Shown here: positions 1-64,000 of the stretch, piece after piece
How the letters are laid out: every line of letters begins with the position of its first letter
How positions within the stretch are numbered: the stretch's first letter is position 1
Assembly (NCBI GenBank): GCA_039028635.1
Contig: JBCCHV010000001.1
Location: forward strand, 228,923 to 292,922
Direction: 5' to 3'
From: Acidobacteriota bacterium
GTDB lineage: Bacteria > Acidobacteriota > Thermoanaerobaculia > Multivoradales > JBCCEF01
DNA: 64,000 bases
Translations under genes and position numbers: made by a program
Notes under the pieces: generated by a model
Seen by the model: only the letters and a program-made list of their open reading frames with translations
What the model was told of the DNA's origin: nothing
Database searches by the model: none

Positions 1-997
1 GCGCTTCGAGGTCTTGCTGCATCAGTTGACGAAGAGCGTCAGGATCGGCTTCAGAGTCGCCTTCGAGGGACGCCGGGGCGGTCGAGACCAATCCCTCGAT
101 GAGCTGCACCACGGTTCCCGAGAAGGCGAACTTCGAGTCCCGGAGACGACGAATCGAGGAGATCAGATCGGCGGCGTTGGAGGCGTGAAAGAGGGCGGTG
201 AGCCCGTCGTCGTTGCCATCGCTGCCGGCCAGCCGGGCGATGGCCTGTTCGAGAACGGGAATGCGCAAAACCTTGGGGAGTGCGCCCAGGAGCTCCGTCA
301 CCTGCTTGACGACGCTGCCTTCGGAGGACTCGCGAAGATGTCCGTCGAGGGCGTCGGCGAGGCGCTCGGCGAGTTGCTGGACCTCCGGCGGAATCTCGCC
401 TCCCTCGCTCAAGCCCGGCGGCAGGAAGCGGTTGATCAGCTCCATCACCTGGGCGAGGGTGCCTTCGCCGGCTTCTCCCACTGCGCTGCCCAGGTATTGC
501 TCGAGGATGCGATCCCACAAGGAGCGCCGGCGATCGACCGGAGCGTCGAGCTCGCCGGTGACCATCAGGCTCGAGTAGTCGACCGAATCGAAGGCGATGG
601 TGGTCACGCCGCGGTCGCTCAGCTGCTGCGCTAGCTCCTCGGCGCCAGAATCCTCGGGGACGTCCTCCTGCAATTGCTCGAGGAGCGTCAGGAGATCTCC
701 GGTGGCGATCCCCTCGCTGAAGGTGATGACCGCAACGTTGCGCAGATAGAGGGCATTGGCGACCAGCGCCACTCCGACTCCGTCGATGTGCTCTTCGTCG
801 GAGATCAGGGCTTCCTTCGCCACTCCGAGCTTGATCTCGGCGACCGGCGCCACCAAGCCCTGGATGATCGCACTGCACTTCTCGAGGGCACCCTCGCGCG
901 CCGGATGGCCCTCCGGATAGAAGAGGAGCTTGCGCCAAGCGATAGCCAGCTCGCTGACGAACTCCCGCAGTGAGAAGGTCGGCCCCGTAGACTCCAT
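1..997 (-). CDS. Hypothetical protein, C-terminus beyond window edge
   Basis: An open frame starts at an ATG at 997 and reads without a stop through the left edge, so only the first 332 residues are visible. The start reads MESTGPTFSLREF and there is no signal peptide or membrane segment. The protein is acidic and Leu/Glu-rich, with several predicted helices; near residues 20-45 it contains WRKLLFYPEGHP. I recognise no catalytic motif and no family. Antisense frames cover the same DNA, but this one shows the codon pattern expected for a high-GC coding strand (G/C third positions) and runs to the window end. It is divergent from the MerB-like gene. Confidence 0.7.
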   Translation of the reverse strand, partial: MESTGPTFSLREFVSELAIAWRKLLFYPEGHPAREGALEKCSAIIQGLVAPVAEIKLGVAKEALISDEEHIDGVGVALVANALYLRNVAVITFSEGIATGDLLTLLEQLQEDVPEDSGAEELAQQLSDRGVTTIAFDSVDYSSLMVTGELDAPVDRRRSLWDRILEQYLGSAVGEAGEGTLAQVMELINRFLPPGLSEGGEIPPEVQQLAERLADALDGHLRESSEGSVVKQVTELLGALPKVLRIPVLEQAIARLAGSDGNDDGLTALFHASNAADLISSIRRLRDSKFAFSGTVVQLIEGLVSTAPASLEGDSEADPDALRQLMQQDLEA

Positions 998-1187
998 AAT
1001 CTTGCCGACAGTCTACCGTTCCGGCGCCGACGACTGAAGAAGCCTTGCGGCGACTCCGCGATCATGCAAGCGCGCAATCAGCGAGGAATCAGGGGGTCGC
1101 CTTCTCTTCATTTCTCCGCGAATCTCGCAATTGGGGTTCGCTGCGCAGTCGGCCATGCCCTCCGTCCCGCCGTGCTAGCGTCGAGGA

Positions 1188-1862
1188 ATGGCAGTCGAAA
1201 GAGAGGTTCGGCTGGCGGTATATCGCCACTTCACGGACTGCGCAGCGGCGCCGACGGTGGCCGAGACGGCCAGGCGTACCGGCTTGCCGGACAGGCAGGT
1301 GCGCACCGCCTACGGCGCCCTTGCCGAGCAGCGCATCCTGGTGCTCGAAGAGGATGGCGAGACCCTTCGCATGGCGCCGCCCTTCTCGGCGGTGGCGACG
1401 CCGCATGTCGCGACCATCGACGGCAGGAGTTACTTTGCCAACTGCGCTTGGGATGTTTTCGGCGTGGTCGCGGCTCTGGGTGGAGAAGGAGTGGTCGAGT
1501 CGCGCTGCGAGCACTCCGGGACAGCCCTCCGGCTCGAGCTTCGAGGCAACGGCCCCGAGGCCTCACCCTGGCGGTTTCACTCCCTCCTTCCGGCCTCTCA
1601 ATGGTGGCGAGACATCGTCTTCACTTGACAGAACATGGTTTTCTTCCGGTCGGAAGAAGCGCTCCAGAGCTGGTGTCGAGATGCTCGTCAGGCGCGCCGC
1701 CCCTGCCTCGGCCTCCCCACCCTCTGGCGCCTCGCCGAGGCCTGGTACGGCTCTCGGCTACAGCCCGATTGGCGGCGCTTCGAAGCGGCGGAGGTGCGGC
1801 AGCTGTTCGATCGACTCGGGATGGTCGACCCCTTCTGGGATCCTGCTACGAATCACAACTGA
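1188..1862 (+). CDS. MerB-like organomercurial (alkylmercury) lyase, probable selenoprotein with Sec147 encoded by TGA
   Basis: The family breaks the carbon-mercury bond of organomercurials by protonolysis, using two Cys and one Asp (Cys96, Asp99 and Cys159 in plasmid MerB). Here an N-terminal winged-helix-like segment (1-65) precedes NCAWDVFG, giving Cys86 and Asp89 as counterparts of Cys96 and Asp99, and SRCEHSG gives Cys107 for Cys117. The frame then reads DIVFT-TGA-QNMVFFRSEE and continues to a TAA/TGA-free end at 1862. The TGA (1626-1628, codon 147) falls at the Cys159 position: in both proteins a Phe-Phe pair lies at +5/+6. The total of 224 residues fits MerB (about 212). A SECIS-like hairpin follows directly. 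No merA, merR, mer transport gene or sel gene lies in the window. The alternative reading is a pseudogene with a nonsense mutation, but the exact position and hairpin argue against it. Confidence 0.82.
1637..1660 (+). promoter_or_regulatory. Candidate bacterial SECIS hairpin
   Basis: Immediately after the in-frame TGA, bases 1641-1647 (TTCTTCC) pair perfectly with 1652-1658 (GGAAGAA), closing a four-base loop GGTC at 1648-1651; a T-G wobble extends the stem at 1640/1659. The loop begins 19 nt after the TGA. In E. coli fdhF the loop is also GGUC and begins 18 nt after the UGA. Bacterial SECIS elements need a G in the first two loop positions, roughly 16-37 nt after UGA, for SelB binding. The fdhF bulged U three pairs below the loop is not present here. 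Confidence 0.75.
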
Positions 1863-1943
1863 GCGCGTCTTGCAGGGCCGGCGGGCGGCGAGCGGGGGAA
1901 GAGACCGACCCCCGCATTCGCGAGCCCGCGGCGCGCCGCGAGA

Positions 1944-2987
1944 TCAGACCGCCATCGGCCGATGCTTCAGGTCGCCGAATCGAATCAAGCGGTTGGAACC
2001 CGGGTCCCAAAGGGCGAGGTGGGCACAGCGCAAGCTCTCGCGAATGGTCAGGCGCGTGACGTGGCGCAGATCGCGCACCTCGCGAAAGCAAGCCTGGAGG
2101 CGATAGTTGGGAATCCGGCTCGCCAGATGATGCACGTGGTGGAAGCCGATGTTGCCGGTGAACCAGTGGAGGACGGCGGGCAGGTCGTAGAAGGAGCTGC
2201 CTTCGATGCCGGCGGCGTGAAAATTCCACTGCGGGTTCTCTTCCCAGTAGGTGTCCTCGAACTGGTGCTGGATATAGAACAACCACAGCCCCGAGGCGCA
2301 GGAGATCACCGTAATCGGTAGCTGGACGAGCAAGAATGCCTTGAGGCCGATGGTGAACGCCATGACCAGCAGAATGACCGCCAGGCTCAGGTTGGTGCCC
2401 ATCACGCTGCGCCATTCCTTGCGCCAGGCTCGCGGTAGATCGAGGGGCAGCCGATGCTTGAGGATGAACTGGAAGGAGGCACCGATGGTCATCAGGAAGA
2501 AAACGTTGCGATAGAGGCGATAGCCGGCTCGCCGGAGCTTGCTCAAGGCGAGGTACTCCTCGACGGTCAAGGTTCTGATGTCGCCGAACTCGCGTGCATC
2601 GAGGTTACCCGTCGTCGCATGGTGCATGGCGTGGGTGCGACGCCAGTAGCGATACGGGGTGAGGGTCATCACTCCAATGGTGGCTCCGACCAGATGGTTG
2701 AGCCGCTGCGAGCTGAAGAAGGAACCGTGGCCGCAGTCGTGCTGGAAGATGAACAGCCGGGTGATCAAGCCGGCCGCCGGCAGCGCCAGCAGCAGGGTCA
2801 GGCCGTAGTGAAACTGCAGACTCCACCACATCAAGGCCCAGTTGGCGGCGAACAGGGCGCCGGTGGTGAGGAGCTGAAACCAGGCCCGGCGGTCGTCGGC
2901 GCGGCAGTAAGGTGCGAGCAGACGCTGCCAGCGGCGGGCGACACTCTCGGGATTGACAGCCGGTTGGGCTGCGACGCTGGCGGACAT
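1944..2987 (-). CDS. Membrane fatty acid desaturase
   Basis: A 347-residue di-iron acyl-lipid desaturase of the membrane type, which introduces a double bond into a fatty acyl chain at the inner membrane. The three histidine boxes are all present: HDCGH (83-87), HAMHH (119-123) and HHVHH (283-287). Hydrophobic segments near 42-80, 95-112, 160-180 and 200-238 fit four membrane spans, and HQFEDTYW (241-248) is typical of delta-12/omega-3-like members. The start at 2987 has a GAGGAG ribosome site upstream. It is convergent with the MerB-like gene. Regiospecificity cannot be told from sequence; a role in membrane fluidity is likely. Confidence 0.92.
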   Translation of the reverse strand: MSASVAAQPAVNPESVARRWQRLLAPYCRADDRRAWFQLLTTGALFAANWALMWWSLQFHYGLTLLLALPAAGLITRLFIFQHDCGHGSFFSSQRLNHLVGATIGVMTLTPYRYWRRTHAMHHATTGNLDAREFGDIRTLTVEEYLALSKLRRAGYRLYRNVFFLMTIGASFQFILKHRLPLDLPRAWRKEWRSVMGTNLSLAVILLVMAFTIGLKAFLLVQLPITVISCASGLWLFYIQHQFEDTYWEENPQWNFHAAGIEGSSFYDLPAVLHWFTGNIGFHHVHHLASRIPNYRLQACFREVRDLRHVTRLTIRESLRCAHLALWDPGSNRLIRFGDLKHRPMAV

Positions 2988-3105
2988 GGGCGACTCCTCT
3001 TCGTGCGAGTGGTGTGGACTCCGGCGACCCCTGCACGCTACCAGCGCCCAACGTCTGGCAGCGTCAGATTTCTGTCATGTTCGGGCACACCAGGAGCCCC
3101 AGCCT

Positions 3106-3630
3106 TTACTCGACGCGGCGCTCGATCTGCTCTGAGAGCATGGTGGCGGCTTTGCCGTGGTACTGAACGAACACCACCGGGGATCCAGGATAGTCGTCGG
3201 CGAAGAAGAAGCTGCCGCGCGAACCGTCCCCATGGTCGACCTCATAGAGCCAACCATCCAGCTCTCCAAGGGGGGTCTCTCGGCGCTGACGCCGGCGCTC
3301 GGCGCGATCCGCTGGAAAGCGAGCGTGGTCCCGCAGCTCCGTCCACGAGGCCTTGTGCTCGGCGACCTCGGGCAGGTAATTCCCATCGGGGTCCGTCTGC
3401 TGCGCGCTCAGGGTCACCTGCTCGCTGTCGGCGGCGATCACCTCGGTTCGCGTCAGGATGGTCTGGCCGCTGGCCTCGACACGGCTCACCACCACCAAGC
3501 CCGGCACCCAGGCCTCGCGGATCTGCTCGGCGGTGTAAGGGGTCGGTAGGGTTTCGGAAGCCAGCATCGGAGCAGCGGCCAGCAGAAGAAGGGCGACGAA
3601 AGTCAGCCTCGCCGTGGTGAATTGCTTCAT
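3106..3630 (-). CDS. Secreted protein of unknown function
   Basis: A 174-residue protein with a clear signal peptide (MKQFTTARLTFVALLLLAAA, cleavage near ASE). The chosen ATG at 3630 has GGAAAG 4-5 bases upstream; an ATG eight codons earlier lacks one. The mature part is beta-rich and polar, with WVPGLVVVSRVE, a charged stretch of RRRQRRE, and FFFADDYPGSPVVF near the C-terminus. It has no cysteines and no catalytic motif I recognise. It probably acts in the periplasm. It sits alone between the desaturase and the kinase, in the opposite orientation to the latter. Confidence 0.75.
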   Translation of the reverse strand: MKQFTTARLTFVALLLLAAAPMLASETLPTPYTAEQIREAWVPGLVVVSRVEASGQTILTRTEVIAADSEQVTLSAQQTDPDGNYLPEVAEHKASWTELRDHARFPADRAERRRQRRETPLGELDGWLYEVDHGDGSRGSFFFADDYPGSPVVFVQYHGKAATMLSEQIERRVE

Positions 3631-3955
3631 TCGCTTTCCTTTCGATCGCCTCATCGCCGAGGCCGTTGGTCGTACGTCTTGCGAGGGGCGCCCCTCGCCG
3701 GGCGAGCCGGCCTCCTAGATACGCAGCGCCGAGGTCCGGGTTCGCCGATCAGGATACCTGCCAGGAATGCTCCGTCGCAGCTTTGGACGGAGCCGAAGGT
3801 AGGAGTCGCCGACCGGCGGCTGTGCCGTAAATCGGCCTCGGCGTTCCAATTCAGTACACCGCATCCGCCCTTCCGACCCTCAGCGCCGCTGCCTGCACCT
3901 GGCATGTCTGTTGCTGCCTCGAAGGGAGGAGGGGAAACGACGCGCTCTCAATCCG
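3631..3955. other. Intergenic region with two hairpins
   Basis: No gene seen in this divergent region. A perfect 18-bp palindrome, GCGAGGGGCGCCCCTCGC, lies at 3681-3698. A hairpin with 8-bp arms GCTCCGTC/GACGGAGC and a 9-base loop lies at 3769-3793. Either could be an operator or transcript structure; neither has a T-tract. A strong GGGAGGAGGGG stretch at 3924-3934 lies about 22 bases before the kinase ATG and is too far to serve as its usual ribosome site. Confidence 0.6.
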
Positions 3956-5821
3956 ATGAAGACTCCTCACAGCACGCCCCGCCTCGATCTCGATTCCCGC
4001 GAGGATCCTGCGGCCAACCTGCTGCCGCGGCTGCGCTGTGTCGTCGAGAACCTCCAGGCGGGCATCCTGGTCGAGACCGAGGCCCGCGAGATCGAGTGCG
4101 TCAACCAGGCCTTTCTCGACCTCTTCCACATCCCCCTCACCGCCGAGGAGCTCGTCGGCCTCGACTGCCGTCAGGCAGCCCAGGGACTCGATGGCCTGCT
4201 CGCCGATCCGGTGGCCTTCGGGGCGCGGATCGACGAGCTCCTCGCCGCCCGCGAGCTGGTCTCCGAGGAGGAGATCGAGCTCACCGATGGTCGCACCCTG
4301 GTGCGCGACTACATTCCCCTGGCCGAGGGAGATCGTTCCCTCGGCAACCTCTGGGTTTATCGGGACATCACCGATCGGGTACGAGCGACCCAAGCCAAGA
4401 GCCAATTCCTCGCCGCCATCAGCCACGAGCTGCGAACGCCCTTGACCAGCATCATGGCGGCTGCCGAGATGCTGTCGCAACGTCGTCTCGACGACGACGG
4501 CGCGGAGCTCTTGGTGGCCCTGCGAAGGAACGCCGAGAGCCTGCTGTCCCAGATCGACGACCTCCTCGACCTTCCTCTGCTCGAGGCGGAGCCGGGAGAG
4601 GCCGAGACCGTCGGCTTCGAATGGCGGCCGTTGATCGCCACCGTCGAAGCCCGCCACGAGCCGACCGCCACCCTCGCGGGCCTCACCTTGACAACGTTCG
4701 TGGATCCTCGGCTGGCCGGCGTTTGGCTGGGCGCCGAGAACGACCTGTCGCGGGTGCTCTCGAATCTGGTCGACAACGCCGTCAAATTCACCGATCGGGG
4801 CGGCGTCGAGATCTCCGTGGCGCTGACCGAGGAGCCGGACAGACGGGGTCGCGAGGTCGTCGAGCTGCGGGTCGAGGACTCCGGGATCGGCATCGCCGCC
4901 GACGATCTGCCACAGATTTTCGAACCGCTCGATCAGCTCACCCCGGAGCCCTCTCGCAGGCGGCGCGGAATCGGCCTCGGGCTGCACGTCACTCGCCTGC
5001 TGGTGGCTCGCCTCGAGGGCGCCATCGAGGTCGACAGCGAAACCGGTCGCGGTACCTCCGTGCGCGTCCGGGTGCCCTGCCATCGGGGTTCCTGGGCGGG
5101 TCACAAAGGTGAGGCCCCCAGCCTCGTCGGCACCAAACTCTTGCTGGTCGAGGACAACCGCGACGGCCGGCTTCTGTGCCAACGCATCCTGGAGCAAGGC
5201 GGTGCCCACGTCACCTGCACCGGCTCCGGCCGCGAGGCCCTCGCCCTGCTGCAGCGCAAGACCTTCGATGGTGTCTTGATGGACGTCGAGCTGCCCGGCC
5301 TCGACGGCATCGAGACCACTCGCCGGTTGCGGCACCGGGAAAGCCAGGAAGGGCTTCCCGCAACGCCGGTCATCGCCCTCACCGCCCACGCCGTGGACGG
5401 CTACCGTGAACGCTGCCTCGCCGCCGGCATGAACACCTACCTCACCAAACCCTTTCGCCGGCTCGGGTTGCTGCGAGCCGTTTCCGAGAGCCTGCCCGGC
5501 GGCCGCCTCGATCGGGCTCCGATCCGGGTGCGGATCGATCCCGACATCGCCGACCTGGTGCCAGCCTTCCTCAACGCGCGCCGCCGTCAGCTCACCGCCA
5601 TGCGTGCCGACCTGGAGGCGAATCGGCTGCCGGCGGTAGCCGACGCCGCCCACCAGATCAAGGGCGTCGGAGCTTCCTATGGTTTCGCCGGCCTCTCCCG
5701 CCTCGCGGCCCGCCTGGAGATTGCCTGCAGCCTGGGAGACCGTCGCGAGGCCATCGGGCTGGTCGAGCGGATGCTCGCCGATTTGATGCGAACCCAGGTC
5801 CAATCCGACGACGGCTCCTGA
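3956..5821 (+). CDS. Hybrid sensor histidine kinase (PAS-HisKA-HATPase-REC-HPt)
   Basis: A soluble hybrid kinase of 621 residues. From this ATG the order is a PAS-like sensor (about 25-140), HisKA with the phospho-accepting His in SHELRTPL (His157), HATPase with LVDNAVKF and the G boxes EDSGIGI and RRGIGLGLH, a receiver domain with LLVEDN, phospho-acceptor Asp443 in LMDVELPG and Lys498, and a C-terminal HPt domain with His566 in HQIKGVG. All phosphorelay residues are present, so it can carry a His-Asp-His relay; the final regulator is not nearby. There is no transmembrane segment, so the signal is probably cytoplasmic. An in-frame TTG start at 3911 is possible. Confidence 0.9.
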   Translation: MKTPHSTPRLDLDSREDPAANLLPRLRCVVENLQAGILVETEAREIECVNQAFLDLFHIPLTAEELVGLDCRQAAQGLDGLLADPVAFGARIDELLAARELVSEEEIELTDGRTLVRDYIPLAEGDRSLGNLWVYRDITDRVRATQAKSQFLAAISHELRTPLTSIMAAAEMLSQRRLDDDGAELLVALRRNAESLLSQIDDLLDLPLLEAEPGEAETVGFEWRPLIATVEARHEPTATLAGLTLTTFVDPRLAGVWLGAENDLSRVLSNLVDNAVKFTDRGGVEISVALTEEPDRRGREVVELRVEDSGIGIAADDLPQIFEPLDQLTPEPSRRRRGIGLGLHVTRLLVARLEGAIEVDSETGRGTSVRVRVPCHRGSWAGHKGEAPSLVGTKLLLVEDNRDGRLLCQRILEQGGAHVTCTGSGREALALLQRKTFDGVLMDVELPGLDGIETTRRLRHRESQEGLPATPVIALTAHAVDGYRERCLAAGMNTYLTKPFRRLGLLRAVSESLPGGRLDRAPIRVRIDPDIADLVPAFLNARRRQLTAMRADLEANRLPAVADAAHQIKGVGASYGFAGLSRLAARLEIACSLGDRREAIGLVERMLADLMRTQVQSDDGS

Positions 5822-5863
5822 GCGGCGGTCGTAAACTCGCTCTCGAACCGACCTCGCGAAGCC

Positions 5864-6556
5864 ATGAGTAATCCAAACGACTCGCTGTTGCCCTATTACG
5901 AGCGGCGCGCGCCAGAGTACGAGGCGATCTATCGCAAGCCCGAGCGGCAAGACGACCTCGCCAAGCTCGCGGCCCGCCTGCCGGCCCGCTTCACTGGCCG
6001 CCGGGTTCTCGAGATCGCGGCCGGCACCGGCTACTGGACGCGACGGTTGGAAGAATCGGCCCGCCTCCTGGTCGCGGTCGACGCCGCCTTCGAGCCGCTG
6101 ATCTTGGCCCGCCGGCGCATGCACAACCCGGCCTTGCGTGGGGACGCCTTCGACCTCCCGCTGGCGACCGCGTCCTTCGACGCCGCCTTCGCGGGATTCT
6201 GGTGGTCCCATCTCGAATTACGCCAGCGGTCGACCTTCTTGGCGGGCCTCCATCGCGTACTCGAGCCCGCCGCGCGGGTCGTGCTGCTCGACAACCGCTA
6301 CGTCGCCGGTAGCAGCACTGCGATCAGCGACACCGATGCGGCGGGCAACACCTACCAGCGCCGCCGACTCGCCGACGGCAGCCACCATCGCGTGCTGAAG
6401 AACTTTCCGGACGGTGACGAGCTCTGTGCGCTGGTTCGCGCGTGCGACGGCCGCAGGCCGCGCTTCGAGGAGCTGGACTACTACTGGCTCCTCGAGTACG
6501 AGCTGGCCGCCGCTCGAGGGCCTTCACCGGAGGACCGTCTCCCCGGCCTCCGGTGA
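5864..6556 (+). CDS. Class I SAM-dependent methyltransferase
   Basis: A 230-residue Rossmann-fold methyltransferase. The SAM-binding motif I is VLEIAAGTGYW (48-58); motif II contains VAVDAAFEPL with the acidic ribose-binding residue, followed by GDAFDLPLATASFDAAFAGF, typical of the UbiE/Methyltransf_11 group. The N-terminal LLPYYERRAPEYE is also common in this group. The substrate is unknown. It follows the kinase by 42 bases in the same direction and may be co-transcribed. The C-terminus ends a dozen bases before the convergent CopC/DJ-1 gene. Confidence 0.85.
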   Translation: MSNPNDSLLPYYERRAPEYEAIYRKPERQDDLAKLAARLPARFTGRRVLEIAAGTGYWTRRLEESARLLVAVDAAFEPLILARRRMHNPALRGDAFDLPLATASFDAAFAGFWWSHLELRQRSTFLAGLHRVLEPAARVVLLDNRYVAGSSTAISDTDAAGNTYQRRRLADGSHHRVLKNFPDGDELCALVRACDGRRPRFEELDYYWLLEYELAAARGPSPEDRLPGLR

Positions 6557-6567
6557 ACCATCCAGGG

Positions 6568-7725
6568 TCATGGACCTCCGGGGGCGTCGCCCCGAACCTC
6601 CTCCCGAAGCGCCGCCTTGAGAGCCGGAACGCTCGGCGTCGCCAGGTCGAGGTTGCTGGTGAAGGGATCGCGGCTCGGATCTTCGTTCCAGTCGTACTCG
6701 GCCATCGCCGCCACCATGCGGGCCCCTTCGATGCCGAAGAAACGCGCCATCAGGGCCAGGCTCATGTCGATTCCGGCCGACACCCCGGAAGACGTCATGA
6801 CGCGTCCGGACTCGACCCAGCGGGCCTCCTCGATCCACTCCGTGTCGCCACCGTAACCCTTGATATAGCTGAAGAAGGCCTTGTTGGCGGTGGCCCGCTG
6901 TCCGTCGAGGAGCCCGGCTTTGGCAAGGATCGCGGCGCCGGTGCAAACGGACGCCATCACCTGGACCTCGGGCGCCCGCGCAGCGACGAACTCGATCAGC
7001 TTGCGGTTGTCGACCTCGCGCAGGGTTCCGATGCCCCCGGGCACCATCAGCACATCGAGCGGCGGAGCGGACTCGAAGGAGTACGGCACGTCGAGACGCG
7101 GCGCGAGGTCGGCGGGGTAGGACACCGTGCGGACCACCACCGGGCCGGCGGTTTCGGCGATCAGGTGGACCCGAATCAGATCCGGTCCAGCATTCATCCA
7201 CATCTCGAGGGGGCCGAAGAGATCGAGCGGCTCGACGCCGTCGAAGACCAGGACGCCGATGTCGAGCGGGGCTTCGTAGTCACCGATCGCGGCGCTGTCC
7301 TTCTGGCGGGCGATGTGAAAGCTCGAACGGCTTCGCCCTTCGGAACCCGGCTGCGACCACGACAGGACGTACTCACCATCCGGCATCGTGCCGGAGACGA
7401 AGGCCATCAGACCGTTGTCCTCCATGGCGTGCAGGCCGCGCAGAGGGAGATCGCCCGCCGGGCCGGTCAGCCTGAGGTCGAGGCGGGCCGGATCGTGAGC
7501 TTCCGAGAGCCACAGGCGAACGCTGCGCAGGGGTTGGTCGAGAACTGCCCCGTCCGCCGGCTCGGTGCGGACTTTCGATTGGTCGGCGACCTCTTCCGGC
7601 GCCGCCTTGCGGCCCATCGGATCATCGCCGGGATCGCTGAAATCGTCTGCTCGTACTGCGCCGAGGGGGGTGACCGCCAGCACGGCCACCAACCCCCAGA
7701 GAACCCTTTGCTGGAGCTTTTTCAT
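6568..7725 (-). CDS. Exported CopC-like / DJ-1-PfpI fusion protein
   Basis: A 385-residue protein with a signal peptide (MKKLQQRVLWGLVAVLAV, cleavage after VRA). The first mature domain (about 50-140) resembles the CopC/YcnJ beta-sandwich: VRTEPADGAVLDQPLRSV, then GEYVLSWSQ. It lacks the N-terminal His of classical CopC copper sites. The second domain (155-375) is DJ-1/PfpI (glutamine amidotransferase-like), with the nucleophile elbow VCTGAAILAKAG (Cys261) and a preceding MVPGGIGT, as in isonitrile-hydratase and AraC-linked members. The combination plus export suggests a periplasmic enzyme. The start at 7725 was chosen because AAGGTGAG lies 6 bases upstream. Function unknown. Confidence 0.8.
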   Translation of the reverse strand: MKKLQQRVLWGLVAVLAVTPLGAVRADDFSDPGDDPMGRKAAPEEVADQSKVRTEPADGAVLDQPLRSVRLWLSEAHDPARLDLRLTGPAGDLPLRGLHAMEDNGLMAFVSGTMPDGEYVLSWSQPGSEGRSRSSFHIARQKDSAAIGDYEAPLDIGVLVFDGVEPLDLFGPLEMWMNAGPDLIRVHLIAETAGPVVVRTVSYPADLAPRLDVPYSFESAPPLDVLMVPGGIGTLREVDNRKLIEFVAARAPEVQVMASVCTGAAILAKAGLLDGQRATANKAFFSYIKGYGGDTEWIEEARWVESGRVMTSSGVSAGIDMSLALMARFFGIEGARMVAAMAEYDWNEDPSRDPFTSNLDLATPSVPALKAALREEVRGDAPGGP

Positions 7726-7834
7726 CGTCATCTCACCTTGGAAACCGGAATCCACCATCGCGGACGAGCGTCGACCGGCTGGACGCCCCTCGTCCGAACG
7801 TCGCCTTTGCGAGCCTGGAGGCTCGGGAATTCGT

Positions 7835-8218
7835 CTAGGCTGAGGAGGTGAGGGGAGCCGGCGGGCCGCGCGCAGGGAGGGTTCCGGATCGCCGGTCGGA
7901 GCGATCGACGGGCGTGGGCAGAGCCACCCTCTGAAGGGAGACGAGGGCCGGCCCCGGAGCGTTCGAAGAAGGCTCGAAGGCGGCGTTGAAGGTGGCGCCG
8001 AGAGGACAGTGGTTCTCCTGCGATGAATCCTCGCCCTGCGCCGGAGCAGCAGGGTCCATCGGCATCAGCCCAGCGGCGTGGGCCGGACAGATCTTGACCG
8101 GTAGGCCTTCCGAGAGGGAGGCCGGCATGAAGCCGATCGGCACCAAGGCGCGCAAGGTCAGCCCGAGTAGTGCGACTCCCAGGAGGGCGAGGCGCGAGGG
8201 CTGATGCAGTGGCTTCAT
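7835..8218 (-). CDS. Small exported Cys/His protein, DUF2946-like
   Basis: A 127-residue protein starting MKPLHQPSRLALLGVALLG with one hydrophobic export segment. It carries ALVPIGFMPA followed by two Cys clusters, KICPAH and ENHCPLGA, the arrangement seen in DUF2946-type proteins that often sit beside copper or heavy-metal genes. Family assignment is by pattern only. A longer form with ten extra residues is possible. It is upstream of, and in the same direction as, the CopC/DJ-1 gene, which supports a link to metal handling, but this is inference. Confidence 0.6.
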   Translation of the reverse strand: MKPLHQPSRLALLGVALLGLTLRALVPIGFMPASLSEGLPVKICPAHAAGLMPMDPAAPAQGEDSSQENHCPLGATFNAAFEPSSNAPGPALVSLQRVALPTPVDRSDRRSGTLPARGPPAPLTSSA

Positions 8219-8434
8219 TTTGGCGGATGGATCTTCAGGTCTTACCAAACCTGGGGAGACCGTAGCACGCCGCGCCAGGATCTGGGGCCGCCTCGAAGAG
8301 CGCTGTCGGAGGGAACCGTCGTCGTCGACGGGGTCAAGAAAAAGGGCGGCCCCGCGACGCGAGGAGCGCCGCAGGCAGCCGGCGATCCCCGCGGGGGCCA
8401 GGGCGGTCGCGGGAACCGCCGGATCGGTCCGAGA

Positions 8435-8740
8435 TCAGTCGGGCCAGACGTAGCAGAACAGCGCCATCATGCCGCCGTGCTCGGCGCACACGTCGCCGAG
8501 CAGGTCCTTGCAGACATTGATCGGAGTGCCGGCGGGGCAGGCGAGAACGCCGTCGTGCCCGTCCTCGCAAAGAAAACGGCATTCGGTCTGCCCGACCGGC
8601 ACCGCCACCTCGGGACCGCTCGAGGCCACGGTGCCGCCGCGGGAGGTCACGACCGGATCCGCCGTCACCATCGGAGAGGCGACCATCAACACGGCCACCA
8701 GGGCCAAACCGGCGACCAACAGGAGCTGGATCTTGTTCAT
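8435..8740 (-). CDS. Small secreted six-cysteine protein, copy A
   Basis: A 101-residue protein with signal peptide MNKIQLLLVAGLALVAVLMV. The mature domain has six Cys spaced C-x3-C-x9-C-x8-C-x7-C-x10-C, with the core GHDGVLACPAGTP and DLLGD. The next gene upstream encodes a paralogue with identical spacing, so this is a tandem duplication. The Cys are likely to form disulfides in the periplasm or outside the cell. I recognise no named family and propose no function. A ribosome site GAAAGGA precedes the ATG. Confidence 0.75.
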   Translation of the reverse strand: MNKIQLLLVAGLALVAVLMVASPMVTADPVVTSRGGTVASSGPEVAVPVGQTECRFLCEDGHDGVLACPAGTPINVCKDLLGDVCAEHGGMMALFCYVWPD

Positions 8741-8809
8741 CGTCTTTCCTTTCTCGGTTCGGGTTGTCTCGAAGCTCTCGCTGAACGGAGGTGTCGGGGG
8801 TCGACCCGA

Positions 8810-9094
8810 TCAGCGAACGTTGTCGCAGGCGACGGCGACCAGACCACCATGGTCGACACAAGGATCGCCGAGGAGGTCGGCGCAGACCTGGACCGGTGTT
8901 CCCGCCGGACAGGCCAGAACCCCGTCGTGGCCATCGGCACAGCGGAAGCGACACTCCACCTGCGGCGTCTCGAACTCCTTCGGCGCCTCCTGGTAGACGC
9001 CGATGGCGGCGCCGCTGCTGCCGGCGATGGCGATCACCCCCAGAAGACAGGCCAGTCCCAGGGCGCCGGCGAGAACCTTTCTCGGATTCGTCAT
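8810..9094 (-). CDS. Small secreted six-cysteine protein, copy B
   Basis: A 94-residue paralogue of the neighbouring copy A, 69 bases upstream of it on the same strand. The signal peptide is MTNPRKVLAGALGLACLLGV. The mature part keeps ECRFRC, GHDGVLACPAGTP and DLLGDPC with exactly the same cysteine spacing, while the linker after the signal peptide (YQEAPKEFETPQ) differs. The two genes probably form one transcript. Divergent from the S46 peptidase gene. Confidence 0.75.
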   Translation of the reverse strand: MTNPRKVLAGALGLACLLGVIAIAGSSGAAIGVYQEAPKEFETPQVECRFRCADGHDGVLACPAGTPVQVCADLLGDPCVDHGGLVAVACDNVR

Positions 9095-9173
9095 CGATCT
9101 CTCCTTGCATCAGGTGAATAGGAGTGCTTGTCTGACAAAGCGAGAACCGAAGCCGGATGGAATAGGCCGCGCT

Positions 9174-11393
9174 ATGATCGTTTCCATGGCTGCGCGATTC
9201 CTTCTCCTGACCGTGCTTCTCGCCCTACTCGGCGCTCCGCTCTGGGGCGTCGGGGGTAAATGGACCCCGGAACAAATCCTCGACCACGATCCCGGTTGGC
9301 TGCGCAAGCTCGGCCTCATCCTGCCGCCGGAGGACCTCTGGAGCGCCCAAGGCGGCGGGCTCCTCGAGGCGATCGTTCAGATCAATGGCTGCTCCTCGGG
9401 CTTTGTCTCCGACGACGGTCTCCTGATCACCAATCATCACTGCGTTTTCTCGCTGCTGCAGGAGCACAGCACGGCGCAGCGAGACCTGATCACCGACGGC
9501 TTCCTGGCCGCCGATCGCAGCAGCGAGCTGCCCGGTACCGGGGCCCGCGCCACGGTGCCGCACCGCTTCGTCGACGTCACCGCCGAAGTGGAAGCGGCCC
9601 TCGCCGGCATCGACGACGACGCGGCGCGGTTTCGCGCCGCCGAGAGCAAACGCCAGGAGCTGGTCTCGACCTGCGAGACCAAGCCGTCTCGCCGCTGTCG
9701 GGTGGCGACCTACGACGATGGCGTGCAGTACGTTCTGATCGAATCTCTCGAGCTGCCGGACGTGCGCCTGGTCTACGCGCCGCCGCGTTGGGTGGGAGAG
9801 TTCGGGGGCGAAACGGACAACTGGTCCTGGCCGCGCCATGCCGGCGACTTCGCCCTGCTGCGGGTCTATGCGGACGGCGACAACCAGCCGGCGGTGCAAC
9901 GCGCCGAAAACCAGCCCTACCGGCCGAAACGCTCCCTGCGGATCGCTCGTCAGCCCTTGGCCGCCGGCAGCTTCGTGATGGTCGCCGGCTACCCGGGGCA
10001 GACCCACCGATCGCTGGTCGCGGGCGAGATGGCGATCCTCGCCGAGCTCTTCTATCCGCGACGGGCCGAGCTCTACCGTGGTTGGATCGACATCATGCAG
10101 GCCCAGGCAGCCGCCGATCCGAAGGCCGCGATCCTGCTGGCGGACCGCGTCAAGAGCCTCGAAAATCGCCAAAAGAACGCCCGCGGACAGATCGCCGGCC
10201 TCGAGCGCGGGGCCCTCCTGGCCAACAAGCGCGCCTTTGAGAAAGAGGCCCTGGCGGCGGCGGATGAAGCCGCCCGCGCCGCCTACGACGCCCTGACCGA
10301 AGGCGCCGAGAGCCACCGGCGCCACGGCTGGGAGCAGGAATTCCTGGTCACCGAGCTCCGCCGACGGGTACTGCCCCTGGCCCTCGCCCTCGACATCACG
10401 CGCGGATCGATCGAGGCTGCCAAGGCCGATGTCGACCGCGATCCGCGTTATCAGGAGCGCAATCGCGCCCGCCGGCTGGCCTTCCAGGAACGCAGCCAGA
10501 AGCGCCTCCATCAACCCACCGAGATCCTGATGATGGCCGATCTCCTGGGCCGGCTGCGGCAGCATGGCGCCGAGCTCACGATTCTCGAACGCTGGCTGCC
10601 GGCGGGTGCCTCGCCGCAGGCGGTGGCCGAAGAGCTCCTCGCCGGCTCGCAGATCTGGGATTCCACCAACCGCCGTGCCCTCTTCGAGACCCCGGTGGCG
10701 GAGCTGCGCCGGCAGAGCGCCGATGAGCCGCTCCTGGCCTTCACCTTCGACCTCGTGCAGGATCTCGAGAAGCTCGAGGCGGCGGCCGACGCCCGGGCCG
10801 GTGCCGCCTTGCGCTGGCGCCCCACCTGGCGGCGCTTTCTGGCTCGCCATCTCGGCCAGCCGATCGATCCCGATGCCAACGGCACGCTGCGGGTGAGCCT
10901 GGCCGAGATCAAGGGCTTCCGGCCCCGGGACGGGGTCTGGATGGAGCCCTTCACGCGCGTCAAGGGCATCGTCGAGAAACACACCGGTGTCGAGCCTTTC
11001 GGGGCCCCGCAGTCGATTCTGGACGCGGCCGCCGCGGCTCCCGAGAGCCGTTGGGCGTCGAAGAACCTGCGCGATGTGCCGGTCGGCTTCCTGGCCACCG
11101 GAGATACCACCGGCGGCAGCTCCGGCAGCCCCGTCCTCAATGGCCGGGGCGAGCTCGTCGGAGTGAACTTCGACCGCGTCTGGGAGAACGTCGCCAACGA
11201 CTTCGGTTACAACCCGGAGATCGCGCGCAATGTCAGCGCCGACGTTCGCTACCTGCTGTGGAACCTCGAGATTCTCGACAGCGATCCGGCGCGGGCGCTG
11301 ATCGAGGAGCTGGGGGTGGGCGAGGAGGCTCCGGAGGATCCCGCCCGGGCGGTGCTCGAAGCCTTCGGCGTTTCTCCCGGCAGCGGTCCTTGA
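9174..11393 (+). CDS. S46 family dipeptidyl-peptidase (DPP7/DPP11-like)
   Basis: A 739-residue exported serine peptidase that removes dipeptides from the N-terminus of oligopeptides in the periplasm. A signal peptide (MAARFLLLTVLLALLGAPLWG) follows the start. The chymotrypsin-like triad is visible: His in SDDGLLITNHHC (about 80-90), Asp in GETDNWSWPRHAGDF, and Ser in GDTTGGSSGSPVLNG near residue 650. Length fits the family (about 710-740). ATGs at 9174 and 9186 are both usable. S46 enzymes are typical of proteolytic Bacteroidota, Xanthomonads and Acidobacteriota. S1 specificity (DPP7 versus DPP11) was not resolved. Confidence 0.93.
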   Translation: MIVSMAARFLLLTVLLALLGAPLWGVGGKWTPEQILDHDPGWLRKLGLILPPEDLWSAQGGGLLEAIVQINGCSSGFVSDDGLLITNHHCVFSLLQEHSTAQRDLITDGFLAADRSSELPGTGARATVPHRFVDVTAEVEAALAGIDDDAARFRAAESKRQELVSTCETKPSRRCRVATYDDGVQYVLIESLELPDVRLVYAPPRWVGEFGGETDNWSWPRHAGDFALLRVYADGDNQPAVQRAENQPYRPKRSLRIARQPLAAGSFVMVAGYPGQTHRSLVAGEMAILAELFYPRRAELYRGWIDIMQAQAAADPKAAILLADRVKSLENRQKNARGQIAGLERGALLANKRAFEKEALAAADEAARAAYDALTEGAESHRRHGWEQEFLVTELRRRVLPLALALDITRGSIEAAKADVDRDPRYQERNRARRLAFQERSQKRLHQPTEILMMADLLGRLRQHGAELTILERWLPAGASPQAVAEELLAGSQIWDSTNRRALFETPVAELRRQSADEPLLAFTFDLVQDLEKLEAAADARAGAALRWRPTWRRFLARHLGQPIDPDANGTLRVSLAEIKGFRPRDGVWMEPFTRVKGIVEKHTGVEPFGAPQSILDAAAAAPESRWASKNLRDVPVGFLATGDTTGGSSGSPVLNGRGELVGVNFDRVWENVANDFGYNPEIARNVSADVRYLLWNLEILDSDPARALIEELGVGEEAPEDPARAVLEAFGVSPGSGP

Positions 11394-11583
11394 TGGGCTA
11401 GCCTTCGAGGCCCGCTGCCGTGACCGGTTGCCCGCACCGGCACCGGCTTCCTTGTTGAAGGCAAGCGCGAGCCCTCGGCAGGGATCTCTGGGCCGGGCTC
11501 CGGCGGCGCCCGCCATCGGGCGATGCCACCGCATCGCCATATTGCGCCTCGCTTCTCCCCGCGGAAGGCGTAGAATCGCTCCG

Positions 11584-12945
11584 ATGCTCGACACCCTTCA
11601 GGCGCCCAAGAGCCTGCCCCACAGCGAGGAGTCGGAACGCGCCGTGCTCGCCGCGGTGCTCATCGACCCGCGCATACTGCCGACCATCTCCGGTCGTCTG
11701 CGCTCCGAAGACTTCTATTACGAGCGCAATCAGGTGATCTACCAGGCGATGGTGGATCTTCAGAACGAGGGCGTCGACGTCGACCAGCGCACCCTCCAGG
11801 CGACGCTCGAGCAGCGCGCCGAGTTCGAGCGCGTCGGCGGGGTGGCCTACCTCGCCAGCCTCGACCTCGACCTGCCGGACCTCGGCCGCATCGAGACCTA
11901 CGTCGAGATCGTCAAGGAGCGTTCCGTTCGCCGCCGCCTGATCGAAGCCTCGGGCGAGATCATTCGCGATTGCCTGGACGGCGGCCTGGTGGCCCAGGAA
12001 GCCCTCGGCAAGGCGGAGCAGGCGGTCCTCGGCCTCGGCGAGGAGGCGATCCAGAAGGGCTTCGCCAGCATCGGCGAGATCTTCCACCAGACCCTCGAGG
12101 ACCTCGAAGAGCGACCCGGCGCGACCCTCATCGGCGTGCCCACCGGCTTCACCAAGCTCGACGAGATCACCCACGGCCTGAATCGCGGCAACCTGATCAT
12201 CATCGCCGGCCGGCCGGGCATGGGAAAGACCAGCTTCGCCCTCAACATTGCGCAGAACGTCGCGCTGCGAGAAAAGCGCGGTGTCGCCGTCTTCAGCCTC
12301 GAGATGTCGCAGCAGGAGCTCGCCCTGCGCGTCCTCTGCTCCGAGGCGGACGTGCCGTTCTTCAAGATCCGCACCGGCCACCTGTCACAGAACGAGTGGG
12401 GCCGCATCATCCAAACCGTGCGCAAGACCACGGCGGCGCCTCTTTACATCGACGATTCCCCCAATCCCAGCCTGCTCGAGATCGCCTCCAAGTCTCGCCG
12501 GCTGAAGGCCGAGAAGGGCCTCGACCTGGTGATCCTGGACTACCTCCAGCTGATGCAGGCGGGGGGCAAGTACGAGAACCGGAACCTCGAGATCGCGGCC
12601 ATCAGCCGGGGCATGAAGCAGCTCGCCAAGGAGCTCGACATCCCGGTCATCGCCCTCTCCCAGCTCTCCCGCCAGCCGGAGCGGCGCGGCGGCGATCACC
12701 GTCCCCAGCTCGCCGACCTGCGCGAGAGCGGATCGATCGAGCAGGACGCCGACATCGTGGCCTTCGTCTACCGGGACGAGATCTACAATCCCGACGACGA
12801 AGAGGTCAAAGGTCTCGCCGAGCTCATCCTCGCCAAGCACCGCAACGGCCAGACCGGGACCGTCGAGATGGTCTTCGTAGGCGACATCACCTCGTTCAAG
12901 AACCCCGACCCGCATGGTTTCGACTCCCAGTTTCCTCCCGCCTGA
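11584..12945 (+). CDS. dnaB: Replicative DNA helicase DnaB
   Basis: The 453-residue replication-fork helicase. The N-terminal DnaB domain starts LPHSEESERAVLAAVLIDP, and the RecA-like C-terminal domain carries Walker A GRPGMGKTSFA, then SLEMSQQELALR, Walker B VILDYLQLM and DLRESGSIEQDAD. No intein is present. The start at 11584 matches the family N-terminus; upstream in-frame codons do not. The 3' end overlaps the alr start by 32 bases, so the two are probably translationally linked. Confidence 0.97.
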   Translation: MLDTLQAPKSLPHSEESERAVLAAVLIDPRILPTISGRLRSEDFYYERNQVIYQAMVDLQNEGVDVDQRTLQATLEQRAEFERVGGVAYLASLDLDLPDLGRIETYVEIVKERSVRRRLIEASGEIIRDCLDGGLVAQEALGKAEQAVLGLGEEAIQKGFASIGEIFHQTLEDLEERPGATLIGVPTGFTKLDEITHGLNRGNLIIIAGRPGMGKTSFALNIAQNVALREKRGVAVFSLEMSQQELALRVLCSEADVPFFKIRTGHLSQNEWGRIIQTVRKTTAAPLYIDDSPNPSLLEIASKSRRLKAEKGLDLVILDYLQLMQAGGKYENRNLEIAAISRGMKQLAKELDIPVIALSQLSRQPERRGGDHRPQLADLRESGSIEQDADIVAFVYRDEIYNPDDEEVKGLAELILAKHRNGQTGTVEMVFVGDITSFKNPDPHGFDSQFPPA

Positions 12946-14167
12946 GGCCGATCGCGAAGCAGACTCTTCGCCCCGCGGTCTGTCGGGAGCGCTGCGGCCT
13001 GCCTGGGTCGAGGTCGATCTCGACGCCCTGGTGGGCAACTTCGAGCGCCTGCGCCGAACCGTGGCGCCGTCTCGGGTGATGGCCGTGCTCAAGGCCGACG
13101 CCTATGGCCACGGGGCTCCCTTCGCCGCCCGCGCCCTCGCCCGGGCGGGGGTCGATTGGATCGCCGTCGCCCTCCTCGAGGAAGGCGCCGAGCTGCGCCG
13201 AGCCGGGGTCGAGCAGCCGATCCTGGTGCTCGGCACGGCGCAGCGGCCCCAGCTACCGCTCTATCGCCGCTACAGCCTGACGCCGACCCTCTCGAGCCTC
13301 GACCAGATCGACCTGTGGAGGGCCTTCGGAGAAGAGGTTCGCCGCCGCCAGCCGGTGCACCTCAAGGTAGACACCGGCATGAACCGCCTGGGCGTCGCCA
13401 CCGACCAGATTCCTCGCGCCCTCGAGCTGCTGCGAAGCGATCGACACCTCGAGCTCAGCGGCTTGATCACCCACTTTGCCGAGGCCGACACTCCGGCGAG
13501 CCCGAGCAACGCCGCCCAGCAGAGGCGGTTCGAGGCGGTTCTCGACCAGCTGACGGCGGCGGAGCGGTCGCGCCTGCTGATCCATGCCGCCAACAGCGCC
13601 GCCGGCCTCCATCATCCCGCCAGCCGGCACCAGCTGGTGCGCTTCGGCCTCGCCCTCTTCGGCCTCGACCCGGCCGATCGCGAAGCCGCGAGAGGCGCTC
13701 CCGGCGATCTCGAACCGGTGATGTCGGTGGTCACCCGCATCGTGCAGCGACGCACCCTCGAGGCGGGCGCCGCGGTCGGTTACGGCGGCCGCTGGCGGGC
13801 CGAGCGGCCTTCCGAGATCGCCGTCGTGCCGGTGGGTTACGCGGATGGCTACGCCTGGCGTTTGACGCCGGGGGCCCGCGCCCTGGTCGGTGGCACTTCG
13901 GCACCGCTGGTGGGCTCCGTGACCATGGACATGTCGATGATCGACGTCACCGGGCTCGGCGCCGAGGTCGGCGACGAGGTCGTCCTGCTGGGCCGCCGCG
14001 GCGACCACGCGATCGACGCCTGGGACCTCGCCGAGTCGGCCGGCACCATTCCCTGGGAAATGCTCTGCCTGCTGGGTTTGCGGATGCCGCGTCGCTACCG
14101 TTCCGAGGGACGCATCGAGGAGGTCTCGGCGCGTTTCAGCAGCAGCCGCGGCCAAGGCCTGTGGTGA
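12914..14167 (+). CDS. alr: Alanine racemase
   Basis: A PLP enzyme that interconverts L- and D-alanine for peptidoglycan. The PLP lysine is in MAVLKADAYGHG (Lys60), the second catalytic tyrosine is in AAVGYGGRW, and TMDMSMIDVTG is the family C-terminal signature; 417 residues with a slightly long N-terminus. The start lies inside the end of dnaB, and its TGA overlaps the GTG start of the mlaE-like gene, so the genes form a compact operon linking replication, wall precursor and lipid transport genes. Confidence 0.96.
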   Translation: MVSTPSFLPPEADREADSSPRGLSGALRPAWVEVDLDALVGNFERLRRTVAPSRVMAVLKADAYGHGAPFAARALARAGVDWIAVALLEEGAELRRAGVEQPILVLGTAQRPQLPLYRRYSLTPTLSSLDQIDLWRAFGEEVRRRQPVHLKVDTGMNRLGVATDQIPRALELLRSDRHLELSGLITHFAEADTPASPSNAAQQRRFEAVLDQLTAAERSRLLIHAANSAAGLHHPASRHQLVRFGLALFGLDPADREAARGAPGDLEPVMSVVTRIVQRRTLEAGAAVGYGGRWRAERPSEIAVVPVGYADGYAWRLTPGARALVGGTSAPLVGSVTMDMSMIDVTGLGAEVGDEVVLLGRRGDHAIDAWDLAESAGTIPWEMLCLLGLRMPRRYRSEGRIEEVSARFSSSRGQGLW

Positions 14168-14901
14168 GCCGCTTTTTCACCGAGGTCGGCCGCCTGTTCT
14201 TGATGCTGGGACAGGTGCTGCGCTGGACGCCGCGCCCGCCCTGGGAGGTGCGCGAGCTGCTGCGCCAGATGGTGCGGGTTGGCCTCGACTCGATTCCGGT
14301 CGTCCTCCTGACCGCCCTGTTCACCGGCATGGTGCTGGCCCTGCAGACCTTCAACACGCTGCAGCGCTTCAACGCCGAAGGCTTCGTCGGCTCGCTGGTG
14401 GCCCTCTCGATGGTGCGCGAGCTGTCGCCGGTGATCGGTGGCCTGATCGTCGCCGGCCGCTGCGGCTCGGCGATGGGCGCCGAGCTCGGCACCATGCGGG
14501 TGACGGAGCAGATCGACGCTCTCGAGGTGATGGCGACCAATCCAATTCACTACCTGGTGGTGCCGCGGGTTTGGGCGACGACCCTAACCTTGCCGATGTT
14601 GGTGATGATGGGCAACGCCGTGGGGATCTGGGGTGGCTATCTGATCGCGGTGGTCCTGTTGGGCGCCAACCCGGTCACCTACATGGAGAACACCTTCCAG
14701 TTCCTCGACCTCAACGACGTCGCCTCGGGGTTGATCAAGGCGGCCGTCTTCGGTCTCCTGATCGCCGTCATCGGCTGCCAGAAGGGCTACTACACGGAAG
14801 GCGGCGCCGAAGGCGTCGGGCGCTCGACCACCGAAGCGGTGGTGATGGCCTCGATCGCCATCCTGTTCTCGGACCTAATCCTGACCAAGTTGCTTTTCTA
14901 G
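14164..14901 (+). CDS. mlaE: MlaE-type ABC lipid transporter permease
   Basis: A 245-residue inner-membrane permease of the MlaE/YrbE family, which moves phospholipid or related lipids together with an MlaF ATPase and MCE protein. Typical features are the N-terminal amphipathic part, LTALFTGMVLALQ, VRELSPVIGGLIVAGRCGSAMGAELGTM (family signature, broken here only for length), and VIGCQKGYYTEGGAEGVG. Five to six membrane spans. Two consecutive GTG codons (14161, 14164) can start it; both overlap the alr stop. Next gene follows by 3 bases. Confidence 0.93.
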   Translation: MSRFFTEVGRLFLMLGQVLRWTPRPPWEVRELLRQMVRVGLDSIPVVLLTALFTGMVLALQTFNTLQRFNAEGFVGSLVALSMVRELSPVIGGLIVAGRCGSAMGAELGTMRVTEQIDALEVMATNPIHYLVVPRVWATTLTLPMLVMMGNAVGIWGGYLIAVVLLGANPVTYMENTFQFLDLNDVASGLIKAAVFGLLIAVIGCQKGYYTEGGAEGVGRSTTEAVVMASIAILFSDLILTKLLF

Positions 14902-14904
14902 GCC

Positions 14905-15660
14905 GTGGAAACCTCCTCCAAGATCCGCCTGCGCGGCGTCCGCAAGGCCTTCGGTCCGAAGGTCGTCCTCGCCGGCCTCGACCTCGACATCCAAGAAGGG
15001 GAGTCGCTGGTGGTGATCGGCGGCTCGGGCAGCGGCAAGAGCGTGCTGCTCAAGCACCTGATCGGCTTGATGGCGCCCGATTCCGGCAGCGTCGAGGTCG
15101 ACGGCGTCGATCTCGCCAGCCTCTCCAGCGCCGAGCTGACGCACTTTCGCCGGCGCTACGGCATGGCCTTCCAGGAGGGCGCCCTGTTCGACTCGATGAC
15201 GGTCTTCGAGAACGTCGCCTTCCCGCTGCGCCGACGCCGTGAGCTCAGCGTTGCCGAGATCGAGGCCCGGGTCTCCGGTTGCCTCGACGTCGTCCGCCTC
15301 GACGGCGTCGACGACAAGATGCCGGGCCAGCTCTCCGGCGGCATGCGCCGGCGCGTCGGCTTCGCCCGCGCCATCGCCCTCGAGCCAGACATTCTGCTCT
15401 TCGACGAGCCGACCACCGGTCTCGATCCGATCACCACGGCGCTGATCGACGACGTCATCACCCGCATGCTCGATCGCCTCGGCTCGACCGCCATCACCAT
15501 CACCCACGACATGACCAGCGCCTTTCGCATCGCCGACCGCATCGGCCTCCTTGCCGGCGGCCGGATCGTCGCCCTGGCGCCGCCGAAGGAATTCCAGGAG
15601 CTGCCGGATCCGCGGGTTCAGCAGTTCATTCACGGCAAGGCGGAAGGCCCCCTCGCCTGA
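14905..15660 (+). CDS. mlaF: MlaF-type ABC lipid transporter ATPase
   Basis: A 251-residue ATP-binding subunit starting with GTG. Walker A is GGSGSGKSVLL, Q-loop MAFQEGALFDS, ABC signature LSGGMRRRVGFA, Walker B ILLFDEPTTGLDP and H-loop ITHDM. The KSVLLKHLIGL and DKMPGQLSGGM context is characteristic of MlaF rather than other exporters. It powers the neighbouring MlaE. The MCE gene begins 17 bases after its stop. Confidence 0.94.
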   Translation: METSSKIRLRGVRKAFGPKVVLAGLDLDIQEGESLVVIGGSGSGKSVLLKHLIGLMAPDSGSVEVDGVDLASLSSAELTHFRRRYGMAFQEGALFDSMTVFENVAFPLRRRRELSVAEIEARVSGCLDVVRLDGVDDKMPGQLSGGMRRRVGFARAIALEPDILLFDEPTTGLDPITTALIDDVITRMLDRLGSTAITITHDMTSAFRIADRIGLLAGGRIVALAPPKEFQELPDPRVQQFIHGKAEGPLA

Positions 15661-15677
15661 GCACCCAGGAGAACCCG

Positions 15678-17153
15678 ATGACCCAGGCCATCAAAGTCGG
15701 AATCTTCGCCACCGTGGCGCTCCTCGTGTTGATGTATTTCGTGATTCGCATCGAGGACCTCAATCCCTTCGCGCCGGATCAGCAGGTGGTCGAAGCGGTG
15801 TTCGATACGGTCGCCGGTCTCGACGACAAGGCGCCGGTGCGCATCGCCGGCGTGCGGGTCGGCCGGGTCGACGGGATCCGCCTCGAGGGCCGTCGGGCTC
15901 GGGTCCGCCTTCTGCTCGAGCAGCCGGTGCCGCTGACTGCTGGGAGCGAGGCCCACATCTCGAACCTCGGGCTCCTCGGCGACAAGTACATCGAGCTGAT
16001 GCTCGGCCCCGAGGGCGCGCCGGAGCTGGCGGCGGGGGAGCCCCTGGTCGGGGTGACGCCGCCGTCCTTCGACGACGCCATGGCGAAGCTCGGCGACATC
16101 GGCGACTCGATCCAGAACGTTACCGATTCCCTCGCCGACCCGGCCGGCGGCGGCTCCCTGGCGCGGCTCCTCGACAACCTCGAGGCCACCACCGCCGAGA
16201 TCCGCTCGCTGGTGGCCGACAACCGCCAGCAGCTTTCCGGTACGATCCGCAACTTCGAGAGCGCCAGCGGTACCCTCGCCAGCGAGCTGCCGGTGCTGGC
16301 GGAGAAGATCGCCACCCTGGTCGACTCCCTGACCTCGGTGGTGTCCGAGAATCGCGATCAGCTCGCCGGCAGCCTGGGAAATATCGAGACCCTCTCCGCC
16401 AGCCTGCAGACTTCGGCCGAGAACCTCAACACCATCACCGATCGCCTGGCCCGCGGCGAGGGCACCCTCGGCAAGCTCCTCACCAGCGACGAGATGCACG
16501 ACGAGATCGTCGACACCCTGGGCTCCATCGAGGGCGGCGTCGACACCCTGTCGGACACCCTCGGCCGAGTCGGCGATCTCAAGCTCGATCTCGAGCTCGG
16601 CGGCTTCTACCTGCAGGATGCGGAGGAGTACCAGGGCTCCCTCGCCCTGCAGCTCGATCCCGGCCGCGGCAGCAATCGGCTGTACAAGATCGCCCTCGTC
16701 GAGAACGCCGTCGGAGACGAGTTCTTGAAGACCCAGCGGGTCACCGAAACCCTCCCCGACGGCAGCACCGAGGTGCGCACCATCGAGACCTTGACCACCG
16801 AGGACGAGGCCGTTTTCTCGGCCCTGCTAGGGGTTCGCCTGCGCAACGAATCGCGCCTCTGGGCCGGCCTCATCGAAGACAACTTCGGCGTCGCCATCGA
16901 GTATCCCGTCCCCACCCTCGACCGCCGCCTGTGGCTCGACCTCGAAGCCTTCGACTTCGACCGCGAGGGCGATCGCGACCCCCACCTGCGGCTCACCACG
17001 CGCTACTTCGTCAACCGCAACGTCTACCTGATGGGGGGCTACGACGATCCCCTCGAAAGCGACCGCGACTCCTTCTTCTTCGGCGGCGGCATCCGCTGGA
17101 ACGACGACAACCTGAAGTACCTCCTCGGCTCCGTCCCGACCGGCGGCTTCTAG
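15678..17153 (+). CDS. mlaD: MCE/MlaD-like protein with C-terminal beta-barrel-like extension
   Basis: A 491-residue protein. After an N-terminal membrane anchor (IKVGIFATVALLVLMYFVI) comes one MCE domain (about 37-120) with VRIAGVRVGRVD and NLGLLGDKYIEL. A long helical/coiled region (125-300) follows, rich in heptads (for example TTAEIRSLVADNRQQLS). The last 190 residues alternate polar and hydrophobic positions in strand-like pairs (LDLELGGFYLQD, LWLDLEAFDFDRE, RNVYLMGGYDDP) and end in Phe, like outer-membrane barrels. E. coli MlaD is only about 183 residues. A fused barrel is known for Veillonella MlaD. RBS AGGAG precedes the ATG. No mlaA, mlaB or mlaC is adjacent. Confidence 0.88.
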   Translation: MTQAIKVGIFATVALLVLMYFVIRIEDLNPFAPDQQVVEAVFDTVAGLDDKAPVRIAGVRVGRVDGIRLEGRRARVRLLLEQPVPLTAGSEAHISNLGLLGDKYIELMLGPEGAPELAAGEPLVGVTPPSFDDAMAKLGDIGDSIQNVTDSLADPAGGGSLARLLDNLEATTAEIRSLVADNRQQLSGTIRNFESASGTLASELPVLAEKIATLVDSLTSVVSENRDQLAGSLGNIETLSASLQTSAENLNTITDRLARGEGTLGKLLTSDEMHDEIVDTLGSIEGGVDTLSDTLGRVGDLKLDLELGGFYLQDAEEYQGSLALQLDPGRGSNRLYKIALVENAVGDEFLKTQRVTETLPDGSTEVRTIETLTTEDEAVFSALLGVRLRNESRLWAGLIEDNFGVAIEYPVPTLDRRLWLDLEAFDFDREGDRDPHLRLTTRYFVNRNVYLMGGYDDPLESDRDSFFFGGGIRWNDDNLKYLLGSVPTGGF

Positions 17154-17330
17154 TCCGCCCTTCTCACGAGGTTTCCTCGCGAGAGGGCGTAGGTTCTTGA
17201 AGATGCAAGGCATCCGTCGCTGCCACGACGCCGCCGTACTCGACGTGCTGAGGAGAGCAGGCGACGGATAACGCAGCAGAATCGGGGACCTACGGACGCG
17301 CAGCGGAAAGATGGTGAGAAGGGCGGGCTA
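17151..17330. repeat. 180-bp imperfect palindrome between convergent genes
   Basis: The outer arms, 17151-17167 and 17314-17330, are complementary over 17 bases with one mismatch. Nested inside, CGTAGGT (17188-17194) pairs with ACCTACG (17288-17294), and ATCCGTCGC (17212-17220) with GCGACGGAT (17261-17269). The outermost bases are the TAG stop codons of the two convergent genes. It resembles interspersed hairpin repeats (REP/MITE-like) and may also end transcription from both sides. Confidence 0.7.
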
Positions 17331-18188
17331 GCCTCGATAAAGGGCGCGGAAGGCCGAGGGGGTGGTGCCGATCAGCCGCTTGAAGAACTTCACGAAGTTG
17401 GTCGCTTCGGAAAACCCCAGTCGCAGCGCGATGGTCTCGACGGCGAGGTCCGTGTGCACCAGCAGGCGCTGGCCTTCGAGGGCGACGCGGCGGTCGATGT
17501 GGGCCTTGGCGCCGATTCCCACTATCCGCCGGCACCAGCGCGACAGGGTCTTTTCGGAATAGCCCAGGGTGCGGGCATACCAGGCCAGGTCGCGGTGGTG
17601 GGTGAGCTGCTCTTCGAGCAGACTTTCGAAGGCCTCGAATGGCTCGCTCACCGGGAGACCCTGACGATCGAGCTGCCGCCGGACGGCGCCCTCGCAGAGC
17701 TCCAAGAGGGCCGGCAGGAGTCGCCACACGACGCGGTCCGGGGCCGCGCTCAGCTCGCGAACCTGAAGGTCGAGCATCAGATCCACCAGCTTCCGGAGGG
17801 CGTCGAAGTCTTCCGGCGTCGGGACGATTCGTGCCGGCCAGCGGCGCGGTGGCGCCTCGGCACCGCAGACTTCGGGCTGGAAGAGGGCGACGAAGCCGGC
17901 CAGGTCATGCTCGCCATCGAAGCGCTGCACCTGACCCGGAGCGACGTGCACCAGGGCGCCCGCCTCGACCGGGTGCTGATCGAAATCCACCATGTGCCAG
18001 CCGGCACCGCCGGTGATCACCAACAGGAGGTGGAAACCGGTGCGATGAGCCCGGAAGATCGAGTGATCGAGCGAGCGTCGTCGCAGCTCTTCGAGGATCA
18101 GAACCTCGACTCCGAAGGCCGCCCGCTGGCCGCCGTCGAAGGGGACGGCCGGAACGCTTCTAGGGGTCGATTGTCCGTTTTTGACCAT
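17328..18188 (-). CDS. AraC-family transcriptional regulator
   Basis: A 286-residue regulator. The N-terminal half is a cupin-like sensor (HLLLVITGGAGWHMVDFDQHPV). The C-terminal 100 residues contain two helix-turn-helix motifs, DLAWYARTLGYSEKTLSRWC and VETIALRLGFSEATNFVKFF, followed by GTTPSAFRALYRG, the standard AraC ending. It is divergent from the SnoaL-like gene across 143 bases, the usual arrangement for a regulator and its target; the inducer is unknown. Confidence 0.9.
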   Translation of the reverse strand: MVKNGQSTPRSVPAVPFDGGQRAAFGVEVLILEELRRRSLDHSIFRAHRTGFHLLLVITGGAGWHMVDFDQHPVEAGALVHVAPGQVQRFDGEHDLAGFVALFQPEVCGAEAPPRRWPARIVPTPEDFDALRKLVDLMLDLQVRELSAAPDRVVWRLLPALLELCEGAVRRQLDRQGLPVSEPFEAFESLLEEQLTHHRDLAWYARTLGYSEKTLSRWCRRIVGIGAKAHIDRRVALEGQRLLVHTDLAVETIALRLGFSEATNFVKFFKRLIGTTPSAFRALYRG

Positions 18189-18331
18189 CGAACGTCAGCT
18201 TACGACCTGGCGAGGTGGCGAGTCCAGGCGTAGCGTTCTCCTGTCGCAGGGGTTGCGACCGACACTCGACAGAAATACTTAAGAGTCCGGGGTGTTCGAA
18301 AAGCGCCTCGCACCTTGCCAGGAGACCGACC

Positions 18332-19102
18332 ATGGAACCGAAACAGATCGTCCTCAGCGCCTTCGCCGCCCTCTTTTCCGACTTCGATCCGCAAGCCGCC
18401 GAGCAGCATCTGGCACCAGGCTACGTGCAACACAACCCGGCGGTGCCGACCGGCGCAGCGCCGATTCTGGGACTGCTGCCAGCATTGCGCGACAGCGGCC
18501 TGAAGGTCGAGACCCACCGCGTCCTCGCCGACGGCGACTATGTCGCCTTGCACAACACCTACCGCAATGCCCAGGCCTTCGGCGCCGACGAGATGGTGGC
18601 CTTCGACATCTTCCGGGTCGAGGACGGGCGAGTCGCCGAGCACTGGGACAACCTCGCCGCGGTGACGCCGCCGAACCCCTCCGGCCGCAGCCAGACGGAC
18701 GGCCCGACGGAGATCTCCGACCGCGACCAGACCGCCGCCAACAAGGCTCTGGTCAGCGACTTCGTCGCCACCGTCCTGCGCGACGGTGAGGTCGACCGCA
18801 TCACCGACTTCGTCTCAACCGAAACCTACCTGCAACACAACAGCCAGATCGCCGACGGCCTCGAAGGACTCGGCGCGGCCCTCGCCGCCTGGGCCGAGCA
18901 GGGCATCACCATGAGCTACCGCGAGACCCACCTGGTGATCGCCGAGGGCAACTTCGTGCTCACCGCTTCGGAAGGCGATCTCGGGGGAGAGACGATGGCC
19001 TTCTATGACCTCTTCCGGGTCGCCGACGGCAAGATCGTCGAGCACTGGGACGTGATTTCCCCGATTCCCGCCGAGATGGCCCACGACAACGGCAAGTTCT
19101 GA
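18332..19102 (+). CDS. Tandem SnoaL-like (NTF2-fold) protein
   Basis: A 256-residue protein made of two SnoaL-like domains. Domain 1 (1-120) has YVQHNPAVPTG and FDIFRVEDGRVAEHWDN; domain 2 (130-250) repeats YLQHNSQIADG and YDLFRVADGKIVEHWDV. The family includes polyketide cyclases and many uncharacterised small enzymes with a hydrophobic pocket; no reaction can be assigned. The ATG was chosen for the AGGAG upstream. No signal peptide. Likely controlled by the divergent AraC regulator. Confidence 0.85.
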   Translation: MEPKQIVLSAFAALFSDFDPQAAEQHLAPGYVQHNPAVPTGAAPILGLLPALRDSGLKVETHRVLADGDYVALHNTYRNAQAFGADEMVAFDIFRVEDGRVAEHWDNLAAVTPPNPSGRSQTDGPTEISDRDQTAANKALVSDFVATVLRDGEVDRITDFVSTETYLQHNSQIADGLEGLGAALAAWAEQGITMSYRETHLVIAEGNFVLTASEGDLGGETMAFYDLFRVADGKIVEHWDVISPIPAEMAHDNGKF

Positions 19103-19120
19103 GCTCTGCGGGTGGCGAAA

Positions 19121-19152
19121 GGCCCCGGTCGGTGCGCAGCGCGGCCGGGGCC
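19121..19152 (+). terminator. GC-rich hairpin after the SnoaL-like gene
   Basis: Arms GGCCCCGG (19121-19128) and CCGGGGCC (19145-19152) pair perfectly, 18 bases after the stop codon. There is no T-tract, so it may act as an RNA-stabilising or weak terminator structure. A second C/G-rich hairpin follows near 19157-19176. Confidence 0.5.
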
Positions 19153-19269
19153 GCCGTCCCCCCGCGCGGCGGGGGATGGGCTCGCCGAAGCGCTATCAGA
19201 TGAGAACCGCAGAGACTCGCCAAGGAAGAGGCGGTGGGTCCGCAATCATCAGTCGATATCTCCTAGAAC

Positions 19270-19296
19270 TTGATTTTTGACTAATCAAAATATAGT
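19270..19296 (+). promoter_or_regulatory. Candidate promoter with inverted repeat before the TonB receptor
   Basis: This short AT-rich stretch stands out in GC-rich surroundings. TTGATT (19270-19275) and TATAGT (19291-19296) are separated by 15 bases and can serve as -35 and -10. The same region holds an inverted repeat, TTGATT/AATCAA (19283-19288), with a 7-base spacer, a possible repressor site overlapping the promoter. Confidence 0.5.
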
Positions 19297-19351
19297 CTTC
19301 GCTTGACCGTATCCGAGGGCAATGCCCAAGATCCGAGCGAGGACCGAACCG

Positions 19352-21610
19352 ATGAGCACTTTGCGCACCCTGACCCTGACTCTGACCCTGCTCCTCCTGA
19401 CCGTGCCGGCATTGGCTGCGGATGCCGAGGAGTGTGATCTGCGCGCCACCATCGTCGACGGCAACCAGCAGCCGGTGAGCGACGCGGTGCTGCATCTGCT
19501 CGACGCCGATGTCGAGCTGACCAGCGATGGCGCCGGCGTGGTCTGCGCCCCGCGGGTGCCCGACGGACGGCAGACCCTGCTGGTGATCGCCGCCGGTTTC
19601 TCGGTTCTCGATGCCACCGTCACCAAGGAAACGGACGCGCCGCTGCTCCTCGAGCTCGAGCTGACGCCGGCCTTCGGCGAGGAGATCGTGGTCACCGGCA
19701 CGCGCACCGCCAAACGCTTGGCGGAGACGCCGGTGCATGTACAGCGCATCTCGCGCGACAGCATCGAGGCTTCCGCCTCTCGCACCCTCGCCGACGCCAT
19801 CGAGCTGACCCCCGGCGTGCGCATCGAGAGCAACTGCCAGAACTGCAACTTCTCGCAGGTGCGCATGCTCGGCCTCGAGGGTCCCTACTCCCAGATCCTG
19901 GTCGACGGCCAGCCGACGGTGTCCTCCCTGGCGCTGGTCTACGGAGTCGAGCAGTTTCCCGCCAGCGCCCTCGAAAACATCGAGGTGGTCAAGGGTGGGG
20001 GAGCGGCAATCTACGGTGCCGGCGCCGTCGGTGGGGTGATCAATCTGATTCCCCATTCGCCCCTCGACACCCACTTCGCCCTCGACGCCCGTGGCCTGCG
20101 CACCGGCGGCGAGGCCGGCTACAGCCTGTCGGCGATGGCCGATTGGAGCCCGCGCCAGCGGCGCACCGGCTTCTCCTTCATCGCCCAGCTCGACGAGGTC
20201 GACCCGGCGGACCTCGACGGTGACGGCTTCACCGAGGTCACCAGCCGCGAGCTGACCACCTTCGGGGTGCGCGGCGAGCACTACCTGCTGGCGGACCAGG
20301 CGCGCCTCAGCGGTGAGCTCAACTTCACCGATGCCCGGCGGCGCGGTGGCGACCTCGTCCGCTTCGACCGGCGTCCCGACGAGACCGCTCTGACGGAGGA
20401 GATCAGCACCGAGCGCCTCGGCCTGTCCCTCGGCTTTCTGCACACCGTCTCGGCACGCTTCGACTACCGCCTCGCCGGCTCCTATGCCGACACCTCGCGC
20501 GACTCCTACTACGGCGGCGGCTTCGATCCCAACGCCTACGGCACCACCGAGAACCCGCTCTGGATCCTCGACTCGCAGGCCAACCTCTACCACTCCAGGG
20601 GCACCTACAGCTTCGGCGCCAGCTACAGCCGCGACGAGATCGACGACCGCCAGCCCGGCTACGACCGCCTGCTGCAGGAGAGCAACAGCAATCTCGGCGT
20701 CTACGTCCAGGACGACCGCACCCTGGGCGACAAGGTGACGGTGATCTACGGCCTGCGCGCCGACGACCACTCGGCGCTGCCCGATCCGGTGCTGCTGCCG
20801 CGACTGGCGGCGATGCTGGCGCCGCGCGACGACGTCACCGTGCGCCTGTCCTACGCCCAGGGCTTCCGCGCTCCGGTGACCTTCGACGAGGATCTCCACA
20901 TCGAGCTCGCCGGTGGCGAAGCGCAGGTCATCCGGCCCGCCGCCGACCTCGTCGAGGAGCGCTCGGACGCCTACTTGCTGTCCGTCGAGTGGCGGCCGAC
21001 CTTCGGGCGCAAGGGCAGCGCCGCGCTCGAGGTCGCCGGCTTCCGCACCGACCTCGAAGACCTCTTCGACGTCATCGAGGCCGACGACCCGGCCACCGAT
21101 CAGCGCGAGTTCCTGCGCGTCAACGCCGCCGGCGCCCAGGTCGAAGGGGTCGAGCTCGCCGCCTCCCTGCGCTGGGGCTCCCGCCTCTCGCTGCAGGCCG
21201 GCTACGTGGTGCAGAGCTCCCGGTTGGCCGAGGCGGAGCCCGACTTCGGCAGCCGTGAGCTGTTCCGCTCGCCGGACCAGTACGGCACCTTCCTTCTGCA
21301 GTCCCGCCTGCCGGCGGCGATCGAACTCTTCCTCGGCGCCCGCTACACCGGCGAGATGACCGCGCCCCACTATGCCGGCTTCATCACCGAGGACCGCCTC
21401 GAAAGGACGCCGTCCTTCGTCGAGCTCGATCTCAATCTGTCACGCGATTTTCGCCTCGCCGGGCGCTCCGTGACCCTCACCGTCGGCGCCAAGAACCTCA
21501 CCGACGAGTACCAGGAAGATCTCGATCGGGGCCCCGACCGCGACTCCAACTACGTCTACGGGCCGCGCCTGCCGCGCTCCTACCAGGTCGGCCTGCGGTG
21601 GCAGTTCTGA
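19352..21610 (+). CDS. TonB-dependent outer-membrane receptor
   Basis: A 752-residue receptor that imports a bound ligand using TonB energy. A signal peptide (LTLTLTLTLLLLTVPALA) is followed by a carboxypeptidase-regulatory-like domain (about 27-95), the TonB-box region EEIVVTGTRT, a plug domain and a 22-strand barrel ending in GLRWQF. The plug carries IESNCQNCNFSQVR, two cysteines two residues apart, seen in a subgroup of receptors. The start was chosen for GAGGA 8 bases upstream; an ATG ten codons earlier is possible. The downstream TlpA-like gene overlaps by 13 bases. Ligand unknown; metal chelate or heme are guesses. Confidence 0.93.
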   Translation: MSTLRTLTLTLTLLLLTVPALAADAEECDLRATIVDGNQQPVSDAVLHLLDADVELTSDGAGVVCAPRVPDGRQTLLVIAAGFSVLDATVTKETDAPLLLELELTPAFGEEIVVTGTRTAKRLAETPVHVQRISRDSIEASASRTLADAIELTPGVRIESNCQNCNFSQVRMLGLEGPYSQILVDGQPTVSSLALVYGVEQFPASALENIEVVKGGGAAIYGAGAVGGVINLIPHSPLDTHFALDARGLRTGGEAGYSLSAMADWSPRQRRTGFSFIAQLDEVDPADLDGDGFTEVTSRELTTFGVRGEHYLLADQARLSGELNFTDARRRGGDLVRFDRRPDETALTEEISTERLGLSLGFLHTVSARFDYRLAGSYADTSRDSYYGGGFDPNAYGTTENPLWILDSQANLYHSRGTYSFGASYSRDEIDDRQPGYDRLLQESNSNLGVYVQDDRTLGDKVTVIYGLRADDHSALPDPVLLPRLAAMLAPRDDVTVRLSYAQGFRAPVTFDEDLHIELAGGEAQVIRPAADLVEERSDAYLLSVEWRPTFGRKGSAALEVAGFRTDLEDLFDVIEADDPATDQREFLRVNAAGAQVEGVELAASLRWGSRLSLQAGYVVQSSRLAEAEPDFGSRELFRSPDQYGTFLLQSRLPAAIELFLGARYTGEMTAPHYAGFITEDRLERTPSFVELDLNLSRDFRLAGRSVTLTVGAKNLTDEYQEDLDRGPDRDSNYVYGPRLPRSYQVGLRWQF

Positions 21611-22113
21611 GGCTTCGCGGAGCCCTCCGCGGGGGTGTCCTGGCGCTGATCTTCGCCTTCGCCCTGGCCGTGCCGGCCGCCGCCGACTCGATCTGGCGCA
21701 GCGAGGAATGGACCGACCTCACCGGCCGCACCTGGACCGCCGATGACCTCGAGGGTCGCGTCGTCCTGCTCGACTTCTGGGCCACCTGGTGCGCCCCCTG
21801 CCTGGCCGAGCTACCGGACCTGCGCGAGCTCGATGCGGCCTATGGCGAGCGCGGTCTGGTGATCGTCGGCATCGCCCTCGACGCCCTCGAGCGGCGCGAC
21901 CTGCGCTCATTCCTGCTGCGTCACGACATCACCTGGCCGCAGGTCCACGAGCGCGCCGGCACCCAGTCCGACATCGCCCGCCGTTTCGGCGTCGAGGCGG
22001 TACCGGTGACGGTGCTGGTCGATTCCGCAGGGCGCGTCGTCGCCCGCGATCTGCGCGGCAAGGCCCTTGGCGCCACGGTCAAGGCGCTGCTCCGCAGCTC
22101 GGCGGTGCCCTGA
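21598..22113 (+). CDS. TlpA-like exported thioredoxin
   Basis: A 171-residue periplasmic thiol-disulfide protein. An export segment (GGVLALIFAFALAVPAAA) precedes a redoxin domain with the active site FWATWCAPCLAELP and the cis-proline loop EAVPVTVLVD. The GTG start lies inside the last codons of the receptor gene, so translation is coupled. Coupling to a receptor with a CxxC plug suggests it keeps that or the imported ligand reduced; this is inference. Confidence 0.9.
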   Translation: MAVLRLRGALRGGVLALIFAFALAVPAAADSIWRSEEWTDLTGRTWTADDLEGRVVLLDFWATWCAPCLAELPDLRELDAAYGERGLVIVGIALDALERRDLRSFLLRHDITWPQVHERAGTQSDIARRFGVEAVPVTVLVDSAGRVVARDLRGKALGATVKALLRSSAVP

Positions 22114-22150
22114 CCCCAAGGGCGCCCTGATCCCTCAATCTCGGGGCAAC

Positions 22151-24412
22151 TCAGTCGCGGGGCAACTCCAGCTCGAGAAGGCCGCCGGCCGCGAGGTAGC
22201 CCTCGGCGCACCGTTCGCCGGCGGAGGGTACCCCGGGATGGCGGGGGAGGGTGGGCGCGGCCCGTCGAGCGCAAGCGCGGTAGTGGCCCGGAGCCAGCTT
22301 GGGATAGGTGATTGTGGCTCCCGGGGCATCGGTGACGCCGTGGCCGGCGCGCCACTGGCTCAAGACCTGCGCCGAGAGAGGGATCCCGTCCTGCATCACC
22401 GCCAGAACTTCGGGATTCTCGTGCCGCCGGTAGTCGCGATCGATGCCCGTTGCCACTCGCAGGGAGCCCCCTGCCGCCGGTACCTCGAGGCTCACCCGCT
22501 CTGCCATCGGCAGAGAGAAGGCCTTGAGGGCATGGCCCGGTGGACTGACGATGGCGGTGAGCTGGCGCGCGGCGGCCGGCAAACGGGCCTCGAAGCGCCC
22601 ACCGCCGTCGCTCGAGCGCCGATCGAAGCCGCTCGCGACCACCGGTTCGGCCACCCACAGATCGACGATCGCGCCAGGAACCGGTCCGCGCTCGGAAGTC
22701 ACCGCGCCGGAGACCGCCACCTTCGGTCGCAGAATCAGCTCGACCGGCGCCGGAGCGGCATCCTCTCGCACCTCGACCGTGCGGTGGTCGCTCACCAGCG
22801 ACTCTCCTCGCCGACGTCCCTCGGCGGAAACCCACACCACGCCCTCGGTGAAGGCACGGAAAGTCGCTTCGCCCCCCTCGTCCGTGGTATCCGAAAGGGC
22901 GCCATCGACGGTGACCAGAGTGACCCAAGCACCCTCGACGGCCGCACCGTCCTGGTCCACGGCGCTCACCGACAGCTCGCTGGCCGGCAGCTCGATCTCG
23001 ACTTTCGCGACGCCCGCGCCATCGGGTACCACCTCGACCCGGGCGACCCGCTCGAGGCCCTCGGCCTCGATTTCGACCCGCCACCAGCCGTCTTCGGCGA
23101 CGACTCCGTGGAAGGCACCCTCGCGATCCGCCTCCATCGCCACCCGCGGGGCGACGTGGCGGCCTCCGAAGGAAATAGTCCCCGCGATCCCTTCGTCACG
23201 ATGGGTCAGCCGGCCGACCACCTCGATCAAGTCGAGGCGCACCTCGATGTCGCCCTCGCCTGGCTCGACCGTCAGCCAGGGCTCGATGAAGAAGCTGTTG
23301 TCCCATCGATCCTTGACCTGCAGCGAGAAGGTTCCCGGCGCCTCGCCTCGGACCACCACCTCGCCGGCCCGACTGGCCGGCCCCTGGAAGGCGAACTCAC
23401 TCCCGGCAGCTCCGGAGAGGGGCGATCGACGCAGCAGCTCGACGATCCAGGGGCGTCCGCTCGGATCGAGGGGCGGGTCGATCGTCGCTCGCAGATCCAT
23501 CGGCGGCTGGAGGATCAGCGGCGCCGCGAGACGCGTCTCGCGGCCGTCCCATAGCTCGAGGGGAAATTGCCGGGAGATGGCATAGGCGGGATGCTCGATT
23601 TCCAGCAAGTAGGTCCCGGCCGCCAAACCGGAAAGCTGAAAGAAGCCCGTCGCCGAGACCGCGACCTCGTCGGTCTTCGAAGTCAGGCGCTCCCGGAGCG
23701 CCGTGCGAGGTGCCAGAGGAGAGAGACGCGCCCTGGCGCCCGCGTCGAAGCTTTTTCCGCTGGCGGTTTCCACCCACCCGACGAGCGAAGCGCCGCGGCG
23801 CAGTGCCATCGTCCCCAGGTCGAAGGCCTCGCCCCCACCGGAATCGACACCGCCGAGATCGCCACTCCCGAGATCGATACCGCCGAGATCGATTCCGAAG
23901 CGGTAAACCGGCGCGAACCCGGCGGGCCTGATCTCGAGATCCAGCCGTGCCGCCGGCACCTCGCAGCGCCAAGCTTTCTCTGCCAGGTGGCAATGCACCG
24001 AGTGCCGGGTCAGGCCCCCGGCAGCGGATGGCGCTCCGGCCTTCGGCAGCAACGAGAAGGCCATCCGCAAGCGATCGGGCCACTCGCCCTCGGCAAACCG
24101 ACCGTGAACGATCACCGTCGGCAGGGGAGAGAAGCGCAGTCCCTGCTCCCGCCGTGCCTCGACGACCTCGCACGGAGCCCAGAAGCCGGGCGCTTCCAGA
24201 CACGCCGTCCAGACCGAGCCCTCGGGCAGTGAACAGGCGGTCGCGGCGCAGGTCCGCTCCTCGCCGCCCGCCGTCGGTGTCCATCGAACCTCCGCAGCCA
24301 CGCCCTCCGGAAGACCGGTCGCGACGGGAATCAGAACGTCGTCACCGGCTGCGCCCACGCTCGGCATCGCCCACAGGGTCAGCGCCAAGATCCAGACCAG
24401 CGGCCGGTTCAC
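22151..24412 (-). CDS. Large secreted protein with carboxypeptidase-regulatory-like repeats
   Basis: A 753-residue exported protein (MNRPLVWILALTLWAMPSVGA). The body is a series of beta-sandwich, carboxypeptidase-regulatory/Ig-like segments, for example GLAAGTYLLEIEHPAYA, GEAPGTFSLQV, AVDQDGAAVEGAWVTLV and AVSGAVTSERGPVPGAIVDL. A Gly/Asp-rich repeat (GIDLGGIDLGSGDLGG) is near residue 175. No catalytic site was seen; surface or periplasmic binding is likely. The GTG at 24412 overlaps the upstream gene's TGA by 4 bases, marking translational coupling. Confidence 0.8.
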   Translation of the reverse strand: MNRPLVWILALTLWAMPSVGAAGDDVLIPVATGLPEGVAAEVRWTPTAGGEERTCAATACSLPEGSVWTACLEAPGFWAPCEVVEARREQGLRFSPLPTVIVHGRFAEGEWPDRLRMAFSLLPKAGAPSAAGGLTRHSVHCHLAEKAWRCEVPAARLDLEIRPAGFAPVYRFGIDLGGIDLGSGDLGGVDSGGGEAFDLGTMALRRGASLVGWVETASGKSFDAGARARLSPLAPRTALRERLTSKTDEVAVSATGFFQLSGLAAGTYLLEIEHPAYAISRQFPLELWDGRETRLAAPLILQPPMDLRATIDPPLDPSGRPWIVELLRRSPLSGAAGSEFAFQGPASRAGEVVVRGEAPGTFSLQVKDRWDNSFFIEPWLTVEPGEGDIEVRLDLIEVVGRLTHRDEGIAGTISFGGRHVAPRVAMEADREGAFHGVVAEDGWWRVEIEAEGLERVARVEVVPDGAGVAKVEIELPASELSVSAVDQDGAAVEGAWVTLVTVDGALSDTTDEGGEATFRAFTEGVVWVSAEGRRRGESLVSDHRTVEVREDAAPAPVELILRPKVAVSGAVTSERGPVPGAIVDLWVAEPVVASGFDRRSSDGGGRFEARLPAAARQLTAIVSPPGHALKAFSLPMAERVSLEVPAAGGSLRVATGIDRDYRRHENPEVLAVMQDGIPLSAQVLSQWRAGHGVTDAPGATITYPKLAPGHYRACARRAAPTLPRHPGVPSAGERCAEGYLAAGGLLELELPRD

Positions 24413-24696
24413 GGGCAAATGTCCAGGCAGTCCAGCTCCTCGCCGCCATCGACCTCGACGTTGAAGCAGGCGCCACCGTCAATGTGACAGGTCCAGCCCT
24501 GGATCGGGTCGTAGACCATTTCGCACCGGATCCCGGCGCCCATCTCTTCGTCGCCCACCTGGGTGCAGCTCCAGGCGCATGGCGTCCCGAGAACGTGGCA
24601 CGTGGGAACCCGGTTCAGGCAAACCCAACAGCCCCACTGCGCCGAGGTCGCAGGAAAAGCCATCAAGAGCAGACCGGCCAACAAGATCCTTCGCAT
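24409..24696 (-). CDS. Small secreted Cys-rich protein
   Basis: A 95-residue protein starting MRRILLAGLLLMAFPATSAQ with GGAGG nine bases upstream. The mature part has ten or so cysteines (WGCWVCLNRVPTCHVLG, PCAWSCTQ, IRCEM, WTCHIDGGACFN, DCLDICP), no doubt paired as disulfides. It differs from the six-Cys pair near 8.4-9.1 kb. It is first in a two-gene unit with the large Ig-like protein. The upstream region is AT-rich and includes the palindrome CGATATATCG (24734-24743). Confidence 0.75.
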   Translation of the reverse strand: MRRILLAGLLLMAFPATSAQWGCWVCLNRVPTCHVLGTPCAWSCTQVGDEEMGAGIRCEMVYDPIQGWTCHIDGGACFNVEVDGGEELDCLDICP

Positions 24697-24844
24697 CGCT
24701 CCAACCTCCGAGGCAGTCGACCTACGGAATATTCGATATATCGCAATCGTAGAATCGACCCGTGACCGAGTCAAGAGAAAGGTCTTCCTCGCGGTCCGGA
24801 AACAGGACGCCTTTCCGGCCCGGAATATGGTGCCGGCGAAGCCC

Positions 24845-25459
24845 CTAGAAACCGGTGGGCGCTTCGCCGTAGCGGGCCAAGAAGGTCTTCACCGAGTCGG
24901 AGACGATCGCTTGCCGCTCGGCCTGGTTGGGCAGCGCTCGGCTCGGTGCGATGACCTGCTCCCAAAAGGTGAACGCCTTGAGCATTCCCGTGAGCTGGGT
25001 CGCCGCCGCCACGGGATCGGAGACGGCCAAACGTCCGTCCTTCGTAGCCTGGCGCAGCCAGCGGGTCAGGCCGTCCTCGCCGGAGTGGGCCCGCTCCCAC
25101 ACATCGCGCGCCGCCTCCGGGGAGCGGAAGCACTCGGCGAGCATCATCCGGACGGTGTCCAAGAACTCCGGATCCAAGTAGAGGTCGACGAGGTTGCGAG
25201 CGATCTGCTCGAGGCCGTCACGAATTCCCTCGGCGGCTCGGTAGGGCCGTTCGCTGGCCTCGGCGGTGCGTTCGACGAGCAGGGCGCTGATCTCTTCGAA
25301 GAGCGCCTGCTTGCTCGCGAAATGCTTGTAGACGGTGCGCTTCGAGGCCGGCGCCCGGGCCGCGATGCGATCCATGTTGGCGGCCTGAAAGCCATGCTCT
25401 CGAAACTCGGCCAGGGCGGCTTCGAGGATGGCCCTTTTTTTGGGATGGGTATCGGTCAT
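24845..25459 (-). CDS. TetR-family transcriptional repressor
   Basis: A 204-residue regulator. The N-terminal TetR DNA-binding helix-turn-helix runs through about residue 50 (KKRAILEAALAEFREHGF, MDRIAARAPASKRTVYKHF), followed by an all-helical ligand domain resembling the AcrR C-terminal type (MMLAECFRSPE). It is divergent from the SDR gene, and two 18-bp palindromes lie between them, so autoregulation plus control of the SDR is likely. Ligand unknown. Confidence 0.9.
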   Translation of the reverse strand: MTDTHPKKRAILEAALAEFREHGFQAANMDRIAARAPASKRTVYKHFASKQALFEEISALLVERTAEASERPYRAAEGIRDGLEQIARNLVDLYLDPEFLDTVRMMLAECFRSPEAARDVWERAHSGEDGLTRWLRQATKDGRLAVSDPVAAATQLTGMLKAFTFWEQVIAPSRALPNQAERQAIVSDSVKTFLARYGEAPTGF

Positions 25460-25468
25460 CGACTCTCG

Positions 25469-25486
25469 GTAAACTTTTCGGTTTAC
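25469..25486. promoter_or_regulatory. Palindromic operator 1 (TetR site candidate)
   Basis: GTAAACTTTTCGGTTTAC has perfect 6-base arms around a 6-base spacer. It lies 9 bases before the tetR start codon and would block tetR transcription or translation initiation. Confidence 0.75.
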
Positions 25487-25503
25487 ATAGCCCGTATCGA
25501 CGA

Positions 25504-25521
25504 GTACACTTCCGAGTGTAC
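25504..25521. promoter_or_regulatory. Palindromic operator 2 (TetR site candidate)
   Basis: GTACACTTCCGAGTGTAC has the same architecture as operator 1 (6-base perfect arms, 6-base spacer, shared GTA-AC/GT-TAC ends). The two centres are 35 bases apart, and this one is on the SDR side of the intergenic region. Confidence 0.75.
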
Positions 25522-25629
25522 AGGCCGAGAGAGCTTCCCCTCGGCCGTCCTCACAAGATTAGCGCAGAGCTCTGCGATACCCCCGCCTCGCGCCGCGGCG
25601 CGCTGGCTCGAGATCAGGAGGATCAGCCC

Positions 25630-26520
25630 ATGCCTTGGACCCGCGACCAGATTCCCGACCAGATCGGCCGCTTCGCCATCGTCACCGGAGCCAACAGCGG
25701 CATCGGATTCGAGACCGCCCTCGCCCTGGCGAGCAAGGGTGCCCAGGTCGGTCTGGCTTGCCGCAGCGCCGAGCGCGGACGGGCAGCGGTCGAGCGAATT
25801 CGCGCCGAGCATCCCACCGCCGAAGTCTCCGTCGCGCCGCTCGACCTGGCCGACCTCGACCACGTCGCCCACTATGCCGAGGAAGTTCTCGCCAACCGCG
25901 AGAGACTCGACCTGCTGGTGCTCAATGCCGGCGTCATGGTTCCTCCGGCCTCGAAAACGGCCCAGGGATTCGAGCTCCAGCTAGGCGTCAATCACCTCGG
26001 CCACTTCGCCTTGACGGCCCGGCTCCTGCCACTCCTCGAGGCCACCCCGGAGGCGCGCATCGTGGTGGTGTCGAGCCTCGCTGCCCGCCAGGGCAAGATC
26101 CATTTCGACGACCTTCATTTCGAACGTCGCTACTCCCCTTGGCCGGCCTACGGTCAGAGCAAGCTGGCCAATTAGCTCTTCGTCCGCGAGTTGGTGCATC
26201 GTCTGCAGGAGGCCGGATCGAGCGTCACCGTCACCGCGGCTCACCCGGGCTGGACTGCCACCAACCTGCAGCGCACCAGCGGTCTGGCTCGCTTTTTCAA
26301 TCCGATCTTCGCGATGACGCCTCCGCAGGGGGCGCTGCCAACCCTACGAGCCGCGACCGATCCCAGCGCCACCAGCGGCGACTACTTCGGCCCAGACGGC
26401 TTTTTGGAGTTTCGTGGCTATCCCCGGCGGGTCAAGATGGCGCGCCGAGCGGAGAATCGAGAAACCGCCCGCCGCCTGTGGGAGGTCAGCGAGCGGCTCA
26501 CCGGGCTACACCCCGCCTAG
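25630..26520 (+). pseudogene. Short-chain dehydrogenase/reductase with in-frame amber stop
   Basis: The frame encodes a 296-residue NAD(P)-dependent SDR of the retinol-dehydrogenase-like type: IVTGANSGIGFETALALA (Gly-rich cofactor site), LDLLVLNAGVM, NHLGHFALT, catalytic Ser in VVSSLAA and YGQSK with Tyr/Lys. Right after KLAN, codon 182 is TAG (26173-26175), then the same frame resumes with LFVRELVHRL and AAHPGWTATNLQ. Family members read KLANLLF here, so one base change (TTG to TAG) explains the stop. Upstream AGGAG is intact. It is therefore a recent nonsense mutant, an assembly error, or a suppressed gene. It is controlled, presumably, by the divergent TetR. Confidence 0.85.
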
Positions 26521-26532
26521 CAGAAGCTCGGC

Positions 26533-27990
26533 TCAGGAGGGCGGGACGACGACCGTGGTTTCCGCCGCCAGCACCTGGCCATCGACCACGAAGTCGCGGT
26601 GATCGCTACCGTTGAGGGTGACGACGATGCGGTTGTCGCCCGGGGCCAGCTCGCCGAGGTGGAACCAGGGGCCGTAGAGGCGGCCCACCTGTCGGCCGTT
26701 GACGAAGACGTGGCCGTGCCCCTCGTTGGCCACCGTCGGCTGGCCGGATTTCTCCGGCGTGAAAGTCCAGTCGGTGAGCTCGACGTGCAGGTCGTAGCTG
26801 GCGGGCAGCTCCTCGACGACCTCGAAGCGAATGAACTCTGGGACCCGCTCCGCATCGGTGAGGTCGAAGGCCGCACGGCCATGGACCAGACTCCGGTCGG
26901 TGGCGATGGCGTCCTGGTACTGGCGGTGGGCGGACCAAGAGTAGGCGCCGAGGAAGAGAGCGATGATCAGAAGATAGTTCAAGGCGGCGAAGGCGACTCG
27001 CCAAGAGAGCCGCCGGTGGATCGCGATGGGCGGCCTGTAGAGGGTGCCGGCGCCGTTGAGAAGAAACACCACCAGGGCAGCGTGCAGTGGCGTATGGCCG
27101 ATCACCTCGATCTTTCCGAAGACCAGCGTGGTGGTGAAGAAGACCAAGGTGATCACCGCCGCCAGCGGCCGACCGAGGAGGCCGATCAGGAGTAGAAAAC
27201 CGAGACCGATCTCGACGAAGGCAGCTCCCTGGAGGAAGAACTGCGGCGGCAATCCGAGGGCGAGCTGGGGACTCTGATCGAGGAGGTAGAGCGCCCAGCT
27301 CGGGTAGAACAGCTTCTCGTAGCCCAGCCAGATGAGGGAGAACCCCATCGTGCCGTAGAGCGCCGGCAACCCGGCGTTGCACAGCTTCTGGTGCCGGCTG
27401 GCGCTGACCAGCAAGTAGAAGCCGATGCCCAGGTAGTGCAGATAGTCGAGGATGTGGAAGAGGCCGAACTCGAAGACCGAGGCGGCGAAAATCGCCAGAA
27501 CGCCGGCTCCGCCGAGGCCAACCAGGCGCGGAAAGAGCAGCAGCACGGCGACCACGAACTGCAGCCAGACGAGGGTCGGGAAGCGCGACGTCAGCTCCGG
27601 CGCCAACACCGCGTCGGAGGCCCAGGAGATCAACAGCACCGCGGCCATCGCGCCGCGCATCACCAGCAGGCTGTAATCCTGGCGGGCGCTCAACCATCGG
27701 TGGAGATGGCGATACCAACCCGTGCCGTCGAGGCGCTGGTCGAGCATCACCAGCAGGGCCATCACGACGGCACTGACGGCCACCAGAACGAGGAAGGTGG
27801 GGGTGATCACCGCCGCCACCGACAGCGGTGGCGTGTGGTAGTCGAAGTCGCTGAACCACTTGACGTGGGCGAGGGCGAGGGGTGCCGTCAGCGCCAGGCC
27901 ACAGCCGGCGAGCAGGAGGACAAGCCGCTGGCCGAAGGTCCGCGAGGCCCGCCTTGGCGCCGGCCCCGGGGCGCCCGCCAGAGGGGCCAT
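26533..27990 (-). CDS. DoxX-like polytopic membrane protein with C-terminal soluble domain
   Basis: A 485-residue inner-membrane protein with about ten hydrophobic segments between residues 20 and 360. It starts after a signal-like segment with HVKWFSDFDYHTPP, and the middle (LGYEKLFYPSWALYLL, GAAFVEIGLGFLLLIGLLG, IEVIGHTPLHAALV) resembles DoxX/DoxD-type subunits. The C-terminal 110 residues form a beta-rich domain with EGHGHVFVNGRQVGRLYG and NRIVVTLNGSDH. The ATG shares one base with the purC stop (TGATG), so it is coupled to purC. Function unknown; respiratory or redox roles are known for DoxX relatives. Confidence 0.75.
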   Translation of the reverse strand: MAPLAGAPGPAPRRASRTFGQRLVLLLAGCGLALTAPLALAHVKWFSDFDYHTPPLSVAAVITPTFLVLVAVSAVVMALLVMLDQRLDGTGWYRHLHRWLSARQDYSLLVMRGAMAAVLLISWASDAVLAPELTSRFPTLVWLQFVVAVLLLFPRLVGLGGAGVLAIFAASVFEFGLFHILDYLHYLGIGFYLLVSASRHQKLCNAGLPALYGTMGFSLIWLGYEKLFYPSWALYLLDQSPQLALGLPPQFFLQGAAFVEIGLGFLLLIGLLGRPLAAVITLVFFTTTLVFGKIEVIGHTPLHAALVVFLLNGAGTLYRPPIAIHRRLSWRVAFAALNYLLIIALFLGAYSWSAHRQYQDAIATDRSLVHGRAAFDLTDAERVPEFIRFEVVEELPASYDLHVELTDWTFTPEKSGQPTVANEGHGHVFVNGRQVGRLYGPWFHLGELAPGDNRIVVTLNGSDHRDFVVDGQVLAAETTVVVPPS

Positions 27991-28880
27991 CAGAGATCGA
28001 CCTGGTGGCCGGTGAGGCGGCGGAAGGCTTCGAGGTAGCGCTGCCGTGTGCCGGCGACCACCTCGGGAGGCAGCTCCGGCGGCGGACTGTTCTTGTCCCA
28101 ATCGGTGGTGTCGAGCCAGTTGCGGACGAACTGCTTGTCGAAGGAGGCGGGCTCTTCGCCCGGGGTCCAGAGGTCCGCCTCCCAATAGCGGCTGGAGTCC
28201 GGTGTCAGAGCCTCGTCGATCAGCCGCAGCTCGCCGCCGACCAGCCCGAACTCGAACTTGGTGTCGGCCAGGATCAAGCCCCGGGAGGCGGCGTGATCGG
28301 CACCGCGCCGGTAAAGGGCGAGGGTGAGGTCGCGCAGACGCGCCGCCAGCTCAACCCCCAAGGCCTCGGCCATGACCTCGAAGGAGACGTTTTCGTCGTG
28401 GCCTTCCTCGGCTTTGGTCGCCGGGGTGAAGATCGGCTCCGGCAGGCGATCGGCCCGTCGCAAGCCTGCCGGCAGCGGCAAGCCGCAAACGCTGCCGTCG
28501 GCCCGGTACTCACGGAATCCGCTGCCGGCGAGGTAGCCGCGGGCGACGCACTCGAAGGGAACGACCTCGGTCTTGCGGACCACCGCACTGCGACCGGCCA
28601 GCACGGGATCCTCGGCCACCGCCGGCGGCAGCGCCGACGCGAGACCCGGCTCGAGATGGTGCGGCACCAGATCCGCCAACTGATCGAACCAGAACAGCGA
28701 GAGCTGATGCAGGATCTTGCCCTTGTCCGGAATCCCCGGCGAGAGCACCCAGTCATAGGCCGAGATGCGGTCGGTGGCGACCAGCAGCAGGCGGTCGCCG
28801 AGGTCGTAGACGTCGCGCACCTTGCCGCGACGCGGCTCCGGCAAACCGGCGACCTGGGTCGAGAGCACGGCTTGACTCAC
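27990..28880 (-). CDS. purC: Phosphoribosylaminoimidazole-succinocarboxamide synthase
   Basis: SAICAR synthase, a cytoplasmic step of purine synthesis joining CAIR and aspartate with ATP. 296 residues, the longer eukaryote/fungus-like and proteobacterial form. Motifs are GKVRDVYDLGDRLLLVATDR, SAYDWVLSPGIPDKG, VVRKTEVVPFECVARGYLAG and ILADTKFEFG. The GTG start has GAGGAGC upstream. It lies 31 bases after the cyclase-like gene and overlaps the DoxX-like gene, so three minus-strand genes form one unit. Confidence 0.96.
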   Translation of the reverse strand: MSQAVLSTQVAGLPEPRRGKVRDVYDLGDRLLLVATDRISAYDWVLSPGIPDKGKILHQLSLFWFDQLADLVPHHLEPGLASALPPAVAEDPVLAGRSAVVRKTEVVPFECVARGYLAGSGFREYRADGSVCGLPLPAGLRRADRLPEPIFTPATKAEEGHDENVSFEVMAEALGVELAARLRDLTLALYRRGADHAASRGLILADTKFEFGLVGGELRLIDEALTPDSSRYWEADLWTPGEEPASFDKQFVRNWLDTTDWDKNSPPPELPPEVVAGTRQRYLEAFRRLTGHQVDL

Positions 28881-28911
28881 GATCGAGCTCCTCGATTCGG
28901 GTGATGGAAGA

Positions 28912-30936
28912 TCACAGGCCCGCGGGAGCGAGCTGCTTGAGGGCCTGTTGCAGCGAGTCCGTTTCGGCTCGCGGCAGCTTCAAGCCTTGCCAGCGAGCGC
29001 CGTCGACGACCTCGAAGATGGGAACCTTGCCGAGGCCCTTGAGGTGGGCGTTGCCGAGGCGCCGCAGGGCGACCAGGAAGTCGGGATTCTCCGGCTGGCC
29101 GTAGGCGATGTATCGGCGGTCGCCGTCTTCGACGCGATAGAGGGGAGTGCCCTGGATGTCGATCTCGAGCTGGGCGATGTAGGCGTCGGTGGCGACGATG
29201 CCCTCGTTGATGAGCTGGCCGTTGGCATTGACGTAGGCGTAGAACCGGCGAGCCTTTTCACGCCGCTCCATGAAGTCCGCATCGCGCTTCACCAGGGGAG
29301 AGAAGAAGCGATAGACGGTCTGCTCCGGGTACCCCTGGTTGATCAGCATGTTCTGGATCTCGTCGATCTCCTTCGACGATTTGCCGGTGATCAGCCGGGT
29401 GAGCTCGACGACTCCGTGACCGAAGAACTCATAGCGTTCCGGACCGCCATCGCCGAATCCGATGGGTAGCAAGCGGTAGGGGCCGAAGTTGAGGGCGATG
29501 CGGACGCCGCGATCGAAGGGCAGCCCCTGCTCGACCGCCTGGCGATAGGCGCGCTGGATCATCACCGCCGCGTGCACCAGCTTGGAGCCGTGGCGGCTGG
29601 AGTAGAAGGCGCCGTCGCCGAGGTACTTCTCGAGGCTGAGGCGGAAGTCCCGAGCCAGGCGGTTGATGCGCCGCTGGAAGGTGAAGATTTGGCGGAAGGA
29701 GCCGTCCTGGAGATCGCTGCCGGAGCGTCGGATCACCGACACCACCTCGGAAAAATCGGTGAGGTCGTAGATCAAGCCAAAGCGATGAACCAGCGGCTCG
29801 ACCACCCAAGGCGCCATGAAATCGAGCGGACGGGTCGCCGGCGACAGCACCAGGGAGCGCCGACCGGGCAGGCTGCGGGTCGCCCCTTCGGAGCGGAACA
29901 CGAGCTGCCCCTGGTGCTCCCGCACCGGCACCAGGAAGCGCCGCACGGTGTGGATGAGCTCGAACTCCTTGAGCTTGAGGAGCAGGGATTCCCACTGCTC
30001 GACGCCGGATGGATCGAGCAGCCGGCGCGCCGGGTAGTCCGGTTGCTCGGCGAGGAAACGCGCGTAGCCGGGGCGGGTGAGGAGCTCACGCCCGCGGCTC
30101 GCCGGATCCGGTTCGCCGAGGTTGCTCGGCAGCGGCGAAGCGCGCAGCAGATGCTCGACCACCAGCCGCAAGGGCCCCGGGCGATCGAGGCTGGCCCGAT
30201 GCCAGTCCTCGAGAGCTTCGAGGCGGTTGCGCAGATCCCGGCCATCGACGCGCAGACAGCCGTGGAAGTAGCTCGCCAGCTCCTCGAGATTGCGGCTGAT
30301 GTGCTCCTCGGTGAAGATCAGCACGTTGTCGCGCATGTGCGACAGCAATCGCGGGAAGAGCTCTTCTTCGTTGCCCTCGGTGCGTTCCGCCAAGCGGCCG
30401 GCGAGCTCATAGGTTTCGGTGAAGACGAAGCTCAGATAGCGATCGAGGACACGGAACTTGATGCTGTCGCCGTGGCGCCGGGCGATCTTCAGATCGAGGC
30501 GCAGCAGGCGGCGCGGAGCGTCGCGCAGGACGCGCGCGACATCGAGCGAGTGGTAGAGCCAGAAGGTCGCTGGAAAGGCGCGACCGTAGGAGGACAGGGT
30601 GACGTTCTCGATCACCCGAGCCAGGTGCGAACGGTAGCGCTCCCAGGCCTGGGAATGGGCCTTGCGATCGAAGGAGCGACGCTGAAAAACGGCGACCTGG
30701 ACTCGCTCCTCGGCCTCGAGAAAGGCCTCCAGCGCCTCGCTGAGATGGCGCATGCCCGGAGACAGCAAGATCGGGAAGCCCTGGATCGGGGTGGCTTCCT
30801 CATCGGCGAGAAAGATCTGATGGGGCGACGGCAGGCTGCTGTCGATGTCCGGCATCAGCCCCCGGATCTCCTCCGGATCACGCCGCAGGAAATTGAAGGG
30901 GCCGGGAAAGAGCTCGAGGAATTCGGTCGGCGTCAT
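28912..30936 (-). CDS. Large protein with class III nucleotide-cyclase-like domain
   Basis: A 674-residue cytoplasmic protein I cannot place in a named family. The first 380 residues are helical and charged. The central domain (about 395-540) looks like a class III cyclase: IYDLTDFSEVVSV carries the first metal Asp, KYLGDGAFYSS the second (GDG), and VRIALNFGPYRLL and FFGHGVVELTRLI match the later strands and helix. The C-terminal part (540-674) is distinct, with TPLYRVEDGDRRYIAYG. Whether it makes cAMP or is a degenerate sensor is open. First gene of the unit with purC. Confidence 0.65.
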   Translation of the reverse strand: MTPTEFLELFPGPFNFLRRDPEEIRGLMPDIDSSLPSPHQIFLADEEATPIQGFPILLSPGMRHLSEALEAFLEAEERVQVAVFQRRSFDRKAHSQAWERYRSHLARVIENVTLSSYGRAFPATFWLYHSLDVARVLRDAPRRLLRLDLKIARRHGDSIKFRVLDRYLSFVFTETYELAGRLAERTEGNEEELFPRLLSHMRDNVLIFTEEHISRNLEELASYFHGCLRVDGRDLRNRLEALEDWHRASLDRPGPLRLVVEHLLRASPLPSNLGEPDPASRGRELLTRPGYARFLAEQPDYPARRLLDPSGVEQWESLLLKLKEFELIHTVRRFLVPVREHQGQLVFRSEGATRSLPGRRSLVLSPATRPLDFMAPWVVEPLVHRFGLIYDLTDFSEVVSVIRRSGSDLQDGSFRQIFTFQRRINRLARDFRLSLEKYLGDGAFYSSRHGSKLVHAAVMIQRAYRQAVEQGLPFDRGVRIALNFGPYRLLPIGFGDGGPERYEFFGHGVVELTRLITGKSSKEIDEIQNMLINQGYPEQTVYRFFSPLVKRDADFMERREKARRFYAYVNANGQLINEGIVATDAYIAQLEIDIQGTPLYRVEDGDRRYIAYGQPENPDFLVALRRLGNAHLKGLGKVPIFEVVDGARWQGLKLPRAETDSLQQALKQLAPAGL

Positions 30937-31146
30937 AGGAGATCAGAAGCGCGCAAAGGGCGAGCCTACAACAATCCCCGTCGGGTTCCGGGAAGGCGAT
31001 TCCCAGGCCTTCGGCCCGCCCCGGCGAAGAACCCTCGGGAGCACCTTCGAAGCCCTCTCCAGGGCCCCCGAAAGACCCCGGGATAGGCACACCCGGAGCC
31101 TGGTAGACTCCCTCGCCGACAAGGCTTTACTTCTGGGGAGATCGAG

Positions 31147-32628
31147 ATGAATTCGATGCCGAGGCTGAGCGTGAGCGAACGCCAGGAGGTGGCGAGCGAG
31201 CTTCTGGTCGTGGGATGTTTCGAAGGTGCCGCTGCCGAGGCCGAGGGCCTCCCGGCTCCCCTGGTGGAAGCCATCGAGGGACTGGCGAATCGCGCCGGCT
31301 GGAGTGGCCGCGAAGAGCACAGTGGTGAAACCGAGGCGCGCCTCGACGGCGCCAGCGTGGTGGTTCGCCTGCAAGGGCTCGGCAAAGCGAAAGAGCTCAC
31401 CGCCACCGCCCTGACGGACTGGCTGCGGGACCAGGTGGAGGAGGCCGGCGGTCAAGGCTACGAGTCCCTCGCCGTGTTGTTGCCCCACCATGACCTGACG
31501 GTCGGGGCGGCCGCCGCCGGACGCAATCAGCGGGCACTCCTGTTGGGCGGCTACCGCTACGACCGTTTTCGCACCGAGGCCAAGCGGACGCGCGACCGCG
31601 TCCTCGAGGTTTCCCTGCTTCCCCCGCCGGCGGCCGAGGCCACCTATCGGGCGTGCCTGGTGGATTCCCGCCAGGTGGGAGAAGGGATCGCCTTCGCCCG
31701 CGACCTCGGCAACGCTCCGGCGAGTCTGGCGAGCCCGGAATGGATGGCCGATCAGGCCCGCACCATGGCTGAAGGAGAGGGCATCTCCTGCACCGTCCTC
31801 GGCCCGGACGAGCTGAAAGAGAAGGGCATGGGCGGCATTCTGGCGGTCGGCGGCGGCTCCGCCCACGAGCCCCGGCTGGTGAAGCTCGAGTGGGGAGACC
31901 GCGGACCGACGGTGGCGATCGTCGGCAAGGGCGTCACCTTCGATACCGGCGGCATCTCCCTCAAGCCCGCCCACGCCATGGATGAGATGAAGTACGACAA
32001 GTGCGGCGCCTGCGCCGCTCTCGGCATCGCCCAGGCGGTGGCGCGCCTCGACCTGCCGCTTCGCCTGCGGGTCTACGTGCCCTTGGCAGAGAACATGCCC
32101 GGCGGCGCCGCCTACCGTCCGGGCGACATCGTGCGCTGCTACAACGGCAAGACCGTCGAGATCCTCAACACCGACGCCGAGGGCCGCATGATTCTGGCGG
32201 ACGCCCTCGCCTGGGCGGTGGAGGAGAAGCCCGATGCCCTCCTCGAGCTTTCCACCCTCACCGGCGCATGTGTCGTCGCTCTGGGATTTCAGGCCGCCGG
32301 CCTCTATGCGCCGAACCGCGCCTTCGCCGACGAGCTGCTGGCCGCCTCCGAGCGCAGCGGCGAGCGTTTGTGGCACATGCCCCTGTGGCGGGATCACGTC
32401 GAACAGATCAAGGGCGTTCACGGCGACCTCAAGAACCTCGGCGGGCGCTGGGGCGGCGCCAACACGGCGGCGGCCTTTCTGTCGCAGTTCGTCGGCGACC
32501 TCGAGCACTGGGCGCATCTCGACATTGCCGGCGTGGCCAACATCGGCCCCGATCAGGAGGCGCCCCAAGGGGCGACTGGATTCGGAGTGGCCCTCGGCAT
32601 CGATTGGCTCCGCTCGCGGCTCTCCTAG
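31147..32628 (+). CDS. pepA: Leucyl aminopeptidase (M17)
   Basis: A 493-residue cytosolic zinc/manganese aminopeptidase releasing N-terminal residues from peptides. Metal and catalytic signatures are VGKGVTFDTGGISLKP, MKYDKCGACAALG and NTDAEGRMILADAL; further conserved are LLELSTLTGA and WGGANTAAAFL. The N-terminal 160 residues form the poorly conserved macrodomain-like part. Start preceded by GGGGAGA. It precedes the peptide-transport ATPase by 63 bases, suggesting joint peptide use. Confidence 0.96.
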   Translation: MNSMPRLSVSERQEVASELLVVGCFEGAAAEAEGLPAPLVEAIEGLANRAGWSGREEHSGETEARLDGASVVVRLQGLGKAKELTATALTDWLRDQVEEAGGQGYESLAVLLPHHDLTVGAAAAGRNQRALLLGGYRYDRFRTEAKRTRDRVLEVSLLPPPAAEATYRACLVDSRQVGEGIAFARDLGNAPASLASPEWMADQARTMAEGEGISCTVLGPDELKEKGMGGILAVGGGSAHEPRLVKLEWGDRGPTVAIVGKGVTFDTGGISLKPAHAMDEMKYDKCGACAALGIAQAVARLDLPLRLRVYVPLAENMPGGAAYRPGDIVRCYNGKTVEILNTDAEGRMILADALAWAVEEKPDALLELSTLTGACVVALGFQAAGLYAPNRAFADELLAASERSGERLWHMPLWRDHVEQIKGVHGDLKNLGGRWGGANTAAAFLSQFVGDLEHWAHLDIAGVANIGPDQEAPQGATGFGVALGIDWLRSRLS

Positions 32629-32691
32629 GCACACGATGAAGCAGACCTCGCGGGCGACTCATCCAGCCCGCCTCCCCCTGCGATAGGCGCG

Positions 32692-34305
32692 ATGGGAAGA
32701 TCGCCCAGCGGGCGTAGCGAGGCGACCTCGGCCGACCCGCGACCGGTCCTGACCACCACCGATCTGCGGGTCACGACCCGCCGCGGCGAGGCGCTCGTGC
32801 GCGGTGTCGACCTGCGCGTCGCGGCTGGCGAGATGGTCGGTCTGGTCGGCGAGTCCGGCTCCGGCAAGACCCTCACCGCCCTCGCCGTGGCAGGCCTCCT
32901 GCCGCACCGGGAGCTGCGCTCGACGGGTGAGATTCGGCTCGGCGGCGAAGCCATCCACGGCCTGCCACCGGGCCCCCGCCGACGCCTCCTCGGGCGCCGC
33001 ATCGGAATGGTCTTTCAGGAGCCGATGGCGGCCTTCAACCCGTCCTTCACCATCGGTTTCCAGGTCGGAGAGGTGCTGCGCCTGCATCACGGTCTCGGCA
33101 AAGCCGAAGCACGGCGCGAGACCCGCCGGTTGCTCGACCGCATGGCGATCCCGCAAGCCGAAGGGCGGCTGCGGTCCTACCCCCACGAGCTCTCCGGAGG
33201 GCAGCTGCAGCGGGTGGCCCTCGCCATGGCCTTGGCCGGCCGCCCCGAGATGCTGTTGGCGGACGAGCCGACCACCGCCCTCGATGTCACCCTCCAAGCC
33301 CAGATCCTCGACCTCCTCGAAGAGCTGCGTCACGACCTCGATCTCGGCATCCTGTTCATCACCCACGATCTGGCGGTGGTCGCCAACCGCTGTTCCCGCG
33401 CCATCGTGCTGCGCCACGGCGAGGTGATCGAATCGGGGCCCGTCGCTGACGTCCTCCAGAACCCCGAGCACCCGTACACCGGCGAGCTCATCGCCGCCTA
33501 TCCGCGCCTCGAACCACGGGCGACGTCGGCATCCTTGCAGGGCGCCGAGATCGTCGCCGAGGCCCGTGACCTGCACCACACCTATCGCCTGCCCGGTGGT
33601 GCCGAGGTCAAGGCTCTCGACGGCATCGACCTGCGCCTCGCCGCCGGCAGCACCCAGGCCCTGGTGGGGGAGAGCGGCAGTGGCAAGTCGACCCTGGCAC
33701 GAGCCCTGGTCGGTCTGCTGCGGCCCGATTCCGGCGCGGTTCATTTCGGCGGCGAGGACCTCCGCACCTGGAGCGGTGCGGAGCTGCGACGCCGGCGACG
33801 CCAGTTTCAGCTCGTCTTCCAGGATCCCGGCGGTTCCCTCAGTCCCCGGGTCCGGGTCGGGAAGCTGCTCGCCGAACCGCTCGAGATCCACCGCCTCGAG
33901 GCTTCGGCGGAACGAATCGCCGAGCTCCTCCGCGAGGTCGGGCTCGAGCCGAAGCTGGCGCGGCGCTATCCCCATCAGCTCTCGGGAGGACAGCGCCAGA
34001 GGCTGGCGATCGCCCGGGCCCTCGCCTGCGGCCCGCGGCTGGTGGTGGCCGACGAGCCGGTCTCCGGCCTCGACATGTCCCTGCGGCGCCAGGTCCTCGA
34101 CCTCCTCGCCGAGCTGCAGCGCACCCGCGGCATGACCTTGGTGCTGGTGTCCCACGACCTGGCGATGGTCGCCCGCGCCGCCGATCGCGTCGCCGTGATG
34201 CAAAACGGCAGAGTGGTGGAGGAGGGGCCGACGGGCGAGATCTTCGCCTCGCCGAAGCACCCCCATACGACCGCCTTGTTGGCGGCCAGTCCGCGCCTGC
34301 CCTAG
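32692..34305 (+). CDS. Fused oligopeptide ABC transporter ATPase (DppD-DppF/YejF-like)
   Basis: A 537-residue protein with two complete ATPase domains. Domain 1 has Walker A GESGSGKTLTA, signature LSGGQLQRVALA and DEPTTALDV; domain 2 has [23 protein letters not shown] and DEPVSGLDMS. ENPEHPYTGEL ends the first half, typical of Opp/Dpp ATPases. It would energise import of peptides, but the permeases and binding protein are not adjacent. Same direction as pepA. Confidence 0.92.
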   Translation: MGRSPSGRSEATSADPRPVLTTTDLRVTTRRGEALVRGVDLRVAAGEMVGLVGESGSGKTLTALAVAGLLPHRELRSTGEIRLGGEAIHGLPPGPRRRLLGRRIGMVFQEPMAAFNPSFTIGFQVGEVLRLHHGLGKAEARRETRRLLDRMAIPQAEGRLRSYPHELSGGQLQRVALAMALAGRPEMLLADEPTTALDVTLQAQILDLLEELRHDLDLGILFITHDLAVVANRCSRAIVLRHGEVIESGPVADVLQNPEHPYTGELIAAYPRLEPRATSASLQGAEIVAEARDLHHTYRLPGGAEVKALDGIDLRLAAGSTQALVGESGSGKSTLARALVGLLRPDSGAVHFGGEDLRTWSGAELRRRRRQFQLVFQDPGGSLSPRVRVGKLLAEPLEIHRLEASAERIAELLREVGLEPKLARRYPHQLSGGQRQRLAIARALACGPRLVVADEPVSGLDMSLRRQVLDLLAELQRTRGMTLVLVSHDLAMVARAADRVAVMQNGRVVEEGPTGEIFASPKHPHTTALLAASPRLP

Positions 34306-34546
34306 GGCGCCCCGAGGGCGGTGGCGTGGGGTGCCGAGCGGTCGCCGACGCCTCCGTTCGCCGGTGGAAAGCGAATCTCCTGACGAAACCAGTCTTCGAG
34401 GGCGCGGTTGCGGCATCGACCCGCACCTTTTGGAGAGGAACAATTCGCCCCGGACCATCGTAGGATGGAAGAACGGCCGTGCGCGGTCGTATTTACCCTA
34501 TGACTTGACGACAATTTCGCAGAATCTGATCGATAAGGGGATCTCT
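34306..34546. other. Intergenic leader of the efflux operon
   Basis: No convincing gene. The last 60 bases are AT-richer. TTGACG (34505-34510) is a possible -35 element but no clear -10 follows at normal spacing. AAGGGGA before the tolC ATG is the ribosome site. Confidence 0.4.
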
Positions 34547-36172
34547 ATGACCGACCGACAGAGCCGATTCAAGGTCATGCCTCGGGCCTTGGCTCTCATC
34601 CTGGTGGCCGCCCTGCTGGCGCTGCCCGCCGCCGCCCAGTCGCGACAGGTACGGACTACCGTCGGCGAGACCGCGGCGCCACCGAGCTTCGTCATCTCGG
34701 GTGAAACCGCCAGCCTGACTTTGGCGGACGCCATCGAGATCGCCCTCGACCGTAACCTCGATCTCGAGTTGCAGCGCTACGACCGCAGCACCTCCCTGTT
34801 CCGGATCGAGCAGTCGGAGTCGATCTACGACCTCGGGGCCTCGCTCAGCGTTGGGGTGTCCGAGAACACCAGCCCGTCGTCGTCCCAGCTCGACGGCGCC
34901 GCGGTGATCGACTCGAATCGGCGCGACCTCTCCTTCGGGCTCAGCCAGCTCACCCCCTACGGCGGTACCGCCCAGTTCAGCCTGACGGCGGATCGCAGCT
35001 CGACCAACAGCTCCTTCTCCTTTATCGACCCGAGCTATAGCGCCAACGGCTCGTTGACCTACTCGCAGCCGTTGCTGCGCGGCTTCGGCAAGCTGTCGAC
35101 GGAGCGCTCGATTCTGCAGGCGAGGATCAACAGCGATTCGAGCCAGGAGCTGTTCGAGCAGGAGGTGACGCGCATCGTCCAGGCGGTCGAGCAGGCCTAT
35201 TGGAGCCTGGTCGACGCCCGCGAGCAGCTCGTCGTGGCGCAGGAAAGCCTCGACCTGGCGGAGGAGCTCGACGAGCGCAACCGGGTGCAGGTCGACGTCG
35301 GCACCCTGGCGCCCATCGAGCTGGTGCAGAGCGAGGCCACCGTCGCCACCCGCCAGGAAGGCATCATTCAGGCACAGACCACCGTCGGCGACGCCGCCGA
35401 CCGTCTGCTGCAACTGCTCAACGTTCCGCCCGGGGAGCTGTGGGACGCCGAGATCGTGCCGGAAACGCCCTCCGAGCTCGAGCGCATCGAAATCGATTCC
35501 TCGGCCGCCCTCGAGCAAGCCTACGACCAGCGTCCGGAGCTACGGCGCAGTGAGCTCGGCCTCCAGGTGCTCGAGATCGACTCCCAGTTCTTCCAGCGCG
35601 AGAAGCTTCCCAACGTCGACCTGGTGGTGGGCTACGGAGCCGGCGGCCTGGGTGGCCGGGGCAACATTCCCGATCCCATCACCGGCGATCCGGTGCGCGT
35701 CGACGAAGACTTGATCGACGCCCTCGACGAGGTGGCGAGTCGCGACTTCGACGGCTGGAACTTGCGCGTCAACGTCGGCTACGCCTTCCAGAACCGCAAC
35801 GCCAAGGCGCAGAGCGCGATCGCCGACCTGGCCCTCGAACGGGCGCAGAAGGAGCTCGACCAGCTTCGCCTGCAGATTCGCACCGAGGTCCGCGCCGCCG
35901 TCCGCCAGCTCGACAGCGCGGCGCAGCGCATCGACACCGCCCGCGCCTCGCGGCGAGCCCAGGAGCGCAATCTCGAAGCGGAGCAGAAGCGCTACGAGAA
36001 CGGTATGTCGACCAGCTACCAGGTGACCGAGATCCAGGAAGACCTCAGCCAGGCGCGCAGCCGCGAGGTGAGCGCGATCACCGAGTATCGCAACGCCCTC
36101 ACCGAGTTCTATCGCGCCACCGGCCAGTTGCTCGACGTCAGCTCGATCGAGCTGGTGGCGGCAGGAGACTGA
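34547..36172 (+). CDS. TolC-family outer-membrane efflux channel
   Basis: A 541-residue channel that lets MacAB-type pumps expel substrate through the outer membrane. Signal peptide MPRALALILVAALLALPAAA lies after a short N-terminal tail. Two OEP repeats (about 60-290 and 300-535) begin with LTLADAIEIALDRNLDLELQ and contain the long helices VEQAYWSLVDAREQLVVAQ and AVRQLDSAAQRIDTARASR. First gene in a five-gene operon with yip1-like, macA and macB genes; the next start is one base after its stop. Confidence 0.92.
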   Translation: MTDRQSRFKVMPRALALILVAALLALPAAAQSRQVRTTVGETAAPPSFVISGETASLTLADAIEIALDRNLDLELQRYDRSTSLFRIEQSESIYDLGASLSVGVSENTSPSSSQLDGAAVIDSNRRDLSFGLSQLTPYGGTAQFSLTADRSSTNSSFSFIDPSYSANGSLTYSQPLLRGFGKLSTERSILQARINSDSSQELFEQEVTRIVQAVEQAYWSLVDAREQLVVAQESLDLAEELDERNRVQVDVGTLAPIELVQSEATVATRQEGIIQAQTTVGDAADRLLQLLNVPPGELWDAEIVPETPSELERIEIDSSAALEQAYDQRPELRRSELGLQVLEIDSQFFQREKLPNVDLVVGYGAGGLGGRGNIPDPITGDPVRVDEDLIDALDEVASRDFDGWNLRVNVGYAFQNRNAKAQSAIADLALERAQKELDQLRLQIRTEVRAAVRQLDSAAQRIDTARASRRAQERNLEAEQKRYENGMSTSYQVTEIQEDLSQARSREVSAITEYRNALTEFYRATGQLLDVSSIELVAAGD

Positions 36173-36173
36173 A

Positions 36174-36890
36174 GTGTCCGACAACGGTAGTGCCCTGAGC
36201 TGGCTGGTCGCGGTCCTGACCTCACCCGCCAAGACCTTCGCCCAGATCGCCGAGAAGCCCCGCTGGTGGGTGCCGATGGTGGTGATGATCCTGGGGGTCG
36301 GTGCGCTCACCCTGGCGGTTCATGCGCGCACCGACTATCGCGAGCACACGGCCAACGTCATGGAAATGCGCAACGTCCACACCATGTCCGCCGAAGACCT
36401 CGACCGGGCGGCCGAGATGCAGGAGAAGTTCGGCTCCCTGGGAGCGGTGATCGGCGGTATCGCGGTCGGCGTCATCATGACCGTGATCGGACTCTTCTAC
36501 TGGGTGCTGCTGCGCCTGATGGGCAGTGAGATCACCTTTGCCCAGAGCCTCGGGACCCATCTCTGGGGTGCCATACCGGTGGTCCTCGGGATGTTGATCG
36601 CGATACCGATCGTGCTGGCCGGCGGCGATCTCTCGACGGAACAACTGTTGAGTCGCAACTTCATGGCTTCGAACCTGACCTTCCTGGCGGGCGAAGACAC
36701 CAGCCCCTTGGTCTTCCAGCTCCTCGCCAGCATCGACTTCTTCGCCATCTGGTCGGTGATCATCACGGCCCTCGGCTTTCAGATCGTCGGCCGGGTGTCG
36801 AAGGGCGTCGCCTGGGGCGCGGTCCTGCTGATGACCCTGCTCGGCGTCGCCATTCGCTTGGGCTCGACGCTGGCCGCGGGAGGGGGATAG
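36174..36890 (+). CDS. Yip1-domain membrane protein
   Basis: A 238-residue inner-membrane protein with five hydrophobic segments (35-50, 92-115, 128-155, 182-200, 210-235) and an N-terminal SWLVAVLTSPAKTFAQIAEKP, the pattern of bacterial Yip1/DUF1282-like proteins. Their role is unknown; this one is embedded between tolC and macA with one-base gaps, so it is probably an accessory of the pump. GTG start. Confidence 0.8.
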   Translation: MSDNGSALSWLVAVLTSPAKTFAQIAEKPRWWVPMVVMILGVGALTLAVHARTDYREHTANVMEMRNVHTMSAEDLDRAAEMQEKFGSLGAVIGGIAVGVIMTVIGLFYWVLLRLMGSEITFAQSLGTHLWGAIPVVLGMLIAIPIVLAGGDLSTEQLLSRNFMASNLTFLAGEDTSPLVFQLLASIDFFAIWSVIITALGFQIVGRVSKGVAWGAVLLMTLLGVAIRLGSTLAAGGG

Positions 36891-38108
36891 ATGAAGAAGG
36901 CCTTGATTGCGATCGGAGTGGTCCTGGCGATCGCTCTGATCGTCTTCGCCAGCCTGCGATCCAAGGAAGAACCCGGCGAGGAGGTGCGCACCGTCGCCGT
37001 GGAGCGCCAGGACATCTCGTTGATCGTCAAAGCGAGCGGCGAGATCGACCCGCGGGTCAAGGTCAAGATCTCGTCGCCGCTGGTCGGACGCATCGAGCGC
37101 CTGTACGTCGAAGAAGGCGACTGGATCGAGGCCGGACAGCCCTTCCTCGAGCTCGAGCGCGAGGCTTTCCTGGCGGCTCGGGACCAGTGGCGGGCGCAGC
37201 TACGTAGCTCGCGCACGGCGGTGCGCCGCTCCGAGATCGAGCTCGCCGATGCCGAGCTCAAGCAGCGCCGCTTCGAGCGCCTGGCGGGGGATGGCATTGT
37301 CACCGCCGAGCAGCGCGAAGCCTCCGATCTCCAAGCTTCGTCGGCGGCCCTCGGCCTCGAGCAGGCGCGCGACGCCGTCAGCCAGGCGCGGGCCAATCTC
37401 ACCAAGGCCGAGGACGACCTTTCCAAAGCCTCGATCTCGGCGCCCTTGAGCGGCCGGGTGATCCAGCTCAACGCCGAGGAAGGGGAGGTGGTGGTGTCCG
37501 GCACCATGAACAACCCGGCCTCGGTGATCGGCACCATCGCCGATCTGTCGGAGATTCTCGCCGTCGTCGAGGTCGACGAGACGGAGATCGTCGACGTCAC
37601 CCTCGGGCAGAGCGCCGAGGTCATCGTCGACGCCATTCCAGATCATCGCTACGAGGGCCGGGTGGTCGAGATCGGAAGCTCCGGCTTCACGCCCAACCAT
37701 CAGCAAGACGTCATCTACTTCAAGGTCAAGGTCTTGCTCGAGAACGCCGACGAGCGCCTGCGGCCGGGGATGTCGGCGCGGGCCGAGATCGTCGCCTCGG
37801 TGCACGACCAGACCTTGGCGGTGCCGATCGAGGCGGTGGTCGAGCGCCCCGACCCGGAGGACGAGAAGGAGCGCATCAAGGTGGCCTACGTCTTTTCCGA
37901 GGACGGTGCCGAGGAACGGCCGGTGACCACCGGGATCGCCAACACCACCCACGTCGAGGTCACCGCCGGTCTCGACAATGGCGACGAGGTGATCGTCGGG
38001 CCCTATCGCACCCTGCGCGACCTCGAGGCCGGCGATGCGATTCGCCGCCTCGAGGAAGACGAGGACGACGAAGACGGCGACGAGGAGCCAGCGGAGGCGG
38101 CCGGGTGA
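36891..38108 (+). CDS. macA: MacA-like periplasmic adaptor
   Basis: A 405-residue membrane-fusion protein joining the ABC pump to TolC. One N-terminal membrane anchor ([19 protein letters not shown]), lipoyl halves around [20 protein letters not shown] and [18 protein letters not shown], a coiled-coil hairpin (about 85-190), and a beta-barrel domain with [14 protein letters not shown]. The extreme C-terminus is very acidic ([12 protein letters not shown]), unusual for the family. ATG directly follows the yip1 stop; the end overlaps macB ATPase by 4 bases. Confidence 0.92.
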
Positions 38109-38818
38109 GCCTGATCGAGATTCGCGGCGTACGCAAGACGTACCGGATGGGCGATGTCGAAGTACATGCCTTGAACGGCGTCGATCTCGACATCGCCCAA
38201 GGGGAGTACCTCGCCATCATGGGCGCTTCCGGCAGCGGCAAGTCGACGCTGATGAATCTCCTCGGCTGCCTCGACACGCCGAGCGCCGGCAGTTACCTGC
38301 TCAACCAGGTGGCGGTCGAGACCCTCGGAGACGAAGAGCTCGCCGCCATCCGCAATCGCGAGATCGGCTTCGTCTTCCAGACCTTCAACCTGCTCGCCCG
38401 GACCACCGCCCTGAGCAACGTCGAGCTCCCCCTGGTGTACTCCGGGGTGGCGCGCAAGGAGCGCCGCCAGCGAGCCCGCTCCGCCCTCGAGCGGGTCGGC
38501 CTCGAAGACCGCATGGACCACCAGCCGAACGAGCTCTCGGGGGGACAGAGGCAGCGCGTCGCGATCGCCCGGGCGCTGGTCAACGACCCGTCGATCCTGC
38601 TCGCCGACGAGCCCACCGGCAACCTCGACACGCGCACCTCGGACGAGATCATGGAGCTGTTCGATGCTCTCCACGGCAGCGGCAACACGGTGATCCTGGT
38701 CACCCATGAGGACGACATCGCCGCCCACGCCCACCGGCGGGTGGTGTTGCGCGACGGCAAGGTCCTCAGCGATGAGGTGACGCGCCCCACGGCGGCCGTC
38801 TCTTCCGAGTCGGGCTGA
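38105..38818 (+). CDS. MacB-type ABC ATPase
   Basis: A 237-residue ATPase of the LolD/MacB class. Walker [18 protein letters not shown]-loop [21 protein letters not shown], signature [12 protein letters not shown], Walker [14 protein letters not shown] and H-loop VTHE. GTG start overlapping the macA stop. It works with the separate permease gene next door (split MacB). Confidence 0.95.
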
Positions 38819-38821
38819 ATC

Positions 38822-40045
38822 ATGCTCTGGCTCGAGAACCTGGTCGTCGCCTTCGGCGCCCAGCGCGCCAACAAGATGCGCGCTGCCCTGACGACTCTGG
38901 GCATCGTGATCGGCGTCGCTGCGGTGATCACCGTCGTGTCGATCATCCAAGGTCTCCAGTACCTGGTCGTCGGCCAGCTACAGGGCGTCGGGACCACCTA
39001 CCTGCGGGTGCTGCCCAGAGTCACCTTCGTCGCCCCCGGCCAGGTCACCCGACCGGTGCTTCTGACCGTCGAGGACGTCGCGGCGATCGACGACCAGGTC
39101 GCCGACATCGAAGCCATTTCGCCGATGATCTTCGGTACCGAGACCCTCAAGTTCCGCGAGCTACAGCATCGGCCGTCCTTCGTCGCCGGCGTCAATCAGT
39201 ACTGGCAAGAGGTGGCCAATCAGCTGGTCGACCGCGGGCGGTTCTTTTCCGCCGTCGACATTCAGCGACGACGAAAAGTCGCGGTCGTCGGCCAAACGGT
39301 GGTGGAAGAGCTCGACCTCGGCACCGATCCCATCGGCAAGGAGGTCTACCTCGGCAGCGTCCCGGTGACCGTGGTCGGCGTGATGGAGGAGGCCGGCCAG
39401 ACCCTCGGCCAAGACGGCGACGACGTCGTCTTCATTCCCTTCGACACCGCCCTCTCGGTGTTCGGCCGGCGCGCCGGGGACCAGGTCCAGGTGCACGCCC
39501 GGGTCACCAGCACCGAGGCCGTCGAGGGTGTGCGCGACCGCATTCGCCGGGTCCTGCGCCAGCGCCACGATCTCGGGGAGGACGACGCCGACGACTTCCA
39601 AATCCAGACCCAGGACGACCTGCTCGATCTCTTCACCTCGATTCTCCGCGGGGTCACCGCGGTGGTCGCCGGCATCGTCAGCGTCGCTCTGGTGGTCGGC
39701 GGCATCGGCATCATGAACATCATGCTGGTGTCGGTGACCGAGCGCACCCGAGAGATCGGGCTCCGCAAGGCCGTCGGGGCGCGCCGCCAAGACATCATGC
39801 TGCAGTTCCTGATCGAGGCCATCGCCCTATCCCTGGTCGGCGGCGCCATCGGCATCGCCCTCGGCTACGGTGTCGGCGCCGGCATTACGGCGGTTCTGCC
39901 GGTCGATCTGCCGCCGGCCCATGTGCCCCTGTGGGCCATCGCCCTGGCCTTCGGGTTCTCCACCGTGGTGGGCATCTTCTTCGGCATCTATCCCGCCGGC
40001 AAAGCGGCGGCTCTCGATCCGATCGAAGCGTTGCGCTACGAATAG
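38822..40045 (+). CDS. MacB-type ABC permease
   Basis: A 407-residue permease with the MacB-PCD periplasmic domain (about 45-250) between membrane span 1 (ALTTLGIVIGVAAVITVVSI) and three C-terminal spans of the FtsX type (VSVALVVGGIGIMNIMLVSV, then ERTREIGLRKAVGARRQDI). It ends the operon. Together with TolC and MacA it forms a tripartite mechanotransmission pump; substrates may be peptides, siderophores or macrolides. Confidence 0.95.
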   Translation: MLWLENLVVAFGAQRANKMRAALTTLGIVIGVAAVITVVSIIQGLQYLVVGQLQGVGTTYLRVLPRVTFVAPGQVTRPVLLTVEDVAAIDDQVADIEAISPMIFGTETLKFRELQHRPSFVAGVNQYWQEVANQLVDRGRFFSAVDIQRRRKVAVVGQTVVEELDLGTDPIGKEVYLGSVPVTVVGVMEEAGQTLGQDGDDVVFIPFDTALSVFGRRAGDQVQVHARVTSTEAVEGVRDRIRRVLRQRHDLGEDDADDFQIQTQDDLLDLFTSILRGVTAVVAGIVSVALVVGGIGIMNIMLVSVTERTREIGLRKAVGARRQDIMLQFLIEAIALSLVGGAIGIALGYGVGAGITAVLPVDLPPAHVPLWAIALAFGFSTVVGIFFGIYPAGKAAALDPIEALRYE

Positions 40046-40081
40046 CGGGTCGGCCGCCACGCCGACCCGCTCGCGCGGCGC

Positions 40082-41341
40082 TTAGCCGCCGGAGGCCGCG
40101 CCCAACGAGCGCAGAGCCGCGCCCCGCACCGCCCGATGGAGGGAGCGCAGAGCCGAGCGCGCCGCCTTCGTCGGCACCAGCAAGCGGACGATCGGACCAC
40201 CGCACCAGGCACTCACCGGATAGTCGTCGAGCTCGAGGAGACGGCGCAGCCCATCGACCTCGGCGCCGGGTCCGAGGGCCACCAGCAAGCTGTGATCGCC
40301 ATCGCCGTCCGGAGCCGCCTCGGCGAGCAGCCGCGTGCCCGCCGCCGTGCGCATCAGCCAGCCTCCGGGCGGCAGCGCCTCGCTCGCCTCGACCGGCCGC
40401 CGGCGAAACCCCGAGATCAGACCAAACGCCGGTTTGCGCAAGCGGTCCTGGCCCGGCAGGATGCGCGTCCCGGGGTGAGCCACCCGCAGGGCGTTGCGCA
40501 GCACGACCGGCAGAGCCCGACCCCGCAAGGCCCGCAGGGTCCGCCGATCGAGCACCCGTGCGCCGGCATCGGCCAAGGACTGCGCTTCCCAGTAGGAGAG
40601 TGATCCCAGGGACTGCGCCTCCGGGACGATCCCGGGGTCCGCCGAGAGCAGTCCATCGACATCGGACCAGATCTCGAGCTGCTGAGCATCGAGGAAGCCG
40701 GCGAGGAGCGCCGCCGAGTAGTCCGAGCCATTGCGACCGAGGGTGGTGGTGCGCCCCTGACGGTCGCGGCCGAGGAAGCCCGCCACCACCGGAATCGTGC
40801 GCGCCGGCGCGCGGCCGAGATCTTGCTGCGCCTGCTGTCGTGTCGCCGCTCGATCGACGACGGCGTCGCCAAAGGAGGAGTCGGTCACGATGGGAGGGCG
40901 GGGGAAGGGCAGGGCGGTCAGTCCGCGGTGGCGCAGAACCGCCGTCACCAAGGCCACCGACGCCCGTTCCCCGGCCGCCAGGATGGCGTCCCGACGCGCC
41001 GCCGGCGGGATCGCCAGGGCCAGGCCACGAGAGCCGGGATCGCCGGCGCCGAGATCCCTCGCCAGGGCCTGGAAAACCTCGCCGAGGGCCACCTCCGCCT
41101 CCTGGTCTCCTCGGCCGTCGGTGACGAAGGCCAAGGCCCGACGATAGCGCTGCTCGACCATCTCGACGACCCCGGCTCCGGCCATTTCGGAGGCCGCCGC
41201 CAGACTGTCCGTCACTCCCGCCAGGGCCGACACCACCACCACCACCGGACCGCGCCGCCGGGCCCGGTCGACGATCGCCGGCACTTCCGCCAAGGCGGCT
41301 CGCGCCGCCAATGAGCTTCCTCCGAATTTCAACACTCGCAT
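40082..41341 (-). CDS. Aspartate kinase
   Basis: A 419-residue aspartokinase phosphorylating aspartate at the start of the Lys/Thr/Met branch. The N-terminal ATP site is KFGGSSLA, followed by VVVSALAGVTDSLA, TLGRNGSDYSAALLAGFL and EIWSDVDGLLSADPG. The C-terminal third (from about 300) holds degenerate ACT-like regulatory domains. It is last of three genes behind metY and metX, so in this cell it probably supplies carbon for methionine under the same control. Confidence 0.93.
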   Translation of the reverse strand: MRVLKFGGSSLAARAALAEVPAIVDRARRRGPVVVVVSALAGVTDSLAAASEMAGAGVVEMVEQRYRRALAFVTDGRGDQEAEVALGEVFQALARDLGAGDPGSRGLALAIPPAARRDAILAAGERASVALVTAVLRHRGLTALPFPRPPIVTDSSFGDAVVDRAATRQQAQQDLGRAPARTIPVVAGFLGRDRQGRTTTLGRNGSDYSAALLAGFLDAQQLEIWSDVDGLLSADPGIVPEAQSLGSLSYWEAQSLADAGARVLDRRTLRALRGRALPVVLRNALRVAHPGTRILPGQDRLRKPAFGLISGFRRRPVEASEALPPGGWLMRTAAGTRLLAEAAPDGDGDHSLLVALGPGAEVDGLRRLLELDDYPVSAWCGGPIVRLLVPTKAARSALRSLHRAVRGAALRSLGAASGG

Positions 41342-41354
41342 GATGCTCTCCGTT

Positions 41355-43843
<2,489 letters not shown>

Positions 43844-43850
43844 TCAGCGG

Positions 43851-43983
43851 CTGTCAGGCTGGAGAGGAGCTACTCGGCGTCTTCGGGCCTCCGATTCGCC
43901 ACCGCGCCGGGGAAAGGGCCAAAAACGAAAACGACCCGCTCCGGCAGCGCCGTCGCGGGTCGTTGAGGAATTCGTTCTCGTGT
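43851..43983. repeat. 133-bp direct repeat, copy 1
   Basis: Matches 46626-46758 in the same orientation with 8 substitutions and no gaps (about 94% identity). It contains the minus-strand terminator hairpin of the met leader. Weaker similarity extends about 45 bases to the left. Confidence 0.85.
43921..43964 (-). terminator. Intrinsic terminator (attenuator) in the met leader
   Basis: On the minus strand AACGACCCGC (43964-43955) pairs perfectly with GCGGGTCGTT (43939-43930). A small inner stem GGC/GCC caps it, and TTTTCGTTTTT follows (43931-43921). It stands 38 bases after the leader stop codon and 191 bases before metY. Confidence 0.8.
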
Positions 43984-44002
43984 GTTCGGCTGGCTCGAGC
44001 TC

Positions 44003-44053
44003 CTAGTCCTCCCGCGCGGCTGTCATGCGCATACAAATGCACATCATGGCCAT
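44003..44053 (-). CDS. Met/Cys-rich leader peptide of the met operon
   Basis: A 16-codon ORF, MAMMCICMRMTAARED, ending in TAG. Seven of its first ten codons are Met or Cys. GAGGG lies 4 bases before the ATG. It sits between a sigma70-like promoter and an intrinsic terminator ahead of metY-metX-aspartokinase. A stalled ribosome on the ATG/TGC/TGT run would leave CGCGGG (codons 31-33 of the longer frame, 44017-44012 approximately) free to pair with CCCGCG in the terminator arm, a classic attenuation layout. The frame extends upstream to an ATG at 44110, but that start is too close to the predicted transcription start. Confidence 0.65.
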   Translation of the reverse strand: MAMMCICMRMTAARED

Positions 44054-44119
44054 GACGCCCTCGACGGAGGAGCGCTTGACGGAGGAACGGGGAGTCGATT
44101 CGCTGAACATCGAAAAAAG

Positions 44120-44147
44120 AGTATGAGCGTGGCAGCCGCCTTGTCAA
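44120..44147 (-). promoter_or_regulatory. Promoter of the met leader
   Basis: On the minus strand TTGACA (44147-44142) is a perfect -35, followed after 16 bases by CATACT (44125-44120, four of six matches to TATAAT). Transcription would start near 44113, about 60 bases before the leader peptide ATG. Confidence 0.7.
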
Positions 44148-44391
44148 GCCCCTCGCGGCCGGACCGCAGGCCGTGCATCGAGGACCAAAACGTATAGGAT
44201 CGGCGATGGGTGAGAGCCCAACACCCTGCCACGACTTTCTTCGAAAGAGCCTCAATGCTGACAGAGAATCCCACCTCTGCTTCGCTCGGGACCGTGGGCC
44301 TTCTCGCCGCTGTCCCCGTCGGCCTCTCCCAGAGCCCGCAAAACCATCTTCGGCCGACGGCCGAGACTCGACCGGCGAAGGTCTGCTGACC

Positions 44392-44685
44392 ATGGCGAGA
44401 AAGGCTCCCGGACGCTGGCACGTCACCTCACGGGTGGTGGCGGCGGCGATTCCGGGCCTGATCCTCACCAACACCCTCGCCATCCTGCTGTCCTTCCTGC
44501 TGCCCGGCGACAAGATCACCGCCGTCGCCACCGCCACCGTCCTGAGCTACGCCATCTACGGAGCTCTCATCCTCTGGATCTTCAGCGTCCAACGCTTGCG
44601 GACGGTCTGGATCGGCCTCCTCTCGGGGATCGTCGTCACCGCCGCCGGAGCTTGGCTGATGTACACCCTGGAGGCGGCGTCATGA
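44392..44685 (+). CDS. Small membrane protein, DUF3649-like
   Basis: A 97-residue protein with three hydrophobic segments (17-40, 45-68, 72-94), starting MARKAPGRWHVTSRVVAAA. Size, topology and its place directly before a PepSY protein and a DUF3325-like protein match DUF3649 proteins of siderophore or ferric-iron uptake loci. The stop overlaps the next ATG (ATGA). Confidence 0.75.
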   Translation: MARKAPGRWHVTSRVVAAAIPGLILTNTLAILLSFLLPGDKITAVATATVLSYAIYGALILWIFSVQRLRTVWIGLLSGIVVTAAGAWLMYTLEAAS

Positions 44686-46262
44686 TCGGCACCTTCCGAC
44701 AATCGATGGGCTGGCTCCACACCTGGGCCGGCCTGGTGTTCTGCTGGCTCCTGTACTTCATGTTCGTCACCGGCACCCTCGGCTACTTCGACACCGAGGT
44801 CGACCACTGGATGAAGCCCGAGCAGCCAGCGCCGCAGACGGTCCCCCTCGAACCCAGCCTGGCGGCGGCGCTGAACCGTCTCGAGGCCGAGGGTGTGGGC
44901 GCTGATCGCTGGTCCATCATCCTGCCCAATCGGCGCGAAGTCCCCCACATGCGGATCTCCTGGCGCGGCCCGACACCGGCAGAGGGGGAGGAGCGGCAGT
45001 CCGGCAACGAGACCCTCGACGCCTGGACCGGCGAGCCCCTGCCCGACAACGTGCGCGACACGGGCGGCGGCCAAACCCTCTACCGCATGCACTACACGCT
45101 GCACTACATCGATCGCCAGATCGCCTTCCGCTTCATCGGCGTGGTGACCATGTTCATGTTCATCGGTCTCGTCTCCGGGGTCGTGATCCACAAGAAGATC
45201 TTCAAAGACCTGTTCACCTTCCGGCCTGCCAAGGGCGGACGCTCGTGGCTCGACATGCACAACCTGCTGAGCGTGTCTTCGCTGCCCTTCCAGCTCATGA
45301 TCACCTATAGCGGCCTGCTGTTCACGGTCACCACCTGGATGCCGCTGATCGCCGTCGGCAGCTATGGCTTCGACACCAAGAAGGTCGCCTCCGAGCTCGG
45401 CACCCTGGCGGACATCCAGATCGAACGGGCCGGCACCAGCGCCGAGCTCACCGATGTCTACGGCCTCGCCGCCGAAGCCGAAGGGCTGTGGGGAGAGGGT
45501 CAAGTGCAGAGCGTCAACGTGCGCTTGCCGGGGGACGCCAATGCGCGCGTCATCGTGCTGCGCAATCGCGGTGTCGGCACGGTGGGGGAGCAGCGGGTCT
45601 ACGACGGCGTCAGCGGCGAGTACCTTCAGACCATCGACCCACGGACCCGCACTCCGATCGCCATCGCCTCGGCGCTGATCGGCCTCCACGAAGGCCTCTA
45701 TGCCGGCCCACTGCTGCGCTGGCTCTACTTCCTCTCCGGCCTCCTCGGCGCCGGCATGGTGGCCACCGGCGCCATCTACTGGACCCGCAAACGCCGCAAG
45801 AAGCTGCCGTACCACGAGCTCAGTCGCGGCTACCGCATGGTCGACGGCCTCAACCTCGGCACCATTCTCGGCCTGCCGATCGGAATCGCCGCCTACTTCT
45901 GGGCCAACCGCCTGCTGCCCCTCGGCCTCGACGGCCGCGCCGAATGGGAGGTCCACTGCCTGTTCATCACCTGGGCGGTATGCCTCCTCTACCCGCTGGC
46001 GCGCACCGTCCAGGCGGCCTGGCGTGACCTCGCCTGGATCGCGGCCTGCGCCTTCGCCGCCATTCCCCTGATCAACGCCATGACCACCGACGCCCACCTG
46101 GTCAACAGCCTGCGCACCGGCGATCACGTGATGGCGGCCTTCGACGTCACGGCGCTGGTCTTCGGGCTGCTATTCGGAGCTCTCGCCACCGCCCTCGGCC
46201 GCACCAAGGTCACCACCCGCCCGGCGACCGCCAAGACGCCGACGGCGGTCGGTGTTCCATGA
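44682..46262 (+). CDS. PepSY-associated membrane protein (putative ferric reductase-type)
   Basis: A 526-residue inner-membrane protein beginning MGWLHTWAGLVFCWLLYFMF, the PepSY_TM signature. It has about seven membrane spans (14-35, 160-182, 205-235 region, 345-365, 395-415, 430-447, 465-480) with a periplasmic PepSY region between the first two and an RMHYTLHYID element. Such proteins accompany siderophore receptors and are proposed to reduce imported ferric chelates. It is coupled by 4-base overlaps to both neighbours. Confidence 0.88.
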   Translation: MIGTFRQSMGWLHTWAGLVFCWLLYFMFVTGTLGYFDTEVDHWMKPEQPAPQTVPLEPSLAAALNRLEAEGVGADRWSIILPNRREVPHMRISWRGPTPAEGEERQSGNETLDAWTGEPLPDNVRDTGGGQTLYRMHYTLHYIDRQIAFRFIGVVTMFMFIGLVSGVVIHKKIFKDLFTFRPAKGGRSWLDMHNLLSVSSLPFQLMITYSGLLFTVTTWMPLIAVGSYGFDTKKVASELGTLADIQIERAGTSAELTDVYGLAAEAEGLWGEGQVQSVNVRLPGDANARVIVLRNRGVGTVGEQRVYDGVSGEYLQTIDPRTRTPIAIASALIGLHEGLYAGPLLRWLYFLSGLLGAGMVATGAIYWTRKRRKKLPYHELSRGYRMVDGLNLGTILGLPIGIAAYFWANRLLPLGLDGRAEWEVHCLFITWAVCLLYPLARTVQAAWRDLAWIAACAFAAIPLINAMTTDAHLVNSLRTGDHVMAAFDVTALVFGLLFGALATALGRTKVTTRPATAKTPTAVGVP

Positions 46263-46525
46263 TCGTCCTCGCCCTCAACCTGCTCGCCGCTGTCGCCCTC
46301 AGCGTCTCCATGCAGCGCCACTGGAAACAGGTGCTGGAGGGGCGACCGTACTCGCGTCCCCGGGCCCTCGCCCTGCGCGCTGTCGGCTACCTGCTGCTGC
46401 TGGTGGCCGGCATCGTCGCCCTCCGCACCCACGGCGCGGTCGCCGGCCTGGCCTTCTTCTGCGCCATGTTCACCGTTTCCATCGTCGGCATCGCCGTGGT
46501 GCTGCCGTACTGGACCGGTCGCTAG
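46259..46525 (+). CDS. Small membrane protein, DUF3325-like
   Basis: An 88-residue protein with three membrane segments (1-18, 36-58, 62-84) and the conserved-looking SMQRHWKQVLEGRP. It is last in the DUF3649-PepSY-DUF3325 order, starting inside the PepSY stop. Part of the same presumed iron-reduction unit. Confidence 0.78.
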   Translation: MIVLALNLLAAVALSVSMQRHWKQVLEGRPYSRPRALALRAVGYLLLLVAGIVALRTHGAVAGLAFFCAMFTVSIVGIAVVLPYWTGR

Positions 46526-46625
46526 GAGCAGACTCCACGGATCGGAGAGTCGCTTCGCCCCCTACTGCCCGGGCTGGGATGAACTCGAGATCGAATGGGA
46601 AAAGAACTGGCCTCTGGAGAAGCGC

Positions 46626-46758
46626 CTGTCAGGCTGGAGAGGAGCTACTCGGCGTCTTCGGACCTCCGACTCGCCACCGTGCCGGCGAAAGGACCACAAA
46701 CGAAAACGACCCGCTCCGGCAGCGCCATCGCGGGTCGTTGAGGAATTCGTTGTCGTGT
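46626..46758. repeat. 133-bp direct repeat, copy 2
   Basis: Counterpart of 43851-43983. The two copies flank the DUF3649-PepSY-DUF3325 cassette and are 2.78 kb apart in direct orientation. Confidence 0.85.
46697..46739 (-). terminator. Terminator hairpin in repeat copy 2
   Basis: The arms AACGACCCGC/GCGGGTCGTT (46739-46730 and 46714-46705, minus strand) are identical to copy 1, followed by TTTTCGTTTG, a weaker T-tract. It probably ends the transcript of the small secreted protein gene upstream. Confidence 0.65.
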
Positions 46759-46870
46759 CTTGGCCCTGATGCCCTGGGCGGAAGAACGGGGGTCATTCTC
46801 GCCCTTGTCAAGGGGGCACGCAGTTGGGATCGGCCCCTGGACACCCCAACGAATCCTTCCAGGTTGGGAC

Positions 46871-47116
46871 CTACGGAGGTGCGACCTGCGGTGTGCACTT
46901 TGGTGCCAGCCAGTTCTGAGCACCTAGGACATCCGTCGAATCGAACATCTTCCACTCGTAGACGTGGTTTCCGCAGTGATAGCCAACCAAGGTCTTGCCA
47001 GTTCCCTCGAGTTCGAGGGCGATAATGTTCTCGTCTCCAGGAAAGGCAGTCGCAGCGGCAACAACAACCGTCGAGACCAAAAGGGCTCCCATCAACAGCG
47101 CAAGCCATCGTTTCAT
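46871..47116 (-). CDS. Small secreted protein, AT-rich gene
   Basis: An 81-residue protein with signal peptide MKRWLALLMGALLVSTVVVA and a 60-residue mature part containing two cysteines (VGYHCGNHVYEW, APKCTPQ), probably one disulfide. AGAGGA lies 6 bases before the ATG. The gene and its upstream 60 bases are visibly richer in A/T than everything around, with TATAGT at 47170-47165 (minus strand) as a possible -10. This suggests recent acquisition. No family recognised. Confidence 0.7.
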   Translation of the reverse strand: MKRWLALLMGALLVSTVVVAAATAFPGDENIIALELEGTGKTLVGYHCGNHVYEWKMFDSTDVLGAQNWLAPKCTPQVAPP

Positions 47117-47300
47117 CTTGGAATCCTCTGAAATAAGTTCAAATTGAAGGCTGACACCCGAATAACTATACATTCTAAAGTGTTAACCGTCTGAGAACTC
47201 GGGACAGGAACCTACGAGTCGCTCTCCCGCGGCCGACGGGATCCGGTCGCGAAGCCATGGACCGTGAAAGTCCCAGCGACGAAAACGAACTAAGAAAGGC

Positions 47301-47387
47301 TGGTACCGGAGGCCGGACTCGAACCGGCACACCCTCGCGGGCGGGGGATTTTGAGTCCCCTGCGTCTACCAATTCCGCCACTCCGGC
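47301..47387 (-). tRNA. tRNA-Leu (CAA)
   Basis: 87 nt on the minus strand. The acceptor GCCGGAG pairs with CTCCGGT, and CCA is encoded. The anticodon stem GGGGA/TCCCC holds loop CTCAAAA (anticodon CAA), a long variable arm (CGCCCGCGAGGGTG) marks class II, and the T arm is GCCGGTTCGAGTCCGGC. Confidence 0.97.
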
Positions 47388-47565
47388 AAGGGAAGAGCCA
47401 GATCCTAGAGGCGCCCTCGAATGGTGTCAAGGTTGGGCCTCCGGCAGAGCAGCGCAGGCGAATCCCAATTGCTCGCGGAGGGCGGGCCGTGCTAGCGTCG
47501 GTCCTACAGCAGGCGCTTCCCACCAAGCTCTTCCGACCGGCCACTCGCGGCTGGGTGGGGGAGGC

Positions 47566-47594
47566 TTGACATTTTCCGCCGTTTCCGCTATCCT
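47566..47594 (+). promoter_or_regulatory. carD promoter
   Basis: TTGACA (47566-47571) and TATCCT (47589-47594) are separated by exactly 17 bases, a near-consensus sigma70 promoter. It lies about 80 bases before the GTG of carD. Confidence 0.8.
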
Positions 47595-47673
47595 GCGGAC
47601 AGTTAAATGTAAGTCTGGCAAGGGCTTACCCCACCTCAACGGATCCGCACAGCGCGCAAGGGAGTCAGGGAAC

Positions 47674-48189
47674 GTGACATTCAAGCCCGGACAGAAAGTG
47701 GTCTACCCGAATCATGGAGTCGGGATTGTCGAGAAGATCGAGCCTGGAGCGATCGATGGGATCGAGCAGACCTACTACTTCCTGCGCCTGCTTTCCAACA
47801 ATTCCAAGGTGATGGTGCCGGAGGACAACCTCGACCTCGTCGGTCTGCGGCCTCTGTGCACGGAGAAGGAGATCTCCGAGCTGTTCGAGATTCTCGAGGA
47901 CGGCAACATCGACACCTACAAGGATTGGAAAGGCCGCTACAAGCAGAACCTCGACAAGATGAAGACCGGTCACCTCACGGAGGTGGCGGAGGTGCTCAAG
48001 AACCTGCGCCTGGTGAGCCAGCGCAAGAGTCTTTCCTTCCGCGAGAAGAAGATGTTCGAGCGCGCCAAGTACTTCATCGTCTCGGAGGTCGCCCACGTGC
48101 GGGACATCAGCGAGCGCAAGTCCGAGGAGCAGGTCGAGGACGCCCTCGCTTCGAGTCTCGAAAAGCGCGAGCAGGCAAAGGCCAGCTAA
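47674..48189 (+). CDS. carD: CarD/CdnL-family RNA polymerase-binding regulator
   Basis: A 171-residue protein that binds the RNA polymerase beta subunit and stabilises open promoter complexes. The N-terminal Tudor-like RNAP-interaction domain begins FKPGQKVVYPNHGVGIVEKIE; the C-terminal helical domain includes WKGRYKQNLDKMKTG and SLSFREKKMFERAKYFIVSE, as in CdnL. GTG start with AGGGA upstream. A near-consensus promoter precedes it, and a strong hairpin follows 38 bases after the stop. Confidence 0.94.
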   Translation: MTFKPGQKVVYPNHGVGIVEKIEPGAIDGIEQTYYFLRLLSNNSKVMVPEDNLDLVGLRPLCTEKEISELFEILEDGNIDTYKDWKGRYKQNLDKMKTGHLTEVAEVLKNLRLVSQRKSLSFREKKMFERAKYFIVSEVAHVRDISERKSEEQVEDALASSLEKREQAKAS

Positions 48190-48204
48190 GGCTACCGACA
48201 GACC

Positions 48205-49005
48205 ATGTCGACCTCTCGACGGTCGTTGCAAAAGGCCGCTCTCCCGGAGCGGCCTTTTGCGTGTCGTTCGCTCAGTGACTTCCTCCGCCATCGCATCGGC
48301 ATCGCTCTGACGCTTCTGGCGCTGGTCGCCTCAGCACCGCTCACGGCGCAGAATGCACGCTCCGTCAATGGCGCGTTGCTGGAGCTCGAAGAGCAGCTTC
48401 TGCAGTCCGACGCCACCGCCCTTCGTGAGCAGCGCCGCTCGTTGCAGACGGCCCGCCAGCAGATCGAGGAGCGGGAGGAGCGACTAGCCTCGGCACTGGT
48501 TGGAGAGCTGCCGCCGCGCGCCGAGCTCGACCGCCTGCGCCAGGCCCTGGTCGAAAGCCGCGCCGCCGCCGCCGAAGCGCAAGAGGCCTTCGATCGCCTG
48601 TGGTGGCGGATCGAAGGACGCCTCGATCGCATGGTGGCCTTGCGCTCCAACCTCGGCCAGGTGGACGACCGGCTGCGCGAGGTGACGCCGGCCTACGGAC
48701 GCTGGTTGATCAACGTCCAGCCGGAAGACCTGAGTGGCACCTTCCGCCTACGCCAGAACGGTGCCGTGGTCACCGGCACCTACACCCTCGGCGACGGCAG
48801 CGCCGGATCGCTGCGGGGCACCTTCGTGGATGGTGAGCTCGAGCTCGAGCGTGTTGACAGATCGCTCGGTTTCGACAGAATCTTCCTCGGCCGGTTGTCG
48901 ACCACAGGGAACGAGATCGAAGGCACCTGGCAACCCACGACTCTCAGCGATGGTGGCCCTGGTGGTGGCACCTGGACGGCGCGACGGCCGGAGGAGCAAG
49001 AGTGA
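48205..49005 (+). CDS. Exported coiled-coil protein of unknown function
   Basis: A 266-residue protein with a hydrophobic export segment (IGIALTLLALVASAPLTA, about 32-49). A coiled coil covers about 55-155 (ELEEQLLQSDATALREQRR, ARQQIEEREERL), and a beta-rich domain follows (LSGTFRLRQNGAVVTGTYTLG, LRGTFVDGELELERVDR). The only standard start is the ATG at 48205, which leaves the carD terminator hairpin inside codons 8-19. The stop overlaps the next GTG. Probably a periplasmic binding or scaffold protein. Confidence 0.7.
   Translation: MSTSRRSLQKAALPERPFACRSLSDFLRHRIGIALTLLALVASAPLTAQNARSVNGALLELEEQLLQSDATALREQRRSLQTARQQIEEREERLASALVGELPPRAELDRLRQALVESRAAAAEAQEAFDRLWWRIEGRLDRMVALRSNLGQVDDRLREVTPAYGRWLINVQPEDLSGTFRLRQNGAVVTGTYTLGDGSAGSLRGTFVDGELELERVDRSLGFDRIFLGRLSTTGNEIEGTWQPTTLSDGGPGGGTWTARRPEEQE
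48228..48260. terminator. Strong symmetric hairpin after carD
   Basis: Fourteen perfectly paired bases (GCAAAAGGCCGCTC / GAGCGGCCTTTTGC) around the loop TCCCG. Its A- and T-runs flank the GC core on both strands, as in bidirectional intrinsic terminators. It overlaps the first codons of the next gene. Confidence 0.8.
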
Positions 49006-49598
49006 ATCGAGACAACGCGCTATTTCTCGCCGCCGGCATTCTGGTGGGCTTTCTGCTGGGCTACTTTCTGTTCGAGTCCGTCGCCGAGCGTCAGCCGCCG
49101 CGCTTGCCGATGGGAGCTGCCGCTGCTGCCGGCGGTGTTCCGCCGGCAGCCGGTGCGCCGGCCGCCGGCGCGGTCGAGGGCCCCTTCATGGCGCAGGTCC
49201 GCCGACTCGAAGAGCGCCTGCGCCAGAATCCGGAGGATGCCGATGCGGTACGCCAGCTCTCGGACCTCTATGTCGATGCCCAGGCTTGGGAGCCGGCGAC
49301 GCAGGGCTATGCGCGCTATCTGCAGCTCCGCCCCGGCGATCCCGACATTCTTTCGGAGCTCGGCACCGCCCTTTATCAGCTCGGTCGCTACGAGGAGGCG
49401 CTGCAGCAGTTCGATCTCGCCCAGGAGATTGCCCCCAACCACTGGGAGTCGCTCTTCAACCGCGCCGTCACGCTGGCCTTCGGCCTGTCGCGCTGGGATG
49501 ACGCCCTCGCGGTCGTCGAGCAGCTCCGCAGCCTGCGGCCGGATGACGCTTCCGTCCAACGCCTCGCCGAAGGAATCGCTACTCGTCGCGGCTCCTGA
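49002..49598 (+). CDS. Membrane-anchored TPR protein
   Basis: A 198-residue protein with an N-terminal membrane anchor (ALFLAAGILVGFLLGYFLF), an Ala/Gly/Pro linker and three tetratricopeptide repeats (LRQNPEDADAVRQLSDLYV, LRPGDPDILSELGTALYQLG, IAPNHWESLFNRAVTLAFG). It resembles the CcmH/CycH-type TPR arrangement but no cytochrome gene is nearby. GTG start overlaps the previous stop. A scaffold role is likely. Confidence 0.82.
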   Translation: MNRDNALFLAAGILVGFLLGYFLFESVAERQPPRLPMGAAAAAGGVPPAAGAPAAGAVEGPFMAQVRRLEERLRQNPEDADAVRQLSDLYVDAQAWEPATQGYARYLQLRPGDPDILSELGTALYQLGRYEEALQQFDLAQEIAPNHWESLFNRAVTLAFGLSRWDDALAVVEQLRSLRPDDASVQRLAEGIATRRGS

Positions 49599-49625
49599 GA
49601 CGCCTCACCAAGGGGACCGCTCGCC

Positions 49626-49850
49626 GTGTTGTTGAGGTTCCTCGCCATTGCTCTGGTGGTCTATCTCGGTTGGCGCGGCCTGCGCCAGCTACTGGCGCCG
49701 TCGGCTCCCGACCGCGGTCCGTCGACGACGGTCCAGGAGGTTCTCGTGCCCTGCGACCGTTGCGAGGTCTTGGTGCCCGAAAGTCGCGTCCTGCGCGACG
49801 GCTCGGCGAGCTTCTGCTCACCGGACTGCCAGCGAGCCAGCAGCGAGTGA
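49626..49850 (+). CDS. Small membrane protein with zinc-ribbon
   Basis: 74 residues: an N-terminal membrane helix (LLRFLAIALVVYLGWRGL) and a C-terminal four-Cys zinc-binding pattern, CDRCEVLVPES then FCSPDCQRA. This is the plan of the PP0621/MYND-like small proteins found near many Gram-negative genes. Function unknown. GTG start; 10 bases before priA. Confidence 0.8.
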   Translation: MLLRFLAIALVVYLGWRGLRQLLAPSAPDRGPSTTVQEVLVPCDRCEVLVPESRVLRDGSASFCSPDCQRASSE

Positions 49851-49860
49851 ATCCTCTCCG

Positions 49861-52296
49861 ATGACCGCATCTCCTCCGGGAGAGGGAGCCATCGCCCAGG
49901 TCGCGGTGCCGGCTCCGCTGCCAACGGCGCTGTCTTACAAGATCCCGCCGGGGCTGTCGTCGGCCATCGTTCCGGGGGTTCGGGTGGTGGTGCCCTTGGG
50001 AAGGCGCCGTCTCCGCGGCGTCGTCGTGGGGCGCAGCGACGAAGCGCCTGCGGGGGTTCGGCTGCGCGCCATCGAGGAGGTCCTCGACCTGCAGCCGATC
50101 CTGACTGCGGACCTCCTCGAGCTCGCCACCTTCACCGCCTCTTACTACCTCGAGCCGATCGGCGAAGTGATTCGGGCGATGGTTCCCTCGGACCTGCCGC
50201 CATGGGGGGATCGCCGCGTCTGGCTGACCGACGCCGGGGCCTTGACCCCACCCAAGAACGACGCCGAGGCGGCACTGGTGGTGGCGCTCCAAGAGTCCGG
50301 CCGAACGACCCTCGCCAAGCTCCAGAAGCTGGTCGCCCGGCGCGACTTCGGCGAAACCCTCGCCGTTCTCGAGGAGTCCGGGCGAGTCGCCGTCGAGGCG
50401 CGCCGCAAGGCCGGCGGCGCGAGGTACCTCAACGCCGTCGAGCTGCCGGGGGGCGACCTCGAGAGTCAGCTCGCCGCCGTCGGCCGGTCTCCGAAGGGGC
50501 GCGCCGTGGTCTCCCACCTCCACACCCTCGGCCGGCCGGCGACGGTGGAGGAGGTGACCGCCGCCGTCGGCTGCACCGCCAGCGTCGTGCGACGGCTGTT
50601 TAAGAGCGGCCTGCTGCGCCAGTTCACCCAGGTCGAGCGCATTGACCTCGACCGGCACTTCCTGGCCTCCGAGGAGCACCCACCTTTGGTGCTACGGCCC
50701 GATCAGGCCGCCGCCGCCGACGTGCTGCGGCCGGCCGTCGAGGAGCACACCTTCGCCGCCTTCTTGCTCGCCGGCATGACCGGCTCGGGCAAGACCGAGG
50801 TCTACCTGCAGGCCGCCGACGCCGCCGTCGAGTCCGGACGGACGGTGCTCCTGCTGGTGCCCGAGATCGCCCTGGTGCCGGCCCTGGCGCGCACCGTCCG
50901 GCAGCGCTACGGCGATCGCGTCGCCATCCTGCACTCGAATCTCGGCACCGCCGAGCGCCATCAGGAATGGGAGCGCATCCGCAGCGGCGCGGCGCGGGTG
51001 GTGCTGGGACCGCGTTCGGCGCTCTTTGCACCGGTGGAGAATCTCGGCCTGGTGGTGGTCGACGAAGAACAGGACCCGGCCTACAAGCAGGATTCGAGCC
51101 CGCGCTACAGCGGTCGCGACCTCGCCCTGGTACGGGCGCGGCGGGCCCGGGCGGTGGCTCTCCTGGCGTCGGCGACGCCGAGTCTCGAAAGTCGCTACAA
51201 CGTGGGAGTGGAGAAGGTGCGGCGCCTCGACCTGACGGCGCGCGCCGGCCACGGTACCCTGCCCGAGGGGGTGCTCGTCGATTTGCGCGAGGAGGGCCGG
51301 CGGCGCCCCGGCGAGGTGACCTTCTCGCCACGGCTGTGCGACGAGATCGAGCACTCCCTGGCCCACGACGAGCAGGTCGTTCTGCTCCGCAACCGCCGCG
51401 GCTACTCACCGATGCTGCTGTGCCGAGCGTGCGGCGAGGATCTGCGCTGTGAGCAGTGCGGCCTGCCGCGCACCTACCACCGCCGGGATGCCTTCCTGCA
51501 GTGTCACTACTGCGGCTCGCGGCGACGCTCTCCGGAGGCCTGTCCGACCTGCGACGAACCGGCCCTCGAACCGATCGGCGCCGGCACCGAAAGGGTGGAG
51601 GAGGACTTCAAGGCGCGTTTCCCCGGCATCGCCGTCGACGTGCTCGACCGCGACACGGTTCGCCGGCCCGGCGGCGCGGCCGCCGTCCTGGAGCGCTTCG
51701 GGCGCGGCGAGACCCAGGTCTTGATCGGCACCCAGATGGTCTCCAAAGGACACCACTTTCCGCGAGTCGGTTTGTCGGCGGTGCTCTCCGCCGACACCTA
51801 CCTCGGTTTTCCCGACTTCCGGGCCGTCGAGAGGACCTACAACCTGCTGGTTCAGGTCGCCGGGCGAGCCGGTCGCGGCGAACGGCCGGGGCGGGTGGTG
51901 ATTCAGACCTATCACCCCGAGCACTACGCCATTCGGGCCGCCCTCGAGCACGACGACGAGGCCTTCGCCCGCGAGGAGATGAGCTTCCGGCGGGCCTTTC
52001 ACTATCCGCCCTTCACGCGCATGATCCAGCTCCTCGCCCAGGACAAGGACCGCGACCGCGCCGAGGGCGCCCTGCGCGCCGTGGCGCGCCAGATCTTCGC
52101 CCATCCGGAAGCCCGCCAGCTCCGCATCTCAGGCCCGGCTCCGGCCCCCCTCGAACGACTGAAGGACCGCTGGCGCTTTCAGCTGCTGGCGCGCGCCAAG
52201 CATGGCAAGGTGCTGCGTCGGGTGGTCCGCGAGGCTCTGCGCGAGGCACCCAACGCCGAGCTCACCGTCGACGTCGATCCTCTACAGCTCCTCTGA
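49861..52296 (+). CDS. priA: Primosomal protein N' (replication restart helicase)
   Basis: An 811-residue 3'-5' helicase that reloads DnaB at stalled forks. The 3'-DNA-binding domain is N-terminal, then Walker A GMTGSGKTEVYLQ, DEEQD box, LLASATPSLES, and a zinc-binding insertion with Cys pairs (CRACGEDLRCEQCG, CHYCGS, CPTCDEP). Helicase motifs VLIGTQMVSKGHHFP and VAGRAGRGERPG follow. The end overlaps the convergent HxlR gene by 15 bases. Confidence 0.96.
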   Translation: MTASPPGEGAIAQVAVPAPLPTALSYKIPPGLSSAIVPGVRVVVPLGRRRLRGVVVGRSDEAPAGVRLRAIEEVLDLQPILTADLLELATFTASYYLEPIGEVIRAMVPSDLPPWGDRRVWLTDAGALTPPKNDAEAALVVALQESGRTTLAKLQKLVARRDFGETLAVLEESGRVAVEARRKAGGARYLNAVELPGGDLESQLAAVGRSPKGRAVVSHLHTLGRPATVEEVTAAVGCTASVVRRLFKSGLLRQFTQVERIDLDRHFLASEEHPPLVLRPDQAAAADVLRPAVEEHTFAAFLLAGMTGSGKTEVYLQAADAAVESGRTVLLLVPEIALVPALARTVRQRYGDRVAILHSNLGTAERHQEWERIRSGAARVVLGPRSALFAPVENLGLVVVDEEQDPAYKQDSSPRYSGRDLALVRARRARAVALLASATPSLESRYNVGVEKVRRLDLTARAGHGTLPEGVLVDLREEGRRRPGEVTFSPRLCDEIEHSLAHDEQVVLLRNRRGYSPMLLCRACGEDLRCEQCGLPRTYHRRDAFLQCHYCGSRRRSPEACPTCDEPALEPIGAGTERVEEDFKARFPGIAVDVLDRDTVRRPGGAAAVLERFGRGETQVLIGTQMVSKGHHFPRVGLSAVLSADTYLGFPDFRAVERTYNLLVQVAGRAGRGERPGRVVIQTYHPEHYAIRAALEHDDEAFAREEMSFRRAFHYPPFTRMIQLLAQDKDRDRAEGALRAVARQIFAHPEARQLRISGPAPAPLERLKDRWRFQLLARAKHGKVLRRVVREALREAPNAELTVDVDPLQLL

Positions 52297-53034
52297 CGAC
52301 CTCCCGCGGCCGGCATTCGCACCGCGCCGGGCCAGGCGACGCTCGCGCCCGGGGCGCCGGCGCTCGAACCGGGCCAGACCGCTCAGAATCAGCCAGTCCG
52401 GTAGCTGGCGGATGAGAGCGGACGGGCCATGTACCCGGATCCGTCCGCTGCGGATTTCCGTCCGCAGGTCCCGAAAACCGCGCCAGGCTTCGACGAAGAC
52501 CCGGAGATCCGAGGCGACCGCGACGTCGGCCTCGTAGCCGGGGTCCTTGAGACACATCTCGACCTCGCCATCCTGGCAGACCAGCCAGAAACGGCGCAGC
52601 TCCTTGGGCGTGCCGCTGAAGTCGAACTCGAGCACGACCCGCTGCGTCGGCATGGCGGCGACATTCATCCGGAGGTGCATGCTCCACACCAGAAACGCCG
52701 GATCGAGATCTTCCAGGCTGTTGTCGCGCGCCCAGCGCTGCCCCCAGACGGCCAGTTGGTCGACGATCGGCTCGAGCTCGCGACCGGCCTCCGTCAGCCG
52801 GTACTCGAAGCCCTTGGTGCCGGCGAGGGGAAAGCGGCGCACCAACCCCGCCTCCTGGAGCTCACCCAGGCGTTTGGAGAGCAGCGACGGCGAGATTTGG
52901 GGCAAGCCCTGGTGAATTTCGTTGAAGCGCCGACAGCCGTCGATCAGGCGACTGACCACCAGGATTGTCCAGCGCTGACAGAGGAGCTCGGCGGCAAGGG
53001 CGAGAGGGCAGTACTGACCGTATCCGTGAGCCAT
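52282..53034 (-). CDS. HxlR-type winged-helix regulator with C-terminal SCP2-like domain
   Basis: A 250-residue regulator. The first 100 residues form an HxlR domain (CPLALAAELLCQRWTILVV, RFNEIHQGLPQISPSLLSKR, LGELQEAGLVRRF). The remaining 150 residues resemble a SCP2-like lipid-binding domain (VVLEFDFSGTPKE, EVEMCLKDPGYEADVAVAS), making it longer than simple HxlR proteins. The signal is unknown. The neighbouring haloperoxidase-like gene is divergent and may be the target. Confidence 0.85.
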   Translation of the reverse strand: MAHGYGQYCPLALAAELLCQRWTILVVSRLIDGCRRFNEIHQGLPQISPSLLSKRLGELQEAGLVRRFPLAGTKGFEYRLTEAGRELEPIVDQLAVWGQRWARDNSLEDLDPAFLVWSMHLRMNVAAMPTQRVVLEFDFSGTPKELRRFWLVCQDGEVEMCLKDPGYEADVAVASDLRVFVEAWRGFRDLRTEIRSGRIRVHGPSALIRQLPDWLILSGLARFERRRPGRERRLARRGANAGRGRSSEEL

Positions 53035-53146
53035 GACCCATGATGGACCCGATGGGGCCATGCAGCAACTACAGATCCTGTAGTGGACAGGCCGTGGTGC
53101 CTCGGCTTCAATGGGCTCGCCCTTGCTTCGACCGGAGGATCGCATC

Positions 53147-54469
53147 ATGAGAACACCAACCGCCTTGGCAACTCTCGTCCTGACCGCCGTCCTCGGCTGC
53201 TCGCACCTCGGTCCTGGCGGACCAGAGAAGATTCCCAGCGACGTTTTGGCAGAGTGGAACCAGCTCGTACTCGAGCTCGCCGAGGAGGAGGACCGCTTTC
53301 TCACCCTCAAGGGTTTGCGCACCGCCGCCATGGTGCATCTGGCGATCCACGACAGCCTGCAGGCCATCGCGCCGCGCTACGAGCCCTACCTCGCGCCTTC
53401 CTCGGGGGCTCCCTCCGAGGTCCCGGCCGATCCCGTGGCGACCGCCGCCGCGGCGGCCCATGCGGTGGCCGTCGAACAGTATCCGCAGCATCGCGAGCGG
53501 CTCGACGAGCGGCTGGCGATCTGGCTCGAGAAGGTGGAGGAGAGCACAGCCCGGGAGCTCGCCTTGAAGCTCGGCGGTGAGCGCGCCCACGCCATCCTCG
53601 GCGATCGGCGAGGAGATGGCTGGGACGGAGAGCCGGAGTACCGCTGGCACCCGATGGCGCCGGGCGTCTATGCCGAGTTCAACCAGCACAGCGGTACCCC
53701 CGAGGGCTTCGTTTTCGGAGCCGGCTGGGCCGAGGCCCGGCCCTTCATGCTCGATGCGCCAGACCACTTTCGCAGCCCACCGCCACCGGCGATCGCCAGC
53801 CCGTCCTACGCCAAGGCCTTCGACGAAGTGCGACAGGTCGGCCGCTTCGACAGTCAACAGCGCACCGCCGACCAGAGCCATCTCGCCCTCTGGTGGAAGG
53901 AGTTCGTCGAAAGCTCGCACAATCGTCTGGCTCGCCGACTGATGCTCGACGAGGGCGCCGATCTGTGGTCTTCGGCGCGCTTCTTCGCGCTCCTCAACAT
54001 GACGATCTACGACTCCTACATCAACGTCTTCGAGAACAAGTTCCACTACAACCATTGGCGGCCCTACACGGCGATCCGCTGGGCCGCGGAGGACGGCAAT
54101 CCCGCGACCCACCCGGAGCCCGATTGGGACAACCACCACCGCCACACCTACGCTTTTCCGTCCTATCCCTCCGCCCACGGTACCGCTTGTGCCGCAGCCA
54201 TGGAGATCTTTGCGGAGACCTTCGGTGGCGATCGTCCCTTCGCCATGGAAACTCCCGAGGTCGACCGGGCGGGACCGTTGTCCGAGAAGATCCCCATGGA
54301 TCCTGCCGTTCGCCATTTCGACCGTTTCGCCGACGCCGCCGTCGAATGCGGCCAGTCGCGCATCTATCTCGGCATTCATTTTCGCTACGACGCCGAGGCC
54401 GGGACCGACCTTGGCCGCCAGGTTGGAGCCTTCGCGATCGAGAGCTTTCTGCGCCCCCGATCCCCCTGA
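53147..54469 (+). CDS. Vanadium haloperoxidase/PAP2-like lipoprotein
   Basis: A 440-residue exported protein with a lipobox-like LGCSH after an export segment, so probably a lipoprotein. Its C-terminal half has the vanadate-dependent haloperoxidase/PAP2 phosphate-site motifs: NKFHYNHWRPYTAIR, SYPSAHGTACAAAMEIF and GIHFRYDAEAGTDLGRQVG, with the Lys, Arg, Ser-x-His and Arg/His of the family. Such secreted proteins may be haloperoxidases or phosphatases; which cannot be told. Confidence 0.85.
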   Translation: MRTPTALATLVLTAVLGCSHLGPGGPEKIPSDVLAEWNQLVLELAEEEDRFLTLKGLRTAAMVHLAIHDSLQAIAPRYEPYLAPSSGAPSEVPADPVATAAAAAHAVAVEQYPQHRERLDERLAIWLEKVEESTARELALKLGGERAHAILGDRRGDGWDGEPEYRWHPMAPGVYAEFNQHSGTPEGFVFGAGWAEARPFMLDAPDHFRSPPPPAIASPSYAKAFDEVRQVGRFDSQQRTADQSHLALWWKEFVESSHNRLARRLMLDEGADLWSSARFFALLNMTIYDSYINVFENKFHYNHWRPYTAIRWAAEDGNPATHPEPDWDNHHRHTYAFPSYPSAHGTACAAAMEIFAETFGGDRPFAMETPEVDRAGPLSEKIPMDPAVRHFDRFADAAVECGQSRIYLGIHFRYDAEAGTDLGRQVGAFAIESFLRPRSP

Positions 54470-54553
54470 GGGCCGCCACCATCAGGACACCGTTCCGAGG
54501 GGTGCGCCATCTCTCGCCTTGACGGAGGTGTTTGCCTCTGCGACCATCTTTCC

Positions 54554-54949
54554 ATGTCAGGTCGCACCCTGCGGCTCGCGCTGCTCGTGATCGTTTTCGC
54601 TTGGATGGCACCGAGCGGAGCTGCCCTCGCCGTCGGCCTGCACGTCGCCTCACACCACCATACGCCCCACGGGGACGACCATGAGCACGGCCTCGACGAG
54701 CTGATCGAAGCGGTCACCGCGGCCCATCAGCACGACGCCGATCTCGGCCACGACGCCGATCTGCCGGACCCCTGCACCAAGCTCGACGTGCCGCCCAAGG
54801 GACCGCGCCTGATCTCGTCGCTCCCTTCCTTGGAGCGGACGCGGCATAGCCTACCTACCGCCCTCGAGACTCACGCCACAGCACCTCGAGTGATTCATCG
54901 GGGTCCACCCGACCCCCTGTTCACCAGCCACTGTTCTCTCCTCCTCTGA
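54554..54949 (+). CDS. His-rich secreted small protein
   Basis: A 131-residue protein with export segment LRLALLVIVFAWMAPSGAALA. The mature part is His/Asp-rich (HVASHHHTPHGDDHEHG, AHQHDADLGHDAD) and then Pro/Ser-rich. It stands just upstream of tolC, membrane-fusion and RND genes, so a periplasmic divalent-metal-binding role (like CzcE/CzcI-type helpers) is likely by context only. Confidence 0.7.
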   Translation: MSGRTLRLALLVIVFAWMAPSGAALAVGLHVASHHHTPHGDDHEHGLDELIEAVTAAHQHDADLGHDADLPDPCTKLDVPPKGPRLISSLPSLERTRHSLPTALETHATAPRVIHRGPPDPLFTSHCSLLL

Positions 54950-55009
54950 TCCATCGTCGACGGCTGGGGCTCCCTAGAGCCTGAACCCTCGACATGGAAA
55001 GGAGAGAAC

Positions 55010-56266
55010 ATGAAGAAGTTGTTTTGGACCGGCTTTTTGTCGGTGATTGTCGCCGTGCCCTGCTCGCCGGCGGACGGTCCCTTCGTCACCGAAGCCGAAT
55101 TCCTGGCGGTCCTCGACCGCGATCATCCGGCGGTGACCGAAGCCCGAGCCGGATTGGTCCTCGCCGAGGCGGCAGTCCTCGCTGCCGCCACCGCGAGCAA
55201 GCCGGTGCTCGGCTTGGTGCGCGAAGAGACCGGGCCACAGACCGAAGTCTCGCTCACCTGGGAGCTGCCGGCCCGCGCCCGACGGGATCGCATTGCGGCA
55301 CGGCGAGCGAGCGCCCGCGGCACCGCCGCGACGGTCTCCCGGCGCCTCCAGGAGCTGCGATCGAACCTGCGGGCGACCTACGCCGCCTGGGCCCTCGCGG
55401 AAGCTCGCGCCGACCTGCTGCAGCGACGGGCGGATCGCGTCGCGGGCCTCGCCGAGCGCGAGGCCCGGCGTCACCAGCGGGGGGAGTCTTCCGGCCTCGA
55501 AGCGCATCGCTTGCGACTGACCGCCAGCACCCTGCGCTCCGAGGCAGAGCTCGCCCAGGCCGAAGGTGACCGCACCCGCGGCGTCGTCCGGCAGTGGTTT
55601 CCGGACCTCCCACCGCAGGCCCGTCCTCGACTCCCGGAGCTTTCGGCTTGGTCCTCCGAGGCCGCCACCCATCCCGCGGTGCGTGCCGCCGAGGAGGCGC
55701 TCGCGGCCGCCCGCCTCGAGGCTCAGGTCGCCGAGCGGTTGCTGCCCTCCCCAGCCCTTTCCGTCGGTTGGCAGCGGGTCGAGGAAGGCGCGGCGCGGGA
55801 CGAGGGTGTGATTCTCGGCCTGGCCTGGAGACTGCCGTTCCTCGACCGCCAGATCGCCGAGCGGACCGCCGCCGCCGGCCGCCTGGAGCTCGCCGAGGCC
55901 CGCCTCGCTTTGGTGGGGACGGAGATCTCGACGGCTCGGTCGGCGGCCCGCGAGCGCTACGTGCGTCTGCGCAGCGCCACCGGCGAGGCACGCCGAGGTC
56001 TGGCCGCCAAGGCCCGCATGCTCGATGGCGCCGAGGCCGCCTTCGAAGTCGGCGAGTCGGACCTCACGGACCTTTTGGAGATCCACCGGGCGGTGACCGA
56101 AGGGGAGCTGGCCGCGCTCGAGCTGCACGCCGCCGCCCTCTCGGCCCATCGCCAGCTGGAGCTCCTCGAACCACCACCGGAAGCCTCCGTTTCGAACTCT
56201 CCGTCGGCCGGCATTGCCTCGGCGGACGCAATCTCGCCGCCATACCTTCCCGAGGACCCGCCATGA
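55010..56266 (+). CDS. TolC-like outer-membrane channel of heavy-metal pump
   Basis: A 418-residue OEP-family protein (CzcC/CusC role) that exports metal ions with the adaptor and RND genes downstream. It has a signal peptide (MKKLFWTGFLSVIVAVPC), VTEAEFLAVLDRDHPAVTEARAGL at the start of the first repeat, and long helices with AHRLRLTASTLRSEAELAQ. Stop overlaps the next ATG. The RBS GGAGAG precedes the start. Confidence 0.9.
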   Translation: MKKLFWTGFLSVIVAVPCSPADGPFVTEAEFLAVLDRDHPAVTEARAGLVLAEAAVLAAATASKPVLGLVREETGPQTEVSLTWELPARARRDRIAARRASARGTAATVSRRLQELRSNLRATYAAWALAEARADLLQRRADRVAGLAEREARRHQRGESSGLEAHRLRLTASTLRSEAELAQAEGDRTRGVVRQWFPDLPPQARPRLPELSAWSSEAATHPAVRAAEEALAAARLEAQVAERLLPSPALSVGWQRVEEGAARDEGVILGLAWRLPFLDRQIAERTAAAGRLELAEARLALVGTEISTARSAARERYVRLRSATGEARRGLAAKARMLDGAEAAFEVGESDLTDLLEIHRAVTEGELAALELHAAALSAHRQLELLEPPPEASVSNSPSAGIASADAISPPYLPEDPP

Positions 56267-56559
56267 CGAACCGGACCTCCTGCTGGACCTCTGCCCTCGC
56301 TCTCGCCGCCGCCGTGCTGCTCACCACCGCCTGTCGACCGGCCGAAGGGCCATCCCGCACGGCGCCCGCCGAGGGCGCCAGCGCCGAGAGTCCGCAGCCG
56401 ACCTACGAGCCGGCCTATCCCGACGATGTCAGCGCCGACGAGCTGAGCTCTTCCGATGTCGAGCAACAGGGCGCCAGCCATTCCCATGGTGGTGCCGAGC
56501 ACCGCCACGGGGCGGATGAAGATCACTCCCACGAGGGGCCCGATGCGCACCAGCACTGA
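56263..56559 (+). CDS. Small His-rich lipoprotein
   Basis: A 98-residue protein with lipobox-like LLTTACRP, then Pro/Glu/Ser linker and a His cluster at the end (HSHGGAEHRHGADEDHSHEG). It overlaps the channel gene by 4 bases and the adaptor gene by 17, so it is part of the pump operon. Metal buffering at the membrane is likely by composition and context. Confidence 0.75.
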   Translation: MTNRTSCWTSALALAAAVLLTTACRPAEGPSRTAPAEGASAESPQPTYEPAYPDDVSADELSSSDVEQQGASHSHGGAEHRHGADEDHSHEGPDAHQH

Positions 56560-58159
56560 CTCGCCGGTGGCGGTCCCGCAGCGAGCTCGGCGATGGCTGA
56601 CTGCCCTCGCTTTCCTCCCTTGCTGCCTTCTCGGTCTCGTCGGCGGCTGCGCTGAGCGAAGCGCCGAAGCGCCCATCGAGGACGACGCCCGGTCTTGGAG
56701 CATCACCGCTTGGGGCGAGACCTTCGAGGTCTTCCCGGAAGTCGATCCCCTGACCGTGGGGGAGACCGCCACCGCCTGGACGCACGTCACCCTCCTCGAG
56801 GGCTTCGAGCCGCTGCCGGCCGGCAGCGTCGAGGTGGTGCTGCGAGGAGCCGGTCCGGAGCAGGTCTTCGCGGCCGACGTCGCGGAACGACCGGGACTCT
56901 TTGCGGTGAGCATCACGCCGGCTCGCGCCGGTGACTTCGACCTCGCCATTCGCCTGCGGCACGAAAGCGGTGAGGAAGAGCTGCGCGCCGGCCGGGTCCG
57001 GGTCGGCGAGGCCGGCATTCCGGGACACCTGCTGGTCGCCCCGGCGCCGAAGGGCAGCACCACCTCCGCCGAGCCGATGACCTTCCTCAAGGAACAGCAG
57101 TGGCAGTCGCCCATGGCGACCGCCTGGGTGCGCTCGGGCCGACTCGCCGGCAGCGTCCGCGGCACGGCGACGGTGCGCCCACCGGCCGGCGGCGAAGCCA
57201 GCCTCAGCGCCACCGTCGATGGCGTTCTGCGGCCCGTCGCCGGTGCCTCGTGGCCCCATGTCGGCCTCGCCGTCGACGCCGGTCAGGGCCTGTTTCGGGT
57301 CGTCCCCCTGGTGGCCCGCGAGCGCAGCCTGGCGGAGCTCGAAGGGCGAGTGACCGCCCGCGCCCGCGAGCTCGCCAGCGCCCGCCAACGTCTCGCCCGT
57401 CTCGAGGAGCTCCTCGCCCTCGAGGCCAGCAGTCGTCGCGAGGTGGAGACGGCGCGGGTCAGGGTAGAGACCCTCGAGGCCCAAGGAAACGCCGCCCGGC
57501 GCGATCTCGACGCCGCCCGCGGCTCCCGTCAAGGCCGCGGCGCGGGCCCCGAAGGCGCACCCTCGATCGTCCTGCGGGCGCCCTTCCGGGGAGTGCTGGC
57601 AGAGGTTCAGGCGATCCCCGGAGCCACCGTTTCGGCCGGCCAGGTCCTCGCCCGGGTGGTCGGGAATGACCTCGCCTGGGTGGCCGTCGAGCTGTCTCCG
57701 GCGGGCGCTCGACGGCTCGCCGGCGAAGGGCTCCGTGGGCTGCTGCTCGAAGTCCCCGAAAGCCCGCCCTGGCGCATCACCGAAGGTCTTCGGCTGGTTT
57801 CCATCGCGCCCCAAGTGTCGCCCCGAACCGGCACCGTCCAGGCCCTTCTCGAAGCCCCCCGAGACCGCCTCCCGGCCCTCGGCACGGTGGCCGACGCTCG
57901 TGTTCTGACAGCCACCGACCGGACCGGCGTGGTGGTGCCGGCGAGCGCCCTGATCGACGATGGCGGCATCCCCGTGGTCTACCTGCAGCTCGCCGGCGAA
58001 TCCTTCCTGCGCGAGCCGGTGGAGATCGTGGAACGCCAAGGCGACCAGGTGCTGGTCGGCGGCCTGGTGCCGGGACAGCGGCTGGTCACCGCCGGCGGCG
58101 ATGCCCTGCGCCGTGCCGCCCTGCTGGCCGCCGGCGACTCCCATGGCCACGTTCACTGA
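56543..58159 (+). CDS. HlyD/CusB-like periplasmic adaptor
   Basis: A 538-residue membrane-fusion protein. A lipobox-like GLVGGCAERS follows the signal region. About 60-160 forms an extra N-terminal beta-domain, then lipoyl parts (IVLRAPFRGVLAEVQAIPGATV), a coiled coil (ERSLAELEGRVTARARELA, RLEELLALEASSRREVET) and a membrane-proximal domain with VVVPASALIDDGGIPVVYL. Ends His-rich (GDSHGHVH). It lacks the Met-rich N-terminus of CusB. It links the channel and RND proteins. Confidence 0.88.
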   Translation: MRTSTDSPVAVPQRARRWLTALAFLPCCLLGLVGGCAERSAEAPIEDDARSWSITAWGETFEVFPEVDPLTVGETATAWTHVTLLEGFEPLPAGSVEVVLRGAGPEQVFAADVAERPGLFAVSITPARAGDFDLAIRLRHESGEEELRAGRVRVGEAGIPGHLLVAPAPKGSTTSAEPMTFLKEQQWQSPMATAWVRSGRLAGSVRGTATVRPPAGGEASLSATVDGVLRPVAGASWPHVGLAVDAGQGLFRVVPLVARERSLAELEGRVTARARELASARQRLARLEELLALEASSRREVETARVRVETLEAQGNAARRDLDAARGSRQGRGAGPEGAPSIVLRAPFRGVLAEVQAIPGATVSAGQVLARVVGNDLAWVAVELSPAGARRLAGEGLRGLLLEVPESPPWRITEGLRLVSIAPQVSPRTGTVQALLEAPRDRLPALGTVADARVLTATDRTGVVVPASALIDDGGIPVVYLQLAGESFLREPVEIVERQGDQVLVGGLVPGQRLVTAGGDALRRAALLAAGDSHGHVH

Positions 58160-58168
58160 GGGACGCCG

Positions 58169-61100
58169 ATGGCCATCCTCGAACGGCTGATCCGCTTTTC
58201 CCTGCGCCATCGCTGGTGGGTGGTGGCGAGCGCCGGGCTCGTGCTCATGCTGGGAGCGCTGTGGATTCCGCACCTACCGGTGGACATCTTTCCCGATCTT
58301 TCGGCGCCGACCGTGACGGTGGTGACGGAGGCCACCGGCATGGCCCCGGAGGAGGTCGAGCTGCTGGTCACCTATCCCGTCGAGGCGGCCCTCAACGGAG
58401 CTCCCGGGGTTCGTCGCCTACGCTCCGTGGCGGCCGACGGCATCGCCGTCACCTGGGTGGAGTTCCACTGGGGCGAGGACATCTATCGCGCCCGCCAGGT
58501 GGTCGCCGAACGGCTGCAGCGGGTCGAGCTGCCGGCCCAGGCCGGGCGCCCCGAGCTCGGCCCGATCAGCTCGATCATGGGCGAAATCACCTTCGTCGCC
58601 ATGACCTCCGAGACGGTGTCCGCCATCGAGCTGCGGCGCCTGGCGGAGGTCACGGTGCGACGCCATCTGCTGGCCGTTTCGGGCATTTCGCAGGTCGTCA
58701 CCCTCGGCGGCGAGTCGCGCCAACTGCAGGTCACGGTACAGCCGCCGGAGCTGATTCGTCACCGCGTCGCCCTCGCCGAGGTGATCGACAGCGTCGCCCG
58801 CTCGAGCCGCAACCCGGCCGCCGGGTTCCACGTCGACGGCGGCCAGGAGTACTTGGTGCGCGGTCTCGGCCGGGCCCGCGGGCCGGCCGAAGTCGCCGCG
58901 GCGGTGGTGCGGGCACGCGAGGGCGCGCCGTTGCGCGTCGCCGACCTCGCCACCGTCGCCTGGGGCACCGCCCCGGCGCGCGGCACCGCCTCTTACAACC
59001 ACCGTCCGGCGGTCATCCTGTCGGTCCAGAAGCAACCCAGCGCCAACACCCTGGCGCTCACCGGCGAGATCGACCAAGTGTTGCAGAACCTGCAACGTTC
59101 CCTTCCGGACGGCGTCGTCATCGAGACCGAGAATTTCCGACAGGCCGACTTCATCGCCACCGCCATCGCCAACGTCAGCGCGGCGCTGCGCCACGGAGCG
59201 CTGCTGGTGGTCGTCGTCCTGCTGCTGTTTCTGGGCAGTCTGCGCACCACCCTGATCTCGGCCCTGGCGATTCCGCTGTCCCTGATCACCGCCATCGCCG
59301 TGCTGTCGGCCTGCGGGCTCCAGCTCGACACCATGACCCTCGGCGGGCTCACCATCGCCATCGGCCTGCTGGTCGACGACGCCATCATCGCGGTCGAGAA
59401 TGTCTTCCGGCGCCTGCGCCAGGGCAGCGACCCGGGAGGCCGCCGCGACGACGCCGGCGAGTTGGTCGCCACCGGCACCACGGAAGTGGTGCGGCCGATC
59501 GTGTTCGCCACCTTGATCATCATCCTGGTCTTTCTGCCGCTGTTCTTTCTCCCGGGCCTCGAAGGCCGCCTGCTGAAGCCCCTGGGGGTCGCCTTCATCG
59601 CCGCCCTCGCCGCTTCCTTGCTGGTCGCCTTGACGGTGACGCCGGCCCTCTGTCTGATCCTCCTCGGCGGCGGTCCGGCGACGGCCCACGACGAGTCCCG
59701 GCTGCTGCGCTTCTGCCGCCGCCTCTATGAGCCGGTGCTCGAACGTAGCCTGCGCCATCGCCGCATCGTGCTGACGGCGGCGGTCCTGCTGGTGCTCGCC
59801 ACCGTCGCCCTCATCCCGGGCCTCGGCCGCTCCTTCTTACCGCCCTTCAACGAGGGCGCCCTGACGGTCTCCGTGGTCAGCCCTCCGGGCACTCCCCTGG
59901 CCGAGAGCGACCGCCTCGGCGGCCAGGTGGAGAAGGCGTTGCTGGCGTTCCCGGAAGTCGTCTCCACCAGCCGAAGGTCGGGCCGGGCGGAGCGCGACGA
60001 GCACGTCCAGGGAGTCAACGCCTCGGAGCTCGAGGTGGTGCTCGCGGCCCTTCCCAAGGGACGATCCAAGGACGACCTGGTGGCCGAGATGCGCGCCGCG
60101 GTGGCGGTCATCCCCGGCGCGACGGTGTCCTTCGGCCAGCCCATCAGCCATCGCATCGATCACATGATCTCGGGTTCGAAGACCAACCTGGCGGTGAAGC
60201 TCTTCGGCCCCGATCCGGCGGTTCTGCGCGGCCTGGCGCGGCGCCTCGAAGGGGTCCTCGCGACGGTCCCGGGGATCGTCGACCTGTCGAATCAGGAGCA
60301 GGCCGCCTTGCCCCAACTGGTGATCGAGCCGAATCGCGCCGCCATCGCCCGCTACGGCCTGACGGTCGCCGACGTCGCCACCGGCATCGAGGCACTGTTC
60401 CAGGGCGCGGTGGTCGGCGAGATCGTGGAAGAAGGCCTGACCAGCGACATCGTGGTGCGCTTCCCGCCCGCCCTGCGCGCGTCGCCGGAGCGCTGGGCCG
60501 ACTTGCCGATCTCGACTCCCGGCGGGGAGGTTCTGCGCCTCGCCGCGGTGGCCGAAGTGCGGCGGGCTCTCGGCCCTTCCTTGATTCGCCACGAGAACGC
60601 CCAGCGGGTCGCCATGGTGACGGCGAACGTCGTCGGCGCGGACCTCGCCGGCGCCGTCGGTCGGGCTCGCGCCGCCATCGCCGAGGAGATAGACCTGCCC
60701 ACCGGCTATCTGGTCCTCTTCGATGGGCAGTTCGGTGAGGCGCAACGCAGCCTGCGCAATCTGAGCTGGCTCTCGCTGCTCATCCTGCTCGCCGTCTACG
60801 GGCTCCTGTTCGCCGACTTTCGCAGTCACCGGGACACCCTGGTGGTGCTGGTCAACCTACCACTGGCGCTGATCGGCGGCCTCGCCGCCGTCGCCCTCGC
60901 CGAGGGCGTACTGTCTGTCGCCACCATGGTCGGTTTCGTCACCCTGTTCGGCATCGCCACCCGCAACGGCGTCCTGTTGGTCAACAACTACCAGCGGCTG
61001 CGCAAGGCGGGCCTGAGCCTGGAGGCGGCGGTGCGCCGCGGCTCCGTCGAGCGCATGGCGCCGATCTTGATGACCGCCTTGACCGCCGGTTTCGCCCTCG

Positions 61101-61315
61101 TTCCCCTGGTGCTGGCCTCCGGTGCCCCGGGCAACGAGATTCAGAGCCCCCTGGCGCAGGTCATCCTCGGCGGCCTCACCACCTCGACCTTGCTCAACCT
61201 GATCGTGGTGCCGGCGCTCTACGCCGGGGGCTCCTCGGCCGGCCCCCGGGGCGATCGCGAGGCGGCCGAGGCCGGCTCCCGTCGCGCCGCCTCTCCGGCC
61301 GCCGCCGGCGATTGA
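58169..61315 (+). CDS. Heavy-metal RND efflux transporter (CusA/CzcA family)
   Basis: A 1048-residue proton-driven pump. Twelve membrane spans and two large periplasmic loops follow the family plan; key segments are LVTYPVEAALNGAPGVRRLRS, LPDGVVIETENFRQADF and GLLVDDAIIAVENVFRRL in span 4, the proton-relay region. The two Asp (DD) and following Glu resemble CusA/Czc-like HME pumps. The metal (Cu, Zn, Co, Ni, Ag) is not settled. The RND gene is last in the operon; accA follows on its own after 36 bases. Confidence 0.93.
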   Translation: MAILERLIRFSLRHRWWVVASAGLVLMLGALWIPHLPVDIFPDLSAPTVTVVTEATGMAPEEVELLVTYPVEAALNGAPGVRRLRSVAADGIAVTWVEFHWGEDIYRARQVVAERLQRVELPAQAGRPELGPISSIMGEITFVAMTSETVSAIELRRLAEVTVRRHLLAVSGISQVVTLGGESRQLQVTVQPPELIRHRVALAEVIDSVARSSRNPAAGFHVDGGQEYLVRGLGRARGPAEVAAAVVRAREGAPLRVADLATVAWGTAPARGTASYNHRPAVILSVQKQPSANTLALTGEIDQVLQNLQRSLPDGVVIETENFRQADFIATAIANVSAALRHGALLVVVVLLLFLGSLRTTLISALAIPLSLITAIAVLSACGLQLDTMTLGGLTIAIGLLVDDAIIAVENVFRRLRQGSDPGGRRDDAGELVATGTTEVVRPIVFATLIIILVFLPLFFLPGLEGRLLKPLGVAFIAALAASLLVALTVTPALCLILLGGGPATAHDESRLLRFCRRLYEPVLERSLRHRRIVLTAAVLLVLATVALIPGLGRSFLPPFNEGALTVSVVSPPGTPLAESDRLGGQVEKALLAFPEVVSTSRRSGRAERDEHVQGVNASELEVVLAALPKGRSKDDLVAEMRAAVAVIPGATVSFGQPISHRIDHMISGSKTNLAVKLFGPDPAVLRGLARRLEGVLATVPGIVDLSNQEQAALPQLVIEPNRAAIARYGLTVADVATGIEALFQGAVVGEIVEEGLTSDIVVRFPPALRASPERWADLPISTPGGEVLRLAAVAEVRRALGPSLIRHENAQRVAMVTANVVGADLAGAVGRARAAIAEEIDLPTGYLVLFDGQFGEAQRSLRNLSWLSLLILLAVYGLLFADFRSHRDTLVVLVNLPLALIGGLAAVALAEGVLSVATMVGFVTLFGIATRNGVLLVNNYQRLRKAGLSLEAAVRRGSVERMAPILMTALTAGFALVPLVLASGAPGNEIQSPLAQVILGGLTTSTLLNLIVVPALYAGGSSAGPRGDREAAEAGSRRAASPAAAGD

Positions 61316-61351
61316 CTCCCTGACACCCCTCTGCTAGCTTCCGAGGCCCTG

Positions 61352-62305
61352 ATGCTGCCCATGAACGTGTCCTTCGAAGAGCCCCTCGTCGAGCTCCGCC
61401 GCCAGATCGAAGAGCTCGAGGCCCTGCCGCCGGGCGGGTCCCACGAGAAAGAGCTCGAGCGCCTTCGCAACGCCCTGCGCAAGGCGACTCAGGACGTCTA
61501 CAACGGCCTTTCCCGCTGGCAAAAGACGCTCGTCGCGCGCCATCCCGATCGCCCCTACACGCTCGACTATGTCGAGCACCTGATGAGCGACTGGGTCGAG
61601 CTCCACGGTGATCGCGCCTTCGCCGACGACGCCGCCATCGTGGCCGGTTTCGCCACCTTCCGCGGCCGCAGCGTGGCGGTGGTCGGACACGAGAAAGGGC
61701 GCGACACGAAGGAGCGCATTCGCCGCAACTTCGGTCAGCCGCGGCCGGAGGGTTACCGCAAGGCACTGCGGGTGATGCGACTGGCGGAGAAGTTCGGCTG
61801 TCCCGTCCTGACCTTGATCGACACCGCCGGCGCCTATCCCGGGATCGGCGCCGAGGAACGCGGACAGGCCGAGGCGATCGCCCGCAACCTGATCGAGATG
61901 GCCGGCCTGCGAGTACCGATCCTGGCCACCATCATCGGAGAAGGCGGTAGCGGTGGCGCCCTCGCCCTCGGCATCGGCGACCGCGTCACCATGCTCGAGT
62001 ACGCCATCTACTCGGTGATCTCGCCGGAAGGCTGCGCGGCGATCCTGTGGAAGGACCAGAACCGGAAGGCCGAAGCGGCCGAAGCGCTGCGCCTGAGCGC
62101 TCCCGACCTGCTCGGCCTGGGGGTGGTCGACGAGGTGGTCCCGGAGCCCCTCGGCGGAGCCCACACGGATCCGGCCGATGCCTGCAATCGGGTCGGCGAT
62201 GTCCTCGAGCGTGCCCTCGACGAAGTGTCGTCCCTTCCCCTCGAAACGATGCTCGAGGAGCGCTACCGCAAGTTCCGGCGCCTCGGCTACTTCGAGGAAG
62301 GGTAA
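61352..62305 (+). CDS. accA: Acetyl-CoA carboxylase carboxyltransferase alpha subunit
   Basis: A 317-residue subunit transferring CO2 from carboxybiotin to acetyl-CoA in fatty acid synthesis. It begins NVSFEEPLVELRRQIEELEAL, then VELHGDRAFADDAAIV, GHEKGRDTKERIRRNFG, TLIDTAGAYPGIGAEERG and GEGGSGGALALGIGDRV, all diagnostic. accD is not in the window. recJ follows after a few bases. Confidence 0.97.
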   Translation: MLPMNVSFEEPLVELRRQIEELEALPPGGSHEKELERLRNALRKATQDVYNGLSRWQKTLVARHPDRPYTLDYVEHLMSDWVELHGDRAFADDAAIVAGFATFRGRSVAVVGHEKGRDTKERIRRNFGQPRPEGYRKALRVMRLAEKFGCPVLTLIDTAGAYPGIGAEERGQAEAIARNLIEMAGLRVPILATIIGEGGSGGALALGIGDRVTMLEYAIYSVISPEGCAAILWKDQNRKAEAAEALRLSAPDLLGLGVVDEVVPEPLGGAHTDPADACNRVGDVLERALDEVSSLPLETMLEERYRKFRRLGYFEEG

Positions 62306-62311
62306 GGCGCC

Positions 62312-64000
62312 CTGTCCGGGCCGGCCGACTGGATCGGCGCCCCGGTTCCCGAGCACTCGACGGACCTCGAATCTCCCTCCGTTCCAACGTCGCTGGCGCC
62401 CCTGTTAGCCCGCCGCGGCGTGACCTCCGGCGCGGCCGCGGAGCGTTTTCTCCATCCCCAGCCGGAGCACCTCCACGATCCCTTTCTGCTGCATGGCGTG
62501 GCCGCTGCCGCGGACCGCTTGACCCAGGCCCGGGACGAGGAGGAAAAGGTCGCCGTGGTCGGCGACTACGACGTCGACGGGGTTTCCGCCTCGGCACTGC
62601 TCCTCGCCGTGCTGCGGGCCTGCTCGATCGAGTGCCATGAAGTCTTGCCGCACCGCCTCCGGGAGGGCTACGGCTTTCAGCCGGTGCATGTCGAGCGCGC
62701 CCTCGAGCTGGGCTGCCGGATCGTGGTCACCGTCGACTGCGGCGTCACGGCAGGAGACGCCATCGCGGCGGCCGAGGAGGCCGGCCTCGAAGTGATCGTC
62801 ACGGACCATCACCTGCCGGGCTCGGCGCTGCCCGAAAGCGCCCTGCTGATCAATCCGCGGCAGGAGTCCTGCAGCTATCCCTTCGCCGACCTCGCCGGCG
62901 TCGGCCTGGCCCTCAAGCTCGCCCAGGCGGTGGCCCAGCGCTGTGATCGCCAGCTCGATCTCCGCGCCTTGCTGCGCATCGCCTGTCTCGGCACGATCGC
63001 CGACTTGGTGCCGTTGCGGGGCGAGAATCGCGTCATCGCCGCCCTCGGCCTCGCCGAGCTCGGCCGCACCCGCTCGCCGGGGCTGCGCGCCCTGTTTCGA
63101 GTCTCCGGGATCAAGCCGCCCTTCACCGCCTCGGACGTCGGCTTTCGCATCGGCCCCCGGCTCAACGCCGCCGGCCGCCTCGATGATGCCGCCATGGCCC
63201 TCGAGCTCCTGCTGGTTCGTGACCGCCGGCGAGCCGAGGAGCTGGCCGAGAGCCTCGACGGCTGGAATCGCTCCCGACAGGCGGAAGAGGCACGGGTCTT
63301 CGAGCAGGCCAAGGAGAAACTGCTCGAGCTCTACCCCGAAGACGAGGCGCTGCCGCCCCTGATCGCCCTGTGGGACGAGAGCTGGCACAAGGGAGTGCTG
63401 GGAATCGCCGCCGGCAGGATCGCCCGCGACTTTCACCGACCGACCCTGCTGCTGGCGCAGGAGGGCGAGCATGCGGTGGGCTCTGGCCGCAGCATCGGCA
63501 GCATCGCCTTGCACCGCTTCCTCGAGCCCTGGAAGGAGCGCCTGGTGCGCTTCGGCGGTCACTCCCAGGCGGTCGGCCTGACGGCTCCGGTGGCCGAGCT
63601 CGAGGCCCTGCGGCAGGAATGGCTCGACCGCGCCGGCGAAGAATGGACGGCGGATCAGCTCCGCAAGGTCTACGAGTACGAGATCGAGCTCACCGCCGAC
63701 CAGGTGACCGATGATCTGCTCCGAGCTCTCGATCGCCTCGAGCCCTTCGGCCAGGGAAATCAACGACCGCTGCTGCGGGTGGGCCCCCTCGAGCGGCTCG
63801 GCGGCGGGCGCATTTTCGGCAAGCAGGACAATCACCTGTCGGCGGTGGCGCGCGGCCCCGACGGCCACCGGGTCAACCTCCTCGGCTGGCAATGGGCTCC
63901 CCGACGGGCCGATCTCGACGGCAGCTTCGAAGTATTGGCTTTCCTGGAGCAGGATCGCTATCGTCGTCAGCCGGTTCTGCGGCTGGTCGACGCGCGGCCG
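62312..64000 (+). CDS. recJ: Single-stranded-DNA exonuclease RecJ, C-terminus beyond window
   Basis: A 5'-3' ssDNA exonuclease of the DHH family used in repair. 563 residues are visible, reading off the right edge. Motif I GDYDVDGVSASALL, HRLREGYGF, VTVDCGVTAGD, DHH motif VTDHHLPGS, and DHHA1 part with GSGRSIGSIALHRFLE and VRFGGHSQAVGL. In-frame TAA (accA stop) lies just upstream and the first usual start, GTG, falls inside the conserved region, so the CTG at 62312 is the likely start. Confidence 0.9.
   Translation, partial: MSGPADWIGAPVPEHSTDLESPSVPTSLAPLLARRGVTSGAAAERFLHPQPEHLHDPFLLHGVAAAADRLTQARDEEEKVAVVGDYDVDGVSASALLLAVLRACSIECHEVLPHRLREGYGFQPVHVERALELGCRIVVTVDCGVTAGDAIAAAEEAGLEVIVTDHHLPGSALPESALLINPRQESCSYPFADLAGVGLALKLAQAVAQRCDRQLDLRALLRIACLGTIADLVPLRGENRVIAALGLAELGRTRSPGLRALFRVSGIKPPFTASDVGFRIGPRLNAAGRLDDAAMALELLLVRDRRRAEELAESLDGWNRSRQAEEARVFEQAKEKLLELYPEDEALPPLIALWDESWHKGVLGIAAGRIARDFHRPTLLLAQEGEHAVGSGRSIGSIALHRFLEPWKERLVRFGGHSQAVGLTAPVAELEALRQEWLDRAGEEWTADQLRKVYEYEIELTADQVTDDLLRALDRLEPFGQGNQRPLLRVGPLERLGGGRIFGKQDNHLSAVARGPDGHRVNLLGWQWAPRRADLDGSFEVLAFLEQDRYRRQPVLRLVDARP

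What the first reader, a model, noticed from the sequence alone, without database searches (positions are those of the whole stretch)
1188..1862. Selenocysteine organomercurial lyase-like enzyme: TGA at the catalytic Cys159 position of MerB
The reading frame of a MerB-family protein is interrupted only by TGA at codon 147, and the rest of the domain continues in the same frame to 1862. Established for MerB: Cys96, Asp99 and Cys159 perform the C-Hg bond cleavage. The counterparts Cys86, Asp89 and Cys107 (of Cys117) are intact here. The TGA aligns without gaps to Cys159 (Phe-Phe at +5/+6 in both). A TGT/TGC to TGA change by chance at exactly the nucleophile, with the rest of the protein conserved, is improbable. 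TGA ends many other genes here, so recoding must be local. Inference: the enzyme uses Sec as its second thiol/selenolate, which would suit mercury's affinity for selenium. No sel or mer genes lie in this window.
Basis: partly seen in the sequence, partly recalled or inferred. Interest (0 to 1): 0.95.

Follow-up and report, generated by a model that had tools for sequence, protein, structure and literature searches.

The report
Selenocysteine-dependent organomercurial lyase family
A gene related to the bacterial enzyme that breaks carbon-mercury bonds carries a TGA codon at the position of one of the two catalytic cysteines, followed by a predicted RNA hairpin that its relatives share, in a genome that holds the selenocysteine genes, so it very likely makes a full-length selenium enzyme that would split organic mercury or similar compounds; some relatives carry TGA at both cysteines.

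Summary
The MerB-family frame 1188-1862 is interrupted only by TGA 1626-1628, which aligns with MerB Cys159. Sec is very likely inserted there. The genome has tRNA-Sec(UCA), selA, selB and selD. Among 88 distinct sequences (window included) the column is TGA in 59 and TGC/TGT in 29. Outside the window's own class, SelA (E<=1e-70) is in 36 of 40 genomes of TGA carriers and 0 of 29 of Cys carriers; inside the class the Sec machinery is near-universal. The TGA forms share a hairpin 12 nt after the UGA with a GGUC/AGUC loop and frozen codon choice (Ser +8 is TCG in 58 of 59); it fits the published bSECIS model. The part behind the TGA is under purifying selection and folds with the rest (pLDDT 96).

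The enzyme role, a selenolate replacing Cys159 in carbon-mercury cleavage, is inferred; there is no assay.

Sixteen related loci carry two TGAs, at the Cys96 and Cys159 columns. One MerB-like selenoprotein, SaoL, is in print; its Sec column could not be read, and the window protein is far below SaoL's cut-off. Verdict: new variant of a known kind.

The parts
1188..1862 (+). MerB-family selenoprotein gene, read through: 224 residues with predicted Sec147, terminal stop TGA 1860-1862
1188..1385 (+). N-terminal winged-helix-like part (about residues 1-66)
   Evidence: structure model and VIA-align rows 1..66 against winged-helix proteins
1443..1445 (+). codon of Cys86 = MerB Cys96 (69 of 69 rows of A3)
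1452..1454 (+). codon of Asp89 = MerB Asp99 (69 of 69 rows of A3; Cys in L042 and L044 of A2)
1506..1508 (+). codon of Cys107 = MerB Cys117 (Cys in 57 of 69 rows)
1626..1628 (+). in-frame TGA, codon 147, at the MerB Cys159 column; predicted to be read as selenocysteine
1641..1658 (+). predicted bSECIS-like hairpin: stem UUCUUCC/GGAAGAA (1641-1647 with 1652-1658), apical loop GGUC 1648-1651, loop 19 nt after the UGA
1629..1859 (+). 77 residues behind the TGA; conserved, and under purifying selection among relatives

Best explanation
The gene has a TGA at the codon of the second catalytic cysteine of a MerB-type lyase, followed by a predicted hairpin that its relatives share, and is very likely translated as a full-length selenoprotein that is predicted to use the selenolate, together with Cys86 and Asp89, to break carbon-mercury (or similar carbon-metal) bonds. 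Steps. (1) The UGA lies in frame, with a GGUC-loop hairpin starting 12 nt behind it [shown as sequence; the fold is predicted]. (2) The genome encodes SelA, SelB, SelD and tRNA-Sec(UCA) [shown by homology]; SelB would bind the hairpin and deliver Sec-tRNA at UGA [inferred from the known bacterial mechanism]. (3) Sec147 would take the place of MerB Cys159 in a MerB fold [column shown, fold predicted]. (4) Sec147, ionised at neutral pH, would attack the metal directly; the proton of Cys86 would pass to Asp89 and on to the leaving carbon; the metal would then be passed to outside thiols [inferred from the published MerB mechanism].
Against: The window hairpin alone is not unusually stable (z -0.16), and only 15 of 59 reach -7.5 kcal/mol as a perfect stem. 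With the register shifted by one codon, 11 of 29 Cys forms also make 5-7 of the 7 pairs. In the single-TGA set alone, slid versions of the stem reach like covariation (score 0.129 at +3 against 0.096; 14 cells at +2 against 12); with the two-TGA set, +3 still equals it in pairs changed on both sides and exceeds it in pair types. tRNA-Sec is near-universal in the class (129 of 148 at E<=2.0e-11), and 3 of its 4 Cys carriers have it too, so there it discriminates little. SelA was not found in 4 of 40 genomes of TGA carriers, one of them with a 49-residue fragment, and 4 of 29 Cys carriers touch the loose Pfam cut-off with fragments (best E 1.3e-5); many Cys carriers are archaea by title. Asp89 is Cys in L042 and L044. 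For function: no neighbour shared across the family, no MerA over cut-off in the genome (other mer genes not searched), the NCBIfam MerB cut-off far off (43 of 200 bits), and no expression, selenium or activity data.
Confidence: 0.85

Rival explanations
1. The protein is a selenoprotein, but its substrate is not an organomercurial: it cleaves another carbon-metal or carbon-metalloid bond, or binds metal for a sensor or transporter.
For: No MerA over cut-off in the genome; no neighbour shared across the family; the related SaoL is named an organometallic lyase in a review table; genes that look like an ECF-type transporter lie upstream of one two-TGA relative (L159, read by eye).
Against: Cys96, Asp99 and the Cys/Sec159 column are invariant in 69 of 69 rows of A3 (but Asp is Cys in L042 and L044); the 11 Foldseek matches with E<=0.001 are all MerB or MerB2.
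Confidence: 0.4
2. TGA 1626-1628 is a true stop: the gene makes a 146-residue protein, or is a decaying pseudogene or a sequencing error.
For: Relatives are held in the protein database as such short proteins; read-through is not measured.
Against: The same codon in 59 distinct sequences, the downstream frame open and under purifying selection, the hairpin, SelA co-occurrence, fold confidence 93-98 behind the codon except the last four residues (63).
Confidence: 0.03
3. UGA is read as an ordinary amino acid (code change or near-cognate read-through) and not as selenocysteine.
For: None found.
Against: This same gene ends with TGA at 1860-1862; tRNA-Sec, SelA, SelB and SelD are present; the only other residue in the column among the 88 is Cys.
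Confidence: 0.02
4. It is simply a divergent SaoL, the published MerB-like selenoprotein of the SAO system.
For: Every one of 69 members hits the SaoL model at E<=1e-3; SaoL is a listed selenoprotein.
Against: The window protein has 36 bits against a cut-off of 140, aligned over 92 of 159 positions and ending 28 residues before the TGA; the SaoL motif in print is CU, here TU; 0 of 400 genomes of a Chloroflexota draw, among them Sec-MerB carriers, pass the SaoL cut-off. The SaoL sequence and paper could not be read.
Confidence: 0.08

Closest known systems
MerB organomercurial lyase (PF03243; PDB 3f0o, 3f2f; MerB2 5c17)
   Same: Predicted fold, N-terminal winged-helix part, Cys96/Asp99 pair, position of the second nucleophile, Phe-Phe at +5/+6 as in MerB
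   Different: TGA in place of the Cys159 codon; 14-19% identity in structural alignments; a C-terminal tail of about 20-30 residues not covered by MerB; no conserved neighbourhood seen
SaoL, MerB-like organometallic lyase (NF040728), listed as a selenoprotein
   Same: MerB family and predicted selenoprotein (tables of PMC9312934 and PMC13188914, passages seen)
   Different: Motif CU against TU here; the 159-position model matches only residues 28-119 at 36 of 140 bits; Sec column of SaoL not known to me
Bacterial SECIS model
   [quoted passage not shown])
   Different: Nothing essential; the loop is GGUC or AGUC in every one of the 59 TGA forms aligned

Membership tests
bacterial selenoprotein | in-frame UGA aligned with Cys in homologues | tested here: met
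   59 TGA and 29 Cys of 88
bacterial selenoprotein | SECIS hairpin directly behind the UGA | tested here: met
   fits the published model, covariation; not exceptional by shuffles of the single sequence
bacterial selenoprotein | SelA, SelB, SelD and tRNA-Sec in the genome | tested here: met
bacterial selenoprotein | selenium in the isolated protein | not testable with these tools
   needs 75Se labelling or mass spectrometry
MerB superfamily (PF03243) | Pfam gathering score | tested here: met
   87.7 against 27 bits
MerB superfamily (PF03243) | Cys96 and Asp99 counterparts | tested here: met
   present in the window; 69 of 69 rows of A3
MerB superfamily (PF03243) | MerB fold | tested here: met
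MerB proper (NF033555, NF009710) | NCBIfam curated cut-off | tested here: not met
   43 of 200 and 38.5 of 193 bits: not filed as canonical MerB
MerB proper (NF033555, NF009710) | Cys at position 159 | tested here: not met
   TGA in its place
MerB proper (NF033555, NF009710) | organomercurial cleavage | not testable with these tools
   no assay
SaoL (NF040728) | curated cut-off of 140 bits | tested here: not met
   36.1 bits
SaoL (NF040728) | CU motif | tested here: not met
   TU at 146-147; motif taken from the table of PMC13188914
SaoL (NF040728) | SAO operon with further selenoproteins | not tested
   no other Sao models were searched near the gene

The most novel reading that the evidence does not exclude
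Selenium-dependent organomercurial lyases form a large, overlooked branch of the MerB family: one lineage (the window gene) swaps the second catalytic cysteine for selenocysteine, and others swap both, giving a two-selenolate active site that must find its proton elsewhere. Surveys that demand Cys96 and Cys159 count these organisms as lacking MerB, so a major soil and sediment route of methylmercury breakdown may be missing from the record.
Probability: 0.5. Interest if true: 0.95.

Novelty: new variant of a known kind. Interest (0 to 1): 0.86.

Why it matters
If true, selenium is used at the nucleophile of an enzyme that handles mercury, a metal for which selenium has exceptional affinity, and in some relatives at both nucleophiles. 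It would link selenium supply to methylmercury breakdown in environmental bacteria. A 2021 mer survey screened MerB homologues for Cys at positions 96, 117 and 159 and, as I read its Table 1, listed no MerB in Acidobacteria (PMC8261052, passages seen); proteins cut at the UGA cannot show Cys159. It is also a wide annotation gap: the relatives are held as short proteins named hypothetical, alkylmercury lyase-like or organomercurial lyase where named at all, with two odd names among those listed aside.

Tried and rejected
Rejected: pseudogene or sequencing error, code reassignment, functional truncation (see rivals). Conserved neighbourhood (ORFs of 78 loci plus the window, clustered by BLASTP; clusters judged by eye): apart from ORFs lying over the gene itself, the large clusters are confined to Anaerolineales and other Chloroflexi-titled loci; outside them the largest is one of ABC-type ATPases in 11 of 79 loci. 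MerA: best hit 403 of 454 bits; that protein (L161) lacks a Cys pair at its C terminus (read by eye; the pair as a MerA mark is recalled). SaoL's Sec column: its paper is not held, a related paper is not held, a word search for SaoL gave only unrelated papers in the 20 listed of 88, its accession is not in the collections, and no SaoL over cut-off was found in 400 genomes, so the question stays open. VIA-align rows below MerB are matches of the N-terminal residues to winged-helix and other DNA-binding proteins.

Rows dropped before counts: of 108 aligned loci (70 TGA, 26 TGC, 8 TGT, 1 CGC, 3 without the column), 13 fragments or frameshifted copies (L043, L045, L047, L048, L065, L082, L091, L093, L113, L123, L125, L127, L128) and 7 identical proteins were left out to give 88. 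The CGC of L128 and the TGT of L091 lie in frameshifted copies. The SelA counts use 41 TGA loci (two in one genome) and 29 Cys loci of the genome contigs fetch, fragments included; the genomes of the own class, with 4 Cys carriers, were not in them. Alignment A3 (69 rows) leaves out further short or duplicate rows and the loci of the genome search. A6 (45 rows) is 29 of the 59 single-TGA hairpins, thinned by hand for near-copies, plus the 16 two-TGA ones.

Full report
CHECK. The window frame 1188-1862 codes for 224 residues if TGA 1626-1628 is read through. Pfam MerB covers residues 66-188, across the TGA (E 8.2e-25). A profile of 69 rows aligned to PDB MerB (3f2g) puts residue 86 on Cys96, residue 89 on Asp99, residue 107 on Cys117 and codon 147 on Cys159.

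MACHINERY. The same 6.28-Mb draft genome (95% complete) has a tRNA-Sec with anticodon TCA, selB and selA side by side on contig 21, and selD. The genome lies in the same order as genomes whose gene copies are identical to contigs titled Thermoanaerobaculia, Acidobacteriota (L023 = L049, L028 = L061, L029 = L062). Within this class, of 148 genomes searched, 27 hold a match to the protein: 22 with the TGA, 4 with a Cys codon, 1 matched outside the column. A strong tRNA-Sec match (E<=2.0e-11; my line, because a weaker over-cut-off hit proved to be tRNA-Ser) is seen in 20 of the 22 TGA genomes, 3 of the 4 Cys genomes, and 129 of all 148, so within the class it discriminates little.

COLUMN AND CO-OCCURRENCE. 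Of 108 aligned loci, 70 have TGA, 34 TGC/TGT, 1 CGC, 3 do not cover the column; after dropping fragments, frameshifted copies and identical proteins, 59 TGA and 29 Cys remain. Outside the class, SelA (E<=1e-70) is in 36 of 40 genomes of 41 TGA loci and in 0 of 29 genomes of Cys loci, where 4 touch the Pfam cut-off with fragments (best E 1.3e-5). Many Cys carriers are archaea by title, but the six titled Chloroflexi or Chloroflexota also lack SelA beyond one 22-bit fragment. A quick tree needs three Sec/Cys changes against 24.8 with shuffled labels, with long branches noted. In the protein database the window protein has 307 hits; the 120 listed all end in Thr, the residue before this codon (their DNA was not read).

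HAIRPIN. Behind the UGA stands, in most, YUC UUC CRG UCG GAA GAR, encoding F/L-F-R/Q-S-E-E. The stem begins 12 nt after the UGA, the apical loop GGUC or AGUC 19 nt after it. Under the published bSECIS model (loop 3-9 nt, G in the first two loop positions, 16-37 nt from UGA, MFE <=-7.5; PMC13188914, passages) the window hairpin fits (MFE -9.8). A best hairpin with its loop at 19 nt is found in 58 of 59 TGA forms and 1 of 29 Cys forms. Codon choice is frozen: Ser +8 is TCG in 58 of 59 (23% elsewhere in these genes), Arg +7 is CGG in 42 of 44 (20% elsewhere); rows are related, so the binomial P of 1e-35 is not literal. L099 has A-U for the closing C-G, and L069 G-C for an inner C-G. With the two-TGA relatives added, the closing pair is C-G in 33, U-A in 10, A-U in 1 and unpaired in 1 of 45; cells changed on both sides are 25 against 7.3 in shuffles, 0 of 500. 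Against: the single sequence is not more stable than shuffles (z -0.16); only 15 of 59 reach -7.5 kcal/mol as perfect stems; one codon further on, 11 of 29 Cys forms make 5-7 of 7 pairs; and in the single-TGA set slid stems reach like covariation.

TWO-TGA RELATIVES. A SaoL-profile search of 400 genomes drawn from the phylum of an Anaerolineales genome led to MerB-like genes with two in-frame TGAs, at the Cys96 column (YAAUAIDA, FAQUGFDA, VPUAIDF) and the Cys159 column (FURNSVFFWSEE, RUSGMNLFRSEE). Eight loci lie in six genomes, all six with SelA at E<=4.4e-130. A profile of seven of them found 7 like places in six of 396 genomes of the window's phylum and one more distant one in a seventh (L186): 16 loci in all, ten of type A, four of type B, two of type C. 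Pfam MerB passes its cut-off in the 5 scanned, one barely (L158, 28.2 of 27 bits, first half only), and both columns of types A and B align to PDB MerB. The second TGA is followed by the same hairpin in all 16 (6 or 7 of 7 pairs at the fixed register; UUCUUC UGGUCA GAAGAA in the ten of type A), though the predicted best fold of L158, and of L165 in one call, is another. The first TGA is followed in type A by CCCUU-CGUGC-AAGGG, with U-A for C-G in L165; in types B and C no conserved first hairpin was shown. In the protein database, the part before the first TGA of type A gives 949 hits; the 120 listed end at AA (113), SA (6) or SP (1), where the first TGA is expected. For type B, of 120 listed of 131 hits, 82 end in the expected way before the first TGA, 28 are 152-157 residues long, keep Cys there and end further on, where the second TGA is expected, and 10 are other (DNA not read). 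So Cys and Sec appear to exchange at Cys96 too.

MECHANISM. In MerB, one of Cys96/Cys159 binds the metal as thiolate, the other gives its proton to Asp99, which protonates the leaving carbon; two outside thiols then take the metal (PMC4525700, abstract and passages). With Sec at 159, a selenolate (pKa near 5, recalled) needs no activation, and Cys86 stays the proton source for Asp89. Small selones cleave Hg-C bonds faster than sulfur analogues (PMC11639659, passage). In the two-TGA forms no thiol of the pair would supply the proton, a testable difference. Tighter Se-Hg binding could slow product release, a point against. The substrate is not shown: the genome's best MerA-like protein is under the cut-off, and other mer genes were not searched.

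KNOWN AND NEW. Two reviews list one MerB-like selenoprotein, now called SaoL, motif CU, one Sec (tables). The window protein scores 36 of 140 bits with SaoL over 92 of 159 positions; the 69 members of A3 match no NCBIfam model at E<=1e-3 other than two MerB models and SaoL. The 2008 and 2016 papers in that review's reference list that I opened have no MerB in their main text. Searches for selenocysteine, selenoprotein or Sec-containing with organomercurial lyase, alkylmercury lyase or MerB, for deep-Sep (its paper, passages, has no MerB), for selenoprotein with mercury and bSECIS, and for Thermoanaerobaculia with selenoprotein (no paper) showed, in the listings and passages I saw, no Sec at Cys159 and no two-Sec MerB. 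The library lacks most subscription papers, the SaoL paper among them. I therefore rate it a new variant of a known kind.

Noticed in passing
L149, L152-L158, L163-L168, L186, L190: MerB-family genes with two in-frame TGAs, at the Cys96 and Cys159 columns; the second is followed by the same hairpin as in the window, the first by a conserved hairpin in the ten of type A.
   Followed up: yes
P0242-P0361: In type B, close relatives either keep Cys at the Cys96 column (28 of 120 listed) or end right before it (82 of 120), suggesting Cys/Sec exchange at the first nucleophile; the DNA was not read.
   Followed up: partly
L159:1457-4759 beside the gene at 4911: Genes that look like an ECF-type transporter (two ATPase domains, transmembrane and substrate parts) lie directly upstream of a two-TGA MerB-like gene; read by eye.
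   Followed up: no
L049:1041-3539; like genes near L095, L101, L114, L127: A protein that looks like a heavy-metal P-type ATPase with a YHS part (by eye) lies near one single-Sec and four Cys forms (cluster of five loci).
   Followed up: no
L161:1964-3478 (G000 contig 37): MerA-like flavoprotein (403 bits, cut-off 454), without a C-terminal Cys pair, next to a gene that looks like a membrane protein.
   Followed up: partly
L091:1540-2300; L093:4990-5700: Frameshifted copies of the gene; L091 has TGT in the column but keeps the hairpin.
   Followed up: partly
window 47304-47387 (-): A tRNA gene is the only Rfam match over its gathering score in the window.
   Followed up: no
class of the window genome: 129 of 148 genomes of the class have a strong tRNA-Sec match (E<=2.0e-11), so the class looks broadly selenocysteine-using.
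   Followed up: no
G351 (L154, L155, L156): One genome carries three different two-TGA MerB-like genes.
   Followed up: no
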